Positions 1 to 31,073 of a DNA stretch of 31,073 nt are shown here, one piece after another (within the stretch, counting starts at the first letter, position 1; the number at the start of each line of letters is the position of its first letter). Position numbers and translations under genes: made by a program. The notes under the pieces were generated by a model. That model made no database searches. It was given only the letters and a program-made list of their open reading frames with translations, and was not told the DNA's origin. Where the stretch lies: IMG/VR virus record IMGVR_UViG_3300013233_000264, positions 1 to 31,073 of that record. One strand, given 5' to 3'. The stretch is from a virus.

Positions 1-65
1 GGTATGGGGATGGGGATGGGTATGGGGATGGGGGTGGGTATGGGGATGGGTATGGGTCTGGGTCT
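1..65 (+). repeat. GGGNNT hexamer array, left part
   Basis: The unit GGG followed by TAT, GAT, GGT or TCT is repeated about eleven times and decays into GGAGAC just before ninG. It continues the array at 30939-31073. The first 8 bases repeat the last 8 of the window. GGG runs every 6 bases on the coding strand could form G-quadruplexes in DNA or mRNA. Confidence 0.95.
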
Positions 66-83
66 GGAGACTGGGATGGCTAA
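3..83 (+). CDS. Gly-X repeat protein, C-terminal part (continues from 30915 across the junction)
   Basis: In the frame beginning at base 3, the hexamer array reads as alternating glycine and Tyr, Asp, Ser or Gly residues. It leaves the repeat with Gly-Asp-Trp-Asp-Gly and stops at TAA 81-83. The start codon is not here. The same reading frame begins at the GTG at 30915 at the other end of the window, and the two halves join in frame once the 8-bp terminal overlap is collapsed. The stop overlaps the ninG start (ATG 76-78) by 8 bases, so the two genes are probably translationally coupled. The function is unknown. The composition is that of a disordered, low-complexity chain. Confidence 0.6.
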   Translation, partial: YGDGDGYGDGGGYGDGYGSGSGDWDG

Positions 84-609
84 AAAATGCAGGCAGTGCG
101 GCACGAAATTTGAGGCGAGAAATTCGCTGCACGTTGCCTGCTCTCCACGCTGCGCCATTGATCTGGCGCAGGCCAAGGCCGACAAGAAGCGCCGTGGCGA
201 GACGCTGGCAATGAAACGCAGGCTCAACGACAACGACCGGCAGTATCAGCTCAAACAGGCGCAGGCGACGTTCAATCGCTACATTAGACTGAGAGACGAG
301 GGGTTGCCGTGCATCAGTTGCCAGCGGATGCACTCGGGGCAGATCCATGCTGGGCATTATCGCAGTGTTGGAGCGCATCCAGAGTTGCGGTTCAATCCGG
401 ACAACTGTCACGCTCAATGTATGCCGTGCAACACGCATCTGAGCGGCAATATCGTGAATTATCGGATTAATCTCATTGATAAAATCGGGATTGAGCGAGT
501 TGATGCAGTCGAAAAAAGGGAGCGAACTGAGAAATTAACGATTGATGACATCAAGGCCATCAAAGCCAAATTCAAAACACTATGCAAAAAACTGGAGAGT
601 GAAAAATGA
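76..609 (+). CDS. ninG: NinG (Rap) recombination protein
   Basis: NinG/Rap is a lambdoid recombination protein that acts on branched DNA together with phage annealing systems. The 177-residue product has a Cys pair near the start (C5, C8) with further cysteines at C22 and C26. It then has an HNH-like zinc core: C79-x2-C82, H86, H91, H94, N110, C111, C115, C118 and N119, followed by a Lys-rich C-terminus. I chose ATG 76 because GGAG (66-69) lies 6 bases upstream and residue 1 matches the family start (MAKKC). An ATG-only extension to base 4 merely reads the hexamer array. The stop overlaps the next start as ATGA. The gene belongs to the rightward operon with the DUF6948-like gene and the Gly-X gene, apart from the ERF/Exo/SSB genes on the other strand. 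Confidence 0.93.
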   Translation: MAKKCRQCGTKFEARNSLHVACSPRCAIDLAQAKADKKRRGETLAMKRRLNDNDRQYQLKQAQATFNRYIRLRDEGLPCISCQRMHSGQIHAGHYRSVGAHPELRFNPDNCHAQCMPCNTHLSGNIVNYRINLIDKIGIERVDAVEKRERTEKLTIDDIKAIKAKFKTLCKKLESEK

Positions 610-794
610 GTGGAAAACAACTGAAATTAACGATTGATCGCGCCAAAGCAGCGAGGGCTGCGGTGATTGAGTGGCACGGCCTGGCGGGGCGATGCAGTGA
701 GAATGCTGCTCGCAGTGCTGATATTGCGGCATTCGCGGTTATTCGCGGCCAAACGGCGGCCAAGGCTGTTTTGGAGGCGGTGAGATGGCAATAA
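606..794 (+). CDS. Small hypothetical protein, 62 aa
   Basis: I do not recognise this protein. It starts at an ATG overlapping the ninG stop by 4 bases (ATGA), which argues for translational coupling and a real gene. The sequence is Ala-rich and probably helical, with basic residues near the N-terminus (LTIDRAKAARAAVIEW) and a central GRCSENAARSADIAAF segment. It has no membrane segment or clear motif. It is the last gene of the rightward operon; a new promoter follows at 808-836. Small accessory proteins are common downstream of ninG in lambdoid phages, but I cannot assign this one. Confidence 0.6.
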   Translation: MSGKQLKLTIDRAKAARAAVIEWHGLAGRCSENAARSADIAAFAVIRGQTAAKAVLEAVRWQ

Positions 795-880
795 TTTAAA
801 TAAACCCTTGCGCTAATGCGCCAACCGCACTATAATAAGCCCATACACACAAACACACACACAGAGGGTTAGGAAAATGA
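795..880 (+). promoter_or_regulatory. Promoter-leader cassette P1 (sigma70-like)
   Basis: TTGCGC (808-813), a 17-base spacer and TATAAT (831-836) form a near-consensus promoter, with the start expected near 843. A CA-rich leader (CATACACACAAACACAC) runs into AGAGGGTTAGGAAAATG, which supplies the ribosome site for the gene at 877. The whole block of about 85 bases, including the start codon and first codons, is nearly identical to a block at 26765-26850, and most of it to one at 28038-28102. The spacer carries a shared AATGCGCC segment flanked by TTG and CAA half-sites, so a common regulator may bind between the -35 and -10. Confidence 0.88.
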
Positions 881-1737
881 AAACAGGCGAGAAACTGGCA
901 GAGCATCTAAAGAGCATTGGTTTTTACGAGAATGTTTACGGCGTGTGGGTTCGCTCAATATACGGCAGCACTGAGCGCGCAGAGATTAGAGGTGCCGCAA
1001 ACGGTCAGGTGTTTGATATATTGTCCGGCGTGAGCGATTCGCTGGCGGCTAGATCACAAGGTGCCACCCCTGCCACCCCTGCTGTCTCAGATGAAAAAAT
1101 CAGTGATATTGAGATTGGGCGCAGAGAGCGCAGGATTGGCAATAGGATCACGCACGAGTTTTGGTGCGGTGCAGATCATGGCTGGTTGAGTTCGGTTGAT
1201 GCCGGAAAAATTAGCGGGATGTCTGGTCGCGTTGCAGCGCATCGGTGGGGGCGCGGATTGAAGGGCGAGGCATTAATTAAAAAAACGAATGATAATTTTA
1301 ACAGGGAATCAGTGATCGAGATTAATGGTGTCAAAAAAACGATGCGGGAGTGGGCGCGGATCAAGAGTGTCACATTATCGACGCTATCGAACAGGTATTG
1401 TCGCGGACTCAGGGGTGCTGATTTGTTTGAGTATCGACGGACAATCCGCAGGACACGCATTGATGAGAGCGGAAAATTCAGCGTGAACACCGGCAAAAAT
1501 TGGGGGCCGGTCGCGGATGTTGCGAAACGCGCCGGAGTAGATGAGCATGAGATTCTACGCAGAGCAAAATCAAAATGCCCGTCTCGTGCAATTGGCATGG
1601 AAAAAATGGCCTACGCTGAATTGATGGCGCTGAGAGACAGCAGGGAGCGTAAAAATAATCTCCCTGTGGGGTGGGGTGGGGTGCCTAAGCGCCACCAGCC
1701 GCCACGGAATCTAGCCCCAGCATGGGGTGGCAGCTAA
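877..1737 (+). CDS. Hypothetical protein with EWA-type helix-turn-helix segments, 286 aa
   Basis: No named family is certain. Residues about 149-185 (EINGVKKTMREWARIKSVTLSTLSNRY in part, then RGLRGADLF) match the pattern 'ING...EWA...G/S..T...R...G..G..L', a helix-turn-helix motif seen in many phage proteins and near homing endonucleases. A similar RWGRGLKGEAL segment lies at about 122-132, and a third HTH-like stretch (VADVAKRAGVDEHEILRRA) near 212. The protein is basic, so DNA binding is a reasonable inference. The ATG is preceded by AGAGGG/AGGA within promoter cassette P1. The gene stands alone and its stop overlaps the convergent tail-fibre stop. It shares its promoter type with two early leftward units, suggesting co-regulation. 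An accessory or regulatory role is likely but unproven. Confidence 0.75.
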   Translation: MKTGEKLAEHLKSIGFYENVYGVWVRSIYGSTERAEIRGAANGQVFDILSGVSDSLAARSQGATPATPAVSDEKISDIEIGRRERRIGNRITHEFWCGADHGWLSSVDAGKISGMSGRVAAHRWGRGLKGEALIKKTNDNFNRESVIEINGVKKTMREWARIKSVTLSTLSNRYCRGLRGADLFEYRRTIRRTRIDESGKFSVNTGKNWGPVADVAKRAGVDEHEILRRAKSKCPSRAIGMEKMAYAELMALRDSRERKNNLPVGWGGVPKRHQPPRNLAPAWGGS

Positions 1738-4700
1738 CCGCATCTATAAAAACAGGCTATCTGAGCAAGCCCATCATCATCGAAAGCGGCATCTTCACGG
1801 GCAATGGCAACGGTGTAGGATCGAACAACATCATCCAGATCGCCGTCACGAATCTGACGGCAACCCTTGCCGTGACGCTCTGCAACGCAAATCAGATCAC
1901 CAGCTAGAATCTCTCCGGCCTCATCGCACACGTTGATGAGGCCATCACCAAGCGCATTCACAAACGCCCTCTCCATGTCCATTGTGAACGTGAGTTGCTG
2001 ATTAGCGGTAAGTGAGTTTAGCGCAGGATCGGAGTTATACGGCAGATCGGAAAACGGCACCGATCCCGTGAATACCCCGATTGCATTCTGCTGGTATCGA
2101 CCAAATCCGCTGACCGCTATTGCGTCAGATACTCCATGAGTTGCGACAATTCGCAGCTCGCAGAGTATGTCGCCAATTTCGGGGTGAAGGTCGCCTGGAA
2201 TAATGGTTGGGTGAGCGCCGGTAAATGGGAGGTATGCTCCCGATTGGGCGTAGAATGCCGCACCTCCAACCGCGCCTGATGACCTCACCCCCACCCCGCC
2301 AGCACCAGCGCCATAGAAATCAGCGCCGTAGGATGCGCCAGACCCACTGACACCCGCAAACCCGCCGCTACCGGCAACACCGGTGCCGATGCCGCTTGAA
2401 GAGACCCCGCTGATTGCGTTATTTTGGCTTGAGTTTGCGTAGATAGCTGGATTTGCTGCACTGTCAGACACTGCATAGATCGAGTATCCCGACAACGTCG
2501 ATGCGTGAACCGCTGCGCCAGAATTTGAAGCAAACTCACCGCCCACACCGCCAGCAGATGCCCCGCCGTAGATCGCCGTTTTTGAGTCGATGCTGGTGGC
2601 TGAAACTATCGAGTAATCTGTTGCGCCTGGAGCCTGGCTCACTCCTGCTGTGAATCGAGTCGCGCCGCCAACGGATACGGTTAACTCGCCAGAAACGGGA
2701 TCAACAAACACCCTCTGACCCGTTGCCGCCACCCCAGTATCAGCGCCAAGCGCCACGTTTGTTCCGGTCACATCTGCTCCGGCCTGCGCGGGTTCTTTTG
2801 CTGCTAATGCGGGGGCTGTCCAGTCAGTGTCCCTGTTTGAATCACCGGACGGCAAAGAAAATGCGCTTGGCGATGCGGAATTGCCAACCTGCTTTTCCAG
2901 CATGATGCCGTCCCAGTAGTAAATATTTCCAGCAATATCGCTATCAATGCGAACTAGGCACTGACCGCTCGCTGATGATGTCAGGTCAACAGCACTAGAG
3001 ATTGTTTTCCACCCCGCAGAATCTGTTGTATCAGTCAGTCCTAAATGAAAAACGCCGTCACTCGTCTTGACATACATTTGCACCTGAGCTGTCGCTGGAG
3101 AAAAAGTAACAGCATCAATTGCCTTTACTCTAGCCGACACAATCCATTTTGAGTTTGGATCAATGTTGATATTGTAATCAACTGATGAAGTGGCGAGAAC
3201 AACCCAAGCATCACCTCCATTTGCATCAATACGAAGAGAGTTTGAGCCGTTGAAGAATCCAACCCCCGTTGCTTGTAGCGGTGCCGCATTGGCCGACCGC
3301 CCCATCACTGGGAGTCCGTTCGGAGATTGGAAAATCGAGTATTGCTGCGGGATCAGATTTACAGATGACCCTGCAATATTGTCGATTGTGACATCAGAGC
3401 CAGCAACAGCAGGCTTTAGTGAGTCCAGTGTTTGCCCGCTTGAATACGGTGTTTCTGCTGCCGTTTGAATTTTGCGGATTTTGATATAGTCAACATTCCC
3501 ATATCCGGCAGTGTTGTTGTAATTCAAGATCATAAGCGGGCGAATTTTCACGACATTTGGGTGGAATTTGCCGGGCGATTGAATCGTCCCCTGCCCACTA
3601 CTCCCCGTAGTTGCCCCGCGCCCTCTGGAATAACCAACAAACTCTTTCCAGCCCACTCCGGTAACATTTGCCGCGCAGTGGTAATAATGAGAGCTGGCAA
3701 TATTATCACCGGCATAGTTAACAAGGTTGTCGGCAGAATCATATCCAGCCCACCCAAAAAATACCGCCCCAACATTATCGAGATAAGCCCGCGCGGTCAT
3801 CTCAATCAAATCGGTGTCGTTTAGCGGGATAAATTCACTGTGAACCATCCAGACCAGACCGCTAATTCCCTGCAAAACCCCGCCACCCGAATAATTCCCA
3901 TAAAAATGTTTTAGGATTCCAACATTTGGAGCAAGAGGGAGCCATTGTGATAGCGAGCTGGGGTCTGGAAAAAACAGCTCCTTGTTTTTTGCGTTCGTAA
4001 CTGCGCCAGTATCAACACCGGAGACATTGCTGCGCCAATCTGCGCCAACAGTCGCACTGTCTGCCGGAATGCCTGCGGATGCCTTGTCTAGCTGCCCCCA
4101 CTGCACTGCCGCCGGAGCGCTGGCAAGTGTGTGTGCAATCTGGCTCCATGCGCTGTGGCCGTCAACGCCACGACTGCTGATCGCTCGAATACGAATATCG
4201 TAGGCCACACCCTGAGACGCGGTGAAGGCTGCGGCAGTGGATGCAGGATCGCTCATGAGTGAGACCGTATGCCACGAACTCACCGCACTCTGTTTGCTCT
4301 GAATCTCATAGCCTGAGCAGTGCGGATCTGTGATCTCCTGCCAGCCCATTTCAATCTGCTGAAGGGATTGCCCCTGATTCGCAGGCAATGCAGGCTCAAG
4401 AGTGCCGTCTGCTGCTGTGAATGCTGCTGGTGGTATTAATTTATGCACGGGGTTTGCGTCCTGTTGAGCGGTTTCTTGGGGTGGGATGTATTGGATCGCA
4501 ACGACAGAGCCGGTTCGATCCTCGCCAGACGTTCCACGCTGCTCTGAAACGGGGTTGTACGACGATCTGGAGTACTGCACTCCAAGGCCGCTTGGGATGT
4601 ATTCTGAAACTGAGGAGTGGACGGGCGACAATCCAGTAAATGCCTCTACGTTGCCAATGATCGTTGGCGGTGTGTGGTTGCCGTCGATGCAGATCAAAGC

Positions 4701-6980
4701 ACCGCCGGGGCAGCCACCACCACCCGTGCCGGGGTGCAGGTTTTTATCTCCGGTGAACAAAAAATTGGGGATAGCAGCATCATGGCCGGACGTGATGATT
4801 TTGCCGTTTGCGCCGAAAGCAAGCCCACGGCAAATGATCTCAATCCCGCCGCCACCGTGACCGCCTAGACCGCCGTAAGCGGTTGATGTCACGCCAGAAT
4901 AGTTATCAGTGTGCTCTGCCTTTTGCCCAGCAGCACCGCGACTGCCGGACAGGTCGTCAGGCAGCCCGGCCACACCATCGCCATTATTTTTGATCGGGAA
5001 GAAGTCGATCTCGTTTTTGTTTTGCGTGGCATATTGCGGAAGTTGCAGGATTCGATCCTCTGTTTTAGTCCCAAACAGATCGCGTTGAGTAACAGTGAGG
5101 CCTCCCCCACCCATGCTAGACCCGAGGATTCCAGACCCAAGCGACAGACCACCTTCGGCAGTGATTGGCGCGTTGATCGTCAAAAATCCTCTGATCCATA
5201 TTCTACAGTTGCGGCCAGCGATGTTGGTCGCGGCATCAATCGACAGATCACCTAGATGAGTGTATTCAGCAGCGCTCATCACCGATGCGCCAGCAATCGT
5301 GCCGCCGGTTGTGGCGTTGTTTGTGATCGGTATTTGAGTTGAGAGCAGTGTTTTGCTCTCATAGGCAAGATCGTTCAGCGCAGCAGTGCCGGTCGCCCGA
5401 CTGATTGCGCCCCCTCGGAGTGGAGCGCCGAACAGCCTAAGAGACACTTTGCCATTCTTAAAATCCACTGTTTTTTGATCGACTCGGAACGTCCTGTTCA
5501 GCGATTGACCGGTGTTTGCATCGAGCAGATTGCTGATTTTGAGGCGCACGTTTTGACCAGCATCAATTCCAGCAGCAGTGAGATTGCAGACGACAGAGGT
5601 GGTGATCGGTGGTGCGGCGTAGGACGAGCGGAGACCATCAAACACGGTTGCAATATCTGAATCCGTAGCAGACCCAGAATGCACGCCCTTCATTTTCCAC
5701 TCTATTTTTTTGCCGATGCCCTCACGCGCAATGGATGTTCCGTCAACGAATGTGGGGCCATCTTTGAGGAATTGTTTTAGGTCTGGAGACCACCCCCACT
5801 GCATGCTGAAAATGTTGGCCACTGCTGATTGGTTGTGATTGATTGCGCCAACACTGATGCAGTTCGATTCATCAATCACGAACGAGTAACCGGCACCGGG
5901 AGTAGGTACAGAGACAGATTGCAGGGTCAGAGAGCCGTTGTTGTTCACTCGGATCAGGGATGTGATCCATCGCAATATCTCGTTCTGATACCATGTTTTC
6001 GCCTTGGCTCTGCCGATGTCCTCAAACCTGAGAACGGTTCCAGAATCGTCGGCAGTGTTCCAGTGCGGTGAGTTTTCAAACGATGTGATGTCGATGTTGG
6101 CCGGATCAATCCCCACTCCCCAATGACTCGGCATTGCGTGCCCGCTATAAAATTTGCCCTGGAGTGTTTCAAGCAGGATTTTAGGCGCTGCGCCCTCGCG
6201 GTAGATGTATTCCGTGATGATTGGTTGTCGGTTGGCCTGTGCTGCTGGATCGGTGTCGTGCGGAATTGCACGGGTGCCGAAAACGCCGCGCTCGATGACT
6301 GCCAGAGATGGGCCATCGGTTGCGTGAGTGAAAATGCCGTTGTGGGCAATGATCTCAAATCCGTTTTTGGTGCCAATTTTGGCAAGGCCGTAGGTTTCAA
6401 GCGGTCGGTAGCTGTGGCCAGCGTCGTGATACGTTGTTGCGAATGTGTCCGTTGTTAAAATCGGAATGTGTGATTGCGCTTCGGTTACTGTTTTTGACAG
6501 ATTGCCTTTGTCCGGATCGAAAATATCAACATTGGATTGGAGTTGAATATCACGAGAGTTGAACGTGTAAACGCCTGAATTATAGACTACGTTGCCGTCG
6601 ATTCTGAACGAGTTGACCAGATGATAATCAGCGAATGCCATACCAGCAGCACCCGCCCACTCCTGAATTCTCTGGCCACGCAACCCCTTATTTGCTGCGC
6701 GTTTGTCGGCCAGTAGTTGCGAGATTTGGCCATTGATGTCAACGATTTTGACCGACCCGCCGCCGATAGTGAACTCCCCCTTGAGGATGTCGGCGCGTGC
6801 GGATTCGCTGGATCCGGATTTAATCACGCCCTGAATCACCACTGCGCCTGATGGTGCTACGCCGTCATGGTGCGAGGTCAAATAGACAACATCCGTGTTC
6901 GCAGCGTCGAATGAAATGGCGATTGTGATTCGATAGTCAATTTTTGACTGATTGATTTTGCCCTGAAAAATTGGGTTCAT
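1734..6980 (-). CDS. Tail tip / host-recognition protein, 1748 aa
   Basis: This is the last gene of the late operon and the largest in the genome. By position after the tape measure gene it forms the distal tail. Residues about 1-515 resemble the hub region of central tail-tip proteins. About 515-845 is Gly-rich and beta-repetitive (GGHGGGG, GTGGGGCPGG). About 848-953 is a fibronectin type III domain (WQEITDPHCSGYEIQS, YDIRIRAISSRG). Two segments at about 1000-1170 and 1210-1365 look like jelly-roll carbohydrate-binding modules. About 1470-1580 is a beta-helix-like Gly/Ala/Ser repeat. The last 150 residues form a C-terminal fibre domain ending CFYRCG, with the common pattern INVCDEAGEILAGDLICV. 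Central hub plus fibre on one chain suggests it both closes the tail and binds the cell surface. Start ATG at 6980 has only a weak GGAT site. Confidence 0.85.
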   Translation of the reverse strand: MNPIFQGKINQSKIDYRITIAISFDAANTDVVYLTSHHDGVAPSGAVVIQGVIKSGSSESARADILKGEFTIGGGSVKIVDINGQISQLLADKRAANKGLRGQRIQEWAGAAGMAFADYHLVNSFRIDGNVVYNSGVYTFNSRDIQLQSNVDIFDPDKGNLSKTVTEAQSHIPILTTDTFATTYHDAGHSYRPLETYGLAKIGTKNGFEIIAHNGIFTHATDGPSLAVIERGVFGTRAIPHDTDPAAQANRQPIITEYIYREGAAPKILLETLQGKFYSGHAMPSHWGVGIDPANIDITSFENSPHWNTADDSGTVLRFEDIGRAKAKTWYQNEILRWITSLIRVNNNGSLTLQSVSVPTPGAGYSFVIDESNCISVGAINHNQSAVANIFSMQWGWSPDLKQFLKDGPTFVDGTSIAREGIGKKIEWKMKGVHSGSATDSDIATVFDGLRSSYAAPPITTSVVCNLTAAGIDAGQNVRLKISNLLDANTGQSLNRTFRVDQKTVDFKNGKVSLRLFGAPLRGGAISRATGTAALNDLAYESKTLLSTQIPITNNATTGGTIAGASVMSAAEYTHLGDLSIDAATNIAGRNCRIWIRGFLTINAPITAEGGLSLGSGILGSSMGGGGLTVTQRDLFGTKTEDRILQLPQYATQNKNEIDFFPIKNNGDGVAGLPDDLSGSRGAAGQKAEHTDNYSGVTSTAYGGLGGHGGGGIEIICRGLAFGANGKIITSGHDAAIPNFLFTGDKNLHPGTGGGGCPGGALICIDGNHTPPTIIGNVEAFTGLSPVHSSVSEYIPSGLGVQYSRSSYNPVSEQRGTSGEDRTGSVVAIQYIPPQETAQQDANPVHKLIPPAAFTAADGTLEPALPANQGQSLQQIEMGWQEITDPHCSGYEIQSKQSAVSSWHTVSLMSDPASTAAAFTASQGVAYDIRIRAISSRGVDGHSAWSQIAHTLASAPAAVQWGQLDKASAGIPADSATVGADWRSNVSGVDTGAVTNAKNKELFFPDPSSLSQWLPLAPNVGILKHFYGNYSGGGVLQGISGLVWMVHSEFIPLNDTDLIEMTARAYLDNVGAVFFGWAGYDSADNLVNYAGDNIASSHYYHCAANVTGVGWKEFVGYSRGRGATTGSSGQGTIQSPGKFHPNVVKIRPLMILNYNNTAGYGNVDYIKIRKIQTAAETPYSSGQTLDSLKPAVAGSDVTIDNIAGSSVNLIPQQYSIFQSPNGLPVMGRSANAAPLQATGVGFFNGSNSLRIDANGGDAWVVLATSSVDYNINIDPNSKWIVSARVKAIDAVTFSPATAQVQMYVKTSDGVFHLGLTDTTDSAGWKTISSAVDLTSSASGQCLVRIDSDIAGNIYYWDGIMLEKQVGNSASPSAFSLPSGDSNRDTDWTAPALAAKEPAQAGADVTGTNVALGADTGVAATGQRVFVDPVSGELTVSVGGATRFTAGVSQAPGATDYSIVSATSIDSKTAIYGGASAGGVGGEFASNSGAAVHASTLSGYSIYAVSDSAANPAIYANSSQNNAISGVSSSGIGTGVAGSGGFAGVSGSGASYGADFYGAGAGGVGVRSSGAVGGAAFYAQSGAYLPFTGAHPTIIPGDLHPEIGDILCELRIVATHGVSDAIAVSGFGRYQQNAIGVFTGSVPFSDLPYNSDPALNSLTANQQLTFTMDMERAFVNALGDGLINVCDEAGEILAGDLICVAERHGKGCRQIRDGDLDDVVRSYTVAIAREDAAFDDDGLAQIACFYRCG

Positions 6981-6985
6981 TTTTT

Positions 6986-7384
6986 TTATCCGTAGATTGC
7001 AGTGAACGACACGGTGAAATAGTCCGCGCTCACTCTGTTGATTTTCGGCATTGATTCGATGGAAGCAGCTCTTTGATTAGATGGGGTCTGATACGTTGCT
7101 TCATTCAGCTCATCGAGAATGATGGCGGCACGACCCGCCACGCTGAATTGAAACTCTCGCCATGCACCAATATCATTATAGTGGATGAATGTGGTGGTGA
7201 TCACCGAACGCTCTTCAATGCGCTCGATAATTGATTGACTGCTGCCACCCATCGACAGCGTAGTTTTACTGATCTCTCTGGACTCATCGTCGAGCTGCGA
7301 TACTGTGAAATCGAGGTAGTACGACTGGCCGGCAATGTGGCCAGCGGCCAATTTGCGCTCTGCTGTGTAGATTATAGTGCTCAT
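6986..7384 (-). CDS. Minor tail protein, 132 aa
   Basis: The product has no motif I can name. It lies between the tape measure and tail-tip genes, where distal tail or minor tail proteins are usually found. Its start overlaps the tape measure stop as ATGA (7381-7384), and it ends 5 bases before the tail-tip start. The sequence is predicted mostly beta, with alternating hydrophobic strands (QSYYLDFTVSQL, REFQFSVAG, YFTVSFTAIYG), in keeping with a tail ring component. Assignment rests on position and composition. Confidence 0.7.
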   Translation of the reverse strand: MSTIIYTAERKLAAGHIAGQSYYLDFTVSQLDDESREISKTTLSMGGSSQSIIERIEERSVITTTFIHYNDIGAWREFQFSVAGRAAIILDELNEATYQTPSNQRAASIESMPKINRVSADYFTVSFTAIYG

Positions 7385-10317
7385 GCTGAGAGCGCCGCTG
7401 CTTGTTCAGTGCCTGGACCAAACAGGATAGCCCCGTTGTCGAGCTGCTCAACAAGGTGATCTGTTAAATTTTGCATGGTTTCCGGTGATACTCCGTGAAA
7501 ATCCCCAATAAATTGGATGGTTGTTGGCTGTTTTTGCTGGGTCTGTTGCGGTTGTTGTGACTGGGACAATCCGGCACCAGAGAACCCGCCACCACCTCCA
7601 CTGCTGCTGCCCACAGACACCGCCCCACCACCGCCAGAACTCGAAACTCCACCGCCAAAACTTTGCTTCTGGATGTTTGATATCTGCTTTGTTGTTGCGA
7701 GTAATGACGCAGCGGCGAACGCTCCGCCGAGGATGGGGCCGCCCACTTTCGCACCGGCAGCGAATGACGAAACAGCAGCCTCACCACCTTTGATTGCAGC
7801 GGTTGCAATTGCGGCTTTTTTGCCTATTTCAAACTCTCTTTTTGACCCACCTGCCATTGCTTGCTGGATGTTGCCAAGAATGCCGGTGGCTATATTTGCC
7901 CGAGACTGCCACCCCTGCATCGTTATGTTGTGCATTGCTTTCTGGTGGTCTGACTCGATGCCCTCTAGCAGAGTGTTTCGCTCCTGCGCCGTGATCTGCT
8001 CAGAGACAAAAGCGGCCTCAATCAGCATTGATTTCTCTGTCAGTGATTCATTTAGAATCTCTAGCTCAGTAGCGTTTTTTGCTCTGATCTGTTCGACACC
8101 AGCAAGCGCCTGATCTGCCGTCACTCCAAATTCATTCTGAACCTGCAAATCCAGTTTTTCAGCACGAAAATCTGCTGCCAACTGCGCTTTGGTCTGCTGG
8201 TATTCACTGATCGAAATAACATCAGCGGATCGCGCATCGTCGGCAATCTGTTGCAGCTCCACGTAATGCGACGAAACAGCCGCAGCCTCTGCATCCAATC
8301 CAGACCTGATCTCTGTCACACGCTGAGCCAAATCATCGCGGCTCATGCCGTACTGCGCGTTGAATTGGATCTCTTGCAGCTTAACTCTATGATCCGCTGT
8401 CAGGCGCTCTGTATCGGCGTTATACGATGCGATGGAGATGACTTTGTTGCTAAATGCAGTATCAACAACGCCGCTCAGTTTGGCATAGTGAGCGTTTTCG
8501 GCTTCGATCTCAGAAGCGTGCGCTTTCGTGATTAGTTTTTGATATTCCTTGAGGGACTTTGCCGCCTCTTTTCGGTCAATTGTTGGCGCTGAATCTGGAG
8601 CTTTAAACTGGAATTGAGCCGTTCTATCTGCTGGCCCGGCCGCTTTCTTTGCTGCTTTCTCAATTTTATCGAACGAACGCACCATTTGATCGAGATTATT
8701 TAGACCCAAATCAGTTTGGCCGATCTCAGTCAGGTATTTTTTGATTGAGTCTGAGCTATTCAGAACAGTTGTGGTGACACCCTGAAACGTGAACTCAACA
8801 TCACTGCCAACAGTTTTTGATTTAACGCCGAACTCATTCAGGGCATCAAATGACCCGCCAGCCGCGCTACCGATGGCCTCCGCCATTGCTGCCGCCTGAG
8901 CCAGACTGCCGGTTACACCGCCAAAATCAGGCGTTTTCACAGTGAATGCGTTGAGCAGATAGCTCTTGATTGACTCCGCATCGTTGGCGATTGTTTTTGT
9001 TACGCCGCCAAACCGAACCTCAAGTAAATCCCCCTGCTCTTTGATTCTGACACCCATGCCAGCTATGGCATCAAACGACCCAGTGGCCGCATCGGTGATA
9101 GCTGAAATAGCGGTGATGGTTTGTGATTTTTTGTCGAACTCAGAAAGCGCCGCATCTCTCTGTGCGAGAATTGAAGCAACAGAGTCAGTGTAGGCCGAAT
9201 CAATGTTTTTCAACTCTGAATCGAGACTGCTGTTTGAATCGCTCCAGAATTTAAGGCTGTTGGCAATGTCATCACCATAAGCTGCCGCTTTTGAGACGAA
9301 ATTTGCAACTTCAACTGTTGCCAACTGGATCGCGGCGTGGACATTTTCGGGGAACTCATTGAATGAGCGCGAGAGAATATCAACAACACCACCCTTCAGA
9401 TCATCGGCAGCACCAACACCTAGATTTTTCTCTATGATTCCAGATATTTCAGAAAATGCAGTATCAACCGCATCTGTGACGTAGGCGAATCTCGATAAAT
9501 TGGCATCAACAGAGGCTGCCAACTCGCCGCTCTGGAGCAGGTCGTTTAGCGATTGGATAGCATCGGTTGCGGCTGTGACTGAATCCTCTATCAAGCCGCC
9601 AGCATCACCGCTCCCGATGGTTCTGAATAGACCATCCCATGCCATCGACAAGTTGGCTATTTTGCCGTCCAGCGTATCCATGCGCTTGGCCATGCCGCCG
9701 CCAAAATTGTCTTGCCCCAATTTTATGAGGTAATCCTCAATCGCAGCAGCGTTGTTGCCAATCTCAGTCGTAACCCCCTTGAACCGCAGGGAAACACGAT
9801 CACCGTCAACGCTGGCTTTAATGCCGAACTCTTTCAGGCGCTCAAATTCGCCCGTGGTGGCGTCGGCAACCGCCTCCACCATATCCATCATTGATTTGCC
9901 AAGAGCTGCAGAGGTGTCGCCGTAGGAGCGCATGGCCTCCTCTGACGGATTGAGGCCGAGGTTGGTTAATTTTACAAATCCCTCAATCGACTGATCGAGA
10001 GTGTAGGGGGTCTCTTTTGCAAAATCATTCAGCGCCTCGAACGCAATTCGCGACCCCTCAAGGGAGCCTGTGGCTGTTTCGAGAGTTGCGCCAAATATTT
10101 GCGTTTCGCGGGTAACATCGGTGAGTTTTTTCAGTCCAGCAGCAGCAAGGCCAACACCGCCAACCGCCACGGCCAACGCAGCGAATGACCCGCCAAGGCT
10201 TTTATTTGCACGCTCAGTTGCCACGCCAGAGCGTGAAAATCGGCTCAGGCTGCTGGTTGCTGTCTCGACGTGACGAGAGTCAACGCGGATTACGAGCGAT
10301 GCAATGTCCTCAGCCAT
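7381..10317 (-). CDS. Tail tape measure protein, 978 aa
   Basis: The tape measure protein sets tail length and is ejected with the DNA. The evidence is its size, its place right after the chaperone frameshift pair, long helical regions and a hydrophobic stretch at residues 44-62. Residues 71-147 match the common tape-measure start region (ETPYTLDQSIEGFVKLTNLG). A module of about 55 residues (GEFERLKEFGI..., GVTT..., YL..) occurs three times, at about 148-201, 404-459 and 478-533. The C-terminus has a Gly/Ser-rich linker (about 870-905), a Gln-rich stretch and a small terminal domain. The start ATG at 10317 follows the frameshift product stop by 2 bases. Tail length should scale with this gene, roughly 150 nm by the usual 0.15 nm per residue rule. 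Confidence 0.93.
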   Translation of the reverse strand: MAEDIASLVIRVDSRHVETATSSLSRFSRSGVATERANKSLGGSFAALAVAVGGVGLAAAGLKKLTDVTRETQIFGATLETATGSLEGSRIAFEALNDFAKETPYTLDQSIEGFVKLTNLGLNPSEEAMRSYGDTSAALGKSMMDMVEAVADATTGEFERLKEFGIKASVDGDRVSLRFKGVTTEIGNNAAAIEDYLIKLGQDNFGGGMAKRMDTLDGKIANLSMAWDGLFRTIGSGDAGGLIEDSVTAATDAIQSLNDLLQSGELAASVDANLSRFAYVTDAVDTAFSEISGIIEKNLGVGAADDLKGGVVDILSRSFNEFPENVHAAIQLATVEVANFVSKAAAYGDDIANSLKFWSDSNSSLDSELKNIDSAYTDSVASILAQRDAALSEFDKKSQTITAISAITDAATGSFDAIAGMGVRIKEQGDLLEVRFGGVTKTIANDAESIKSYLLNAFTVKTPDFGGVTGSLAQAAAMAEAIGSAAGGSFDALNEFGVKSKTVGSDVEFTFQGVTTTVLNSSDSIKKYLTEIGQTDLGLNNLDQMVRSFDKIEKAAKKAAGPADRTAQFQFKAPDSAPTIDRKEAAKSLKEYQKLITKAHASEIEAENAHYAKLSGVVDTAFSNKVISIASYNADTERLTADHRVKLQEIQFNAQYGMSRDDLAQRVTEIRSGLDAEAAAVSSHYVELQQIADDARSADVISISEYQQTKAQLAADFRAEKLDLQVQNEFGVTADQALAGVEQIRAKNATELEILNESLTEKSMLIEAAFVSEQITAQERNTLLEGIESDHQKAMHNITMQGWQSRANIATGILGNIQQAMAGGSKREFEIGKKAAIATAAIKGGEAAVSSFAAGAKVGGPILGGAFAAASLLATTKQISNIQKQSFGGGVSSSGGGGAVSVGSSSGGGGGFSGAGLSQSQQPQQTQQKQPTTIQFIGDFHGVSPETMQNLTDHLVEQLDNGAILFGPGTEQAAALSA

Positions 10318-10319
10318 TT

Positions 10320-11017
10320 TTACTCACAACTCTGTTTTCTCGCATTGTTGATAACTCCGTCGATGCCTAAAATTAGATCGCACTCATACCACTGTAGGCG
10401 TATTCCGGTTGAGAGCTGCCACTGATTGATGGAGGACAAATCAACTGGAGTGGATGGCCTCTTAATCTCAAAGAAGCACCCCCACAGCCACTGAAATTCA
10501 GTGGGTATTTCTTTTTCTTCCAGCAGTTCGCGTGGCGTTTCTCCGGTTTGTCGCTCAACGGATACTAAATGCTCCCTGACTGAGATTCCGTTGTCGTCCC
10601 TCTGCTCCAGATCCCACCACGACTGCGCCGCATCAATTAAATCTACGGCTTTTTTTTAACGAATGCCGCTCTGTCTGCTGCGCTCCGGTTAATCAGATCT
10701 CGAATGTAGGGGGCGTTGTCCAGCAATTCAGTGGCACTACTCAGACTCAACTCCTTTTTGAACGACCACTCGATGATCAGTGATGCAATGAGGCGCGTTG
10801 ATGTGACGTACATGGCCTCAACTCGGTCGGCATGATCAACGTCTGACGGGATGGATAACGCCTCCCTCTCAGCAATTGCGTTTGCCTGCCGGTATCGGTC
10901 GGACTCCATGCCAGCGACCAGTACCCACTCCGATGACTCGGAGCCATCAGGCAGTGGAAGGGGGATTTTTACACCGGCCTCTGATGCCGGTTTGGTGAAA
11001 AAATCAGAGAACGCCAT
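10320..11017 (-). CDS. Tail assembly chaperone, -1 frameshift product (GT type)
   Basis: This longer product comes from ribosomal slippage at eight adenines (complement of 10650-10657), read GTT AAA AAA AAG. A -1 shift avoids the TAG at 10643-10645 and continues for about 110 codons to TAA at 10320-10322. The extension reads AVDLIDAAQSWWDLEQRDDNG, then PTEFQWLWGCFFEIKRP and GIRLQWYECDLILGIDGVINN. Those aromatic-rich segments resemble the second half of other tail chaperones, and the extension has no start codon of its own. As with lambda gpG and gpGT, the minor long form is expected to recruit the tape measure protein and the short form the tube protein. The slip site and the downstream frame are direct observations; the slippage rate is not known. 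Confidence 0.85.
10643..11017 (-). CDS. Tail assembly chaperone, short form (G type), 124 aa
   Basis: This is the zero-frame product of the chaperone locus and ends AFVKKKP at TAG just after the slippery adenines. It begins with FSDFFTKPASEAGVKIPLPLPDGSESSEWVLV, the usual opening of tail chaperones that follow the tube gene, and is otherwise helical. Its ATG shares one base with the tube-protein stop (TAATG). The gene order tube, G/GT, tape measure is the standard one for siphoviruses. It acts during tail assembly and is absent from the finished virion. Confidence 0.85.
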   Translation of the reverse strand: MAFSDFFTKPASEAGVKIPLPLPDGSESSEWVLVAGMESDRYRQANAIAEREALSIPSDVDHADRVEAMYVTSTRLIASLIIEWSFKKELSLSSATELLDNAPYIRDLINRSAADRAAFVKKKP

Positions 11018-11946
11018 TAAATTTCCTCAATGATAATGGTTGCGCCGGTCACCGGATCGGGCAGGGCGCGGAATGGTATTGATTCTACCATTGTGCCGCT
11101 GCCAGATGTTGTAACTCCAGCATCCGTAAACTGAACGAGCGGGAAAACGATTCGATAGGCGTTTGTGCCATCGGTGAACGTAGTCTCAAGGGAGGTTGTT
11201 GTTTCGTTCATCAGCGCATCAAGATTTGAGCTGTTGAGGAAATAAACCGAAATCGTGCCGGTAACGTCGATGGGGCCGATGGATGGCCGGAGTCCGAAAT
11301 TAGACGTGGCAACAGGGTTTGCACTCATTGCGTTTTTGATTGCAATATCAATGGAGGTGGTAACACCGCTCGATGCGCCACCAACAGACACGTTCCCACC
11401 GAGCAGCGTCATCGGCTTATCTGCGGTTTGTGGTGTGTAGGTAGCTCCTGTGAGCTGCGCTGTGTCGGTTGTGAATGACTGCGCGATAATTTCGGCGGAA
11501 ATATCGACGTTGGCATCAGGCCCGGCCTTGAACGTCATACCCGCAACCTCACACCCGTGATAGCGGTGGAATGGCTTATCTGCTGCGGCAAGGTCGGTGA
11601 AGTGACGCTCGACCATGAATGATTGGCGCAAAACGCCGTTTTTCAGTTGATTGGTTCCGGCGCTTGGAGTGTCAATCAAAAACTGCTCAGTTAAAGCACC
11701 CTCCATGAGCATTGAATACGTCAAAAACGAGAGGATGCCGTCAATTGATCCACCCACCGACACCGAACCAAGGCGCAGGCCAGCGTGTTGCCGGTCTGCG
11801 CGAACTTCTGGATTATCAACAGAGGCACGAGCGGGCTTGATACTGCAACCCGTGTTCCGCAAAATCTGCATTGTGGGATTTGTTGGCGTTACGCCATAGG
11901 ATGACTCGCCGATTATTGCGAGTTGATGAGCTGTATTTTCGGCCAT
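11017..11946 (-). CDS. Major tail tube protein, 309 aa
   Basis: This forms the stacked rings of the non-contractile tail. It resembles the Phage_tube_2 family: AIIGESSYGVTPTNPTMQIL near the start, ADRQHAGLRLGSVSVGGSIDGILS, and a beta-rich body ending in an Ig-like segment (GTGTMVESIPFRALPDPVTGATIII-like). I chose the ATG at 11946 because GAGGG lies 7 bases upstream and MAENTAHQLAIIGE matches the family start; an upstream in-frame start at 12006 would overlap the previous gene by 56 bases. It lies between the tail terminator and the chaperone genes. Confidence 0.88.
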   Translation of the reverse strand: MAENTAHQLAIIGESSYGVTPTNPTMQILRNTGCSIKPARASVDNPEVRADRQHAGLRLGSVSVGGSIDGILSFLTYSMLMEGALTEQFLIDTPSAGTNQLKNGVLRQSFMVERHFTDLAAADKPFHRYHGCEVAGMTFKAGPDANVDISAEIIAQSFTTDTAQLTGATYTPQTADKPMTLLGGNVSVGGASSGVTTSIDIAIKNAMSANPVATSNFGLRPSIGPIDVTGTISVYFLNSSNLDALMNETTTSLETTFTDGTNAYRIVFPLVQFTDAGVTTSGSGTMVESIPFRALPDPVTGATIIIEEI

Positions 11947-11950
11947 GATA

Positions 11951-12337
11951 TTACCCTCGATGAATCCAGTTTGTTGTTGTCGAAATTCGATACCAGCCAT
12001 CAACAATGCGGCCTTGAACTCGATCAGTTGTTAAAATCAAAACATCGTCAGCCCACGATCCTGCGGAAAAATGAGCCTCGATTTTGTCGCAATACCCAAG
12101 CGCTACACCATCACCATCGTTGACCGGCGTGTTAATGTCGATCTGAATAAATCCGGTGCGCTCAACCATTGGATTTTGACCGGCGGTCAGGATGCTGGAT
12201 TTGCTGGTGGAGATGAAAACAGAGCACCAGGGATCTGTTCCGGTTGGTTGGTGTGATCTATTCTCATACGCTGTTGGCAGACCCAAGGCCATTGCCTCGA
12301 ATTCAGTCAACAATGCCTGCTTTATTGAGACAAACAT
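11951..12337 (-). CDS. Tail terminator-like protein, 128 aa
   Basis: The sequence matches the DUF4128/tail terminator type: LPTAYENRSHQPTGTDPWCSVFI near residues 20-42, then RTGFIQIDINTPVNDGDG and a WYRISTTTNWIHRG end. Such proteins (lambda gpU group) cap the tail tube and meet the head completion complex. The start shares one base with the stop of the gp10-like gene upstream. Order gp10-like, terminator, tube is standard. Family recognition is good; there are no catalytic residues. Confidence 0.82.
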   Translation of the reverse strand: MFVSIKQALLTEFEAMALGLPTAYENRSHQPTGTDPWCSVFISTSKSSILTAGQNPMVERTGFIQIDINTPVNDGDGVALGYCDKIEAHFSAGSWADDVLILTTDRVQGRIVDGWYRISTTTNWIHRG

Positions 12338-12720
12338 CAGCTCCCAACCCCTCTAGCGGCGTTTCGGATCATCGCCGGTATGTTTGCCGTGTTGCGCCTA
12401 ACCATGCCTTCTGGGGCTTTTGTGTGGCTCCAGCCGTCATATTCGATCCTGTGAGCGTATGGCTTTAGGTTTGATAGATAGAGCTGCCCACCCCACCCAT
12501 CTGGCACGGTTGCTGTGATTGCGGACATTGGGTCGCCAATAGCATCAGATGACGGTGGAGAGCCTACCGTTACCTGCCAGCTCCCGCGAAGATCGCCGCG
12601 ATCAACTGGCGTATCACGAACGATGGCACTAAACAGCTCGATTGAAACAGAGCGGTGAATATCCCTCGCCGCCTGCTCTGCGCGCTGTGTGAACGCAGCA
12701 ACCCTGTCCGCAAAGCTCAT
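12337..12720 (-). CDS. HK97 gp10-like neck protein, 127 aa
   Basis: The product has the gp10-like pattern AIVRDTPVDRGDLRGSWQVTVG, then LSNLKPYAHRIEYDGWSHTKAPEGMVR, which is typical of small neck or tail-completion proteins encoded between head-closure and tail-terminator genes. It overlaps the upstream gene stop as ATGA (12717-12720) and abuts the terminator gene. It is expected to act in joining head and tail. The family is recognised with confidence from motif and position. Confidence 0.85.
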   Translation of the reverse strand: MSFADRVAAFTQRAEQAARDIHRSVSIELFSAIVRDTPVDRGDLRGSWQVTVGSPPSSDAIGDPMSAITATVPDGWGGQLYLSNLKPYAHRIEYDGWSHTKAPEGMVRRNTANIPAMIRNAARGVGS

Positions 12721-13238
12721 CGCTCAAGCTCCAAAATTGACAGCAATCGAATGCCGGACGGCTGGTACATTTCAACTCCTGAGACCGCCCAAACCCTGCC
12801 ATTTTCGGTCAGAGAATCCCCGACCTCGGCAGAGTATGACGGCTCGATAAATGCGCGGCTTTTGCTGGTTACACCCAAGCCGCTTTGTGAAACTGATTGA
12901 CTGTTTTTGTCCATCGCCCCGTAAATATTGAGCTGATCGACTGAGTGGGTTTCTATACCCGTGATCGGGTCGAACGCCGATCCACTGGTATGATCCAGCG
13001 TCAAAATCTGGCCTCTTCGGCGTAGAATATCGGTCACTCTGAGCGCTATTTTTTGATAAAAATTAATCTGATTGTTCGCCAAAACCGGAGATCGGCCTTG
13101 CGATGTTGTTGAGTTGAGTAAAATTGCAGATTGCAGTTGAGAAACCGCCGCTTGCTGTAGCGTTAGATTGGCTTGTATTTGCCCAACATCAGCCCCGGCC
13201 AGCTCTATTACTGCTATCAATGATTCTATGAGAGTCAT
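12717..13238 (-). CDS. Head closure / head-tail joining protein, 173 aa
   Basis: The N-terminal 60 residues look like a coiled coil (IQANLTLQQAAVSQLQSAILL). The rest is beta-rich, with the pattern of head-tail joining proteins: RGQILTLDH, DPITGIETHSV, VTSKSRAFIEPSYSAEVGDSL and GVEMYQPSGIRLLSILELE. It lies just before the gp10-like gene. No Shine-Dalgarno is visible: the start follows ATTTATTATT and a hairpin (13251-13272), so initiation may depend on that structure or on A/T-rich sequence. The role comes from pattern and position, not from a named family. Confidence 0.72.
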   Translation of the reverse strand: MTLIESLIAVIELAGADVGQIQANLTLQQAAVSQLQSAILLNSTTSQGRSPVLANNQINFYQKIALRVTDILRRRGQILTLDHTSGSAFDPITGIETHSVDQLNIYGAMDKNSQSVSQSGLGVTSKSRAFIEPSYSAEVGDSLTENGRVWAVSGVEMYQPSGIRLLSILELER

Positions 13239-13250
13239 AATAATAAATGA

Positions 13251-13272
13251 GGCAGCCGGAGCCGCCTCAAGC
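13251..13272 (-). terminator. Hairpin between the 182-aa gene and the head-closure gene
   Basis: TGAGGC and GCCTCA form a 6-bp stem around a 10-base loop. On the leftward transcript it is followed by ATTTATTATTATG, which is T-rich but interrupted. It sits in the only intergenic gap of this part of the operon. It could attenuate transcription, stabilise the upstream mRNA or affect the next start, which lacks a Shine-Dalgarno. Confidence 0.4.
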
Positions 13273-13277
13273 GCCAG

Positions 13278-13826
13278 TTAAACTGAGGCAGCAGCCACGC
13301 GAGCATCGCGGAACACGGTCACAAAATCGGTGGTCAGATCGCCGACCAACAATTTGTATGCATCGAACGCGGCCAGAGACATTGCGCCAATGTTTGCGCG
13401 ACCCTGATCCTGCTCAGCAGCCGTGAAATTTTGAGCAACATCAACGGCAACACGTTTTGCCTGTGCAGACAGAATGTCAACAACACTGCCACCATTCGCG
13501 GTGATCAGGTTTTGCAGCTCAAGCAGCGTATCGTAAGCAGCGCCAGCACCACCTAAAATGCTGTCTTTTGCGGCAGCAATCGCGGCGGTAACTTTGGTGC
13601 TCGACCATACCTTTGTAGGATCGGTGACGGTGTCGTCGATGATTGCGCTCAGGTTCAATGAGTTAACTTGAGTCTGCAAATCAGTCAAGCTCAAGCTGAG
13701 GCTGTCAATTGCCTGTTGGCGAGTTGCACCGCTAGACTCAAGCGCACGTACTGCACGATCAAGGGTGTCAAACTCAACGCCTAATACAGACGCTAATGCA
13801 GAGATATTGCTGGAAAAATCAGCCAT
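13278..13826 (-). CDS. Putative virion structural protein, 182 aa
   Basis: Residues 10-60 form a probable coiled coil (DTLDRAVRALESSG, LSLTDLQTQVNSLNLSAI). A segment WSSTKVTAAIAAAKDSILGG then AAYDTLLELQNLI follows, and then AKRVAVDVAQNFTAAEQDQGRANIG. These segments recur in phage fibre and decoration proteins, including short fibres on the neck. The gene lies between capsid and head-closure genes with a clear AAGAAGG ribosome site upstream. It is probably a trimeric virion protein, perhaps a neck fibre or head decoration. The exact role is open. Confidence 0.68.
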   Translation of the reverse strand: MADFSSNISALASVLGVEFDTLDRAVRALESSGATRQQAIDSLSLSLTDLQTQVNSLNLSAIIDDTVTDPTKVWSSTKVTAAIAAAKDSILGGAGAAYDTLLELQNLITANGGSVVDILSAQAKRVAVDVAQNFTAAEQDQGRANIGAMSLAAFDAYKLLVGDLTTDFVTVFRDARVAAASV

Positions 13827-13832
13827 AACAAA

Positions 13833-13919
13833 TTACCTTCTTAAAATGCGGTTTAATACTGACCGGAACCCGCGAAACCCGACCAGATTCAGCGTTTTGC
13901 TAAATTCGTTTGCCGTCAA
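13833..13919 (-). CDS. Possible 28-aa basic peptide
   Basis: A reading frame from a TTG at 13917-13919 gives MTANEFSKTLNLVGFRGF followed by RSVLNRILRR, ending at TAA 13833-13835. It overlaps the nuclease stop and fills the only gap before the 182-aa gene. The sequence would form a basic amphipathic helix. The start is TTG and the ribosome site is weak, so this may not be a gene. Confidence 0.22.
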   Translation of the reverse strand: MTANEFSKTLNLVGFRGFRSVLNRILRR

Positions 13920-14340
13920 TACACCACGGCTTTCTCTTGCCCTTTCCGAAATACGGATTGGCCAGATTTGCGTCGATCAGCTCTTGATTTAGAGATGAGT
14001 TGCCGCTCCAGATCGTCACCAGCATTCTTCCATATTTGCCCCTGCCAATCAGATCCATCGTTAGATTTTCGTGCGAGTTGAGCCAATCAACTGCAAATTT
14101 TGTTGCCTGCAAGCCAAGCGCCTTCTCACATAGATTGCGCGTCCGCTTCTCCGGCGTATCTATGCCGTAAAGCCGAACACGATCATCAATGTGGAGTTTT
14201 GGCCACGGCTGAACAATCACGTCCATCGTGTCGCCGTCAACAACACGGTCAATGTTGAACGGAATACGGAAATAAGCAGCGCCGAAACCGGCAGCATTGA
14301 CTGCTGTGCATGACAGCAATAAAACAATAACCTTGAACAT
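13900..14340 (-). CDS. Exported staphylococcal-nuclease-like protein, 146 aa
   Basis: This is a thermonuclease-fold enzyme (SNase domain), which cuts DNA and RNA with calcium. Visible motifs are DGDT (35-38), VRLYGIDTPE (55-64, with the conserved Arg, Asp and Glu) and KYGRML (103-107, the second catalytic Arg). Residues 1-16 are a signal peptide (MFKVIVLLLSCTAVNA), with a likely cleavage site after AVNA, so the enzyme is predicted to reach the periplasm. The ATG at 14340 has GAGG upstream and gives this clean signal sequence; a longer frame from 14430 does not. It sits within the head-tail gene block, an odd place for a secreted nuclease. It could be virion-associated, degrade competing DNA or act at entry. 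Confidence 0.85.
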   Translation of the reverse strand: MFKVIVLLLSCTAVNAAGFGAAYFRIPFNIDRVVDGDTMDVIVQPWPKLHIDDRVRLYGIDTPEKRTRNLCEKALGLQATKFAVDWLNSHENLTMDLIGRGKYGRMLVTIWSGNSSLNQELIDANLANPYFGKGKRKPWCIDGKRI

Positions 14341-14432
14341 CAAAATAACCTCATTGCGAAAACAGCAATAGTGAAAAAAACAGCCACGGCCATCATCACG
14401 ATAATGTCGTCGTATTTCAAAATCTGGCACAC
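14340..14432 (-). CDS. Possible 30-aa membrane peptide
   Basis: A frame from GTG 14430-14432 reads MCQILKYDDIIVMMAVAVFF then TIAVFAMRLF, ending in a TGA that overlaps the nuclease start (TGATG). It has one clear membrane segment. It overlaps the end of the upstream gene by 16 bases. The TGATG coupling supports it; the weak ribosome site argues against it. An internal ATG-ATG start would give 18 residues. Confidence 0.35.
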   Translation of the reverse strand: MCQILKYDDIIVMMAVAVFFTIAVFAMRLF

Positions 14433-14881
14433 CGCATCACTGCTGGCCGATCCCTGAGACTCGACAAAAGAGCGTCAACACGCGGGAAAAATGGCCGATG
14501 CGAGGCCGTGCCGGTTGGGGCGTAGGTTGTGGAGATAACGCCACCGATGTTCTCGGAAAGCACCTCTCTACCCTCACTGCTCGGCATCAAATCCTTGGAT
14601 TGGCCTTCAATGACCAACTCACATTGAGCCACAACCAATTTTCGCGGTATCCCAGAAAATGACGTTCTAGGCCACTGCAAATCCTGATCGAGAGCAGATG
14701 GACTGCCAACAAAATCATCAATTAAATCGAGGTAATCAGAGGCGCGAATAACCAGAGCCTCCAATTGAGCATCATCGGTTGGCAGGGCAACCCCTCTCTG
14801 GGTCGCGTAATTCCGCGCATCAGTTAGGGTTATGTAGCTGTTTGCCCCGCTGACAACAGAGCCATCCTCGATAACAATCAT
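14417..14881 (-). CDS. DnaT-like / head-tail adaptor protein, 154 aa
   Basis: The opening MIVIEDGSVVSGANSYITL followed by DARNYATQRGVALPTDDAQLE, then QDLQWPRTSFSGIP and LVVAQCELV, matches a phage family labelled 'DnaT-like ssDNA-binding' in databases. Its constant place after the capsid gene indicates a head-tail adaptor (neck ring) rather than a replication protein. The start overlaps the 52-aa gene stop as ATGA. I take the structural role as more likely; the DnaT label rests on distant fold similarity. Confidence 0.8.
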   Translation of the reverse strand: MIVIEDGSVVSGANSYITLTDARNYATQRGVALPTDDAQLEALVIRASDYLDLIDDFVGSPSALDQDLQWPRTSFSGIPRKLVVAQCELVIEGQSKDLMPSSEGREVLSENIGGVISTTYAPTGTASHRPFFPRVDALLSSLRDRPAVMRCARF

Positions 14882-15036
14882 TTTGATTTCTGACCAGAGT
14901 TCATCGCACCAATCAACGATTTGGCAACATCGGCGGCTTTTTTGCTCTCGATTGACTTGTCAATTTTTCGTTGTGCTGCCAACATTTCCGACATTGATGG
15001 CTGCTTAACAGCCTTAATTTCTTCTTTTTTAGCCAT
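14878..15036 (-). CDS. Small Lys-rich protein, 52 aa
   Basis: The frame starts at ATG 15034-15036 with AGAGGA upstream (a good ribosome site) and ends at TGA overlapping the next start. The protein begins MAKKEEIKAVKQPSMSEML and is highly charged and helical (AAQRKIDKSIESKKAADVAK). It fills the gap between capsid and adaptor genes and is shorter than many gene-calling cut-offs. I do not recognise it. It may be a small head protein. Confidence 0.72.
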   Translation of the reverse strand: MAKKEEIKAVKQPSMSEMLAAQRKIDKSIESKKAADVAKSLIGAMNSGQKSK

Positions 15037-15074
15037 GATTAAATCCTCTTTTGGCCGTCCTTGGCCATCAATAA

Positions 15075-16076
15075 TTAGCCGTTGGTGATCAGGAACGCCA
15101 TTGGCACGGATTTGCGGTCAACAACCCGCGTCCAGTTCGCAGCCAATGCTAAATTAGCAATGGTCGGAGATGCGCCGGAAACAGTGGCGTTGTTGAATTT
15201 GTAGCCCAAGGGGTGAATGATCCAGCTCTTGCGCTCCCATAAAGTCTCGATGCCGCCGCCATTGCCGCCTGCGGCAGTTCGCTCGATCTCAACGGGCATT
15301 TTTGCAGCCCCCTCACCGAACCCAAACGCGCCAGCACCAAACAGGATTGAGGTGTATTTAAACCCACTCGTGACACCGGCAACAACAGGCATGGAGTCAT
15401 CAACAATGACGGCCTTGCCCAAGAATGTCGGAATTGAAATAGACCCCTCAGACGGCTTAATAAACGTGATGTCGTTGTTGTCCACCATCCGCTTGTAGAT
15501 CATCGAGTGGACGGCAATCATTGACAGGCCATCGACACCATCACCCATTGTGAACGCAGCGGCAGTGAACGCAGCGCGACTGAACACGTTTGCAGCACCG
15601 GCTGCGGCACCGTCAGCGATTGAAATATCATTAACCATGTCACCGGAATTATTTGCAATGTTGTCGGCCATTACGCCGTTGGCCGTTGAAATAATGCGGC
15701 GCTGCCACTGCTTGAGCCAATACGATCCGGTGCGTGAGGCAGTGCGGGTCATTGGATCAGCTCCGGCCAACTCGCCCTCCAAATCGGATGCTGTCCAGCC
15801 GTTGTTCAAGTTGGCAACACGGGCAATCTGCTCGCCTGCCGTCAGTTTCTGGGTTGCGCCAGTGTTTGCAGGGTTGCCGTCCGAGACATTCGCCTCGGCT
15901 GCGCCATCAAGGTCACGCCAAAATGGCAGACCAACAAGCTGGCCGCCACTGGCAGCAGTGTCGAGTGATGGATTTTTAACAATCACACCGCTCTCAACGA
16001 ATGCGGTTTTTTCGGGTGAGTTTTCGGCCTGATATGTTTTATAGACCGATGGAATAATTACATCTGTAAGAGCCAT
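15075..16076 (-). CDS. Major capsid protein, 333 aa
   Basis: The product resembles the gp13-like major capsid group (HK97 fold): ALTDVIIPSVYKTYQAENSPEK at the start, FVESGVIVKNPSLDTAASGG, LVGLPFWRDLDG, MTRTASRTGSYWLKQWQRRI, the region SMIYKRMVDNNDITFIKPS, and a C-terminal IHPLGYKFNNATVSGASPT. The gene follows the scaffold gene by 16 bases and has GAGG upstream of its ATG. Order portal, MuF, scaffold, capsid is standard. No N-terminal delta domain or protease is fused or adjacent, so a separate scaffold is probably used. Confidence 0.92.
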   Translation of the reverse strand: MALTDVIIPSVYKTYQAENSPEKTAFVESGVIVKNPSLDTAASGGQLVGLPFWRDLDGAAEANVSDGNPANTGATQKLTAGEQIARVANLNNGWTASDLEGELAGADPMTRTASRTGSYWLKQWQRRIISTANGVMADNIANNSGDMVNDISIADGAAAGAANVFSRAAFTAAAFTMGDGVDGLSMIAVHSMIYKRMVDNNDITFIKPSEGSISIPTFLGKAVIVDDSMPVVAGVTSGFKYTSILFGAGAFGFGEGAAKMPVEIERTAAGGNGGGIETLWERKSWIIHPLGYKFNNATVSGASPTIANLALAANWTRVVDRKSVPMAFLITNG

Positions 16077-16092
16077 GATATAAACCTCAAAA

Positions 16093-16770
16093 TTAGATTA
16101 GGGCGGCAAACGCCTCTGGGTTTGATTTTGCCAGAGCAACACGCTCGGCCTCGTTCATTTCTGAGAGTTTTTTGCTAGCCCCGCCAGCACCTCCCGACCC
16201 AGCAGCCCCGCCGCCTGAGCCTTTTGAAGCAGTCACCAGCGAAGCGAACTCCGCCGATGACTTGAATTCTTCCTGCAACTGTTCAACGGTTGAAATTGTT
16301 GGGTTTCCGTTCGCATCTGTAACGACAATCCCGTTATCACCAAATTTCAACCGATCAGCAATAAATCTACTGAGTATTTTTTGATTCGCGCCGTCTGAGA
16401 TTTTCGCGCTGATCTCCATCGACACCCGCGCCACTTCATTCTGAGCAGCTAAAGCGCTCGATGCTGCGGCCTGAGCCTCCATTGCTGCAATGCGCTCCTG
16501 CGCTGATTTCAATAGCGCTGCATTGTCGCCGCTTGCTCGCGCTTTTTCTTCCAGTGCGGTGCGCTCGGCTTCTTCTGCTGCGCGGCGCTTTTCGGCCTCG
16601 GCTTTTTTCTCAGCGAGAAGTTGATCCACTTTTGCTTTTAGGCCGGAATCATCGCCAGCCTGTGGAACACCATCAACAGCAAGCTGGTATTTCCCGTTTT
16701 TTTCGACATAAAGTGCCTTGATTGCATCATCGAGACCATCCAAATTATCAATTTCAAATTTCAACGCCAT
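16093..16770 (-). CDS. Capsid scaffolding protein, 225 aa
   Basis: The central third is a long charged coiled coil (LLAEKKAEAEKRRAAEEAER and on to about residue 105), as in phage scaffolds. The N-terminus is MALKFEIDNLDGLDDAIKAL. The tail has a Gly/Ser/Ala linker (about 185-205) and a small C-terminal helix (KLSEMNEAERVALAKSNPEA) that could bind capsid protein. I chose ATG 16770 because AGGGG lies about 8 bases upstream. The gene directly precedes the major capsid gene. No protease motif is visible. Confidence 0.82.
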   Translation of the reverse strand: MALKFEIDNLDGLDDAIKALYVEKNGKYQLAVDGVPQAGDDSGLKAKVDQLLAEKKAEAEKRRAAEEAERTALEEKARASGDNAALLKSAQERIAAMEAQAAASSALAAQNEVARVSMEISAKISDGANQKILSRFIADRLKFGDNGIVVTDANGNPTISTVEQLQEEFKSSAEFASLVTASKGSGGGAAGSGGAGGASKKLSEMNEAERVALAKSNPEAFAALI

Positions 16771-16863
16771 CACTGTTCCCCTAGAAAAGTGCTTTGCCGC
16801 CACTGGCAGCGAATGAACCCGCTTAATGCAGGTGGTGATTTGCAGAGCTGCCCAGCAACCCCG

Positions 16864-17925
16864 CTAAATATTTGCCCTCTCGAACGCCAACGGTTCGAGT
16901 TTTCGCATCTGATCGAGCGTCAACGGCTCGAAGTTGCGGCCTAAATTCAGTTTAGCGAACTCATCGGCGGATAATCCGCCATCGCGCATCAGTTTGGCTC
17001 TCGTGCCGCCAATAGCCTCGCTCTGGAACGCCTGTGGCTGCTTCTTTAGCCATGAGTAGTAGGTTTCATCATTGGATACATAGCCGCCCAGTGATGACCT
17101 TGTGCCACCCTTCAATGCGCTTTTTTTCACATTCGGAACAACCAGAGACCGGCAGCCAATGTGGATTGGGGGGCGAGGGCCTTCACCAATTTTAAACTCC
17201 ACATTATCCAGAGACCGGCAGCGTGTCGTTGTTCGCCCGTCAAGCGTTGACAGCCAAACGAGACCTTTAATCAGCTCTTTGTTCTCAACCCACACTGCTT
17301 CACGCGCCACGCTCGATGCGTGCTGTATAGCCGTGCGGGTGATCGCCTCAGCGTGTCGTGTCGATGCCCGTATCAACCCATCAGAGAATCTGTTTTTTCG
17401 AGTGCCGCGAATTGTTTGAACGATTTGGCTGTTACTCTGACCCTCTGAAGCACCGCGAACAATAGCACCTACGATCATGTCGGTGTCGGATTTACCCCAA
17501 TCATCAACAAAAGGCTGGAGCAATTTTCCACCATCGGAACCGCGAATAGACAGCGGTGAATCCATCAAAAGCTTGACTACCTTCGCGACCTCCACCGAAC
17601 TGATCGCCACACCGGAAACCGCTTTTTTAAGCGCTCCCAGCTCAAACTCTACCTCATAACCAGCAATCTCGGACAGTTTAGCGAAAAACTCAACCGCAAA
17701 ACCACTGTACAGCCCCGAAATTGTCGCCCTAATGCCATCAATCAGTTTTTTAAACCGACCCCTCGGCATTGATGACAGATCATCACGCCCATCAAGAGCC
17801 GACCTGATTGCAGCGTCGATTGATTTTGCAACCGACAAAAATTTGCTTGCCTCGCTCGCCTTCAACCGCTCTAAAAAAACCTGATGCCTGATCGCTGTAT
17901 CTGCCAGTTGATTTGGAACCGGCAT
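16864..17925 (-). CDS. MuF-like minor head protein, 353 aa
   Basis: This belongs to the Mu gpF / SPP1 gp7 group, which acts in head assembly and DNA entry. The core is GLVWLSTLDGRTTTRCRSLD followed by FKIGEGPRPPIHIGCRS, with Cys and His residues placed as in the family, preceded by the helix RTAIQHASSVAREAVWVEN. About 90 residues follow, with no toxin motif I can see. It shares one base with the portal stop region at 17925. About 90 bases downstream, before the scaffold, hold no evident gene. Confidence 0.88.
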   Translation of the reverse strand: MPVPNQLADTAIRHQVFLERLKASEASKFLSVAKSIDAAIRSALDGRDDLSSMPRGRFKKLIDGIRATISGLYSGFAVEFFAKLSEIAGYEVEFELGALKKAVSGVAISSVEVAKVVKLLMDSPLSIRGSDGGKLLQPFVDDWGKSDTDMIVGAIVRGASEGQSNSQIVQTIRGTRKNRFSDGLIRASTRHAEAITRTAIQHASSVAREAVWVENKELIKGLVWLSTLDGRTTTRCRSLDNVEFKIGEGPRPPIHIGCRSLVVPNVKKSALKGGTRSSLGGYVSNDETYYSWLKKQPQAFQSEAIGGTRAKLMRDGGLSADEFAKLNLGRNFEPLTLDQMRKLEPLAFERANI

Positions 17926-19334
17926 TATTCAAGCCCAAGCCCAACACCAGAAGCGTCCAGCTCGGCTTTGATTGACTCGTCGCCCTTATCACCCTCAATC
18001 AATCCGTGCTTTCGCCAGTAGTTCCACAAATCAGATTCTGGCAATTTGCCGGACTGCCACGCACCAACAAGAGCGGTAATCATCTGCGGATCAAGTGATT
18101 TGCTTGCAAACTCTCTGCTGATCTCAAACAGAATGCCACCAGGCACGCCCATAAACTCGGCCATCCATCCAAGACATTTTGTGTATGCAGCCGACACGTT
18201 GGACGCTGCGAGAGACAGTATTGAGTGCTGAACAGAATCGTTACTGTCCACCTCTGTTGCGGTTTTTGCCGCCACCGAACGCTCAATAACCCGAGCACCA
18301 AGAGAAATCATCTGCCGCTCTTTCTGATCCATAGCCTCTTTCGCCAGCGTGTTTGGTGATGCCTGTTCGATGCCGAACGCCCCATTTTTGGGGATTGGCA
18401 GCGTCACACCCGAGCCGATGGTGATTCCAGTTTTCTGCAAATGATTGCGCCATTCAACATCAAGCCCAGACATCCACGGTTGCGGTTGGCCGCAAAAATA
18501 AACCGAATCCTCATAATCTGCTGAGTTTCGATAGTGCGCCAGATTCAACAGTGCAATCGGCAGCAGCGGTGCTCTATCAATCTCGTGATCGTTGTTTTCT
18601 GCGCCGACAAACACAAACGGGATTTGATCCCAATTTGAGCCATCCGCCCTAGTTGGAGCAATAGATGACGACAAAACCCACTGTGTTTTTGCCTCGTTCA
18701 TTCGCCAAATCTCGACAAAATAAACGCCGTCAATCAGTCGCAGAACTCTAAACTGCTGCTCATCGGTGGAGCCAAACCCATCAACCACTTCATGCGACTC
18801 ACTAATGACAACTAGTGACAGTTTGGCCGACCCGCCAACCATTTCAGTTCGCCAGTTAATGATATTTTCAGCATTAACTCTAGTCGTTGTCGCCCGTATA
18901 TTGAGCAGACGTTGTGTAGCAACAGAGGTAATGCCGCTGGTCTCTGGGTAATCCACCAGCAGCCCACACCGCCCTTTGAGCAGTGTTTGGCCTAGCGTTT
19001 TCTGCGCCTGCTGGTAGATGCTTATTCCAGCGCCATCAATATCAGAGAGCGCAAAAGCTAACCCGTCAGGGATTTTTGTCTCAGGAGCCTTTCGGAATGC
19101 AGCGCCAATCAACCCCGCCAGCGTGTTGCCTGTTGCACCATAAAACACGGCTCGGAGTTTATATTGCTCATATCGCCGCCGGTTGTGATCACTGTCATCC
19201 GCCGGATTCGGCTTGGGCAGGTATGCTGTACCAGCAGCTTTAACTGCGCGCTCACCAGCAACAACATCGGCGAGCAACTTCCAATCAGCTAATACAGCCT
19301 GATAATCTGCGCGCTGGAACGAAACATCAGCCAC
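17925..19334 (-). CDS. Portal protein, DUF4055 family, 469 aa
   Basis: The portal forms the dodecameric channel at one capsid vertex and anchors terminase and tail. Recognition rests on the DUF4055 pattern: WKLLADVVAGERAVKAAGTAYLPK near the start, YKLRAVFYGATGNTLAGLIGAAF, TLLKGRCGLLVDYPE, PIALLNLAHYRNSADYEDSVYF, and ISLGARVIERS in the second half. I prefer GTG 19332-19334 (VADVSFQRADY), which has GAGG 9 bases upstream; a TTG at 19347 is possible. It overlaps the small membrane protein gene upstream by 8 bases. Confidence 0.9.
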   Translation of the reverse strand: MADVSFQRADYQAVLADWKLLADVVAGERAVKAAGTAYLPKPNPADDSDHNRRRYEQYKLRAVFYGATGNTLAGLIGAAFRKAPETKIPDGLAFALSDIDGAGISIYQQAQKTLGQTLLKGRCGLLVDYPETSGITSVATQRLLNIRATTTRVNAENIINWRTEMVGGSAKLSLVVISESHEVVDGFGSTDEQQFRVLRLIDGVYFVEIWRMNEAKTQWVLSSSIAPTRADGSNWDQIPFVFVGAENNDHEIDRAPLLPIALLNLAHYRNSADYEDSVYFCGQPQPWMSGLDVEWRNHLQKTGITIGSGVTLPIPKNGAFGIEQASPNTLAKEAMDQKERQMISLGARVIERSVAAKTATEVDSNDSVQHSILSLAASNVSAAYTKCLGWMAEFMGVPGGILFEISREFASKSLDPQMITALVGAWQSGKLPESDLWNYWRKHGLIEGDKGDESIKAELDASGVGLGLE

Positions 19335-19527
19335 GTTTTTTAGCCTCAATCATCATGCAGAACACAAACGACAAAATAGATGCCCCAACACCAACCCAAA
19401 CACCGATCACAGATGCTGCCAACTCATAACGAGTCAGTGGCGGCCTGAATCCCAAAATATAACCCGTGAACAGAATCACGGCAGACGGAGCAGTGACGGA
19501 CAGAGTGCAAACGATTTTTTTCAACAT
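19327..19527 (-). CDS. Small two-helix membrane protein, 66 aa
   Basis: Two membrane segments are clear: about residues 6-27 (VCTLSVTAPSAVILFTGYIL) and 37-60 (LAASVIGVWVGVGASILSFV), with a basic end (EAKKRG). The start is TGATG-coupled to the TerL stop, and the end overlaps the portal start. A membrane protein between terminase and portal genes is unusual; lysis genes lie elsewhere, upstream of TerS. It may be a second holin or antiholin, or a membrane accessory. I do not recognise the family. Confidence 0.75.
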   Translation of the reverse strand: MLKKIVCTLSVTAPSAVILFTGYILGFRPPLTRYELAASVIGVWVGVGASILSFVFCMMIEAKKRG

Positions 19528-20972
19528 CAAAACCCCATCCTCACATCAATCTCCATTACCTGTCTGCGGCCTGACAACACTCGATAGCGAATCTCATCAT
19601 AGCAGTGATCCTCTGAATTCGTGTCCACATCGTCAGGTTTACGTTTGTCTCTCGGCAGTACCGGCAGTGTTGATATTGCCGCCATGCAACTGTTGAAAAA
19701 ATAGATTGCCGGTTGCTCAGGGTGATCTCTGCCAGATTCACGCATTCTCGACCGAAGCAACTCAAGCCCCCCAACCCTAGACCCCGCGCTTTTGTCTGAT
19801 TTAGTCCAGTAAATACCGCACTCAGCCATCGAATCCGCGATTGTCGCAACATCAGAGCGAATTGTTCCTGAAATCTGATTATCAGCAGGGCCAGCGTGCG
19901 GCGTTGACTGAATCAATCCGCTGATGATCATTTCGGCCTCACGCCCCTTGATCCCGACAGCAATTTCAGAGGGCGATAATTTCAGCCCCTTGTTGCTGCC
20001 AATGCCATCCGACCCGTACCACTCAGCAACGCGGATCAGGGAGCCTGCTGGTGGACATATCACGCCGTTAGCGGTCTCAACCTCCGACCCGTCACACTCA
20101 GCCCACCAGCCAACAGAAAACGGGTGTGAGCTACCCCAATCGAACGACCGATCCACCCGCCAATTACTCGGGATGTTGAACGGCTCCAGTATTAGTTTAT
20201 CACTCCAAACATCATCCAGAGCGCCACCACTGACGATATTCCAATCACCTGAGAGCATCGCCTTGACCAGCGCCGGATCACCAAGGCCGCCCAATCTATC
20301 GGCGTAATCTGGATCGCTATCGGTCAATGTTGGGTTGTCTGACAGAAGAGCCGGAATGAACTGGCGCAACATGCCACCTTCATCTCGACTCATGCGCTTA
20401 ACCGACATTGGTGCAGATAGATCAACAAACGAGCGTTTGACCCAGTTGTGACCAACGCCACCGGGATTTGATCCGCTCAACACCATCGGCATTTTTCCAA
20501 TGTATTTTTCTGGTAATTTCAGCTCACCGAGGCGCGTCCTGCCACGCAAAAACCGATAAATCGACTCACTAAAATGGGTCAATTCATCAATCAGCAGCAA
20601 GTGAATTTCTGCGCCCTGATATTTAAATTTGTCTTTTTCGTGCTGGCAGTGGCTCAACCATATTTTAGAGCCATTCCAGAACTGAATATAATTTTTTGAG
20701 CCGTTGTATTTAACATGCCCCGACTCAATCCACGGCAGCAGCAGTGCGAAAAACCCACCAGCACCCTCCATGTGATTTTTATACAGATCATCACTCAAAC
20801 GGCGAAATAGATAGACCTGCAACCCACCAACCTCAAACGCCATCGTTATGGCCAGAACCCGCATTAGATGCGATTTGCCGCCACCTGCCGCGCCACCATA
20901 AAGAATCTCTGTTGCGGGGCTTAAAAACGCCTCACTCTGGCGCTCATGCAGCTCTAAATCAAGTGCCGCCAC
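19527..20972 (-). CDS. terL: Terminase large subunit, 481 aa
   Basis: This is the DNA packaging motor. The ATPase half has Walker A GGAAGGGKS at 26-34 and Walker B LLLIDE at 125-130, followed by the coupling-type SGSNPGG motif. The nuclease half has an RNase H-like start (VDRSFDWGSSHPFSVGWW) and C-terminal acidic residues (VDTNSEDHCYDEIRY). Length is at the usual lower end. The start overlaps the TerS gene by 14 bases. TerS, TerL, a small membrane protein and portal form one run. Confidence 0.94.
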   Translation of the reverse strand: MAALDLELHERQSEAFLSPATEILYGGAAGGGKSHLMRVLAITMAFEVGGLQVYLFRRLSDDLYKNHMEGAGGFFALLLPWIESGHVKYNGSKNYIQFWNGSKIWLSHCQHEKDKFKYQGAEIHLLLIDELTHFSESIYRFLRGRTRLGELKLPEKYIGKMPMVLSGSNPGGVGHNWVKRSFVDLSAPMSVKRMSRDEGGMLRQFIPALLSDNPTLTDSDPDYADRLGGLGDPALVKAMLSGDWNIVSGGALDDVWSDKLILEPFNIPSNWRVDRSFDWGSSHPFSVGWWAECDGSEVETANGVICPPAGSLIRVAEWYGSDGIGSNKGLKLSPSEIAVGIKGREAEMIISGLIQSTPHAGPADNQISGTIRSDVATIADSMAECGIYWTKSDKSAGSRVGGLELLRSRMRESGRDHPEQPAIYFFNSCMAAISTLPVLPRDKRKPDDVDTNSEDHCYDEIRYRVLSGRRQVMEIDVRMGF

Positions 20973-21336
20973 TCTTCACGACCAGATTGATTGATGGAGC
21001 AGTATTCTTGATCTCGCCCGAATGCTCGACTTCTGTTTTTTCACGCCACCCAGCCTGAGTTTTTAGATAGAAAATTGCGCTTGCTGTATCCCCATCCAGT
21101 GCCTTTGATAGCAATCCACCGCCGACATCCGAAATAGCTTTAGCTCGGCCTCGTTTATATGCCGCAAAAACCTCGGGCTGCCGCTTCTTGAGTGCCAAAA
21201 ATGTATTCTCAGCAATGCTGAAATAATCAGCTATCTGCTCCATATTCAAAACAGATGCCAATGCCTCAACCTGAGCGACCTGATCCGCATCGAAAACGAT
21301 CATCGGGCGACCGCCTTTGTCAACGCCATCACTCAT
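20959..21336 (-). CDS. terS: Terminase small subunit, 125 aa
   Basis: The small subunit recognises phage DNA and regulates the motor. The N-terminal half has the pattern KGGRPMIVFDADQVAQVEAL then LNMEQIADYFSIAENTFLAL, a helix-turn-helix seen in many TerS proteins (FKKRQPEVF-type wording), followed by GRAKAISDVGGGLLSKALDG and an oligomerisation region (AIFYLKTQAGWREK) typical of the family. I chose ATG 21336 because it overlaps the holin stop as ATGA; an upstream start at 21384 would lie deep inside the holin gene. Confidence 0.88.
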   Translation of the reverse strand: MSDGVDKGGRPMIVFDADQVAQVEALASVLNMEQIADYFSIAENTFLALKKRQPEVFAAYKRGRAKAISDVGGGLLSKALDGDTASAIFYLKTQAGWREKTEVEHSGEIKNTAPSINLVVKSGGT

Positions 21337-21662
21337 TGATTTTCTGACCCTATTTTCTGATCCAATTTTTTCTTTAGCCAGCACTCGAGCGTCATGATTG
21401 CTCTGCTGCCCATGTGCGCTGATATGCCAACAATTGCAGCGGTCATGGTTTGATTGATGTTTGCTGACTCACACATAAAAAACGTGATCACCCCAACAAA
21501 TCCGCTTATCACTATGTCGCCAACCAGCTCCCCGAGTGAAAAATGGGAGTTTTTACCCTCCCTCACTCGTCGAATGTAGTTTGCTACGCCTGCCCATGCT
21601 GATAATACAACGACCCAAATGTAGGTTATTAGTTCGTAACTGTTGGGGTCTTTTTCTGGCAT
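21333..21662 (-). CDS. LydA-like phage holin, 109 aa
   Basis: The holin makes holes in the inner membrane to time lysis. Membrane segments lie at about 9-27 (ELITYIWVVVLSAWAGVANY) and 49-66 (DIVISGFVGVITFFMCES), with a third weak one around 73-90. The signature NQTMTAAIVGISAHMGSRAI matches the LydA/holin superfamily III pattern. It is third in the late operon after endolysin and a 54-aa membrane protein. The leader carries a CCATAA hexamer repeat and only a weak ribosome site (AAG), so synthesis may be kept low. Confidence 0.85.
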   Translation of the reverse strand: MPEKDPNSYELITYIWVVVLSAWAGVANYIRRVREGKNSHFSLGELVGDIVISGFVGVITFFMCESANINQTMTAAIVGISAHMGSRAIMTLECWLKKKLDQKIGSENQ

Positions 21663-21674
21663 GATATCTTATGA

Positions 21675-21698
21675 TTATGGTTATGGTTATGGTTATGG
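21675..21698 (-). repeat. Four CCATAA hexamers in the holin leader
   Basis: Four perfect copies of TTATGG on the plus strand (CCATAA in the leftward mRNA) end 12 bases before the holin start region. They are not in an open frame with the start (a TAA intervenes). The unit resembles one hexamer of the Gly-X array (GGGTAT) but differs by one base. It may tune holin translation through length changes; this is inference. Confidence 0.9.
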
Positions 21699-21729
21699 TT
21701 TGTTAAAACTGCCATCCTTGGCGCGTTGA

Positions 21730-21894
21730 TTATGCTGTGGCTTGTTCCGGCATGAAAACACCGACCAATGCTGCCAGACCGGTGCCGACCTGAGTGATCA
21801 GTTGCAGGGTTTCGCTGTCAACATTGAAACCGAAAATACCGCAAATCATTGCGATTGAAGCCCAAGTGCTTGGCTCTTTGAAACGTGAAAACAT
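21730..21894 (-). CDS. Small membrane protein of the lysis cassette, 54 aa
   Basis: The frame starts at ATG 21892-21894 with GGAG 7 bases upstream and ends at TAA 21730-21732. The product begins MFSRFKEPSTWASIAMICGI, has a short polar turn (FNVDSETLQLI) and a second hydrophobic stretch (VGTGLAALVGVFM). This 'RFKEPSTWA' type of small protein is common next to phage endolysins and holins and may be a holin or antiholin. It lies between endolysin and LydA-like holin. Confidence 0.78.
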   Translation of the reverse strand: MFSRFKEPSTWASIAMICGIFGFNVDSETLQLITQVGTGLAALVGVFMPEQATA

Positions 21895-21912
21895 GGTGAA
21901 TCTCCAAAAATA

Positions 21913-22443
21913 TTAGTAGTAGGCCCGCTTCAACCAGCCGCGCAAAAATCTCAACTGACTCGCATCCCGGGCGGCAATGCGACGATAGACACCAGCAGCC
22001 TCGGATCGAATCGCTGGAATCAATGAAGATGGTGGAGTGGAATTGATTGCAGTAATCGACTTGGCACCGATAACACCATCGTCCTTGATGACGCAATCAC
22101 ACGCAATCAGTGCGCGCTGAATGATTTTTGCTGCTGTGCGACCTCGCATGTTGACGAAAAACGACATCGCGCGGATTGCAACACCCTCATCATTAATCTG
22201 ATCCAGATTGTAATATTCCCAGAATCGCTCTCGATAAATCTCAGTTGCCTGCCGCTTTGACAGAATACGAACATCGAATTTATTGATATGGCCATCACCA
22301 GACGTGTCGTAGCCGATCAATTTCATAAATCGCAGACTGATGCCGAATTTTGTAGCACCACCATGATCGCTCGGATCGTCTGAGTACCCGCCCTCGTGCT
22401 GATAAAGCACATCCATCGCAGCATCAAAATTAGATTCCGACAT
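21913..22443 (-). CDS. GH108 endolysin, 176 aa
   Basis: The enzyme hydrolyses peptidoglycan for host lysis. The N-terminal motif LYQHEGGYSDDPSDHGGATKF places the catalytic Glu at residue 17. A calcium-type loop, DTSGDGHINKFD (46-57), fits the EF-hand spacing; related GH108 proteins carry a similar loop. The C-terminal half is the family's peptidoglycan-binding region (GVIGAKSITAIN). There is no signal peptide, so export depends on the holin. The start has GAGG upstream. It is the first gene after the late promoter and its terminator. Confidence 0.93.
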   Translation of the reverse strand: MSESNFDAAMDVLYQHEGGYSDDPSDHGGATKFGISLRFMKLIGYDTSGDGHINKFDVRILSKRQATEIYRERFWEYYNLDQINDEGVAIRAMSFFVNMRGRTAAKIIQRALIACDCVIKDDGVIGAKSITAINSTPPSSLIPAIRSEAAGVYRRIAARDASQLRFLRGWLKRAYY

Positions 22444-22467
22444 CGTGAGACCTCAAATTTTAGACAT

Positions 22468-22495
22468 AAAAAAGCCACACTCAAAGGCGTGGCTT
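22468..22495 (-). terminator. Rho-independent terminator in the late leader
   Basis: On the leftward strand AAGCCAC, a 10-base loop and GTGGCTT form a 7-bp stem followed by a run of T (complement of A68-A73 in this line). It lies between the late promoter (22531-22559) and the endolysin start, and also after the last early gene. It should stop leftward transcription until an antiterminator acts. Confidence 0.88.
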
Positions 22496-22530
22496 GGTGT
22501 TGGTCGCTGTTTTCGGCAGCTTATGTGAAA

Positions 22531-22559
22531 ACTATACTATTGTTCCGCAAAACATGCAA
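22531..22559 (-). promoter_or_regulatory. Late promoter (pR'-like)
   Basis: Leftward TTGCAT, 17 bases, TATAGT. The transcript would start near 22524 and meet the terminator within about 30 bases, then continue into endolysin, holin and all structural genes. This arrangement, with a Q-type gene close by, is the standard late switch of lambdoid phages. Confidence 0.78.
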
Positions 22560-22601
22560 ATAATTTTTAGATCAGTCATTAGTCGCCGCCTGTTTAGTCG
22601 A

Positions 22602-22967
22602 TCACTCATCGCCACCAGGATTACAATAGCGGCAAGGGCTTGGGTTAACATCAAACCTAACTGCTCGGATCGTCGGCTCATTATTCAACAGCGCCTTCAT
22701 AACCCTATGCCTGCCATCCATTATCTCGCCATCCTCATCCAAAATAATTGGCTTGCTCAGATCTGCGGATAAAACAGCCCGCATGTGAGATACCATATCC
22801 CGCAACCGCAGATGGTCATACGAGTCTGCAACATTTAGATGATTTAGCGATATTTCCATAACCTCAAAATTTCTAGACAAAAATATCAGTCTAGCCACAC
22901 TCCATCTATGTCTGCCGATCCTGGACATTTGCCCACCGTCAATATCAACTGTTTTCTCAATAATCAT
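22602..22967 (-). CDS. Small ParB-N-like protein, 121 aa
   Basis: The C-terminal half has the ParB/sulfiredoxin-fold signature ADLSKPIILDEDGEIMDGRHR followed by a helix (VMKALLNNEPTIRAVRFDV). It lacks the helix-turn-helix and dimer domains of true ParB. A CRYC pair ends the protein (SPCRYCNPGGDE). Relatives act as nucleotide-dependent clamps or nucleases, so a DNA-linked role is possible. It is the last early gene before the late promoter. The start has GAGGTGATGCAGG upstream. Confidence 0.72.
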   Translation of the reverse strand: MIIEKTVDIDGGQMSRIGRHRWSVARLIFLSRNFEVMEISLNHLNVADSYDHLRLRDMVSHMRAVLSADLSKPIILDEDGEIMDGRHRVMKALLNNEPTIRAVRFDVNPSPCRYCNPGGDE

Positions 22968-23003
22968 CCTGCATCACCTCTATCAATTCTGCTAATAGCC
23001 TCA

Positions 23004-23252
23004 TCAGCCACTCGCCTCATCATCCCACCTCGGGTCACCTCTAAACACAATTAGGCACGCATTATCCGGCACGGGATGCGGCGGGGTCATGTATCTCTCA
23101 TTTCTCTCAACCCCGCCAGAAAAAGGCGGGGCTTTTTTGCTGGTGGTTGGCAACTCATTGCTGCGATTTCTCTCACGTCTAAAAAACAGGTGATTGACGA
23201 ACACCGATACCCATGCCAACGCCAAAATACCGACATCCAGCCAGATATTCAC
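23004..23252 (-). CDS. Small membrane-anchored protein, 82 aa
   Basis: A GTG start overlaps the Q stop (GTGA). Residues 3-24 form one membrane helix (IWLDVGILALAWVSVFVNHL), followed by a basic RRERNRS segment and a soluble tail. The middle (KKAPPFSGG) is encoded by a perfect hairpin with an adenine run, so coding and RNA structure overlap here. I do not recognise the family. An internal ATG (MTPPHPVPDN) could give a 28-residue product. Whether the full frame is used is uncertain. Confidence 0.5.
   Translation of the reverse strand: MNIWLDVGILALAWVSVFVNHLFFRRERNRSNELPTTSKKAPPFSGGVERNERYMTPPHPVPDNACLIVFRGDPRWDDEASG
23080..23138 (+). promoter_or_regulatory. Three-segment alternative hairpin with terminator
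   Basis: Segment 1 GGCGGGGT (23080-23087), segment 2 ACCCCGCC (23110-23117) and segment 3 GGCGGGG (23125-23131) can pair 1:2 or 2:3. The 2:3 hairpin is followed by CTTTTTT on the plus strand and is a strong rightward terminator; 1:2 would prevent it. On the leftward mRNA the same bases form hairpins within the 82-aa gene. I find no good rightward promoter just upstream, so the strand that uses it is unclear. Confidence 0.6.
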
Positions 23253-23614
23253 TCATCACCCTGAAAAATCAGAGCGCCGAGATGACCAATCGAGAACGCC
23301 AGCGCCTGATTCACCCTCTCACGCGATACACCAAGATGCCGAGTGATAGCAGACACGTTGCACCCCGCTGATAGATACGCCATCAGTATGCGCCCATCAT
23401 CATCGAACGACCGCAGGAATGACGCAACATAGCCATCAATAATCAACGCCTCATCGTCGCAAATGTCCGGCGTGGACGCCCCAGATACTCCGTCAATCAT
23501 GCCAGCAAATGACTGTGAGTGCGGAAATGTCAGATCAACGCCGCCCGTCCTGCTCCATCTGTACCACTGCCACAACCGATCAAACGTCTCTGAATACTGC
23601 CCTGCCAAACTCAT
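23249..23614 (-). CDS. Late antiterminator Q, 121 aa
   Basis: Q-type proteins load onto RNA polymerase at the late promoter and let it read through the downstream terminator. The match is to the antiterm-Q (phage 82/P22-like) family: WQWYRWSR near residue 16, PDICDDEALIIDGYVASFL at 49-67 and a helix-turn-helix, SAGCNVSAITRHLGVSRERV (82-101), before a C-terminal helix. It is encoded 700 bases before the late promoter. A terminator lies between SSB and Q, so Q expression itself may be controlled. Confidence 0.85.
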   Translation of the reverse strand: MSLAGQYSETFDRLWQWYRWSRTGGVDLTFPHSQSFAGMIDGVSGASTPDICDDEALIIDGYVASFLRSFDDDGRILMAYLSAGCNVSAITRHLGVSRERVNQALAFSIGHLGALIFQGDE

Positions 23615-23642
23615 AGCACCACCATTTTAAATTATGCACGCC

Positions 23643-23665
23643 AAAAACCCAGCTCGTTGGCTGGG
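23643..23665 (-). terminator. Rho-independent terminator between ssb and Q
   Basis: Leftward CCCAGC, loop CAACGA and GCTGGG, then TTTTT. Outer bases CACGCC and GGCGTG may extend the structure. It lies after the SSB stop and about 30 bases before the Q gene, so it separates the recombination genes from Q. Confidence 0.85.
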
Positions 23666-23688
23666 CGTGAATGATTTTATTGCAGTTA

Positions 23689-24162
23689 TCAGAACGGAAT
23701 ATCATCATCAAGATCATCTGGCGGCGCTTGATGCTGCGCAGGCTGACCGCCTGATTTTGCCGCCTGATATCCGCCTGACTGCTGAGCAGGCTGCCGTGCC
23801 GGTCTCTGCTGCTGCTCACCTTGACCACCCAACATCTGCATCTCGTTGGCGACAATCTCGGTGGTGTAACGATCTGCACCGGTGGTTTTATCCTGCCACT
23901 TGCGAGTCCGCAGACGACCTTCGATGTAGACCTGTGAGCCTTTTTTCAGATACTCACCGACCACCTCCGCCAAACGGCCAAAAAAGCTGACCCGATGCCA
24001 CTCGGTCTCTTCTTGCTGCTGACCGGTTTGCTTGTCCTTCCACGAACGGGTGGTCGCCACGGTGATGTTCGCCACCGCGCTGCCGCTGGGCATGTAACGC
24101 ACTTCTGGATCGTTGCCCAAATTGCCAACCAAAATAACCTTATTAATTCCTCTAGCCATCAT
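23689..24162 (-). CDS. ssb: Single-stranded DNA-binding protein, about 157 aa
   Basis: SSB coats single-stranded DNA in replication and recombination. The OB fold begins [21 protein letters not shown] and continues through [41 protein letters not shown] and [20 protein letters not shown] Gln/Gly/Pro-rich linker (about 112-148) leads to the acidic tip DDLDDDIPF, which recruits partner proteins. Two adjacent ATG codons (24162 and 24159) are possible starts. The gene follows DUF1367 immediately. Confidence 0.95.
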
Positions 24163-24756
24163 CTACCCCATCGAACACAAACGGTCAACAACCGCCTGCG
24201 CGTCTGATTCATTTTCAAAATTGCGACTCAGAACGTATCTCCAAATCACGCAAAAAACTGCCTTATACAGCTCTCCGAACTCTCTCTGATCCATTTTGCC
24301 GAACGATATGGATTTGGGTGTGACTCGAATGCCAGCAGGAGTCTCGTACCGATCAACGATGCCCGACTCCATGAGCGCCCAATCACTGAACTGTTTTGCG
24401 GTCACCGGCTGTGGGTGAACCATGTCACGCCTAGATTCTGTCAACTCCTCAAGATACTCTCTAGCCGCAATCATCACCGCGCCATTGCTCTGCGCTGAAT
24501 CATCGAGGAACGCCGCGAATGATTGAACGCCAACACGCTCAGCATTCGACACCAGACCACCAGCAGGCTCCCAATACTCCATCCCAAGCGCAATCAGGCC
24601 GCCCCAGTATAGCCGATGGTGTTGCAGTGACCGCGCAGATGGGGTGGTGATTTTGGCGCGGTAGGTGCCGCCAAGCGCCAGCGACGAAATCGAATCCCCG
24701 CCGGTCACCTGAAGCGCCCCCTCGCCCGTTTTTGTCACAAAACACTCAATAGCCAC
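24163..24756 (-). CDS. DUF1367 family protein, 197 aa
   Basis: The product matches the DUF1367 pattern seen in lambdoid phages: TYRAKITTPSARSLQHHRLYW, LGMEYWEPAGGLVSNAERVG, YETPAGIRVTPKSISFGKMD and EFGELYKAVFCVIWRYVLSRNF. Its biochemical role is unknown; it usually lies among replication and recombination genes, as here between Exo and SSB. The start is GTG 24754-24756 (MAIECFV). Confidence 0.85.
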   Translation of the reverse strand: MAIECFVTKTGEGALQVTGGDSISSLALGGTYRAKITTPSARSLQHHRLYWGGLIALGMEYWEPAGGLVSNAERVGVQSFAAFLDDSAQSNGAVMIAAREYLEELTESRRDMVHPQPVTAKQFSDWALMESGIVDRYETPAGIRVTPKSISFGKMDQREFGELYKAVFCVIWRYVLSRNFENESDAQAVVDRLCSMG

Positions 24757-24826
24757 AAATATTCCCCAAAATCACGATCATCACGAACACCGAAAAACCA
24801 GCAACCACAATCCGATCAAGCGTCAT
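24746..24826 (-). CDS. 26-aa membrane peptide between exo and DUF1367
   Basis: A frame starting at ATG 24824-24826 overlaps the Exo stop as ATGA and ends in TGA 11 bases into the DUF1367 gene. It reads MTLDRIVVAGFSVFVMIVIL then GNICGY: one hydrophobic helix with a short polar start. An AGGAG lies just upstream. Tight overlap on both sides supports a real gene; the function is unknown. Confidence 0.5.
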   Translation of the reverse strand: MTLDRIVVAGFSVFVMIVILGNICGY

Positions 24827-25431
24827 TCTCCTGCCCTGCACACGCAATCCATTTCATCAATGAAATTTGGCACATACAGATCCAAGGCCTTAAAATACTC
24901 TTCATCTGGTTCAATCTTTAGAATCAGAGGCTTAAAATCATCGTGATTCGACACAAAGAACCACCATTTCAAACCCGTAACCCACATGCTGAATTGAACC
25001 TGACCAAAATAGATCGTGGGCAATTTGCCAGCAACAAGGTATTCAAGATGAACAGCAGGCGAGGGTGATTTTATCTCGATCCCTCCAAGCTCACCATTCA
25101 GCTCGACAAGGCCGTCAGGACTGCAACCAACACGCTTATCATCGTCTTTGTAGATCAATCCCGTCTCATGCACCTCTGCATCAAGCATGAATTCAAACAC
25201 CTCTCTACCGCGATGCTCGACCTCATTGCCACGCTCCATCCATTTAGATTTAAAGCCCTCCTCGATTTTCCCAGTTATCCGCTCCGCTGCAAGTTTGAAA
25301 AGAAGCTTTTTCCAGCTTGCGGATTTTTTGCCCTTCGTCGTGACAGCCTGACCGATCACTGACGCACTCAACACGCCGAGTTTCGACCGTAGCCACACGT
25401 CCTCACCTTGTTCGTAGTGAGTGATGATCAT
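24823..25431 (-). CDS. exo: Lambda Exo-like (YqaJ) exonuclease, 202 aa
   Basis: This 5'-3' exonuclease resects double-strand ends for the annealing protein. Catalytic residues are visible: D106 in SPDG, E119 and K121 in GGIEIKSP, with an upstream KWMERGNEVEHRGREVFE segment holding the other Glu. Length is slightly below lambda Exo (226). It follows ERF with an ATGA overlap, the typical pairing of an annealing protein and its nuclease. Confidence 0.9.
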   Translation of the reverse strand: MIITHYEQGEDVWLRSKLGVLSASVIGQAVTTKGKKSASWKKLLFKLAAERITGKIEEGFKSKWMERGNEVEHRGREVFEFMLDAEVHETGLIYKDDDKRVGCSPDGLVELNGELGGIEIKSPSPAVHLEYLVAGKLPTIYFGQVQFSMWVTGLKWWFFVSNHDDFKPLILKIEPDEEYFKALDLYVPNFIDEMDCVCRAGE

Positions 25432-25988
25432 GATATTTTACTCTGTAGCATTGAAACGGCTCTGTCGAATATCTCAGAGTTAATTCCAGAAATCGTATCG
25501 GATTTTGCCCATTTCAAAAACAGACCTGTATCTGAGTTGGATTCCTTGATAAGGCGCTTCAATTGATCCGCTTGACTCGATGTTATTGTGTTTTTGCCAG
25601 CTCCATCACCAGCAGCATCAGAGTCAACCCCGTCATCAATCGCAAACATTGCACACAGAGCGTATTTTCTCGCATAGCTCGAAGCTGACCCAGTAACCTG
25701 AGCCGCATCCATTCCCTTTTTTTCCAGTGGCTCACGGGCAAACGCAGAAACCGAGTGGCTTTCATGTCCGCAGTGAATTGTCACTGTTGATTTAACGTAA
25801 ATACGATCCGAAACCTGAATAATATCATCGCTGATTGTCACAGAGCAGTCGCCCAAAACAAGTTTAAGCCCCTCAAAAATGTCTTCCGCACTTCTGTAGT
25901 TGTATTTTCCAAAACCATTGAATTTGGATTTTTTAGCAACCAGTTTTTTTTGTATTTCAGACAGTGCTGAAAATATAGAATCAGACAT
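25428..25988 (-). CDS. ERF family single-strand annealing protein, 186 aa
   Basis: ERF proteins anneal complementary strands and aid circularisation and recombination of phage DNA. The family core is visible: KLVAKKSKFNGFGKYNYRSA, EDIFEGLKLVL, and QVTGSASSYARKYALCAMFA followed by IDDGVDSDAA. I chose ATG 25988 because GGAGGG lies 7 bases upstream; an earlier in-frame codon extends into the previous gene. The C-terminal 45 residues form a small helical domain. It is paired with Exo downstream and precedes SSB. Confidence 0.9.
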   Translation of the reverse strand: MSDSIFSALSEIQKKLVAKKSKFNGFGKYNYRSAEDIFEGLKLVLGDCSVTISDDIIQVSDRIYVKSTVTIHCGHESHSVSAFAREPLEKKGMDAAQVTGSASSYARKYALCAMFAIDDGVDSDAAGDGAGKNTITSSQADQLKRLIKESNSDTGLFLKWAKSDTISGINSEIFDRAVSMLQSKIS

Positions 25989-26310
25989 TGCAAGCCCTCC
26001 GCAAAATATTTGAGTAAAATTCCAGCTTTTCAGCATCAAAGTAGCCGAAATCCTCGCGTTTTAGGCATTCCAGCAGATCAGAAATCCGGTTTGCGACCGT
26101 TTTAATAAACTCAAACCTAATCGCAGGCTCGCCAGCATCTGCGGGCGACATTGATCTAGCAGTTGATACTGAAACCAGCATCATCCCAAGTTTTTTAACA
26201 TCGGACACAACCCAATCATTCAGAGTTCGCAGAGGAACCCCTGTTATTCTACTTACCGATGCAGCAGACCCCGCGTGATGCGCGGAGCATAGTTCAGCTA
26301 GTGTTGTCAT
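25981..26310 (-). CDS. Hypothetical HTH-like protein, 109 aa
   Basis: The N-terminus has a helix-turn-helix-like stretch, SAASVSRITGVPLRTLNDWV (about 15-34), preceded by LAELCSAHH. The rest is helical and charged. The start has GGAG about 12 bases upstream and the end overlaps the ERF start by 8 bases. I do not recognise the family; DNA binding is inference. Confidence 0.65.
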   Translation of the reverse strand: MTTLAELCSAHHAGSAASVSRITGVPLRTLNDWVVSDVKKLGMMLVSVSTARSMSPADAGEPAIRFEFIKTVANRISDLLECLKREDFGYFDAEKLEFYSNILRRACNV

Positions 26311-26330
26311 TATTTTTCACTCCAAAGTTG

Positions 26331-26768
26331 TTAGAGATACAGATCCATTTCGTTGTCGCTCATTTCGACAATCCCGCAAGCAGTGCCGACAATTGCAGAG
26401 AAGTTGTCACCGAAAGACCCTTTTTCATAATCAAAGCATGTTCCGTCAGACTCAAGAAACCCTGCATCCATCCCCTGAATGCAGTGGGTCGTCCAATCCC
26501 TGCACGAGCTACATTGACTGCAGACAAAATTTGATTTGCTGCTGATCACGACACCAGCAGCATCAACATCATCAGACCATCCGTTTTTTTCAGACAAAGC
26601 CACTTGATCTGCTGTGCTAAAAACAACTTCAACAAAAGCAGGCTGTGAAATCAGAGCCTTATATTCTTTCCATGCTTGCTTCAGCGCAGAACTCAGTGAA
26701 AGCGCATCGTTTTTAACAAAGCCCCACGCCGTCGTCATGATCCATTTCATGTCGTTAATTGTTTTCAT
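26331..26768 (-). CDS. Hypothetical protein, 145 aa
   Basis: The product is the first gene after promoter cassette P2. Residues 1-40 (MKTINDMKWIMTTAWGFVKN, then SSALKQAWKEYK) resemble a short motif found at the start of several phage and plasmid proteins. A Cys cluster (VCSQCSSCRDWTTHC) near 82-96 may bind metal. The tail is acidic (MSDNEMDLYL). I chose ATG 26768 because the sequence before it is promoter and leader, which recurs upstream of two other genes. The function is unknown. Confidence 0.7.
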   Translation of the reverse strand: MKTINDMKWIMTTAWGFVKNDALSLSSALKQAWKEYKALISQPAFVEVVFSTADQVALSEKNGWSDDVDAAGVVISSKSNFVCSQCSSCRDWTTHCIQGMDAGFLESDGTCFDYEKGSFGDNFSAIVGTACGIVEMSDNEMDLYL

Positions 26769-26850
26769 TTTCCTAACCCTCTGTGTGTTTGTGTGTATGG
26801 GTCTATTATAGTGCGGTGGGCGCATTAGCGCAAGGGTTTATTTAAACTAT
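26765..26850 (-). promoter_or_regulatory. Promoter-leader cassette P2
   Basis: Leftward TTGCGC (complement of 26828-26833), 17 bases, TATAAT (complement of 26805-26810), then the CA-rich leader and AGAGGGTTAGGAAAATG. It is nearly identical to P1 over about 85 bases, including the first codons ATGAAAAC. It starts just after the DnaC-like gene and drives the 145-aa protein and probably ERF, Exo and SSB. Confidence 0.88.
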
Positions 26851-26852
26851 TT

Positions 26853-27536
26853 TCAAAAAACCGACTTGCCGCGCAACGATTCCCAACTAAACTCGATCAC
26901 CGACCGTCCAGAACAGCAGCGATCAAACGCACGATCACCTACAGCCACCCGTAATTTCCCGTGATCCAGATTCGTAATCAGAATGCAGGGCTTCATAGCT
27001 GCATCACGATCACCGATGATGCGCGTGATTATCCGGCTCTCGAACTCGCTGCCAGCCGTCACACCTATTTCGTCGATGATCAGCAAATCCGGCTCAAGGT
27101 ATTTCTCAATCACCGCCCCACCATTCGGTCTCAACGAATCAAACAACTCATCAGACGCAATCATTTTTGCAGATCGACCCGACACCACCGCTTTCCGTGC
27201 CATCCATCCAGCAATTGAGGATTTTCCTGTACCCACGCCACCTTTGAGTGTGCAGTGAATGCCGCGCTCAAAAATGGTATTCAGGTTTTCTCCCCACGCC
27301 GTGATTCGATCCATCACTGATTTCTGATCCGGTGTCTGTGATTCGAGAGTTGACGGAGACAGGCCATTGCAACGCTCTGGAATGCCGATGGCCGCCACCT
27401 GCTGTGCTGTCCATTGTTTCGCCCATTCGCGCCTGGCAGACTCGTTATGAGCCTCCATTTCGTCGATTGAGGCCGCGACAGTGCCGGTTGGCGCGTGTTG
27501 CGCCAATGCTTTGAGTGATTGATTGATGTCAGTCAT
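26853..27536 (-). CDS. DnaC-like helicase loader ATPase, 227 aa
   Basis: AAA+ ATPases of this type load the host replicative helicase at the phage origin, the job of lambda P. Walker A is GGVGTGKSS (99-107) and Walker B LLIIDE (151-156), followed by a likely sensor (ILITNLD) and an arginine-rich end (AFDRCCSGRSVIEF). I chose ATG 27536 (MTDINQSL), which overlaps the previous stop by a few bases. It pairs with the O-like initiator upstream. Confidence 0.88.
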   Translation of the reverse strand: MTDINQSLKALAQHAPTGTVAASIDEMEAHNESARREWAKQWTAQQVAAIGIPERCNGLSPSTLESQTPDQKSVMDRITAWGENLNTIFERGIHCTLKGGVGTGKSSIAGWMARKAVVSGRSAKMIASDELFDSLRPNGGAVIEKYLEPDLLIIDEIGVTAGSEFESRIITRIIGDRDAAMKPCILITNLDHGKLRVAVGDRAFDRCCSGRSVIEFSWESLRGKSVF

Positions 27537-27849
27537 CGTAACCAGCAGCCTCGATTGCATCCGCCCTCTGCTGCTCGAATATCTCAGCAGCGATTGGCGT
27601 TACAGCCTGCACCATAATCTCACGAATACCATCAATTGCCGCCAATTTTTCGGCATCGTCACCAGAGTTGACGGCCTCAAATAACAGCGCGTCAAATTTT
27701 GGTAACAGCTCGTCAGAGTCGGCTACCGACTCCATCACAGACTCATCACTGCCGCTCACCAATTCCTCGGCAATAGCCTCGATTGCCTCGTCGCGTGAAT
27801 CCAGTGAATCAGCAGCAGCGGCTGACAGTTGATTGCCGCTTGTTGTCAT
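27529..27849 (-). CDS. Small acidic protein, 106 aa
   Basis: The product is Ala/Glu/Asp-rich, with a helical core (AIDGIREIMVQAVTPIAAEI) and an acidic Ser-rich stretch (SGSDESVMESVADSDELL). The ATG at 27849 has GGAGG upstream and overlaps the preceding gene stop as ATGA. Its own stop overlaps the DnaC-like start. I do not recognise it; an acidic partner of the loader is possible. Confidence 0.65.
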   Translation of the reverse strand: MTTSGNQLSAAAADSLDSRDEAIEAIAEELVSGSDESVMESVADSDELLPKFDALLFEAVNSGDDAEKLAAIDGIREIMVQAVTPIAAEIFEQQRADAIEAAGYDD

Positions 27850-28037
27850 AAATCCTCCAAATCTTCTTGAGAAAATGAATTTGGATTCGGCGTGCGACAC
27901 AAATCCTCCTGGACCCTATCTCTCTCAGCAAGCGCGGCATCAAGATCGGCCTGAGCTTTTGCCAATCTGGTGTTGGCGGCGCTTAACGCCGCGCGCCTAT
28001 GTTGCCGAATTTTCAAAATAAACTCTCTGTCTGTCAT
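27846..28037 (-). CDS. Small coiled-coil protein, 63 aa
   Basis: The product is a single predicted coiled coil (LSAANTRLAKAQADLDAALA then ERDRVQEDL) with an acidic end (FSQEDLEDL). I chose ATG 28037 because it directly follows promoter cassette P3 and has GAGGCG upstream. The stop overlaps the next start as ATGA. The function is unknown; it is the first gene of the P3 unit that ends with the helicase loader. Confidence 0.65.
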   Translation of the reverse strand: MTDREFILKIRQHRRAALSAANTRLAKAQADLDAALAERDRVQEDLCRTPNPNSFSQEDLEDL

Positions 28038-28112
28038 CGCCTCAACCCTCTGTGTGTTTGTGTGTATGGGTCTATTATAGTGCGGTTGGCGCATTGGTGC
28101 AACAGGTTTTTA
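28038..28112 (-). promoter_or_regulatory. Promoter-leader cassette P3
   Basis: Leftward TTGCAC (complement of 28097-28102), 17 bases, TATAAT (complement of 28074-28079), then the same CA-rich leader and AGAGGGTT as in P1 and P2. It differs at two bases of the -35 region and lacks the upstream AAATAAACCC. It starts just after the Cys-rich protein gene and drives the 63-aa, 106-aa and DnaC-like genes. Confidence 0.86.
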
Positions 28113-28382
28113 TGGATTATCTCCAAAATCACGCCACTCTAAATCCCACTGACTTGCAACGTGAGTGCCATCACCAGTGCAGACTAGGCTGCTATGCGGC
28201 TCCTCGACCGCTGGGCATAGACACACACCACAAAATGATGCTTTATCCACATCAAAATCACGGCATGAGTGAGACAGAAGTACTATGCAGCCACGCTCAA
28301 TGCAGTTTCCGAAATAGCTGTATCGAGTAGACATCTCCAAGTTCTCGCAGTTTTTGCATATTTTTTCGCAAGGTGTCGGCAT
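28110..28382 (-). CDS. Cys-rich putative metal-binding protein, 90 aa
   Basis: Ten or so cysteines occur in pairs: CEKICKNC at 5-12, CIERGC at 27-32, HSCRDF, then CGVCLC at 51-56 and VCTGDG. This suggests zinc or iron-sulphur binding. The ATG shares one base with the O-like stop (TGATG). It is the last gene before P3. Family not recognised. Confidence 0.68.
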   Translation of the reverse strand: MPTPCEKICKNCENLEMSTRYSYFGNCIERGCIVLLSHSCRDFDVDKASFCGVCLCPAVEEPHSSLVCTGDGTHVASQWDLEWRDFGDNP

Positions 28383-29191
28383 CAGAAAGCGTCTCCAGGT
28401 CGTGGGGTTTGGTCGAACTCGTTGTGTACCACTTCATCCAATCCAGTGAAATTTGATGGCCTAGATTGCCTCGCCTTTGTGCCATTTAGTCCGCGATAGT
28501 TTCTGTACCACTCCACGTTGAATGCAATCCAGTTTCCCGCTTCCCAAACATCGAAGCAGTCTTGAATGTCGTGTCCAGCCTCCTTTGCTGCAACCAGTTC
28601 TTTACCTGATAGGTCCATTGCTCGTTGAGTCATGCGTCCGCCTTTTTTCCGCCTGTTCTGCATAATCTCTTCCATCTGTTCGTCATCAGGCAGTGCAGGC
28701 CAACTGCTGTAATTTAGTTTCTTCCAAGCCAGATTTTTGGGTTTTGGCGCTTGCGCCTTCTTTTTCTCTTCTGGTTTAGTTATATCTTCTATTTTAGTAA
28801 TATCTTCTCCTTTAATATCGGTATCGGTTTCCACACCTGTGGGTTTCCGTATGTGTGGGTTTCTGCAACTGTGGTCTTCGCTATCCGTGGTGTGTGGCAG
28901 TGCATAGATGTGGTAATCGCTACCGATAAACTGCCCCGCATCGTTCTTGCGGCGCTTTACTTGGTACAGGCCGGACTCTCTCAGCTCTCGCATTGCAGAC
29001 AAGTATCGTGTGCGACCGATTGAAAAGTGGCTGCGGATTTGCGTCTCTCTGAATACCCAATTCTCAGGCAGGCTTTGCAGGTAGACCCATATTGCCAGCG
29101 CCTCTGGATTTTTAATCGACTGAATAACGTCACGCGAATTCATAACGAATGGGATGCCAGCTTGGTGCTTAACCAGTTTGTCTATGGCCAT
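28382..29191 (-). CDS. O-like replication initiator, 269 aa
   Basis: The N-terminal 90 residues form a winged-helix replication domain (IPFVMNSRDVIQSIKNPEAL, ETQIRSHFSIGRTRYLSAMR, ELRESGLYQVKRR), as in lambda O and related initiators. A low-complexity middle (about 100-150) coincides with five 16-bp DNA iterons and an AT-rich stretch. The C-terminal half probably binds the loader. I chose ATG 29191, with GGAAG about 9 bases upstream; a TTG two codons earlier is less likely. It binds the origin and recruits the DnaC-like loader and host helicase. Confidence 0.85.
   Translation of the reverse strand: MAIDKLVKHQAGIPFVMNSRDVIQSIKNPEALAIWVYLQSLPENWVFRETQIRSHFSIGRTRYLSAMRELRESGLYQVKRRKNDAGQFIGSDYHIYALPHTTDSEDHSCRNPHIRKPTGVETDTDIKGEDITKIEDITKPEEKKKAQAPKPKNLAWKKLNYSSWPALPDDEQMEEIMQNRRKKGGRMTQRAMDLSGKELVAAKEAGHDIQDCFDVWEAGNWIAFNVEWYRNYRGLNGTKARQSRPSNFTGLDEVVHNEFDQTPRPGDAF
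28757..28823. other. AT-rich stretch beside the iterons (likely unwinding element)
   Basis: An AT-rich run within the O-like gene contains two ATATCTTCT repeats. It lies directly next to the iterons, as the unwinding element does in lambda ori. Confidence 0.6.
28824..28903. repeat. Five 16-bp iterons: candidate replication origin
   Basis: Units begin at 28824, 28840, 28856, 28872 and 28888, each exactly 16 bases apart. The best two share GTGGGTTTCYG; the others are degenerate (GGTTTCC, GTGGTCTTCG, GTGGTGTG). Because 16 is not a multiple of 3, the pattern is not a by-product of protein repeats. Position inside the O-like gene matches lambda ori. Confidence 0.78.
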
Positions 29192-29218
29192 TGTCAAAAC
29201 TTCCTTTGCTGCTATAAT
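29191..29218 (+). promoter_or_regulatory. Rightward promoter at the O-like gene start
   Basis: TTGTCA (29191-29196), 16 bases, TATAAT (29213-29218). It points away from the O-like gene, against the early transcript, and meets a hairpin at 29239-29259. The layout resembles lambda's OOP promoter. Confidence 0.6.
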
Positions 29219-29233
29219 GCAGCGTGTGTTTGA

Positions 29234-29341
29234 TTATTTGGCCGCCCGTTTAGCGGCCATTTTGTTGTTGCTGATCCCGTGTTTTTTCTGGATCATTTTT
29301 AGATTTGCTGGTGTGTAGCCCAGCTCGTAGTTGTTTTTCAT
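29234..29341 (-). CDS. 35-aa protein similar to the Cro-like N-terminus
   Basis: The frame starts at ATG 29341 (GAGG 7 bases upstream) and reads MKNNYELGYTPANLKMIQKK then HGISNNKMAAKRAAK. It aligns with residues 19-46 of the Cro-like protein (LGYTP.NL......GI....A.K) but stops before the recognition helix would be complete. It lies between the Rha-type and O-like genes. It may be a relic or a small regulator. Confidence 0.55.
   Translation of the reverse strand: MKNNYELGYTPANLKMIQKKHGISNNKMAAKRAAK
29239..29263. terminator. Hairpin overlapping the end of the 35-aa gene
   Basis: TGGCCGC, 7-base loop, GCGGCCA, followed rightward by TTTTGTT. It would end a short rightward RNA from the promoter at 29191-29218 about 40 bases long. 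The leftward side lacks a T run. Confidence 0.5.
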
Positions 29342-29358
29342 TGTCATTCCTCGGATTG

Positions 29359-29386
29359 TTGGTATACTGCGCGGAGTTGCTATATT
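29359..29386 (+). promoter_or_regulatory. Possible rightward extended -10 promoter
   Basis: TTGGTA, 16 bases, TATATT with TG two bases before (TGCTATATT). The -10 lies in the loop of the inverted repeat at 29370-29398. A transcript would be about 45 bases and end at the terminator at 29410-29437. Speculative. Confidence 0.4.
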
Positions 29387-29398
29387 TTCCTCTCCGCG
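29370..29398. repeat. Inverted repeat CGCGGAG / CTCCGCG
   Basis: A perfect 7-bp inverted repeat (29370-29376 and 29392-29398) with a 15-base spacer. It may be an operator or form a hairpin in leftward mRNA between the Rha-type and 35-aa genes. Confidence 0.7.
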
Positions 29399-29409
29399 AC
29401 TGTGTGTTT

Positions 29410-29437
29410 TAGCTCACTCCAAGTGAGCTATTTTTTT
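29410..29437 (+). terminator. Strong rightward Rho-independent terminator
   Basis: TAGCTCACT, loop CCA, AGTGAGCTA and then TTTTTTT: a 9-bp perfect stem with a T7 tail. It is oriented rightward, yet both flanking genes are leftward. The left half of the T run and stem overlap the last codons and stop of the Rha-type gene. It implies a short rightward RNA. Confidence 0.85.
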
Positions 29438-30213
29438 GCCTGCGATTCGATCAACTCCAACAGCTCTGGGAATTTATCGACGTAGTAGCGCGGATGGGTT
29501 TGGTTTGGGTTTTGAGGGCTGGTTTCGTTTCGGCCAAATCGCAACCCTGAATCAGTCAGTGATTTAAACCGCTTCACACCCCCTCGTGCCGCTCTGCGCG
29601 ATAACTCGGTTAATACGCCTCGTTGTATCAATATCCGGTTTGCGGCCTGTGCAGACAATGTAGAGCCGTTTTCGCGCAGCAGATCACCAATGGCTCTTGT
29701 CAAGCCCTCATGCTCCGAATAATCGGGGAGCAGGTTTGTATTGAGTCCGTGATTTTTGGCCACCGTGCCGAGCATTCGGATTTTGCTGGTTTGGCTCATT
29801 CGCAACATGTCGGCGGCAGCATTGGCGAACATCAGCTCACTCTCAAGGGGCGCTGCTGGTGGCGCGGCAATCTGTTGATCTTGCTCTAATTCGTCGAGTC
29901 GAATTGAAACACGGTATCGAAGCGGTGCGCTCCACCCCATCGCTAGTGTCATTGTCGCGTGTTTGTCGAGAACGTACATTTTACGATGGCGATTATCGGC
30001 GCTGGTGTAGATTGATTCGGTTACCGGAGCACAACCCAAATGTGGGCTATGCTCTAATTTTGGTGACGAACTCAAATTTGAGTTGTGCTCAATCAGCTCA
30101 GGTATTGCGCGAATCATTTTCTCAATGTCTCGCAGAACATTGGCGTGGCGTTTGCCGGAGAATTCCGCTAGTTCGAGACTGGTCATGCTGATTACTCTCT
30201 GTAGTGCGCTCAT
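29428..30213 (-). CDS. Rha-type phage regulatory protein, 261 aa
   Basis: The N-terminal region matches the Rha family (MTSLELAEFSGKRHANVLRD followed by IEKMI, then KMYVLDKHATMTLAMGW). The C-terminal half resembles a DNA-binding domain common in antirepressors (TLSAQAANRILIQRGVLTEL, then GLRFGRNETSPQNPNQTHPR and DKFPELLELI). It probably modulates early regulation. The start overlaps the Cro-like stop as ATGA, with GAGGGG upstream. Confidence 0.82.
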   Translation of the reverse strand: MSALQRVISMTSLELAEFSGKRHANVLRDIEKMIRAIPELIEHNSNLSSSPKLEHSPHLGCAPVTESIYTSADNRHRKMYVLDKHATMTLAMGWSAPLRYRVSIRLDELEQDQQIAAPPAAPLESELMFANAAADMLRMSQTSKIRMLGTVAKNHGLNTNLLPDYSEHEGLTRAIGDLLRENGSTLSAQAANRILIQRGVLTELSRRAARGGVKRFKSLTDSGLRFGRNETSPQNPNQTHPRYYVDKFPELLELIESQAKK

Positions 30214-30476
30214 TTCAATTTCCCCTCTGTTAATTCAATTCGCATCTGTAAGAATTTCTGCCATTTTTCGGCGCTCATCGTGCAGTGCAGTGCAGTGCCA
30301 ATCGGCGCTCTCCATGCCGTCACGGCGTTGGGAGCAACCCCTGTTTTTTTGGCCACCATCCTGCGGGTGATACCTAGCTCGGTCATTAGGATGTTAAGGT
30401 TTTTTGGCGTGTAACCAAGATCAAGTTTTTTGACAGCAGACAGAGCAGACACTGTTGCCCATGTTTTTCCCACCAT
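30210..30476 (-). CDS. Cro-like HTH repressor, 88 aa
   Basis: The product has a helix-turn-helix, LGITRRMVAKKTGVAPNAVT, at about 34-53 followed by AWRAPIG, in the style of short Cro/XRE regulators. It opens the leftward early operon, the position of cro. The ATG has GGAG about 8 bases upstream. It lies next to divergent promoters, which are its likely targets. No longer CI-type gene is visible nearby. Confidence 0.78.
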   Translation of the reverse strand: MVGKTWATVSALSAVKKLDLGYTPKNLNILMTELGITRRMVAKKTGVAPNAVTAWRAPIGTALHCTMSAEKWQKFLQMRIELTEGKLK

Positions 30477-30495
30477 TTTTATTTCTCCAATAGTG

Positions 30496-30548
30496 TTGAT
30501 GTTTCGGTGAGGTCATTGTATTATAGTTACTCAATTAACGCAAACACA
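30496..30548. promoter_or_regulatory. Divergent overlapping promoters
   Basis: Rightward: TTGATG (30496-30501), 17 bases, TATTAT (30519-30524), for the DUF6948-like operon. Leftward: TGTGTT (complement 30543-30548), 17 bases, TATAAT (complement 30520-30525), for the Cro-like operon. The -10 elements overlap, so the two directions compete and a regulator bound here would affect both. Confidence 0.65.
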
Positions 30549-30562
30549 TAGAGAGCGAGATT

Positions 30563-30928
30563 ATGAATATTGATGAAATGACGCTTGGCGATTTGAAAAA
30601 AATAGCGTCAATGTTTGGCAGCACCAGCACTGCAAAAGCGGTTCCTGATTTTTCTGGGAAATACGTCATTGTGCGAACTCGAAACGAGGGCGTGAATGCT
30701 GGATTAGTTGTTGAAAATGGTGTTGGATTTGTGCATTTAAGTAACGCGCGAAGGCTCTGGAGCATTGTTCCTCCGTCTGATTGCGAAAAATGGTACGAGG
30801 GCGTTGCAAAATCAGGATTGGGAGAGGGATCTAAAACGTCGATTGAGTCTGAAAAACTGATCGTTGAGGACTACTCGATCACCGTGTGCTCTGGTGTTTC
30901 AGAGGAGAATATCCGTGGATTCAAATAA
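30563..30928 (+). CDS. DUF6948-like protein, 121 aa
   Basis: After a short helical start (MNIDEMTLGDLKKIASMFG), the body matches the DUF6948 pattern: KYVIVRTRNEGVNAGLVVEN, LSNARRLWSI, and GLGEGSKTSIESEKLIVEDY then SITVC. The role is unknown; the family is common in phages. The gene starts the rightward operon with the Gly-X protein and ninG. It overlaps the Gly-X GTG by 14 bases. Confidence 0.78.
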   Translation: MNIDEMTLGDLKKIASMFGSTSTAKAVPDFSGKYVIVRTRNEGVNAGLVVENGVGFVHLSNARRLWSIVPPSDCEKWYEGVAKSGLGEGSKTSIESEKLIVEDYSITVCSGVSEENIRGFK

Positions 30929-31073
30929 ATCTATTTCTGGGTATGGGTATGGGTATGGGTCTGGGTCTGGGTCTGGGGATGGGGATGGGTCTGGGTCTGG
31001 GGATGGGTCTGGGGATGGGTATGGGTATGGGCCTGGGTATGGGTCTGGGTCTGGGTCTGGGGATGGGTATGGG
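30915..31073 (+). CDS. Gly-X repeat protein, N-terminal part
   Basis: GTG 30915-30917 has AGAGGAG 7 bases upstream, one of the best ribosome sites in the window. The protein starts MDSNKSIS and then alternates Gly with Tyr, Ser, Asp or Pro for 22 units to the window end, continuing at base 3 after the overlap is collapsed (total 77 residues in this assembly). Every variable codon ends in T (TAT, TCT, GAT, CCT, GGT). Such Gly/Tyr/Ser chains are typically disordered and can self-associate. The function is unknown. Confidence 0.68.
   Translation, partial: MDSNKSISGYGYGYGSGSGSGDGDGSGSGDGSGDGYGYGPGYGSGSGSGDGYG
30939..31073 (+). repeat. GGGNNT hexamer array, right part
   Basis: Twenty-three GGG triplets exactly 6 bases apart, separated by TAT, TCT, GAT or CCT. 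It continues at the left end of the window. Changes by whole units keep the reading frame. Confidence 0.97.

Follow-up and report, generated by a model that had tools for sequence, protein, structure and literature searches.

Three copies of a promoter-leader cassette in a small phage genome, most likely duplicated during module shuffling

Three blocks of intergenic DNA in the viral record IMGVR_UViG_3300013233_000264 (31,073 nucleotides, analysed over its whole length and hereafter called the window) are similar to one another far beyond chance, and each carries the recognizable parts of a promoter, a leader, and a ribosome site. We propose, with a probability of roughly 0.7, that these blocks are paralogues derived from a single intergenic expression cassette by duplication within the phage lineage, and that they would provide the genes behind them with a host-RNA-polymerase promoter of their own and efficient initiation of translation. 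The copying most likely occurred within the genome during module shuffling. The three copies, all at gene junctions, are as follows:

790..885, forward strand: cassette P1, with an A+T-rich tract, the -35 hexamer TTGCGC (808-813), TATAAT (831-836), a CA-rich leader, the SD region, and ATGAAAACA (877-885)
26760..26851, reverse strand: cassette P2, with its elements in the same order as P1, upstream of the ORF at 26331-26768; the closest copy to P1
28035..28112, reverse strand: cassette P3, with a core from -10 to SD identical to that of P2 and diverged flanks, upstream of the ORF at 27846-28037

Self-comparison of the window placed the blocks within a few bases of where the original prediction had put them, with P1 and P2 matching at 91.7% over 96 bp (E 7e-32), P2 and P3 at 94.9% over 59 bp (E 7e-21), and P1 and P3 at 92.3% over 52 bp. 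The alignment of P1 with P2 includes a 4-nt indel, where P1 has two more CA units. A 20-mer spanning the -10 is present three times in the window at up to 3 mismatches and in none of 100 shuffles, and a scan of the window with a profile of the whole cassette yielded no further weak copies above shuffles.

The edges of the match are informative about what was copied. Between P1 and P2, the 18 bp upstream of the -35 differ at a single position and codons 1-3 are alike, two agreements that had been noticed from the sequence beforehand and that hold. Beyond codon 3, 20 of 30 positions mismatch, which is the chance level, and upstream the match gives out close to the stop codon of the gene before the cassette. 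An identity that begins where the preceding gene ends, extends to codon 3, and drops to chance beyond it argues for a copied unit rather than convergence, and these bounds suggest that the unit is an intergenic expression cassette. The recent duplication that had been offered as one possible explanation is thus well supported by sharp edges at gene boundaries, chance similarity outside them, unrelated downstream genes, and the absence of the cassette from the relatives found.

Conservation between P2 and P3 is less even. These copies are identical over the 30 nt from -10 to SD and differ at 3/59 positions in the -35-to-SD part, against 7/18 in the 18 bp upstream of the -35, and at 5/6 positions between SD and ATG. 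Comparing the leader (0/30) with the upstream segment (7/18) gives a Fisher p of 4e-4, or 8e-6 once the SD spacer is pooled in, values that are indicative only because the segments were chosen after the alignment had been seen. This pattern could reflect constraint on the leader, or a core that alone was copied or gene-converted.

Reading the copies base by base confirmed that a weak -35 hexamer, a 17-nt spacer, TATAAT, a CA-rich leader, and a ribosome site are common to all three. The upstream A+T-rich tract (AATAATTTAAATAAACCC in P1, with one change in P2 and 6-7 in P3) resembles an UP element by its composition only. The -10 and its spacing are of sigma70 type in 3/3 cassettes, and the -35 (TTGCGC in P1 and P2, TTGCAC in P3) agrees with the consensus TTGACA at 3/6 positions; none of the three promoters was listed in a generic sigma70 promoter scan. 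The discriminator is AGACCC in P2 and P3 and AAGCCC in P1, followed by the leader ATACACACAAACACACAGAGGGTT, extended in P1 by the two CA units, and by a 6-nt stretch containing AGG or GAGG before the ATG. The best reading of each copy is a putative sigma70-type promoter with a weak -35, a perfect TATAAT, and a CA-rich leader with its ribosome-binding site, and the weak hexamer could mean that an activator is needed. On the coding strand, no terminator-like site was found between the O-like gene and P3 or before P1, and only a weak one precedes P2 on its strand. Since no strong terminator stands just before them, the cassettes look like internal promoters of longer early transcripts. On the forward strand at 29191-29430, two good promoter-like sites are each followed by a terminator-like hairpin (29239-29259 and 29410-29430), and short RNAs opposite the early left operon are possible there.

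The genes directly behind the copies are unrelated to one another:

877..1737, forward strand: P1 gene, 286 aa, with a weak HNH-family match; residues 73-283 match a 213-aa protein of the early-region relative G016 (introduced below) at 71% identity, and residues 1-72 form an extra N-terminus
26331..26768, reverse strand: first P2 gene, an ORFan, followed by 25981-26310, erf, an exonuclease, NinB/Orf, and SSB
27846..28037, reverse strand: first P3 gene, a small ORFan, followed by the 27529 ORF and a DnaC-like loader (26853-27560)

The original prediction had the cassettes driving an HTH protein, the recombination genes, and the helicase loader. The first of these was not recognized as such: searches of PHROGs and Pfam gave no confident HTH or DNA-binding domain for the 877 product, which instead showed a weak match to HNH-endonuclease PHROGs (4.5e-7, residues 137-201). 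It had no relative in the PDB, and its AlphaFold model (pLDDT 38) was unusable. An impression by eye of tandem HTH repeats in this protein found no support in self-BLAST, Pfam, or the model. For P2 and P3 the assignment stands in part, as the recombination genes and the DnaC-like loader do lie downstream, but two ORFans come first behind P2 and two small ORFs behind P3. A candidate fusion of Erf at its start codon was dropped, the likely start being at 25988.

Two relatives allow the surroundings of the cassettes to be compared. The nearest structural relative (G001, IMGVR_UViG_3300013233_000546), whose terminase is 88% and one of whose structural proteins is 94% identical, differs in its early region and lacks the cassette. 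An early-region relative (G016, IMGVR_UViG_3300013233_000436, 68.8 kb) matches the window at 91% DNA identity in erf-exo (24847-25973 against 4568-3433 of its locus L030), 87% in the start of the O-like gene, 72% in the Cro-like gene with the divergent promoter, and 75% in the 877 homologue. No cassette was found at up to 3 mismatches in the whole of this record, although the contig ends inside the O-like gene, so that the counterparts of the P2 and P3 positions may be out of view. The conservation in relatives that had been anticipated is not seen, as far as the records are visible, even in this phage with near-identical early genes. In the window, a short remnant of Cro-like sequence (MKNNYELGYTPANLKMIQKKHGISNNKMAAKRAAK) at 29239-29345 lies between the O-like gene and the Rha-type gene at 29428-30213, a place at which G016 has several tandem Cro-like paralogues (L030 401-1945); the Cro-like gene itself occupies 30210-30476.

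The neighbourhood of P1 has changed between the two phages. The 877 homologue of G016 begins near the equivalent of codon 73 and follows the divergent rightward leader immediately, no cassette intervening. The window has 1.6 kb between the early leader and the region of 877 homology, occupied by DUF6948, NinG, a 62-aa ORF, P1, and the 72 extra codons, an order that assumes the contig to be circular across its repeat-filled ends. The segment encoding these codons (877-1095) had no family match and no relative among the loci compared, and it looks like a gain made together with P1. G016 carries the erf-exo pair in its right arm, the window in its left arm, which indicates module shuffling and which we read as a recent module transfer. 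The early region has thus been reshuffled, and P1 adjoins a seam. Both contig ends (30936-31073 and 1-67) are filled by a hexamer microsatellite (GGGTAT/GGGTCT/GGGGAT) that immediately precedes the NinG gene. The record resembles a circular genome opened within this repeat, which may specify a Gly-rich N-terminus whose length varies.

Searches for the cassette elsewhere were negative, although records very near the window may have fallen outside them. Exact and gapped patterns had no match in viral contigs and genome contigs, blastn gave no match against phages and only four short matches against plasmids (E 3-9), and no relatives were found via the helicase loader and the O-like protein. Among 15 portal relatives, a 3-mismatch pattern matched once, in G009, a match attributed to chance because a reversed control pattern also matches once there. 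Repeats in G009 and in G001 were considered as cassettes and set aside, the former looking protein-coding and the latter not being promoter cassettes.

A hint of where the leader came from lies within the window itself:

30531..30555, forward strand: leader that follows the divergent early promoter facing rightward; of all sites in the window outside the cassettes, it resembles the cassette leader most closely (18/25)

The -10 and SD spacing at this site are the same as in the cassette leader, and across 486 kb of other loci the top score for the 25-nt leader (18/25) was shared by the orthologous early rightward leader of G016 and one unrelated site in L026. A match at the same spacing hints that the cassette leader is related, by descent or design, to the leader of the early rightward promoter. 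The A/C-rich site at 30531-30555 does not reach significance with the whole-cassette profile, as 71 of 200 shuffles score as high.

Beyond duplication, the original prediction had considered that the conservation might reflect a single regulator, for which the promoters offer one candidate target:

809..824, forward strand: candidate operator in P1, adjacent 8-bp direct repeats TGCGCTAA TGCGCCAA over the -35/spacer, with marginal statistics

Equivalents occur in P2 and P3, and a common regulator of the three promoters is possible. We nonetheless consider it unlikely that the cassettes form a true regulon in which a phage or host DNA-binding protein, potentially the 877 protein, reads TGCGCYAA-TGCGCMAM and switches the three genes together, the weak -35 hexamers making the promoters dependent on it. 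The repeat agrees at 7/8 in P1 and P3, a level reached by about 2% of shuffles, but falls to 6/8 in P2, and the motif was not found in the divergent region of the Cro-like protein itself. The sole long word that the promoters share with that region, on opposite strands, is ACTATAATA, which falls at their -10 region; a triple YGCRCYA motif was set aside as circular, having been derived from the same three copies. The lower divergence of the -35-to-SD part of P2 and P3 relative to the 18 bp upstream would fit selection by a regulator, yet such conservation is expected anyway in a copied piece. Similarly, the 877 product matches families of DNA-acting proteins, but it is the same protein that has no confident DNA-binding domain and no usable model, and G016 encodes its homologue without any cassette. 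More doubtful still is the fuller version of this idea, a portable 85-bp cassette regulon in which a phage regulator, perhaps the 877 protein, would bind the direct repeat in all three promoters and coordinate the replication and recombination genes of both arms. The absence of the cassette from G016 argues against a lineage-wide regulon and not against duplication.

A function of the leader as RNA, also raised in the original prediction, is poorly supported and appears very improbable. Such an element would fold in the 5' UTR by pairing GACCC with GGGUU, or bind a protein or RNA, and so control translation. The 30-nt identity of P2 and P3 would be in line with this, as would the GA-to-AG change in P1, which still pairs with UU. 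However, the only stem in the leader is a single 5-bp one that uses discriminator bases, with its 5' arm, GACCC, 2-6 nt after TATAAT and mostly absent from the canonical transcript; a leader hairpin is unlikely because this arm lies upstream of the expected start. No conserved stable fold emerged for the transcripts (folding z-scores -1.05, -1.81, and +0.41; no Rfam match for the leader), and P1 tolerates a 4-nt CA insertion. Least probable, in our view, is that the blocks are passive repeats, non-functional as promoters, made by homologous recombination or slippage and serving solely as recombination sites in the exchange of modules. Their location between genes of a reshuffled early region and the varying length of the CA microsatellite would suit such an origin, but every copy faces a gene start with TATAAT, the 17-bp spacer, and the ribosome site intact.

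Under the duplicated-cassette reading, one unit made up of an A+T-rich tract, a weak -35, a 17-bp spacer, a consensus -10, an unstructured CA-rich leader, and a ribosome site would have been duplicated in the lineage, each copy supplying the gene or genes that follow with a promoter for the host RNA polymerase and with efficient initiation of translation. Genes remote from the divergent early promoters, namely the 877 gene in the right arm and, in the left arm, those for recombination and the DnaC loader, may in this way have been boosted when modules were inserted or moved. The cassette leader may itself derive from the divergent early leader.

The functionally closest arrangements on record come from two other groups of phages. 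The promoter early stem-loop cassettes (PeSLs) of T4-type phages (Arbiol et al. 2010, Comeau et al. 2014, via PMC4503421) are, as described in that source, short repeated promoter cassettes scattered between genes and tied to module shuffling; repeated copies at gene or module junctions are found here too, with three in the early arms and shuffling relative to G016. A PeSL as defined there consists of an early promoter and a stem-loop terminator, whereas no terminator-like stem-loop lies inside the window cassettes, which number 3 in a 31-kb phage. Cluster K mycobacteriophages carry Start-Associated Sequences (SAS/ESAS), of which the 13-bp GGGATAGGAGCCC lies 3-7 bp before start codons in 11-19 copies and is common to the whole cluster (PMC3203893). 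Like these, the window repeats lie just upstream of the starts of unrelated non-structural genes and cover the ribosome site; unlike them, they span ~75-95 bp including a promoter, number three, and are not found in relatives. As the cassettes have no terminator stem-loop, and as the SAS sequence was absent from all three when read base by base, the cassette is a member of neither class. Near-identical intergenic stretches of ~20-36 nt also precede gene starts in two or three copies per contig in unrelated phage contigs (L035 at 4567-4602, 5218-5240, and 8020-8040; L036/L037, with L036 sites at 5126-5155 and 9450-9480). They are shorter than the window cassette and unrelated to it in sequence, and indicate that repeats of this kind are not rare.

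The triplicated cassette is thus ordinary in kind and leaves the known picture of phage regulation unchanged. It does provide a compact case in which a whole promoter-leader-ribosome-binding-site unit appears to have been copied within a small phage, and one that can be compared with G016, a relative sharing some of its modules but not the cassette. As such, it illustrates how phages can keep the genes of moved modules expressed by reusing expression signals.

What the first reader, a model, noticed from the sequence alone, without database searches (positions are those of the whole stretch)
28757..28903. Origin inside the O-like gene: five 16-bp iterons with an AT-rich flank
The exact 16-bp period cannot come from the codon frame. 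With the adjacent AT-rich stretch, it matches the layout of lambda ori, though unit length and sequence differ.
Basis: partly seen in the sequence, partly recalled or inferred. Interest (0 to 1): 0.7.

Follow-up and report, generated by a model that had tools for sequence, protein, structure and literature searches.

The report
Lambda-like replication origin inside initiator gene
This phage appears to keep its DNA start site for replication inside the gene for the protein that recognises it, as phage lambda does, but with its own repeat sequence and a differently built protein.

Summary
Inside the O-like gene (28382-29191, minus strand) there are 16-bp direct repeats at 28826, 28842 and 28858, a degenerate fourth at 28874, and a partial one at 28822 if the unit is read as TGTGGGTTTC. 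The claimed fifth copy at 28890 does not match. The period is not a codon effect: 0 of 5000 synonymous recodings reach it. The flank at 28757-28815 holds the most AT-rich 50 bp and the least stable 40-60 bp of all 31 kb. The array encodes the start of a disordered linker after a winged-helix domain, followed by the AT tract and a C-terminal domain shared with other phage O-like initiators: the order seen in lambda. Initiators sharing that C-domain usually carry their own non-triplet arrays at the same place (28 of 42 and 35 of 37 clusters, against 2 of 113 and 3 of 105 control genes). The cumulative GC-skew minimum falls at 28837, but this is weaker evidence than it looks. Most likely a working iteron origin, a variant of the lambda kind. 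Initiator binding is inferred, not shown.

The parts
28382..29191 (-). O-like replication initiator, 269 aa from ATG 29191: winged-helix N-domain (about residues 20-97), disordered linker (98-168), C-domain (from about 160)
   Evidence: phrog_678 O-like 1.2e-9 and phrog_186 DnaD-like 4e-9; AF2 secondary structure H29-39, H49-56, H60-73, E76-82, E88-97 with block-mean pLDDT 51-84 there and low elsewhere
28822..28889 (.). iteron array, 16-bp direct repeats; strong copies 28826-28841, 28842-28857, 28858-28873, weak copy 28874-28889, partial core 28822-28831; encodes residues 101-124, at the start of the linker
28757..28815 (.). AT-rich tract, candidate unwinding element, with its own 18-bp repeats (28767, 28785, 28803); encodes residues 126-145
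   Evidence: AT-richest 50-mer in the window; least stable 40-60 bp; AT and 18-bp repeat above synonymous expectation
28816..28841 (.). left arm of a 26-nt imperfect inverted repeat, overlapping the first iteron
   Evidence: 21 of 26 complementary; 0 of 200 synonymous recodings as good
28903..28928 (.). right arm of the inverted repeat; 28903-28918 is an inverted iteron-like site (11 of 16, a level 25 sites in the window reach)
29191..29259 (+). pO/oop-like unit 1: promoter TTGTCA-16-TATAAT (29191-29218, TG before the -10), terminator 29239-29259; convergent with the early operon; its -35 starts on the O-like start codon
   Evidence: RNA fold z -2.56
29341..29430 (+). pO/oop-like unit 2: promoter TTGTCA-16-TATACT (29341-29368, TG), terminator 29410-29430, overlapping the 3' end of the Rha/Ant-like gene
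   Evidence: RNA fold z -5.02
26853..27560 (-). DnaC-like helicase loader (in the place of lambda P, not adjacent to the initiator)
   Evidence: phrog_50 4.2e-26; IstB_IS21 4.7e-9
30210..30476 (-). small HTH repressor (Cro-like position), first gene of the leftward early operon
   Evidence: phrog_7950 transcriptional repressor 5e-12
29428..30213 (-). Rha/antirepressor-like gene, in the position of lambda cII
   Evidence: Phage_pRha 7e-13; phrog_10324 Ant 2.8e-16

Best explanation
This is the phage's replication origin, placed inside the gene of its own initiator. Shown from sequence: a non-codon 16-bp repeat array, beside it the least stable DNA of the window, both in the linker-coding part of an O-like initiator gene, within an early operon that also encodes a DnaC-like loader, ERF and YqaJ recombination proteins and SSB. 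Inferred: the winged-helix N-domain binds the 16-bp units. Successive units lie about 1.5 helical turns apart (16/10.5), so neighbours face opposite sides and alternate units share a face. The nucleoprotein complex melts the AT tract, and the C-domain together with the DnaC-like loader delivers the host helicase. Also inferred: leftward early transcription passes through the origin and helps open it, and the two convergent pO-like promoters just upstream temper that transcription, as pO does in lambda.
For: Non-triplet array: 0 of 5000 recodings. AT tract first in the window for AT content (50 bp) and instability at 40-60 bp, and above synonymous expectation. Initiator and loader families. Array at the winged-helix/linker boundary. 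Lambda positive control with four annotated iterons in the middle of O. Comparative survey: initiators sharing the C-domain show non-triplet arrays in mid-gene at z of 5 or more in 28 of 42 clusters against 2 of 113 controls, and in 35 of 37 against 3 of 105. The contig closest in structural genes (L054/L055) carries a different initiator gene with its own 11-bp array inside it, 3525-3559. Cumulative GC-skew minimum at 28837; third-position skew arcs with the right boundary supported at 27652-28853.
Against: No binding, melting or replication data exist. The 16-bp unit itself is found in no relative: 33 loci matched its pattern in viral contigs, none with a convincing third unit. The skew signal is broad (four-fold sites allow 27180-29764) and does not repeat in the nearest contig, where the negative-to-positive switch is near 30528 while the array is near 3525. 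The second switch falls at the same scaffold/capsid boundary in both contigs, so it may be inherited with those genes rather than mark a terminus. Five N-domain relatives carry either 15-bp arrays, a triplet multiple (3 of 5), or none (2 of 5, which look identical). The AF2 model had no alignment and a mean pLDDT of 46.8.
Confidence: 0.86

Rival explanations
1. The repeats are slippage products tolerated in a disordered protein linker, without a role in replication.
For: The array lies in a linker predicted disordered; the AT tract encodes a six-residue peptide repeat (EDITKI, EDITKP).
Against: The period is not a codon multiple; synonymous recoding does not give it. In two other initiator lineages the 14-bp period recurs among the clusters scoring 4.5 or more: 24 of 33 and 29 of 35. 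Control genes mostly lack such arrays, though controls were not chosen for disordered linkers. AT content exceeds what the peptide requires.
Confidence: 0.07
2. The repeats bind the initiator for autoregulation of its own gene or operon, or for handcuffing, while replication starts elsewhere.
For: Initiators of iteron plasmids also bind autoregulatory sites (recalled); candidate promoters of this region lie upstream, 29191-29368.
Against: The array is about 300 bp inside the gene, away from those promoters, and touches the least stable DNA of the window, which regulation would not need.
Confidence: 0.05
3. The array is a recognition site of another protein (packaging, partition or host nucleoid protein).
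For: Short tandem arrays serve such roles elsewhere (recalled).
Against: Terminase genes lie at 19.5-21.4 kb, about 7 kb away; no partition gene was seen among the ORFs scanned with family models (10 others; not all ORFs were scanned).
Confidence: 0.02

Closest known systems
Phage lambda ori-lambda inside gene O (NC_001416, four annotated iterons 39034-39118)
   Same: Iterons plus AT tract in mid-gene of the initiator, between N-domain and C-domain; same order along the gene; helicase loader in the same operon; Cro-like gene first in the operon; antisense pO/oop unit at the initiator's start (PMC5043065 and PMC3985674, passages read).
   Different: Lambda units are 18-19-bp imperfect inverted repeats with starts 20-24 bp apart, bound by dimers; here 16-bp direct repeats with no conserved dyad. 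N-domain not PF04492. Loader DnaC-like, not P-like. Two oop-like units instead of one.
Pseudoalteromonas phage vB_Pun_Y3 replication protein O (OR779980, L051)
   Same: Shares the C-domain (27.8% over residues 162-269); four 22-bp repeats in the linker followed by an AT-rich stretch.
   Different: N-domain is Phage_rep_O; different iteron sequence and period; a gene annotated as replication protein P is adjacent.
Vibrio phage 1.052.A DUF1376 initiator (MG592433, L050) and its contig relatives
   Same: Shares the C-domain (35.6%); IstB-like ATP-binding protein next to it; repeats in the linker; an antisense promoter-terminator unit over the start codon.
   Different: N-domain DUF1376; 7/14-bp arrays.
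Iteron plasmids (RepA/RepE/pi type)
   Same: Direct repeats next to an AT-rich region (review PMC5043065, passages read).
   Different: Plasmid iterons are generally in phase with the helix (same review), and usually outside the gene (recalled); here inside the gene and about 1.5 turns apart; only one DnaA-box match nearby, no more than chance.

Membership tests
Lambda-type in-gene origin | Repeat array inside the initiator gene, not explained by codons | tested here: met
Lambda-type in-gene origin | AT-rich, easily melted tract next to the array on the C-domain side | tested here: met
Lambda-type in-gene origin | Each iteron an imperfect inverted repeat | tested here: not met
   Read by eye from the copies: copy 1 has a near dyad CCACAC/CTGTGG, copies 2 and 3 do not keep it; the only long inverted repeat spans the whole array
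Lambda-type in-gene origin | Initiator binds the units and melts the AT tract | not testable with these tools
   needs protein and DNA
Phage_rep_O protein family (PF04492) | N-domain matches PF04492 | tested here: not met
   no Pfam match above cut-off for the window protein; L051 does match
PHROG O-like initiators (phrog_678) | profile match | tested here: met
   1.2e-9 over residues 68-244, profile 105-300; lambda O matches the same profile at 1.7e-35 over its residues 1-172, profile 4-216, so the two overlap only in part
Lambda O/P replication module | P-like loader directly downstream | tested here: not met
   DnaC-like phrog_50 at 26853-27560 with small ORFs between; lambda P is phrog_109
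Lambda pO/oop | antisense promoter-terminator unit at the start of the initiator gene | tested here: met
   two units; the lambda unit is found by a similar scan, at threshold 9 but not 10
Lambda pO/oop | transcript made, and promoter affects replication | not testable with these tools
   needs RNA and mutants

The most novel reading that the evidence does not exclude
Phage initiators with this C-domain are portable one-gene replicons: the DNA-binding N-domain and its iterons travel together as a matched pair, while the C-domain, taken to recruit the helicase, stays. Phages would change replication specificity by swapping the N-domain-plus-iteron half of one gene. The convergent pO-type promoter over the start codon would be a recurrent companion reaching beyond lambdoid phages, here in a tandem pair.
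Probability: 0.35. Interest if true: 0.55.

Novelty: new variant of a known kind. Interest (0 to 1): 0.42.

Why it matters
If the pairing of N-domain and repeat is a rule, origins of uncultivated phages can be read from the initiator gene alone. The tandem pO-like units offer a second case in which to test why lambda needs a promoter firing against its own replication operon.

Tried and rejected
Five iterons: rejected, 28890 does not match. Iteron sequence elsewhere: 33 loci matched the pattern (16 specified bases); none continued with a convincing third unit. Close relatives of the initiator: none in viral contigs, genome contigs, phage records by DNA, or the 20 records searched through handles. 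A scan with the helicase loader gave nothing. N-domain relatives gave five loci with 15-bp or no arrays. DnaA boxes: TTATCCACA at 28243, but 2 pattern matches in the window against 2.9 expected. Rfam: nothing in 26000-31073 and nothing in the lambda stretch either, so that test is uninformative for oop-like RNAs. Foldseek to PDB gave mostly winged-helix-type DNA-binding proteins with E of 6.7e-3 or more (CodY best; an 'initiator' entry 4pt7 at rank 24), consistent with a winged helix but no more. GC skew as a decisive test: weakened by the nearest contig. The 10-bp periods that sit in the N-domain part of some relatives were not counted as origin arrays; score only the middle of the gene.

Full report
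What the window is. A 31,073-base virus record of a tailed phage: terminase, portal, major head protein and tape measure genes are recognised. Nearly all genes are on the minus strand. From 30476 leftward the early operon runs: small HTH repressor, Rha/antirepressor-like gene, O-like initiator, small ORFs, DnaC-like loader, ERF, YqaJ, SSB.

The observation. The 16-bp repeats are real but fewer than claimed: three good copies (28826, 28842, 28858), a weak fourth (28874), and no fifth at 28890. Their period is the strongest non-triplet period of the 14 genes scanned, and recoding the same protein with the phage's own codon usage never gives it (0 of 5000; any non-triplet period 0 of 2000; codon permutation 0 of 2000). 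An inverted repeat of 21 of 26 bases encloses most of the array. The adjoining tract holds the most AT-rich 50 bp and the least stable 40, 50 and 60 bp of the window; at 100 bp it ranks third. Some of that is due to its Lys/Glu/Ile-rich peptide, but not all: 32 of 5000 recodings are as AT-rich over 28757-28815.

Where it lies in the protein. An AlphaFold2 model without alignment is poor overall (mean pLDDT 46.8) but gives a winged-helix pattern up to residue 97 and no regular structure from 98 to about 168. The array encodes residues 101-124, the AT tract residues 126-145. So the DNA element sits where the protein can tolerate it, between N-domain and C-domain. In lambda the annotated iterons occupy bases 349-433 of the 900-base O gene (from the coordinates).

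Relatives. The initiator has no close relative in the collections searched. Its C-domain is shared, at 26-36% identity, with proteins of three marine-type phages whose N-domains differ. All three have repeats in the same linker with other units: 22 bp, 21 bp and 14 bp (the 21-bp one is a codon multiple and so ambiguous on its own). Two wider sets were scanned for non-triplet arrays in the middle of the gene. In relatives of the Vibrio phage 1.232.O protein (L052), 28 of 42 clusters reach z 5 against 2 of 113 clusters of neighbouring genes (78 of 80 loci gave a gene; the 80 are the best of 149 confirmed). In relatives of the DUF1376 protein (L050), 35 of 37 reach it against 3 of 105 (80 of 81 loci gave a gene; 80 of these 81 loci are the best of 598 confirmed matches, one comes). 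One search used the middle 35-65% of genes, another the middle 35-75%. Most of the scoring arrays in each set have a 14-bp period. Lambda O scores 5.06 and lambda P 3.03 on the same measure; the window scores 6.75.

Cassette exchange. The contig closest in structural genes (major head protein 94%, terminase 88%) has no match to the window's initiator. It has another gene (L054 3190-4152, phrog_23635 of unknown function, with only a weak phrog_678 match) with 3.2 copies of an 11-bp unit inside it. This is the strongest non-triplet signal among that contig's ORFs. The initiator and its candidate origin thus differ together while the head genes stay.

GC skew. The cumulative minimum is at 28837, inside the array. 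At third codon positions, which reduces the amino-acid effect, two arcs are clear although nearly all genes point the same way: 16.1-28.1 kb is C-rich on the plus strand, the rest G-rich (0 of 5000 block permutations as extreme; right boundary supported at 27652-28853, four-fold sites 27180-29764). This fits two forks leaving 28.8 kb. But the trough is flat, the nearest contig does not show the switch at its own array, and its other switch lies at the same scaffold/capsid boundary as in the window. Three further contigs gave no clear pattern. I count skew as mild support.

An addition to the finding. Two plus-strand promoter-like sites (11 and 10 of 12 matches, both with TG before the -10) are each followed within 60 bases by a good terminator, at 29191-29259 and 29341-29430. 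They are the only such units on either strand of the window (shuffles: mean 0.03, 0 of 100 with two). A similar scan finds one unit in the 2.5-kb lambda stretch, at pO/oop, but only at threshold 9. At threshold 9, 5 of 142 distinct initiator loci, lambda included, have such a unit at the initiator's start, against 4 of 1533 control placements; at threshold 10, 2 of 142 against 1 of 1533. Without lambda it is 4 of 141, Fisher p 0.0026. So most relatives show none by this scan. Control placements overlap and loci are related, so the p value is approximate. In lambda, pO works against pR transcription and its loss harms replication initiation (PMC3985674, abstract and passages read), while OOP RNA itself acts against cII (PMC12197685, passages read).

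Mechanism, likelihood and naming. I give 0.86 to a working iteron origin read by the initiator's N-domain. It works like ori-lambda, but the protein is not a PF04492 member, the units are direct and not dyads, and the loader is not P-like. Hence a new variant of a known kind. In-gene origins are long known from lambda and Stx phages (PMC5043065, PMC7466680, passages read). I did not find a survey like the one above in the paper searches; only listings were seen for most papers, and most subscription journals are not held.

Noticed in passing
window 29191-29259 and 29341-29430, + strand: Two tandem promoter-terminator units antisense to the early operon just upstream of the initiator, resembling lambda pO/oop; unique in the window.
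   Followed up: partly
L054 3190-4152 (array 3525-3559): In the contig closest by structural genes, an unrelated-looking initiator gene carries its own 11-bp in-gene array: a possible swap of initiator plus origin.
   Followed up: partly
window 1-79 and 30936-31073: Both contig ends are the same hexamer array (TGGGTA/TGGGTC/TGGGGA) on the same strand, coding a Gly-rich repeat in one frame; the genome may be circular and broken in this array.
   Followed up: no
window 26775-26842 and 28044-28111: A 68-nt repeat, 90% identical, at the 5' ends of two early ORFs; it holds CTATTATAG, perhaps a repeated minus-strand promoter and leader.
   Followed up: no
window 16.1-17.2 kb: Third-position GC skew changes sign near the boundary of the major head gene and its upstream neighbour although gene direction does not change; the same boundary switches in the closest contig.
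   Followed up: partly
window 4-609, + strand: NinG/Rap-like endonuclease (phrog_171, 3.7e-79), lambda-like, whose predicted start runs into the hexamer array.
   Followed up: no
L146-L225 (DUF1376 initiators): Dense 7/14-bp arrays (such as ACACATA, ACCCATT) in mid-gene in nearly all clusters: probable in-gene origins, not annotated in the L050 record.
   Followed up: partly

Follow-up and report, generated by a model that had tools for sequence, protein, structure and literature searches.

The window analysed here, that is the whole stretch of 31,073 nt, is the entire virus record IMGVR_UViG_3300013233_000264, which is cut inside a repeat array. At its right end, the plus strand carries a gene of 121 residues (positions 30563-30928) assigned by Pfam to DUF6948 (PF22253), for which an AlphaFold2 model and fold matches point to a predicted Sm-like fold. 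It is followed by the 5' part of a gene encoding glycine at every second residue (the Gly-X gene; 30915-31073, plus strand), which runs off the record. A ribosome-binding site, GAGGAG (30902-30907, plus strand), ends 7 nt before the GTG start at 30915, in agreement with the ribosome site and GTG start noted in an earlier sequence-only reading. This start overlaps the end of the DUF6948 ORF (30928) by 14 nt, which matches the rule for starts in the family described below. The N-terminus VDSNKSIS leads into the array (30939-31073, plus strand), which begins 11 nt after the DUF6948 stop codon on the same strand. It comprises 22 in-phase GGGNNT units (30939-31070) and a final GGG, with TCT (9), TAT (7), GAT (5) and CCT (1) as X codons, corresponding to 9 Ser, 7 Tyr, 5 Asp and 1 Pro.

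The left end of the window carries, on the same strand, 10 further GGGNNT units (6-65; GAT 4, TAT 3, TCT 2, GGT 1). The frame continues there as ...GSGSGDWDG up to a TAA codon at 81-83, and the segment 1-83 (plus strand) would be the 3' part of the Gly-X gene, ending in GDWDG, provided that the frame is continuous from one record end to the other. The ninG gene (NinG/Rap junction endonuclease; 76-609, plus strand; PHROG 171, E 2.3e-76) starts at an ATG (76-78) that overlaps the Gly-X stop. The codon counts at both ends agree with the pattern first read from the letters, namely Gly at every second residue with Tyr, Ser, Asp, Pro or Gly between. All X codons within the array end in T, as had also been noted, and 30 of the 32 encode Tyr, Ser or Asp. 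The array is not chance sequence: (GGGNNT)4 has 26 overlapping matches in the window and none in 100 dinucleotide-preserving shuffles. The perfect phase had been taken as an argument against simple-sequence noise. The phase is real, but all three forward frames of this hexamer array are open, so that an open phase alone proves nothing. A second small array, GGTTAT repeated five times (21669-21700, plus strand), lies in a gap between minus-strand ORFs and encodes Gly-Tyr in one plus-strand frame.

The record ends lie inside the array, the length and frame of which depend on how these ends join. The two flanks of the array lie on one strand, which fits a circular or redundant molecule. The exact overlaps between the record ends are 1, 2 or 8 nt. 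Of these, only the overlaps of 2 and 8 nt preserve the Gly-X frame, and the protein would then have 77-79 residues. An overlap of 1 nt or of 0 (plain juxtaposition) breaks the frame, and juxtaposition would yield a Gly-Met frame fused to NinG. Such an N-terminal fusion was rejected, as relatives as a rule have no start in that frame. The proposal that both window ends read as one protein was therefore not upheld as it stood, and the overlap of its stop with ninG is real, but the link of that stop to the right-end start depends on the frame across the record ends.

Pairing of Gly-X arrays with DUF6948

Scanning IMG/VR with (GGGNNT)6GGG gave at least 118 stretches, most of them plain single-unit repeats. 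Among the matches listed, a distinct class exhibits the same mixture of GGGTAT, GGGTCT and GGGGAT as the window, with a short N-terminus before an array that usually lies just downstream of a DUF6948 gene. A DUF6948 alignment search provided 142 loci, comprising 80 that were kept from 582 IMG/VR relatives and 62 from GTDB. The GTDB loci are assigned to many phyla, although misbinning may account for some of those placed in archaea and CPR. A Gly-X run was found at most 400 nt downstream of DUF6948 in 128 of these 142 loci. The loci are partly redundant, a similarity filter leaving 111, and carry a mild selection bias, since the DUF6948 copies were identified from their similarity to genes initially seen next to arrays. 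As for the other loci, 5 reach the edge of their contig within 150 nt, a single one has an upstream run and 8 have none by this test; in 4 of the 5 inspected loci of this last kind, Gly-rich stretches are present but are shorter or degenerate. Away from DUF6948, 2 strict Gly-X runs, both at one locus, were found in 508 kb of flanking DNA, and none in a further 220 kb of other DNA.

The converse scan, with (GGCKMT)7GGC, is blind to DUF6948. Among arrays with enough upstream sequence, and with an alphabet filter applied, those that mix Ser, Tyr, Asp and Asn lie next to DUF6948 in 60 of 66 cases (on its downstream side in 59), and unmixed arrays with enough sequence in 6 of 34. About one array in ten has no DUF6948 nearby, for example at loci L039 and L091. 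The window gene fits the definition of the family, as a Gly-X run with X mostly Ser, Tyr, Asp or Asn lies within 400 nt downstream of DUF6948 on the same strand. The arrays represent a widespread and, it appears, undescribed phage gene family, and the window array very probably encodes a translated gene of this DUF6948-coupled family, as judged from sequence comparison.

The sequence-only reading had tied the repeat to ninG. This did not hold: the conserved neighbour is DUF6948, and distant NinG relatives lack the array, so NinG was dismissed as a meaningful neighbour and its adjacency is incidental. The close capsid relative L126/G001, a phage with a 94% identical capsid protein, likewise has neither ninG nor the array; its early region is unrelated, which reflects modular exchange. 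Upstream of DUF6948 in the window, a repressor-like gene (phrog_7950) and an anti-repressor gene lie on the minus strand, so that the plus-strand run looks like an early operon. Across the family loci, the named neighbours are RecT/Erf/Bet annealing proteins, exonucleases and replication proteins, no single family being dominant.

Profile databases offer little on these genes. The array-only relatives L140 and L135 gave no PHROG or NCBIfam match, and members with C-terminal domains gave sub-threshold Pfam and NCBIfam matches together with one match each to phrog_18306 and phrog_20392, both of unknown function. When phages were searched directly at the DNA level with the window end, no match was obtained, arrays being masked in such a search by its low-complexity filter. 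Of the entries DUF6948 (PF22253), to which the upstream gene of the window belongs, and phrog_18306, both of unknown function, neither describes a separate Gly-X gene. Within the open-licence PMC literature searched, no paper names DUF6948, and the repeat strings do not occur in connection with phages. The main result is the Gly-X family itself, together with its DUF6948 partner and the evidence that selection acts on the protein. What appeared to be a simple-sequence oddity is a phage gene family of wide distribution, with a constant partner for which a fold is predicted. In 30 of the 142 loci, the contig ends at most 400 nt downstream of DUF6948, compared with 7 upstream; arrays probably break assemblies and are undercounted, which would explain recurrent contig breaks in viral metagenomes.

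Reading frame, composition and length of the arrays

Frameshifted or random arrays in related phages, which the sequence-only reading had named as grounds for its refutation, were looked for. Instead, 118 of the 119 arrays with a start have a start of the Gly-X frame within 20 nt of the DUF6948 stop codon, 65 of them with an overlap of exactly 13 nt, whereas the other two frames have a start so placed in only 16 and 15 of 129 cases. Public annotation has in some cases followed another frame. In L139 (1786-2031) and L143 (1216-1788), the Met-Ala/Leu frame is annotated and the proper start lies in the Gly-X frame. In Chlorobiaceae phage CV-1-33 and in MW202478, the proper start belongs to a Gly-X frame other than that of the annotated MAMALA ORFs, and Gly-X arrays explain mis-annotated ORFs of this type.

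The 3861 X residues comprise 1182 Ser, 1007 Tyr, 849 Asp and 270 Asn, on codons ending in C or T. The main Gly codon varies between loci (GGC in 100 of 135, GGT in 26, GGG in 5 and GGA in 4) and is nearly uniform within single arrays, which may reflect recent expansion of one hexamer. The description of the array as GGG-based is accurate for the window, but such codons are exceptional in the family. Expected counts were derived on the assumption that positions 1 and 2 of the X codon vary independently, no alphabet filter being applied here. On this basis, Ala (GCY) is observed 11 times versus about 280 expected, Thr (ACY) 19 versus 110, and Cys 13 versus 65, whereas Ser encoded by AGY occurs 62 times versus 10 expected. 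As the same amino acids are kept on different codons and their one-step neighbours are avoided, the codon statistics indicate that selection acts on the protein and not on a G-quadruplex.

Comparison of close relatives revealed how the arrays change. In eight phages, namely seven Pectobacterium phages and Dickeya phage Setonix, the N-terminus MSKLIKPE(K/R)YG is constant and the end of the protein nearly so, whereas the coding sequences range from 162 to 270 nt, differ only by multiples of 6, and show a changed unit order. Ymer, Abuela, Amona and Pappous are identical to Koroua over the 200 nt after the gene, and their arrays differ from that of Koroua. From these alignments, in-frame change of length and unit order is fast, and the repeat evolves very rapidly under protein-level constraint. 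The retention of the alphabet on different codons, the coupled starts and the in-frame length change in relatives all bear out the view that this is a real Gly-X protein and not simple-sequence noise. The Gly-X frame was also found in other cultured relatives: Iodobacter phage phiPLPE, in which the ORF is without annotation (L138), Vibrio phage IKEMa6-1 and CV-1-33, in which the array is annotated in the wrong frame. phiPLPE and the Ymer-group Pectobacterium phages are thus cultured phages for function tests and offer a handle on early phage function. DUF6948 followed by a Gly-X frame was also seen in prophage DNA of Neisseria gonorrhoeae and N. sicca (L141, L279 and L281).

Two explanations that would make the protein secondary have to be weighed against these data. 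The repeat could work as a DNA or RNA element (a G-quadruplex, an attachment site or a recombination hot spot), with translation being incidental. The G3N3 units of the window have the canonical G-quadruplex spacing, and Comeau et al. (2012; PMC3391216) listed the phiPLPE copy, (KMGCCG)35 at 46,046-46,255, among DNA repeats and speculated that it might be an attachment site. These coordinates correspond to the Gly-X ORF after DUF6948 in L138, which is therefore a family member; its coding frame and its pairing with DUF6948 passed unnoticed in that paper. The clustering of contig ends downstream of DUF6948 also fits such an element, but any repeat is expected to give contig ends. A G-quadruplex function was rejected given that GGG is the main Gly codon at so few loci. 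Since, in addition, the alphabet is kept across codon backgrounds, with Ser enriched through both TCY and AGY and Ala avoided, and since both the coupled starts and the conserved ends keep the array in the Gly-X frame, a nucleic acid element is very unlikely to be what the repeat represents. Selfish or neutral expansion, in which slippage makes a tolerated hexamer array, would account for the near-uniform codons within an array and for the whole-hexamer length steps between close phages, both of which are as slippage or unequal recombination would give. Nevertheless, the arrays turn up repeatedly next to a single gene family, in phages whose hosts belong to many groups, and just two runs occur in the 508 kb of flanking DNA. 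The shared restricted alphabet and the strong avoidance of the Ala, Thr and Cys neighbours contradict neutral expansion at the level of codon statistics, which leaves it extremely improbable.

Predicted fold of DUF6948

The ORF at 30563-30928 passes the Pfam gathering score of DUF6948 (37.3 bits versus 27, E 3.1e-9, profile positions 1-75 of 85). Its AlphaFold2 model, built with 112 sequences, has a pLDDT of 90.9 and a pTM of 0.73. The top PDB match of this model in Foldseek is an Sm protein chain of the U1 snRNP (E 3.8e-3, probability 1.0), and after realignment 50 of the 50 PDB chains listed are Sm or LSm proteins (Z 7.2-8.1, rmsd of about 2-3 Å over 60-77 residues). The best of these matches reaches Z 8.1 with an rmsd of 2.2 Å over 65 residues, a Z near 8 being a value that a common arrangement can give. 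Among viral models, the best named matches are DUF6948 proteins, with an RNA-binding protein of Gordonia phage Reyja at rank 24.

Sequence homology of DUF6948 to Hfq or LSm was looked for and not found. The Pfam profiles of Hfq (PF17209) and LSM (PF01423) had no match in the record while control genomes were positive, profile comparison of DUF6948 with Hfq and LSm gave hhalign probabilities of 0.1-0.3, and a profile search of PDB sequences with DUF6948 found no relative. As the fold matches come without sequence support, we refer to a predicted Sm-like fold rather than to a Sm protein. On the strength of the model, DUF6948 likely adopts a small beta-barrel of the Sm-like (LSm/Hfq) type. It is not strongly basic, with a mean net charge of +1.8 and a value of -2 for the window protein.

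Possible role of the Gly-X chain

The Gly-X proteins are acidic, with a net charge of about -9 per 100 residues. Judged by composition, the chain is probably disordered. Silk-like and Gly/Tyr/Ser low-complexity domains are Gly-rich and bear Tyr and Ser. The phage chain is similarly Gly-rich, and by analogy with these domains its self-association is plausible, as had been suggested from its composition; its regular Asp, unlike in those domains, makes it acidic. In eukaryotes, SmD1, SmD3 and LSm4 combine a Sm fold with a strict Gly-Arg dipeptide tail. This is an analogy only, as X is Arg there and acidic, aromatic or Ser in the phage chain. Hfq with its disordered tail is the closest likeness, in that a Sm-type barrel (predicted here) goes with an acidic or Gly-rich low-complexity tail: the acidic tail of Hfq, an acidic tip in E. 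coli, mimics nucleic acid (PMC5606850), and Gly-rich GGFGGQ repeats of Acinetobacter Hfq matter for function (PMC11617691). However, the phage chain is normally encoded by a separate, coupled gene and is strictly Gly-X with Ser, Tyr and Asp, and DUF6948 is without detected sequence homology to Hfq.

In the mechanism that we propose, translation of a (Gly-[Ser/Tyr/Asp])n low-complexity protein would be coupled to that of the DUF6948 gene upstream. DUF6948, possibly in ring form, would bind nucleic acid in the early genome region, and the Gly-X chain would be its acidic, disordered, multivalent partner. The chain could then serve as a tail provided in trans, or in cis in certain phages, comparable to the Hfq tails that are Gly-rich or acidic; it would modulate the binding of nucleic acid, keep the complexes together in a loose assembly, or both. 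Composition would matter in such a system, whereas length and order would matter little. A DUF6948-coupled Gly-X chain acting as the partner of a Sm-like nucleic-acid-binding protein is our best explanation as a whole, although we hold it with slightly less than even confidence. The tail or scaffold mechanism itself, which draws on analogy, is more tentative. In its boldest form, which we consider doubtful, a Sm-like ring and a coupled hypervariable Gly-[Ser/Tyr/Asp] polymer would together form a ribonucleoprotein or condensate of the phage, which would organise RNA or DNA transactions early in infection, with the tail in trans and free in length, in phages with hosts from many bacterial groups. 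In this family, conserved composition goes together with free variation of length and order, a natural experiment that bears on a hard question in disordered-protein biology.

Other roles for a translated Gly-X protein can be envisaged. The chain could be a flexible or silk-like spacer for display or linkage, the work being done by its ends or C-terminal domains and DUF6948 being only an operon mate. Strict Gly alternation recalls silk, and about 20 members carry one of two conserved domains after the array, one of which is modelled confidently (pLDDT 87). However, 175 of the 206 complete Gly-X genes, including that of the window, have at most 20 residues after the array and thus nothing to display, and fusions to DUF6948 exist: both proteins are encoded by one ORF in L121, and the phrog_18306 profile spans Gly-X and then DUF6948. 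A spacer role is unlikely for the family, although in members with a C-terminal domain the chain might additionally act as a linker or display arm. An acidic, fast-changing chain might also act as a decoy that titrates a host defence or degradation factor. The early-region position beside recombination and replication genes, the acidic net charge and the very fast change of length and order would suit such a counter-defence role, but the composition is conserved even though the hosts span many phyla, in contrast to most host-specific inhibitors, and we regard a decoy as rather improbable. The partnership with DUF6948 remains our preferred reading.

The commoner of the two C-terminal domains (L337:68-571 and L073:2857-3360; alignment A6) has the pattern FAHG..TL...WH..LTGSC..GR..F. 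It has no Pfam match over the cut-off, and Foldseek returned no convincing PDB match (best E 0.4). The second domain, AFWRS..GPL..C..ALHAT..P.KWKGER, was seen in L061, L108, L360 and L400. Multiple copies of the genes were also observed. L091 (718-1452, minus strand) and L092 exhibit four tandem Gly-X ORFs with a constant cassette between them (start MIDGRGSG, end WDEVIS), and no DUF6948 was detected near these ORFs. In L106 (10-991) and L144 (2303-3285), it is the pair of DUF6948 and Gly-X genes that is duplicated in tandem.
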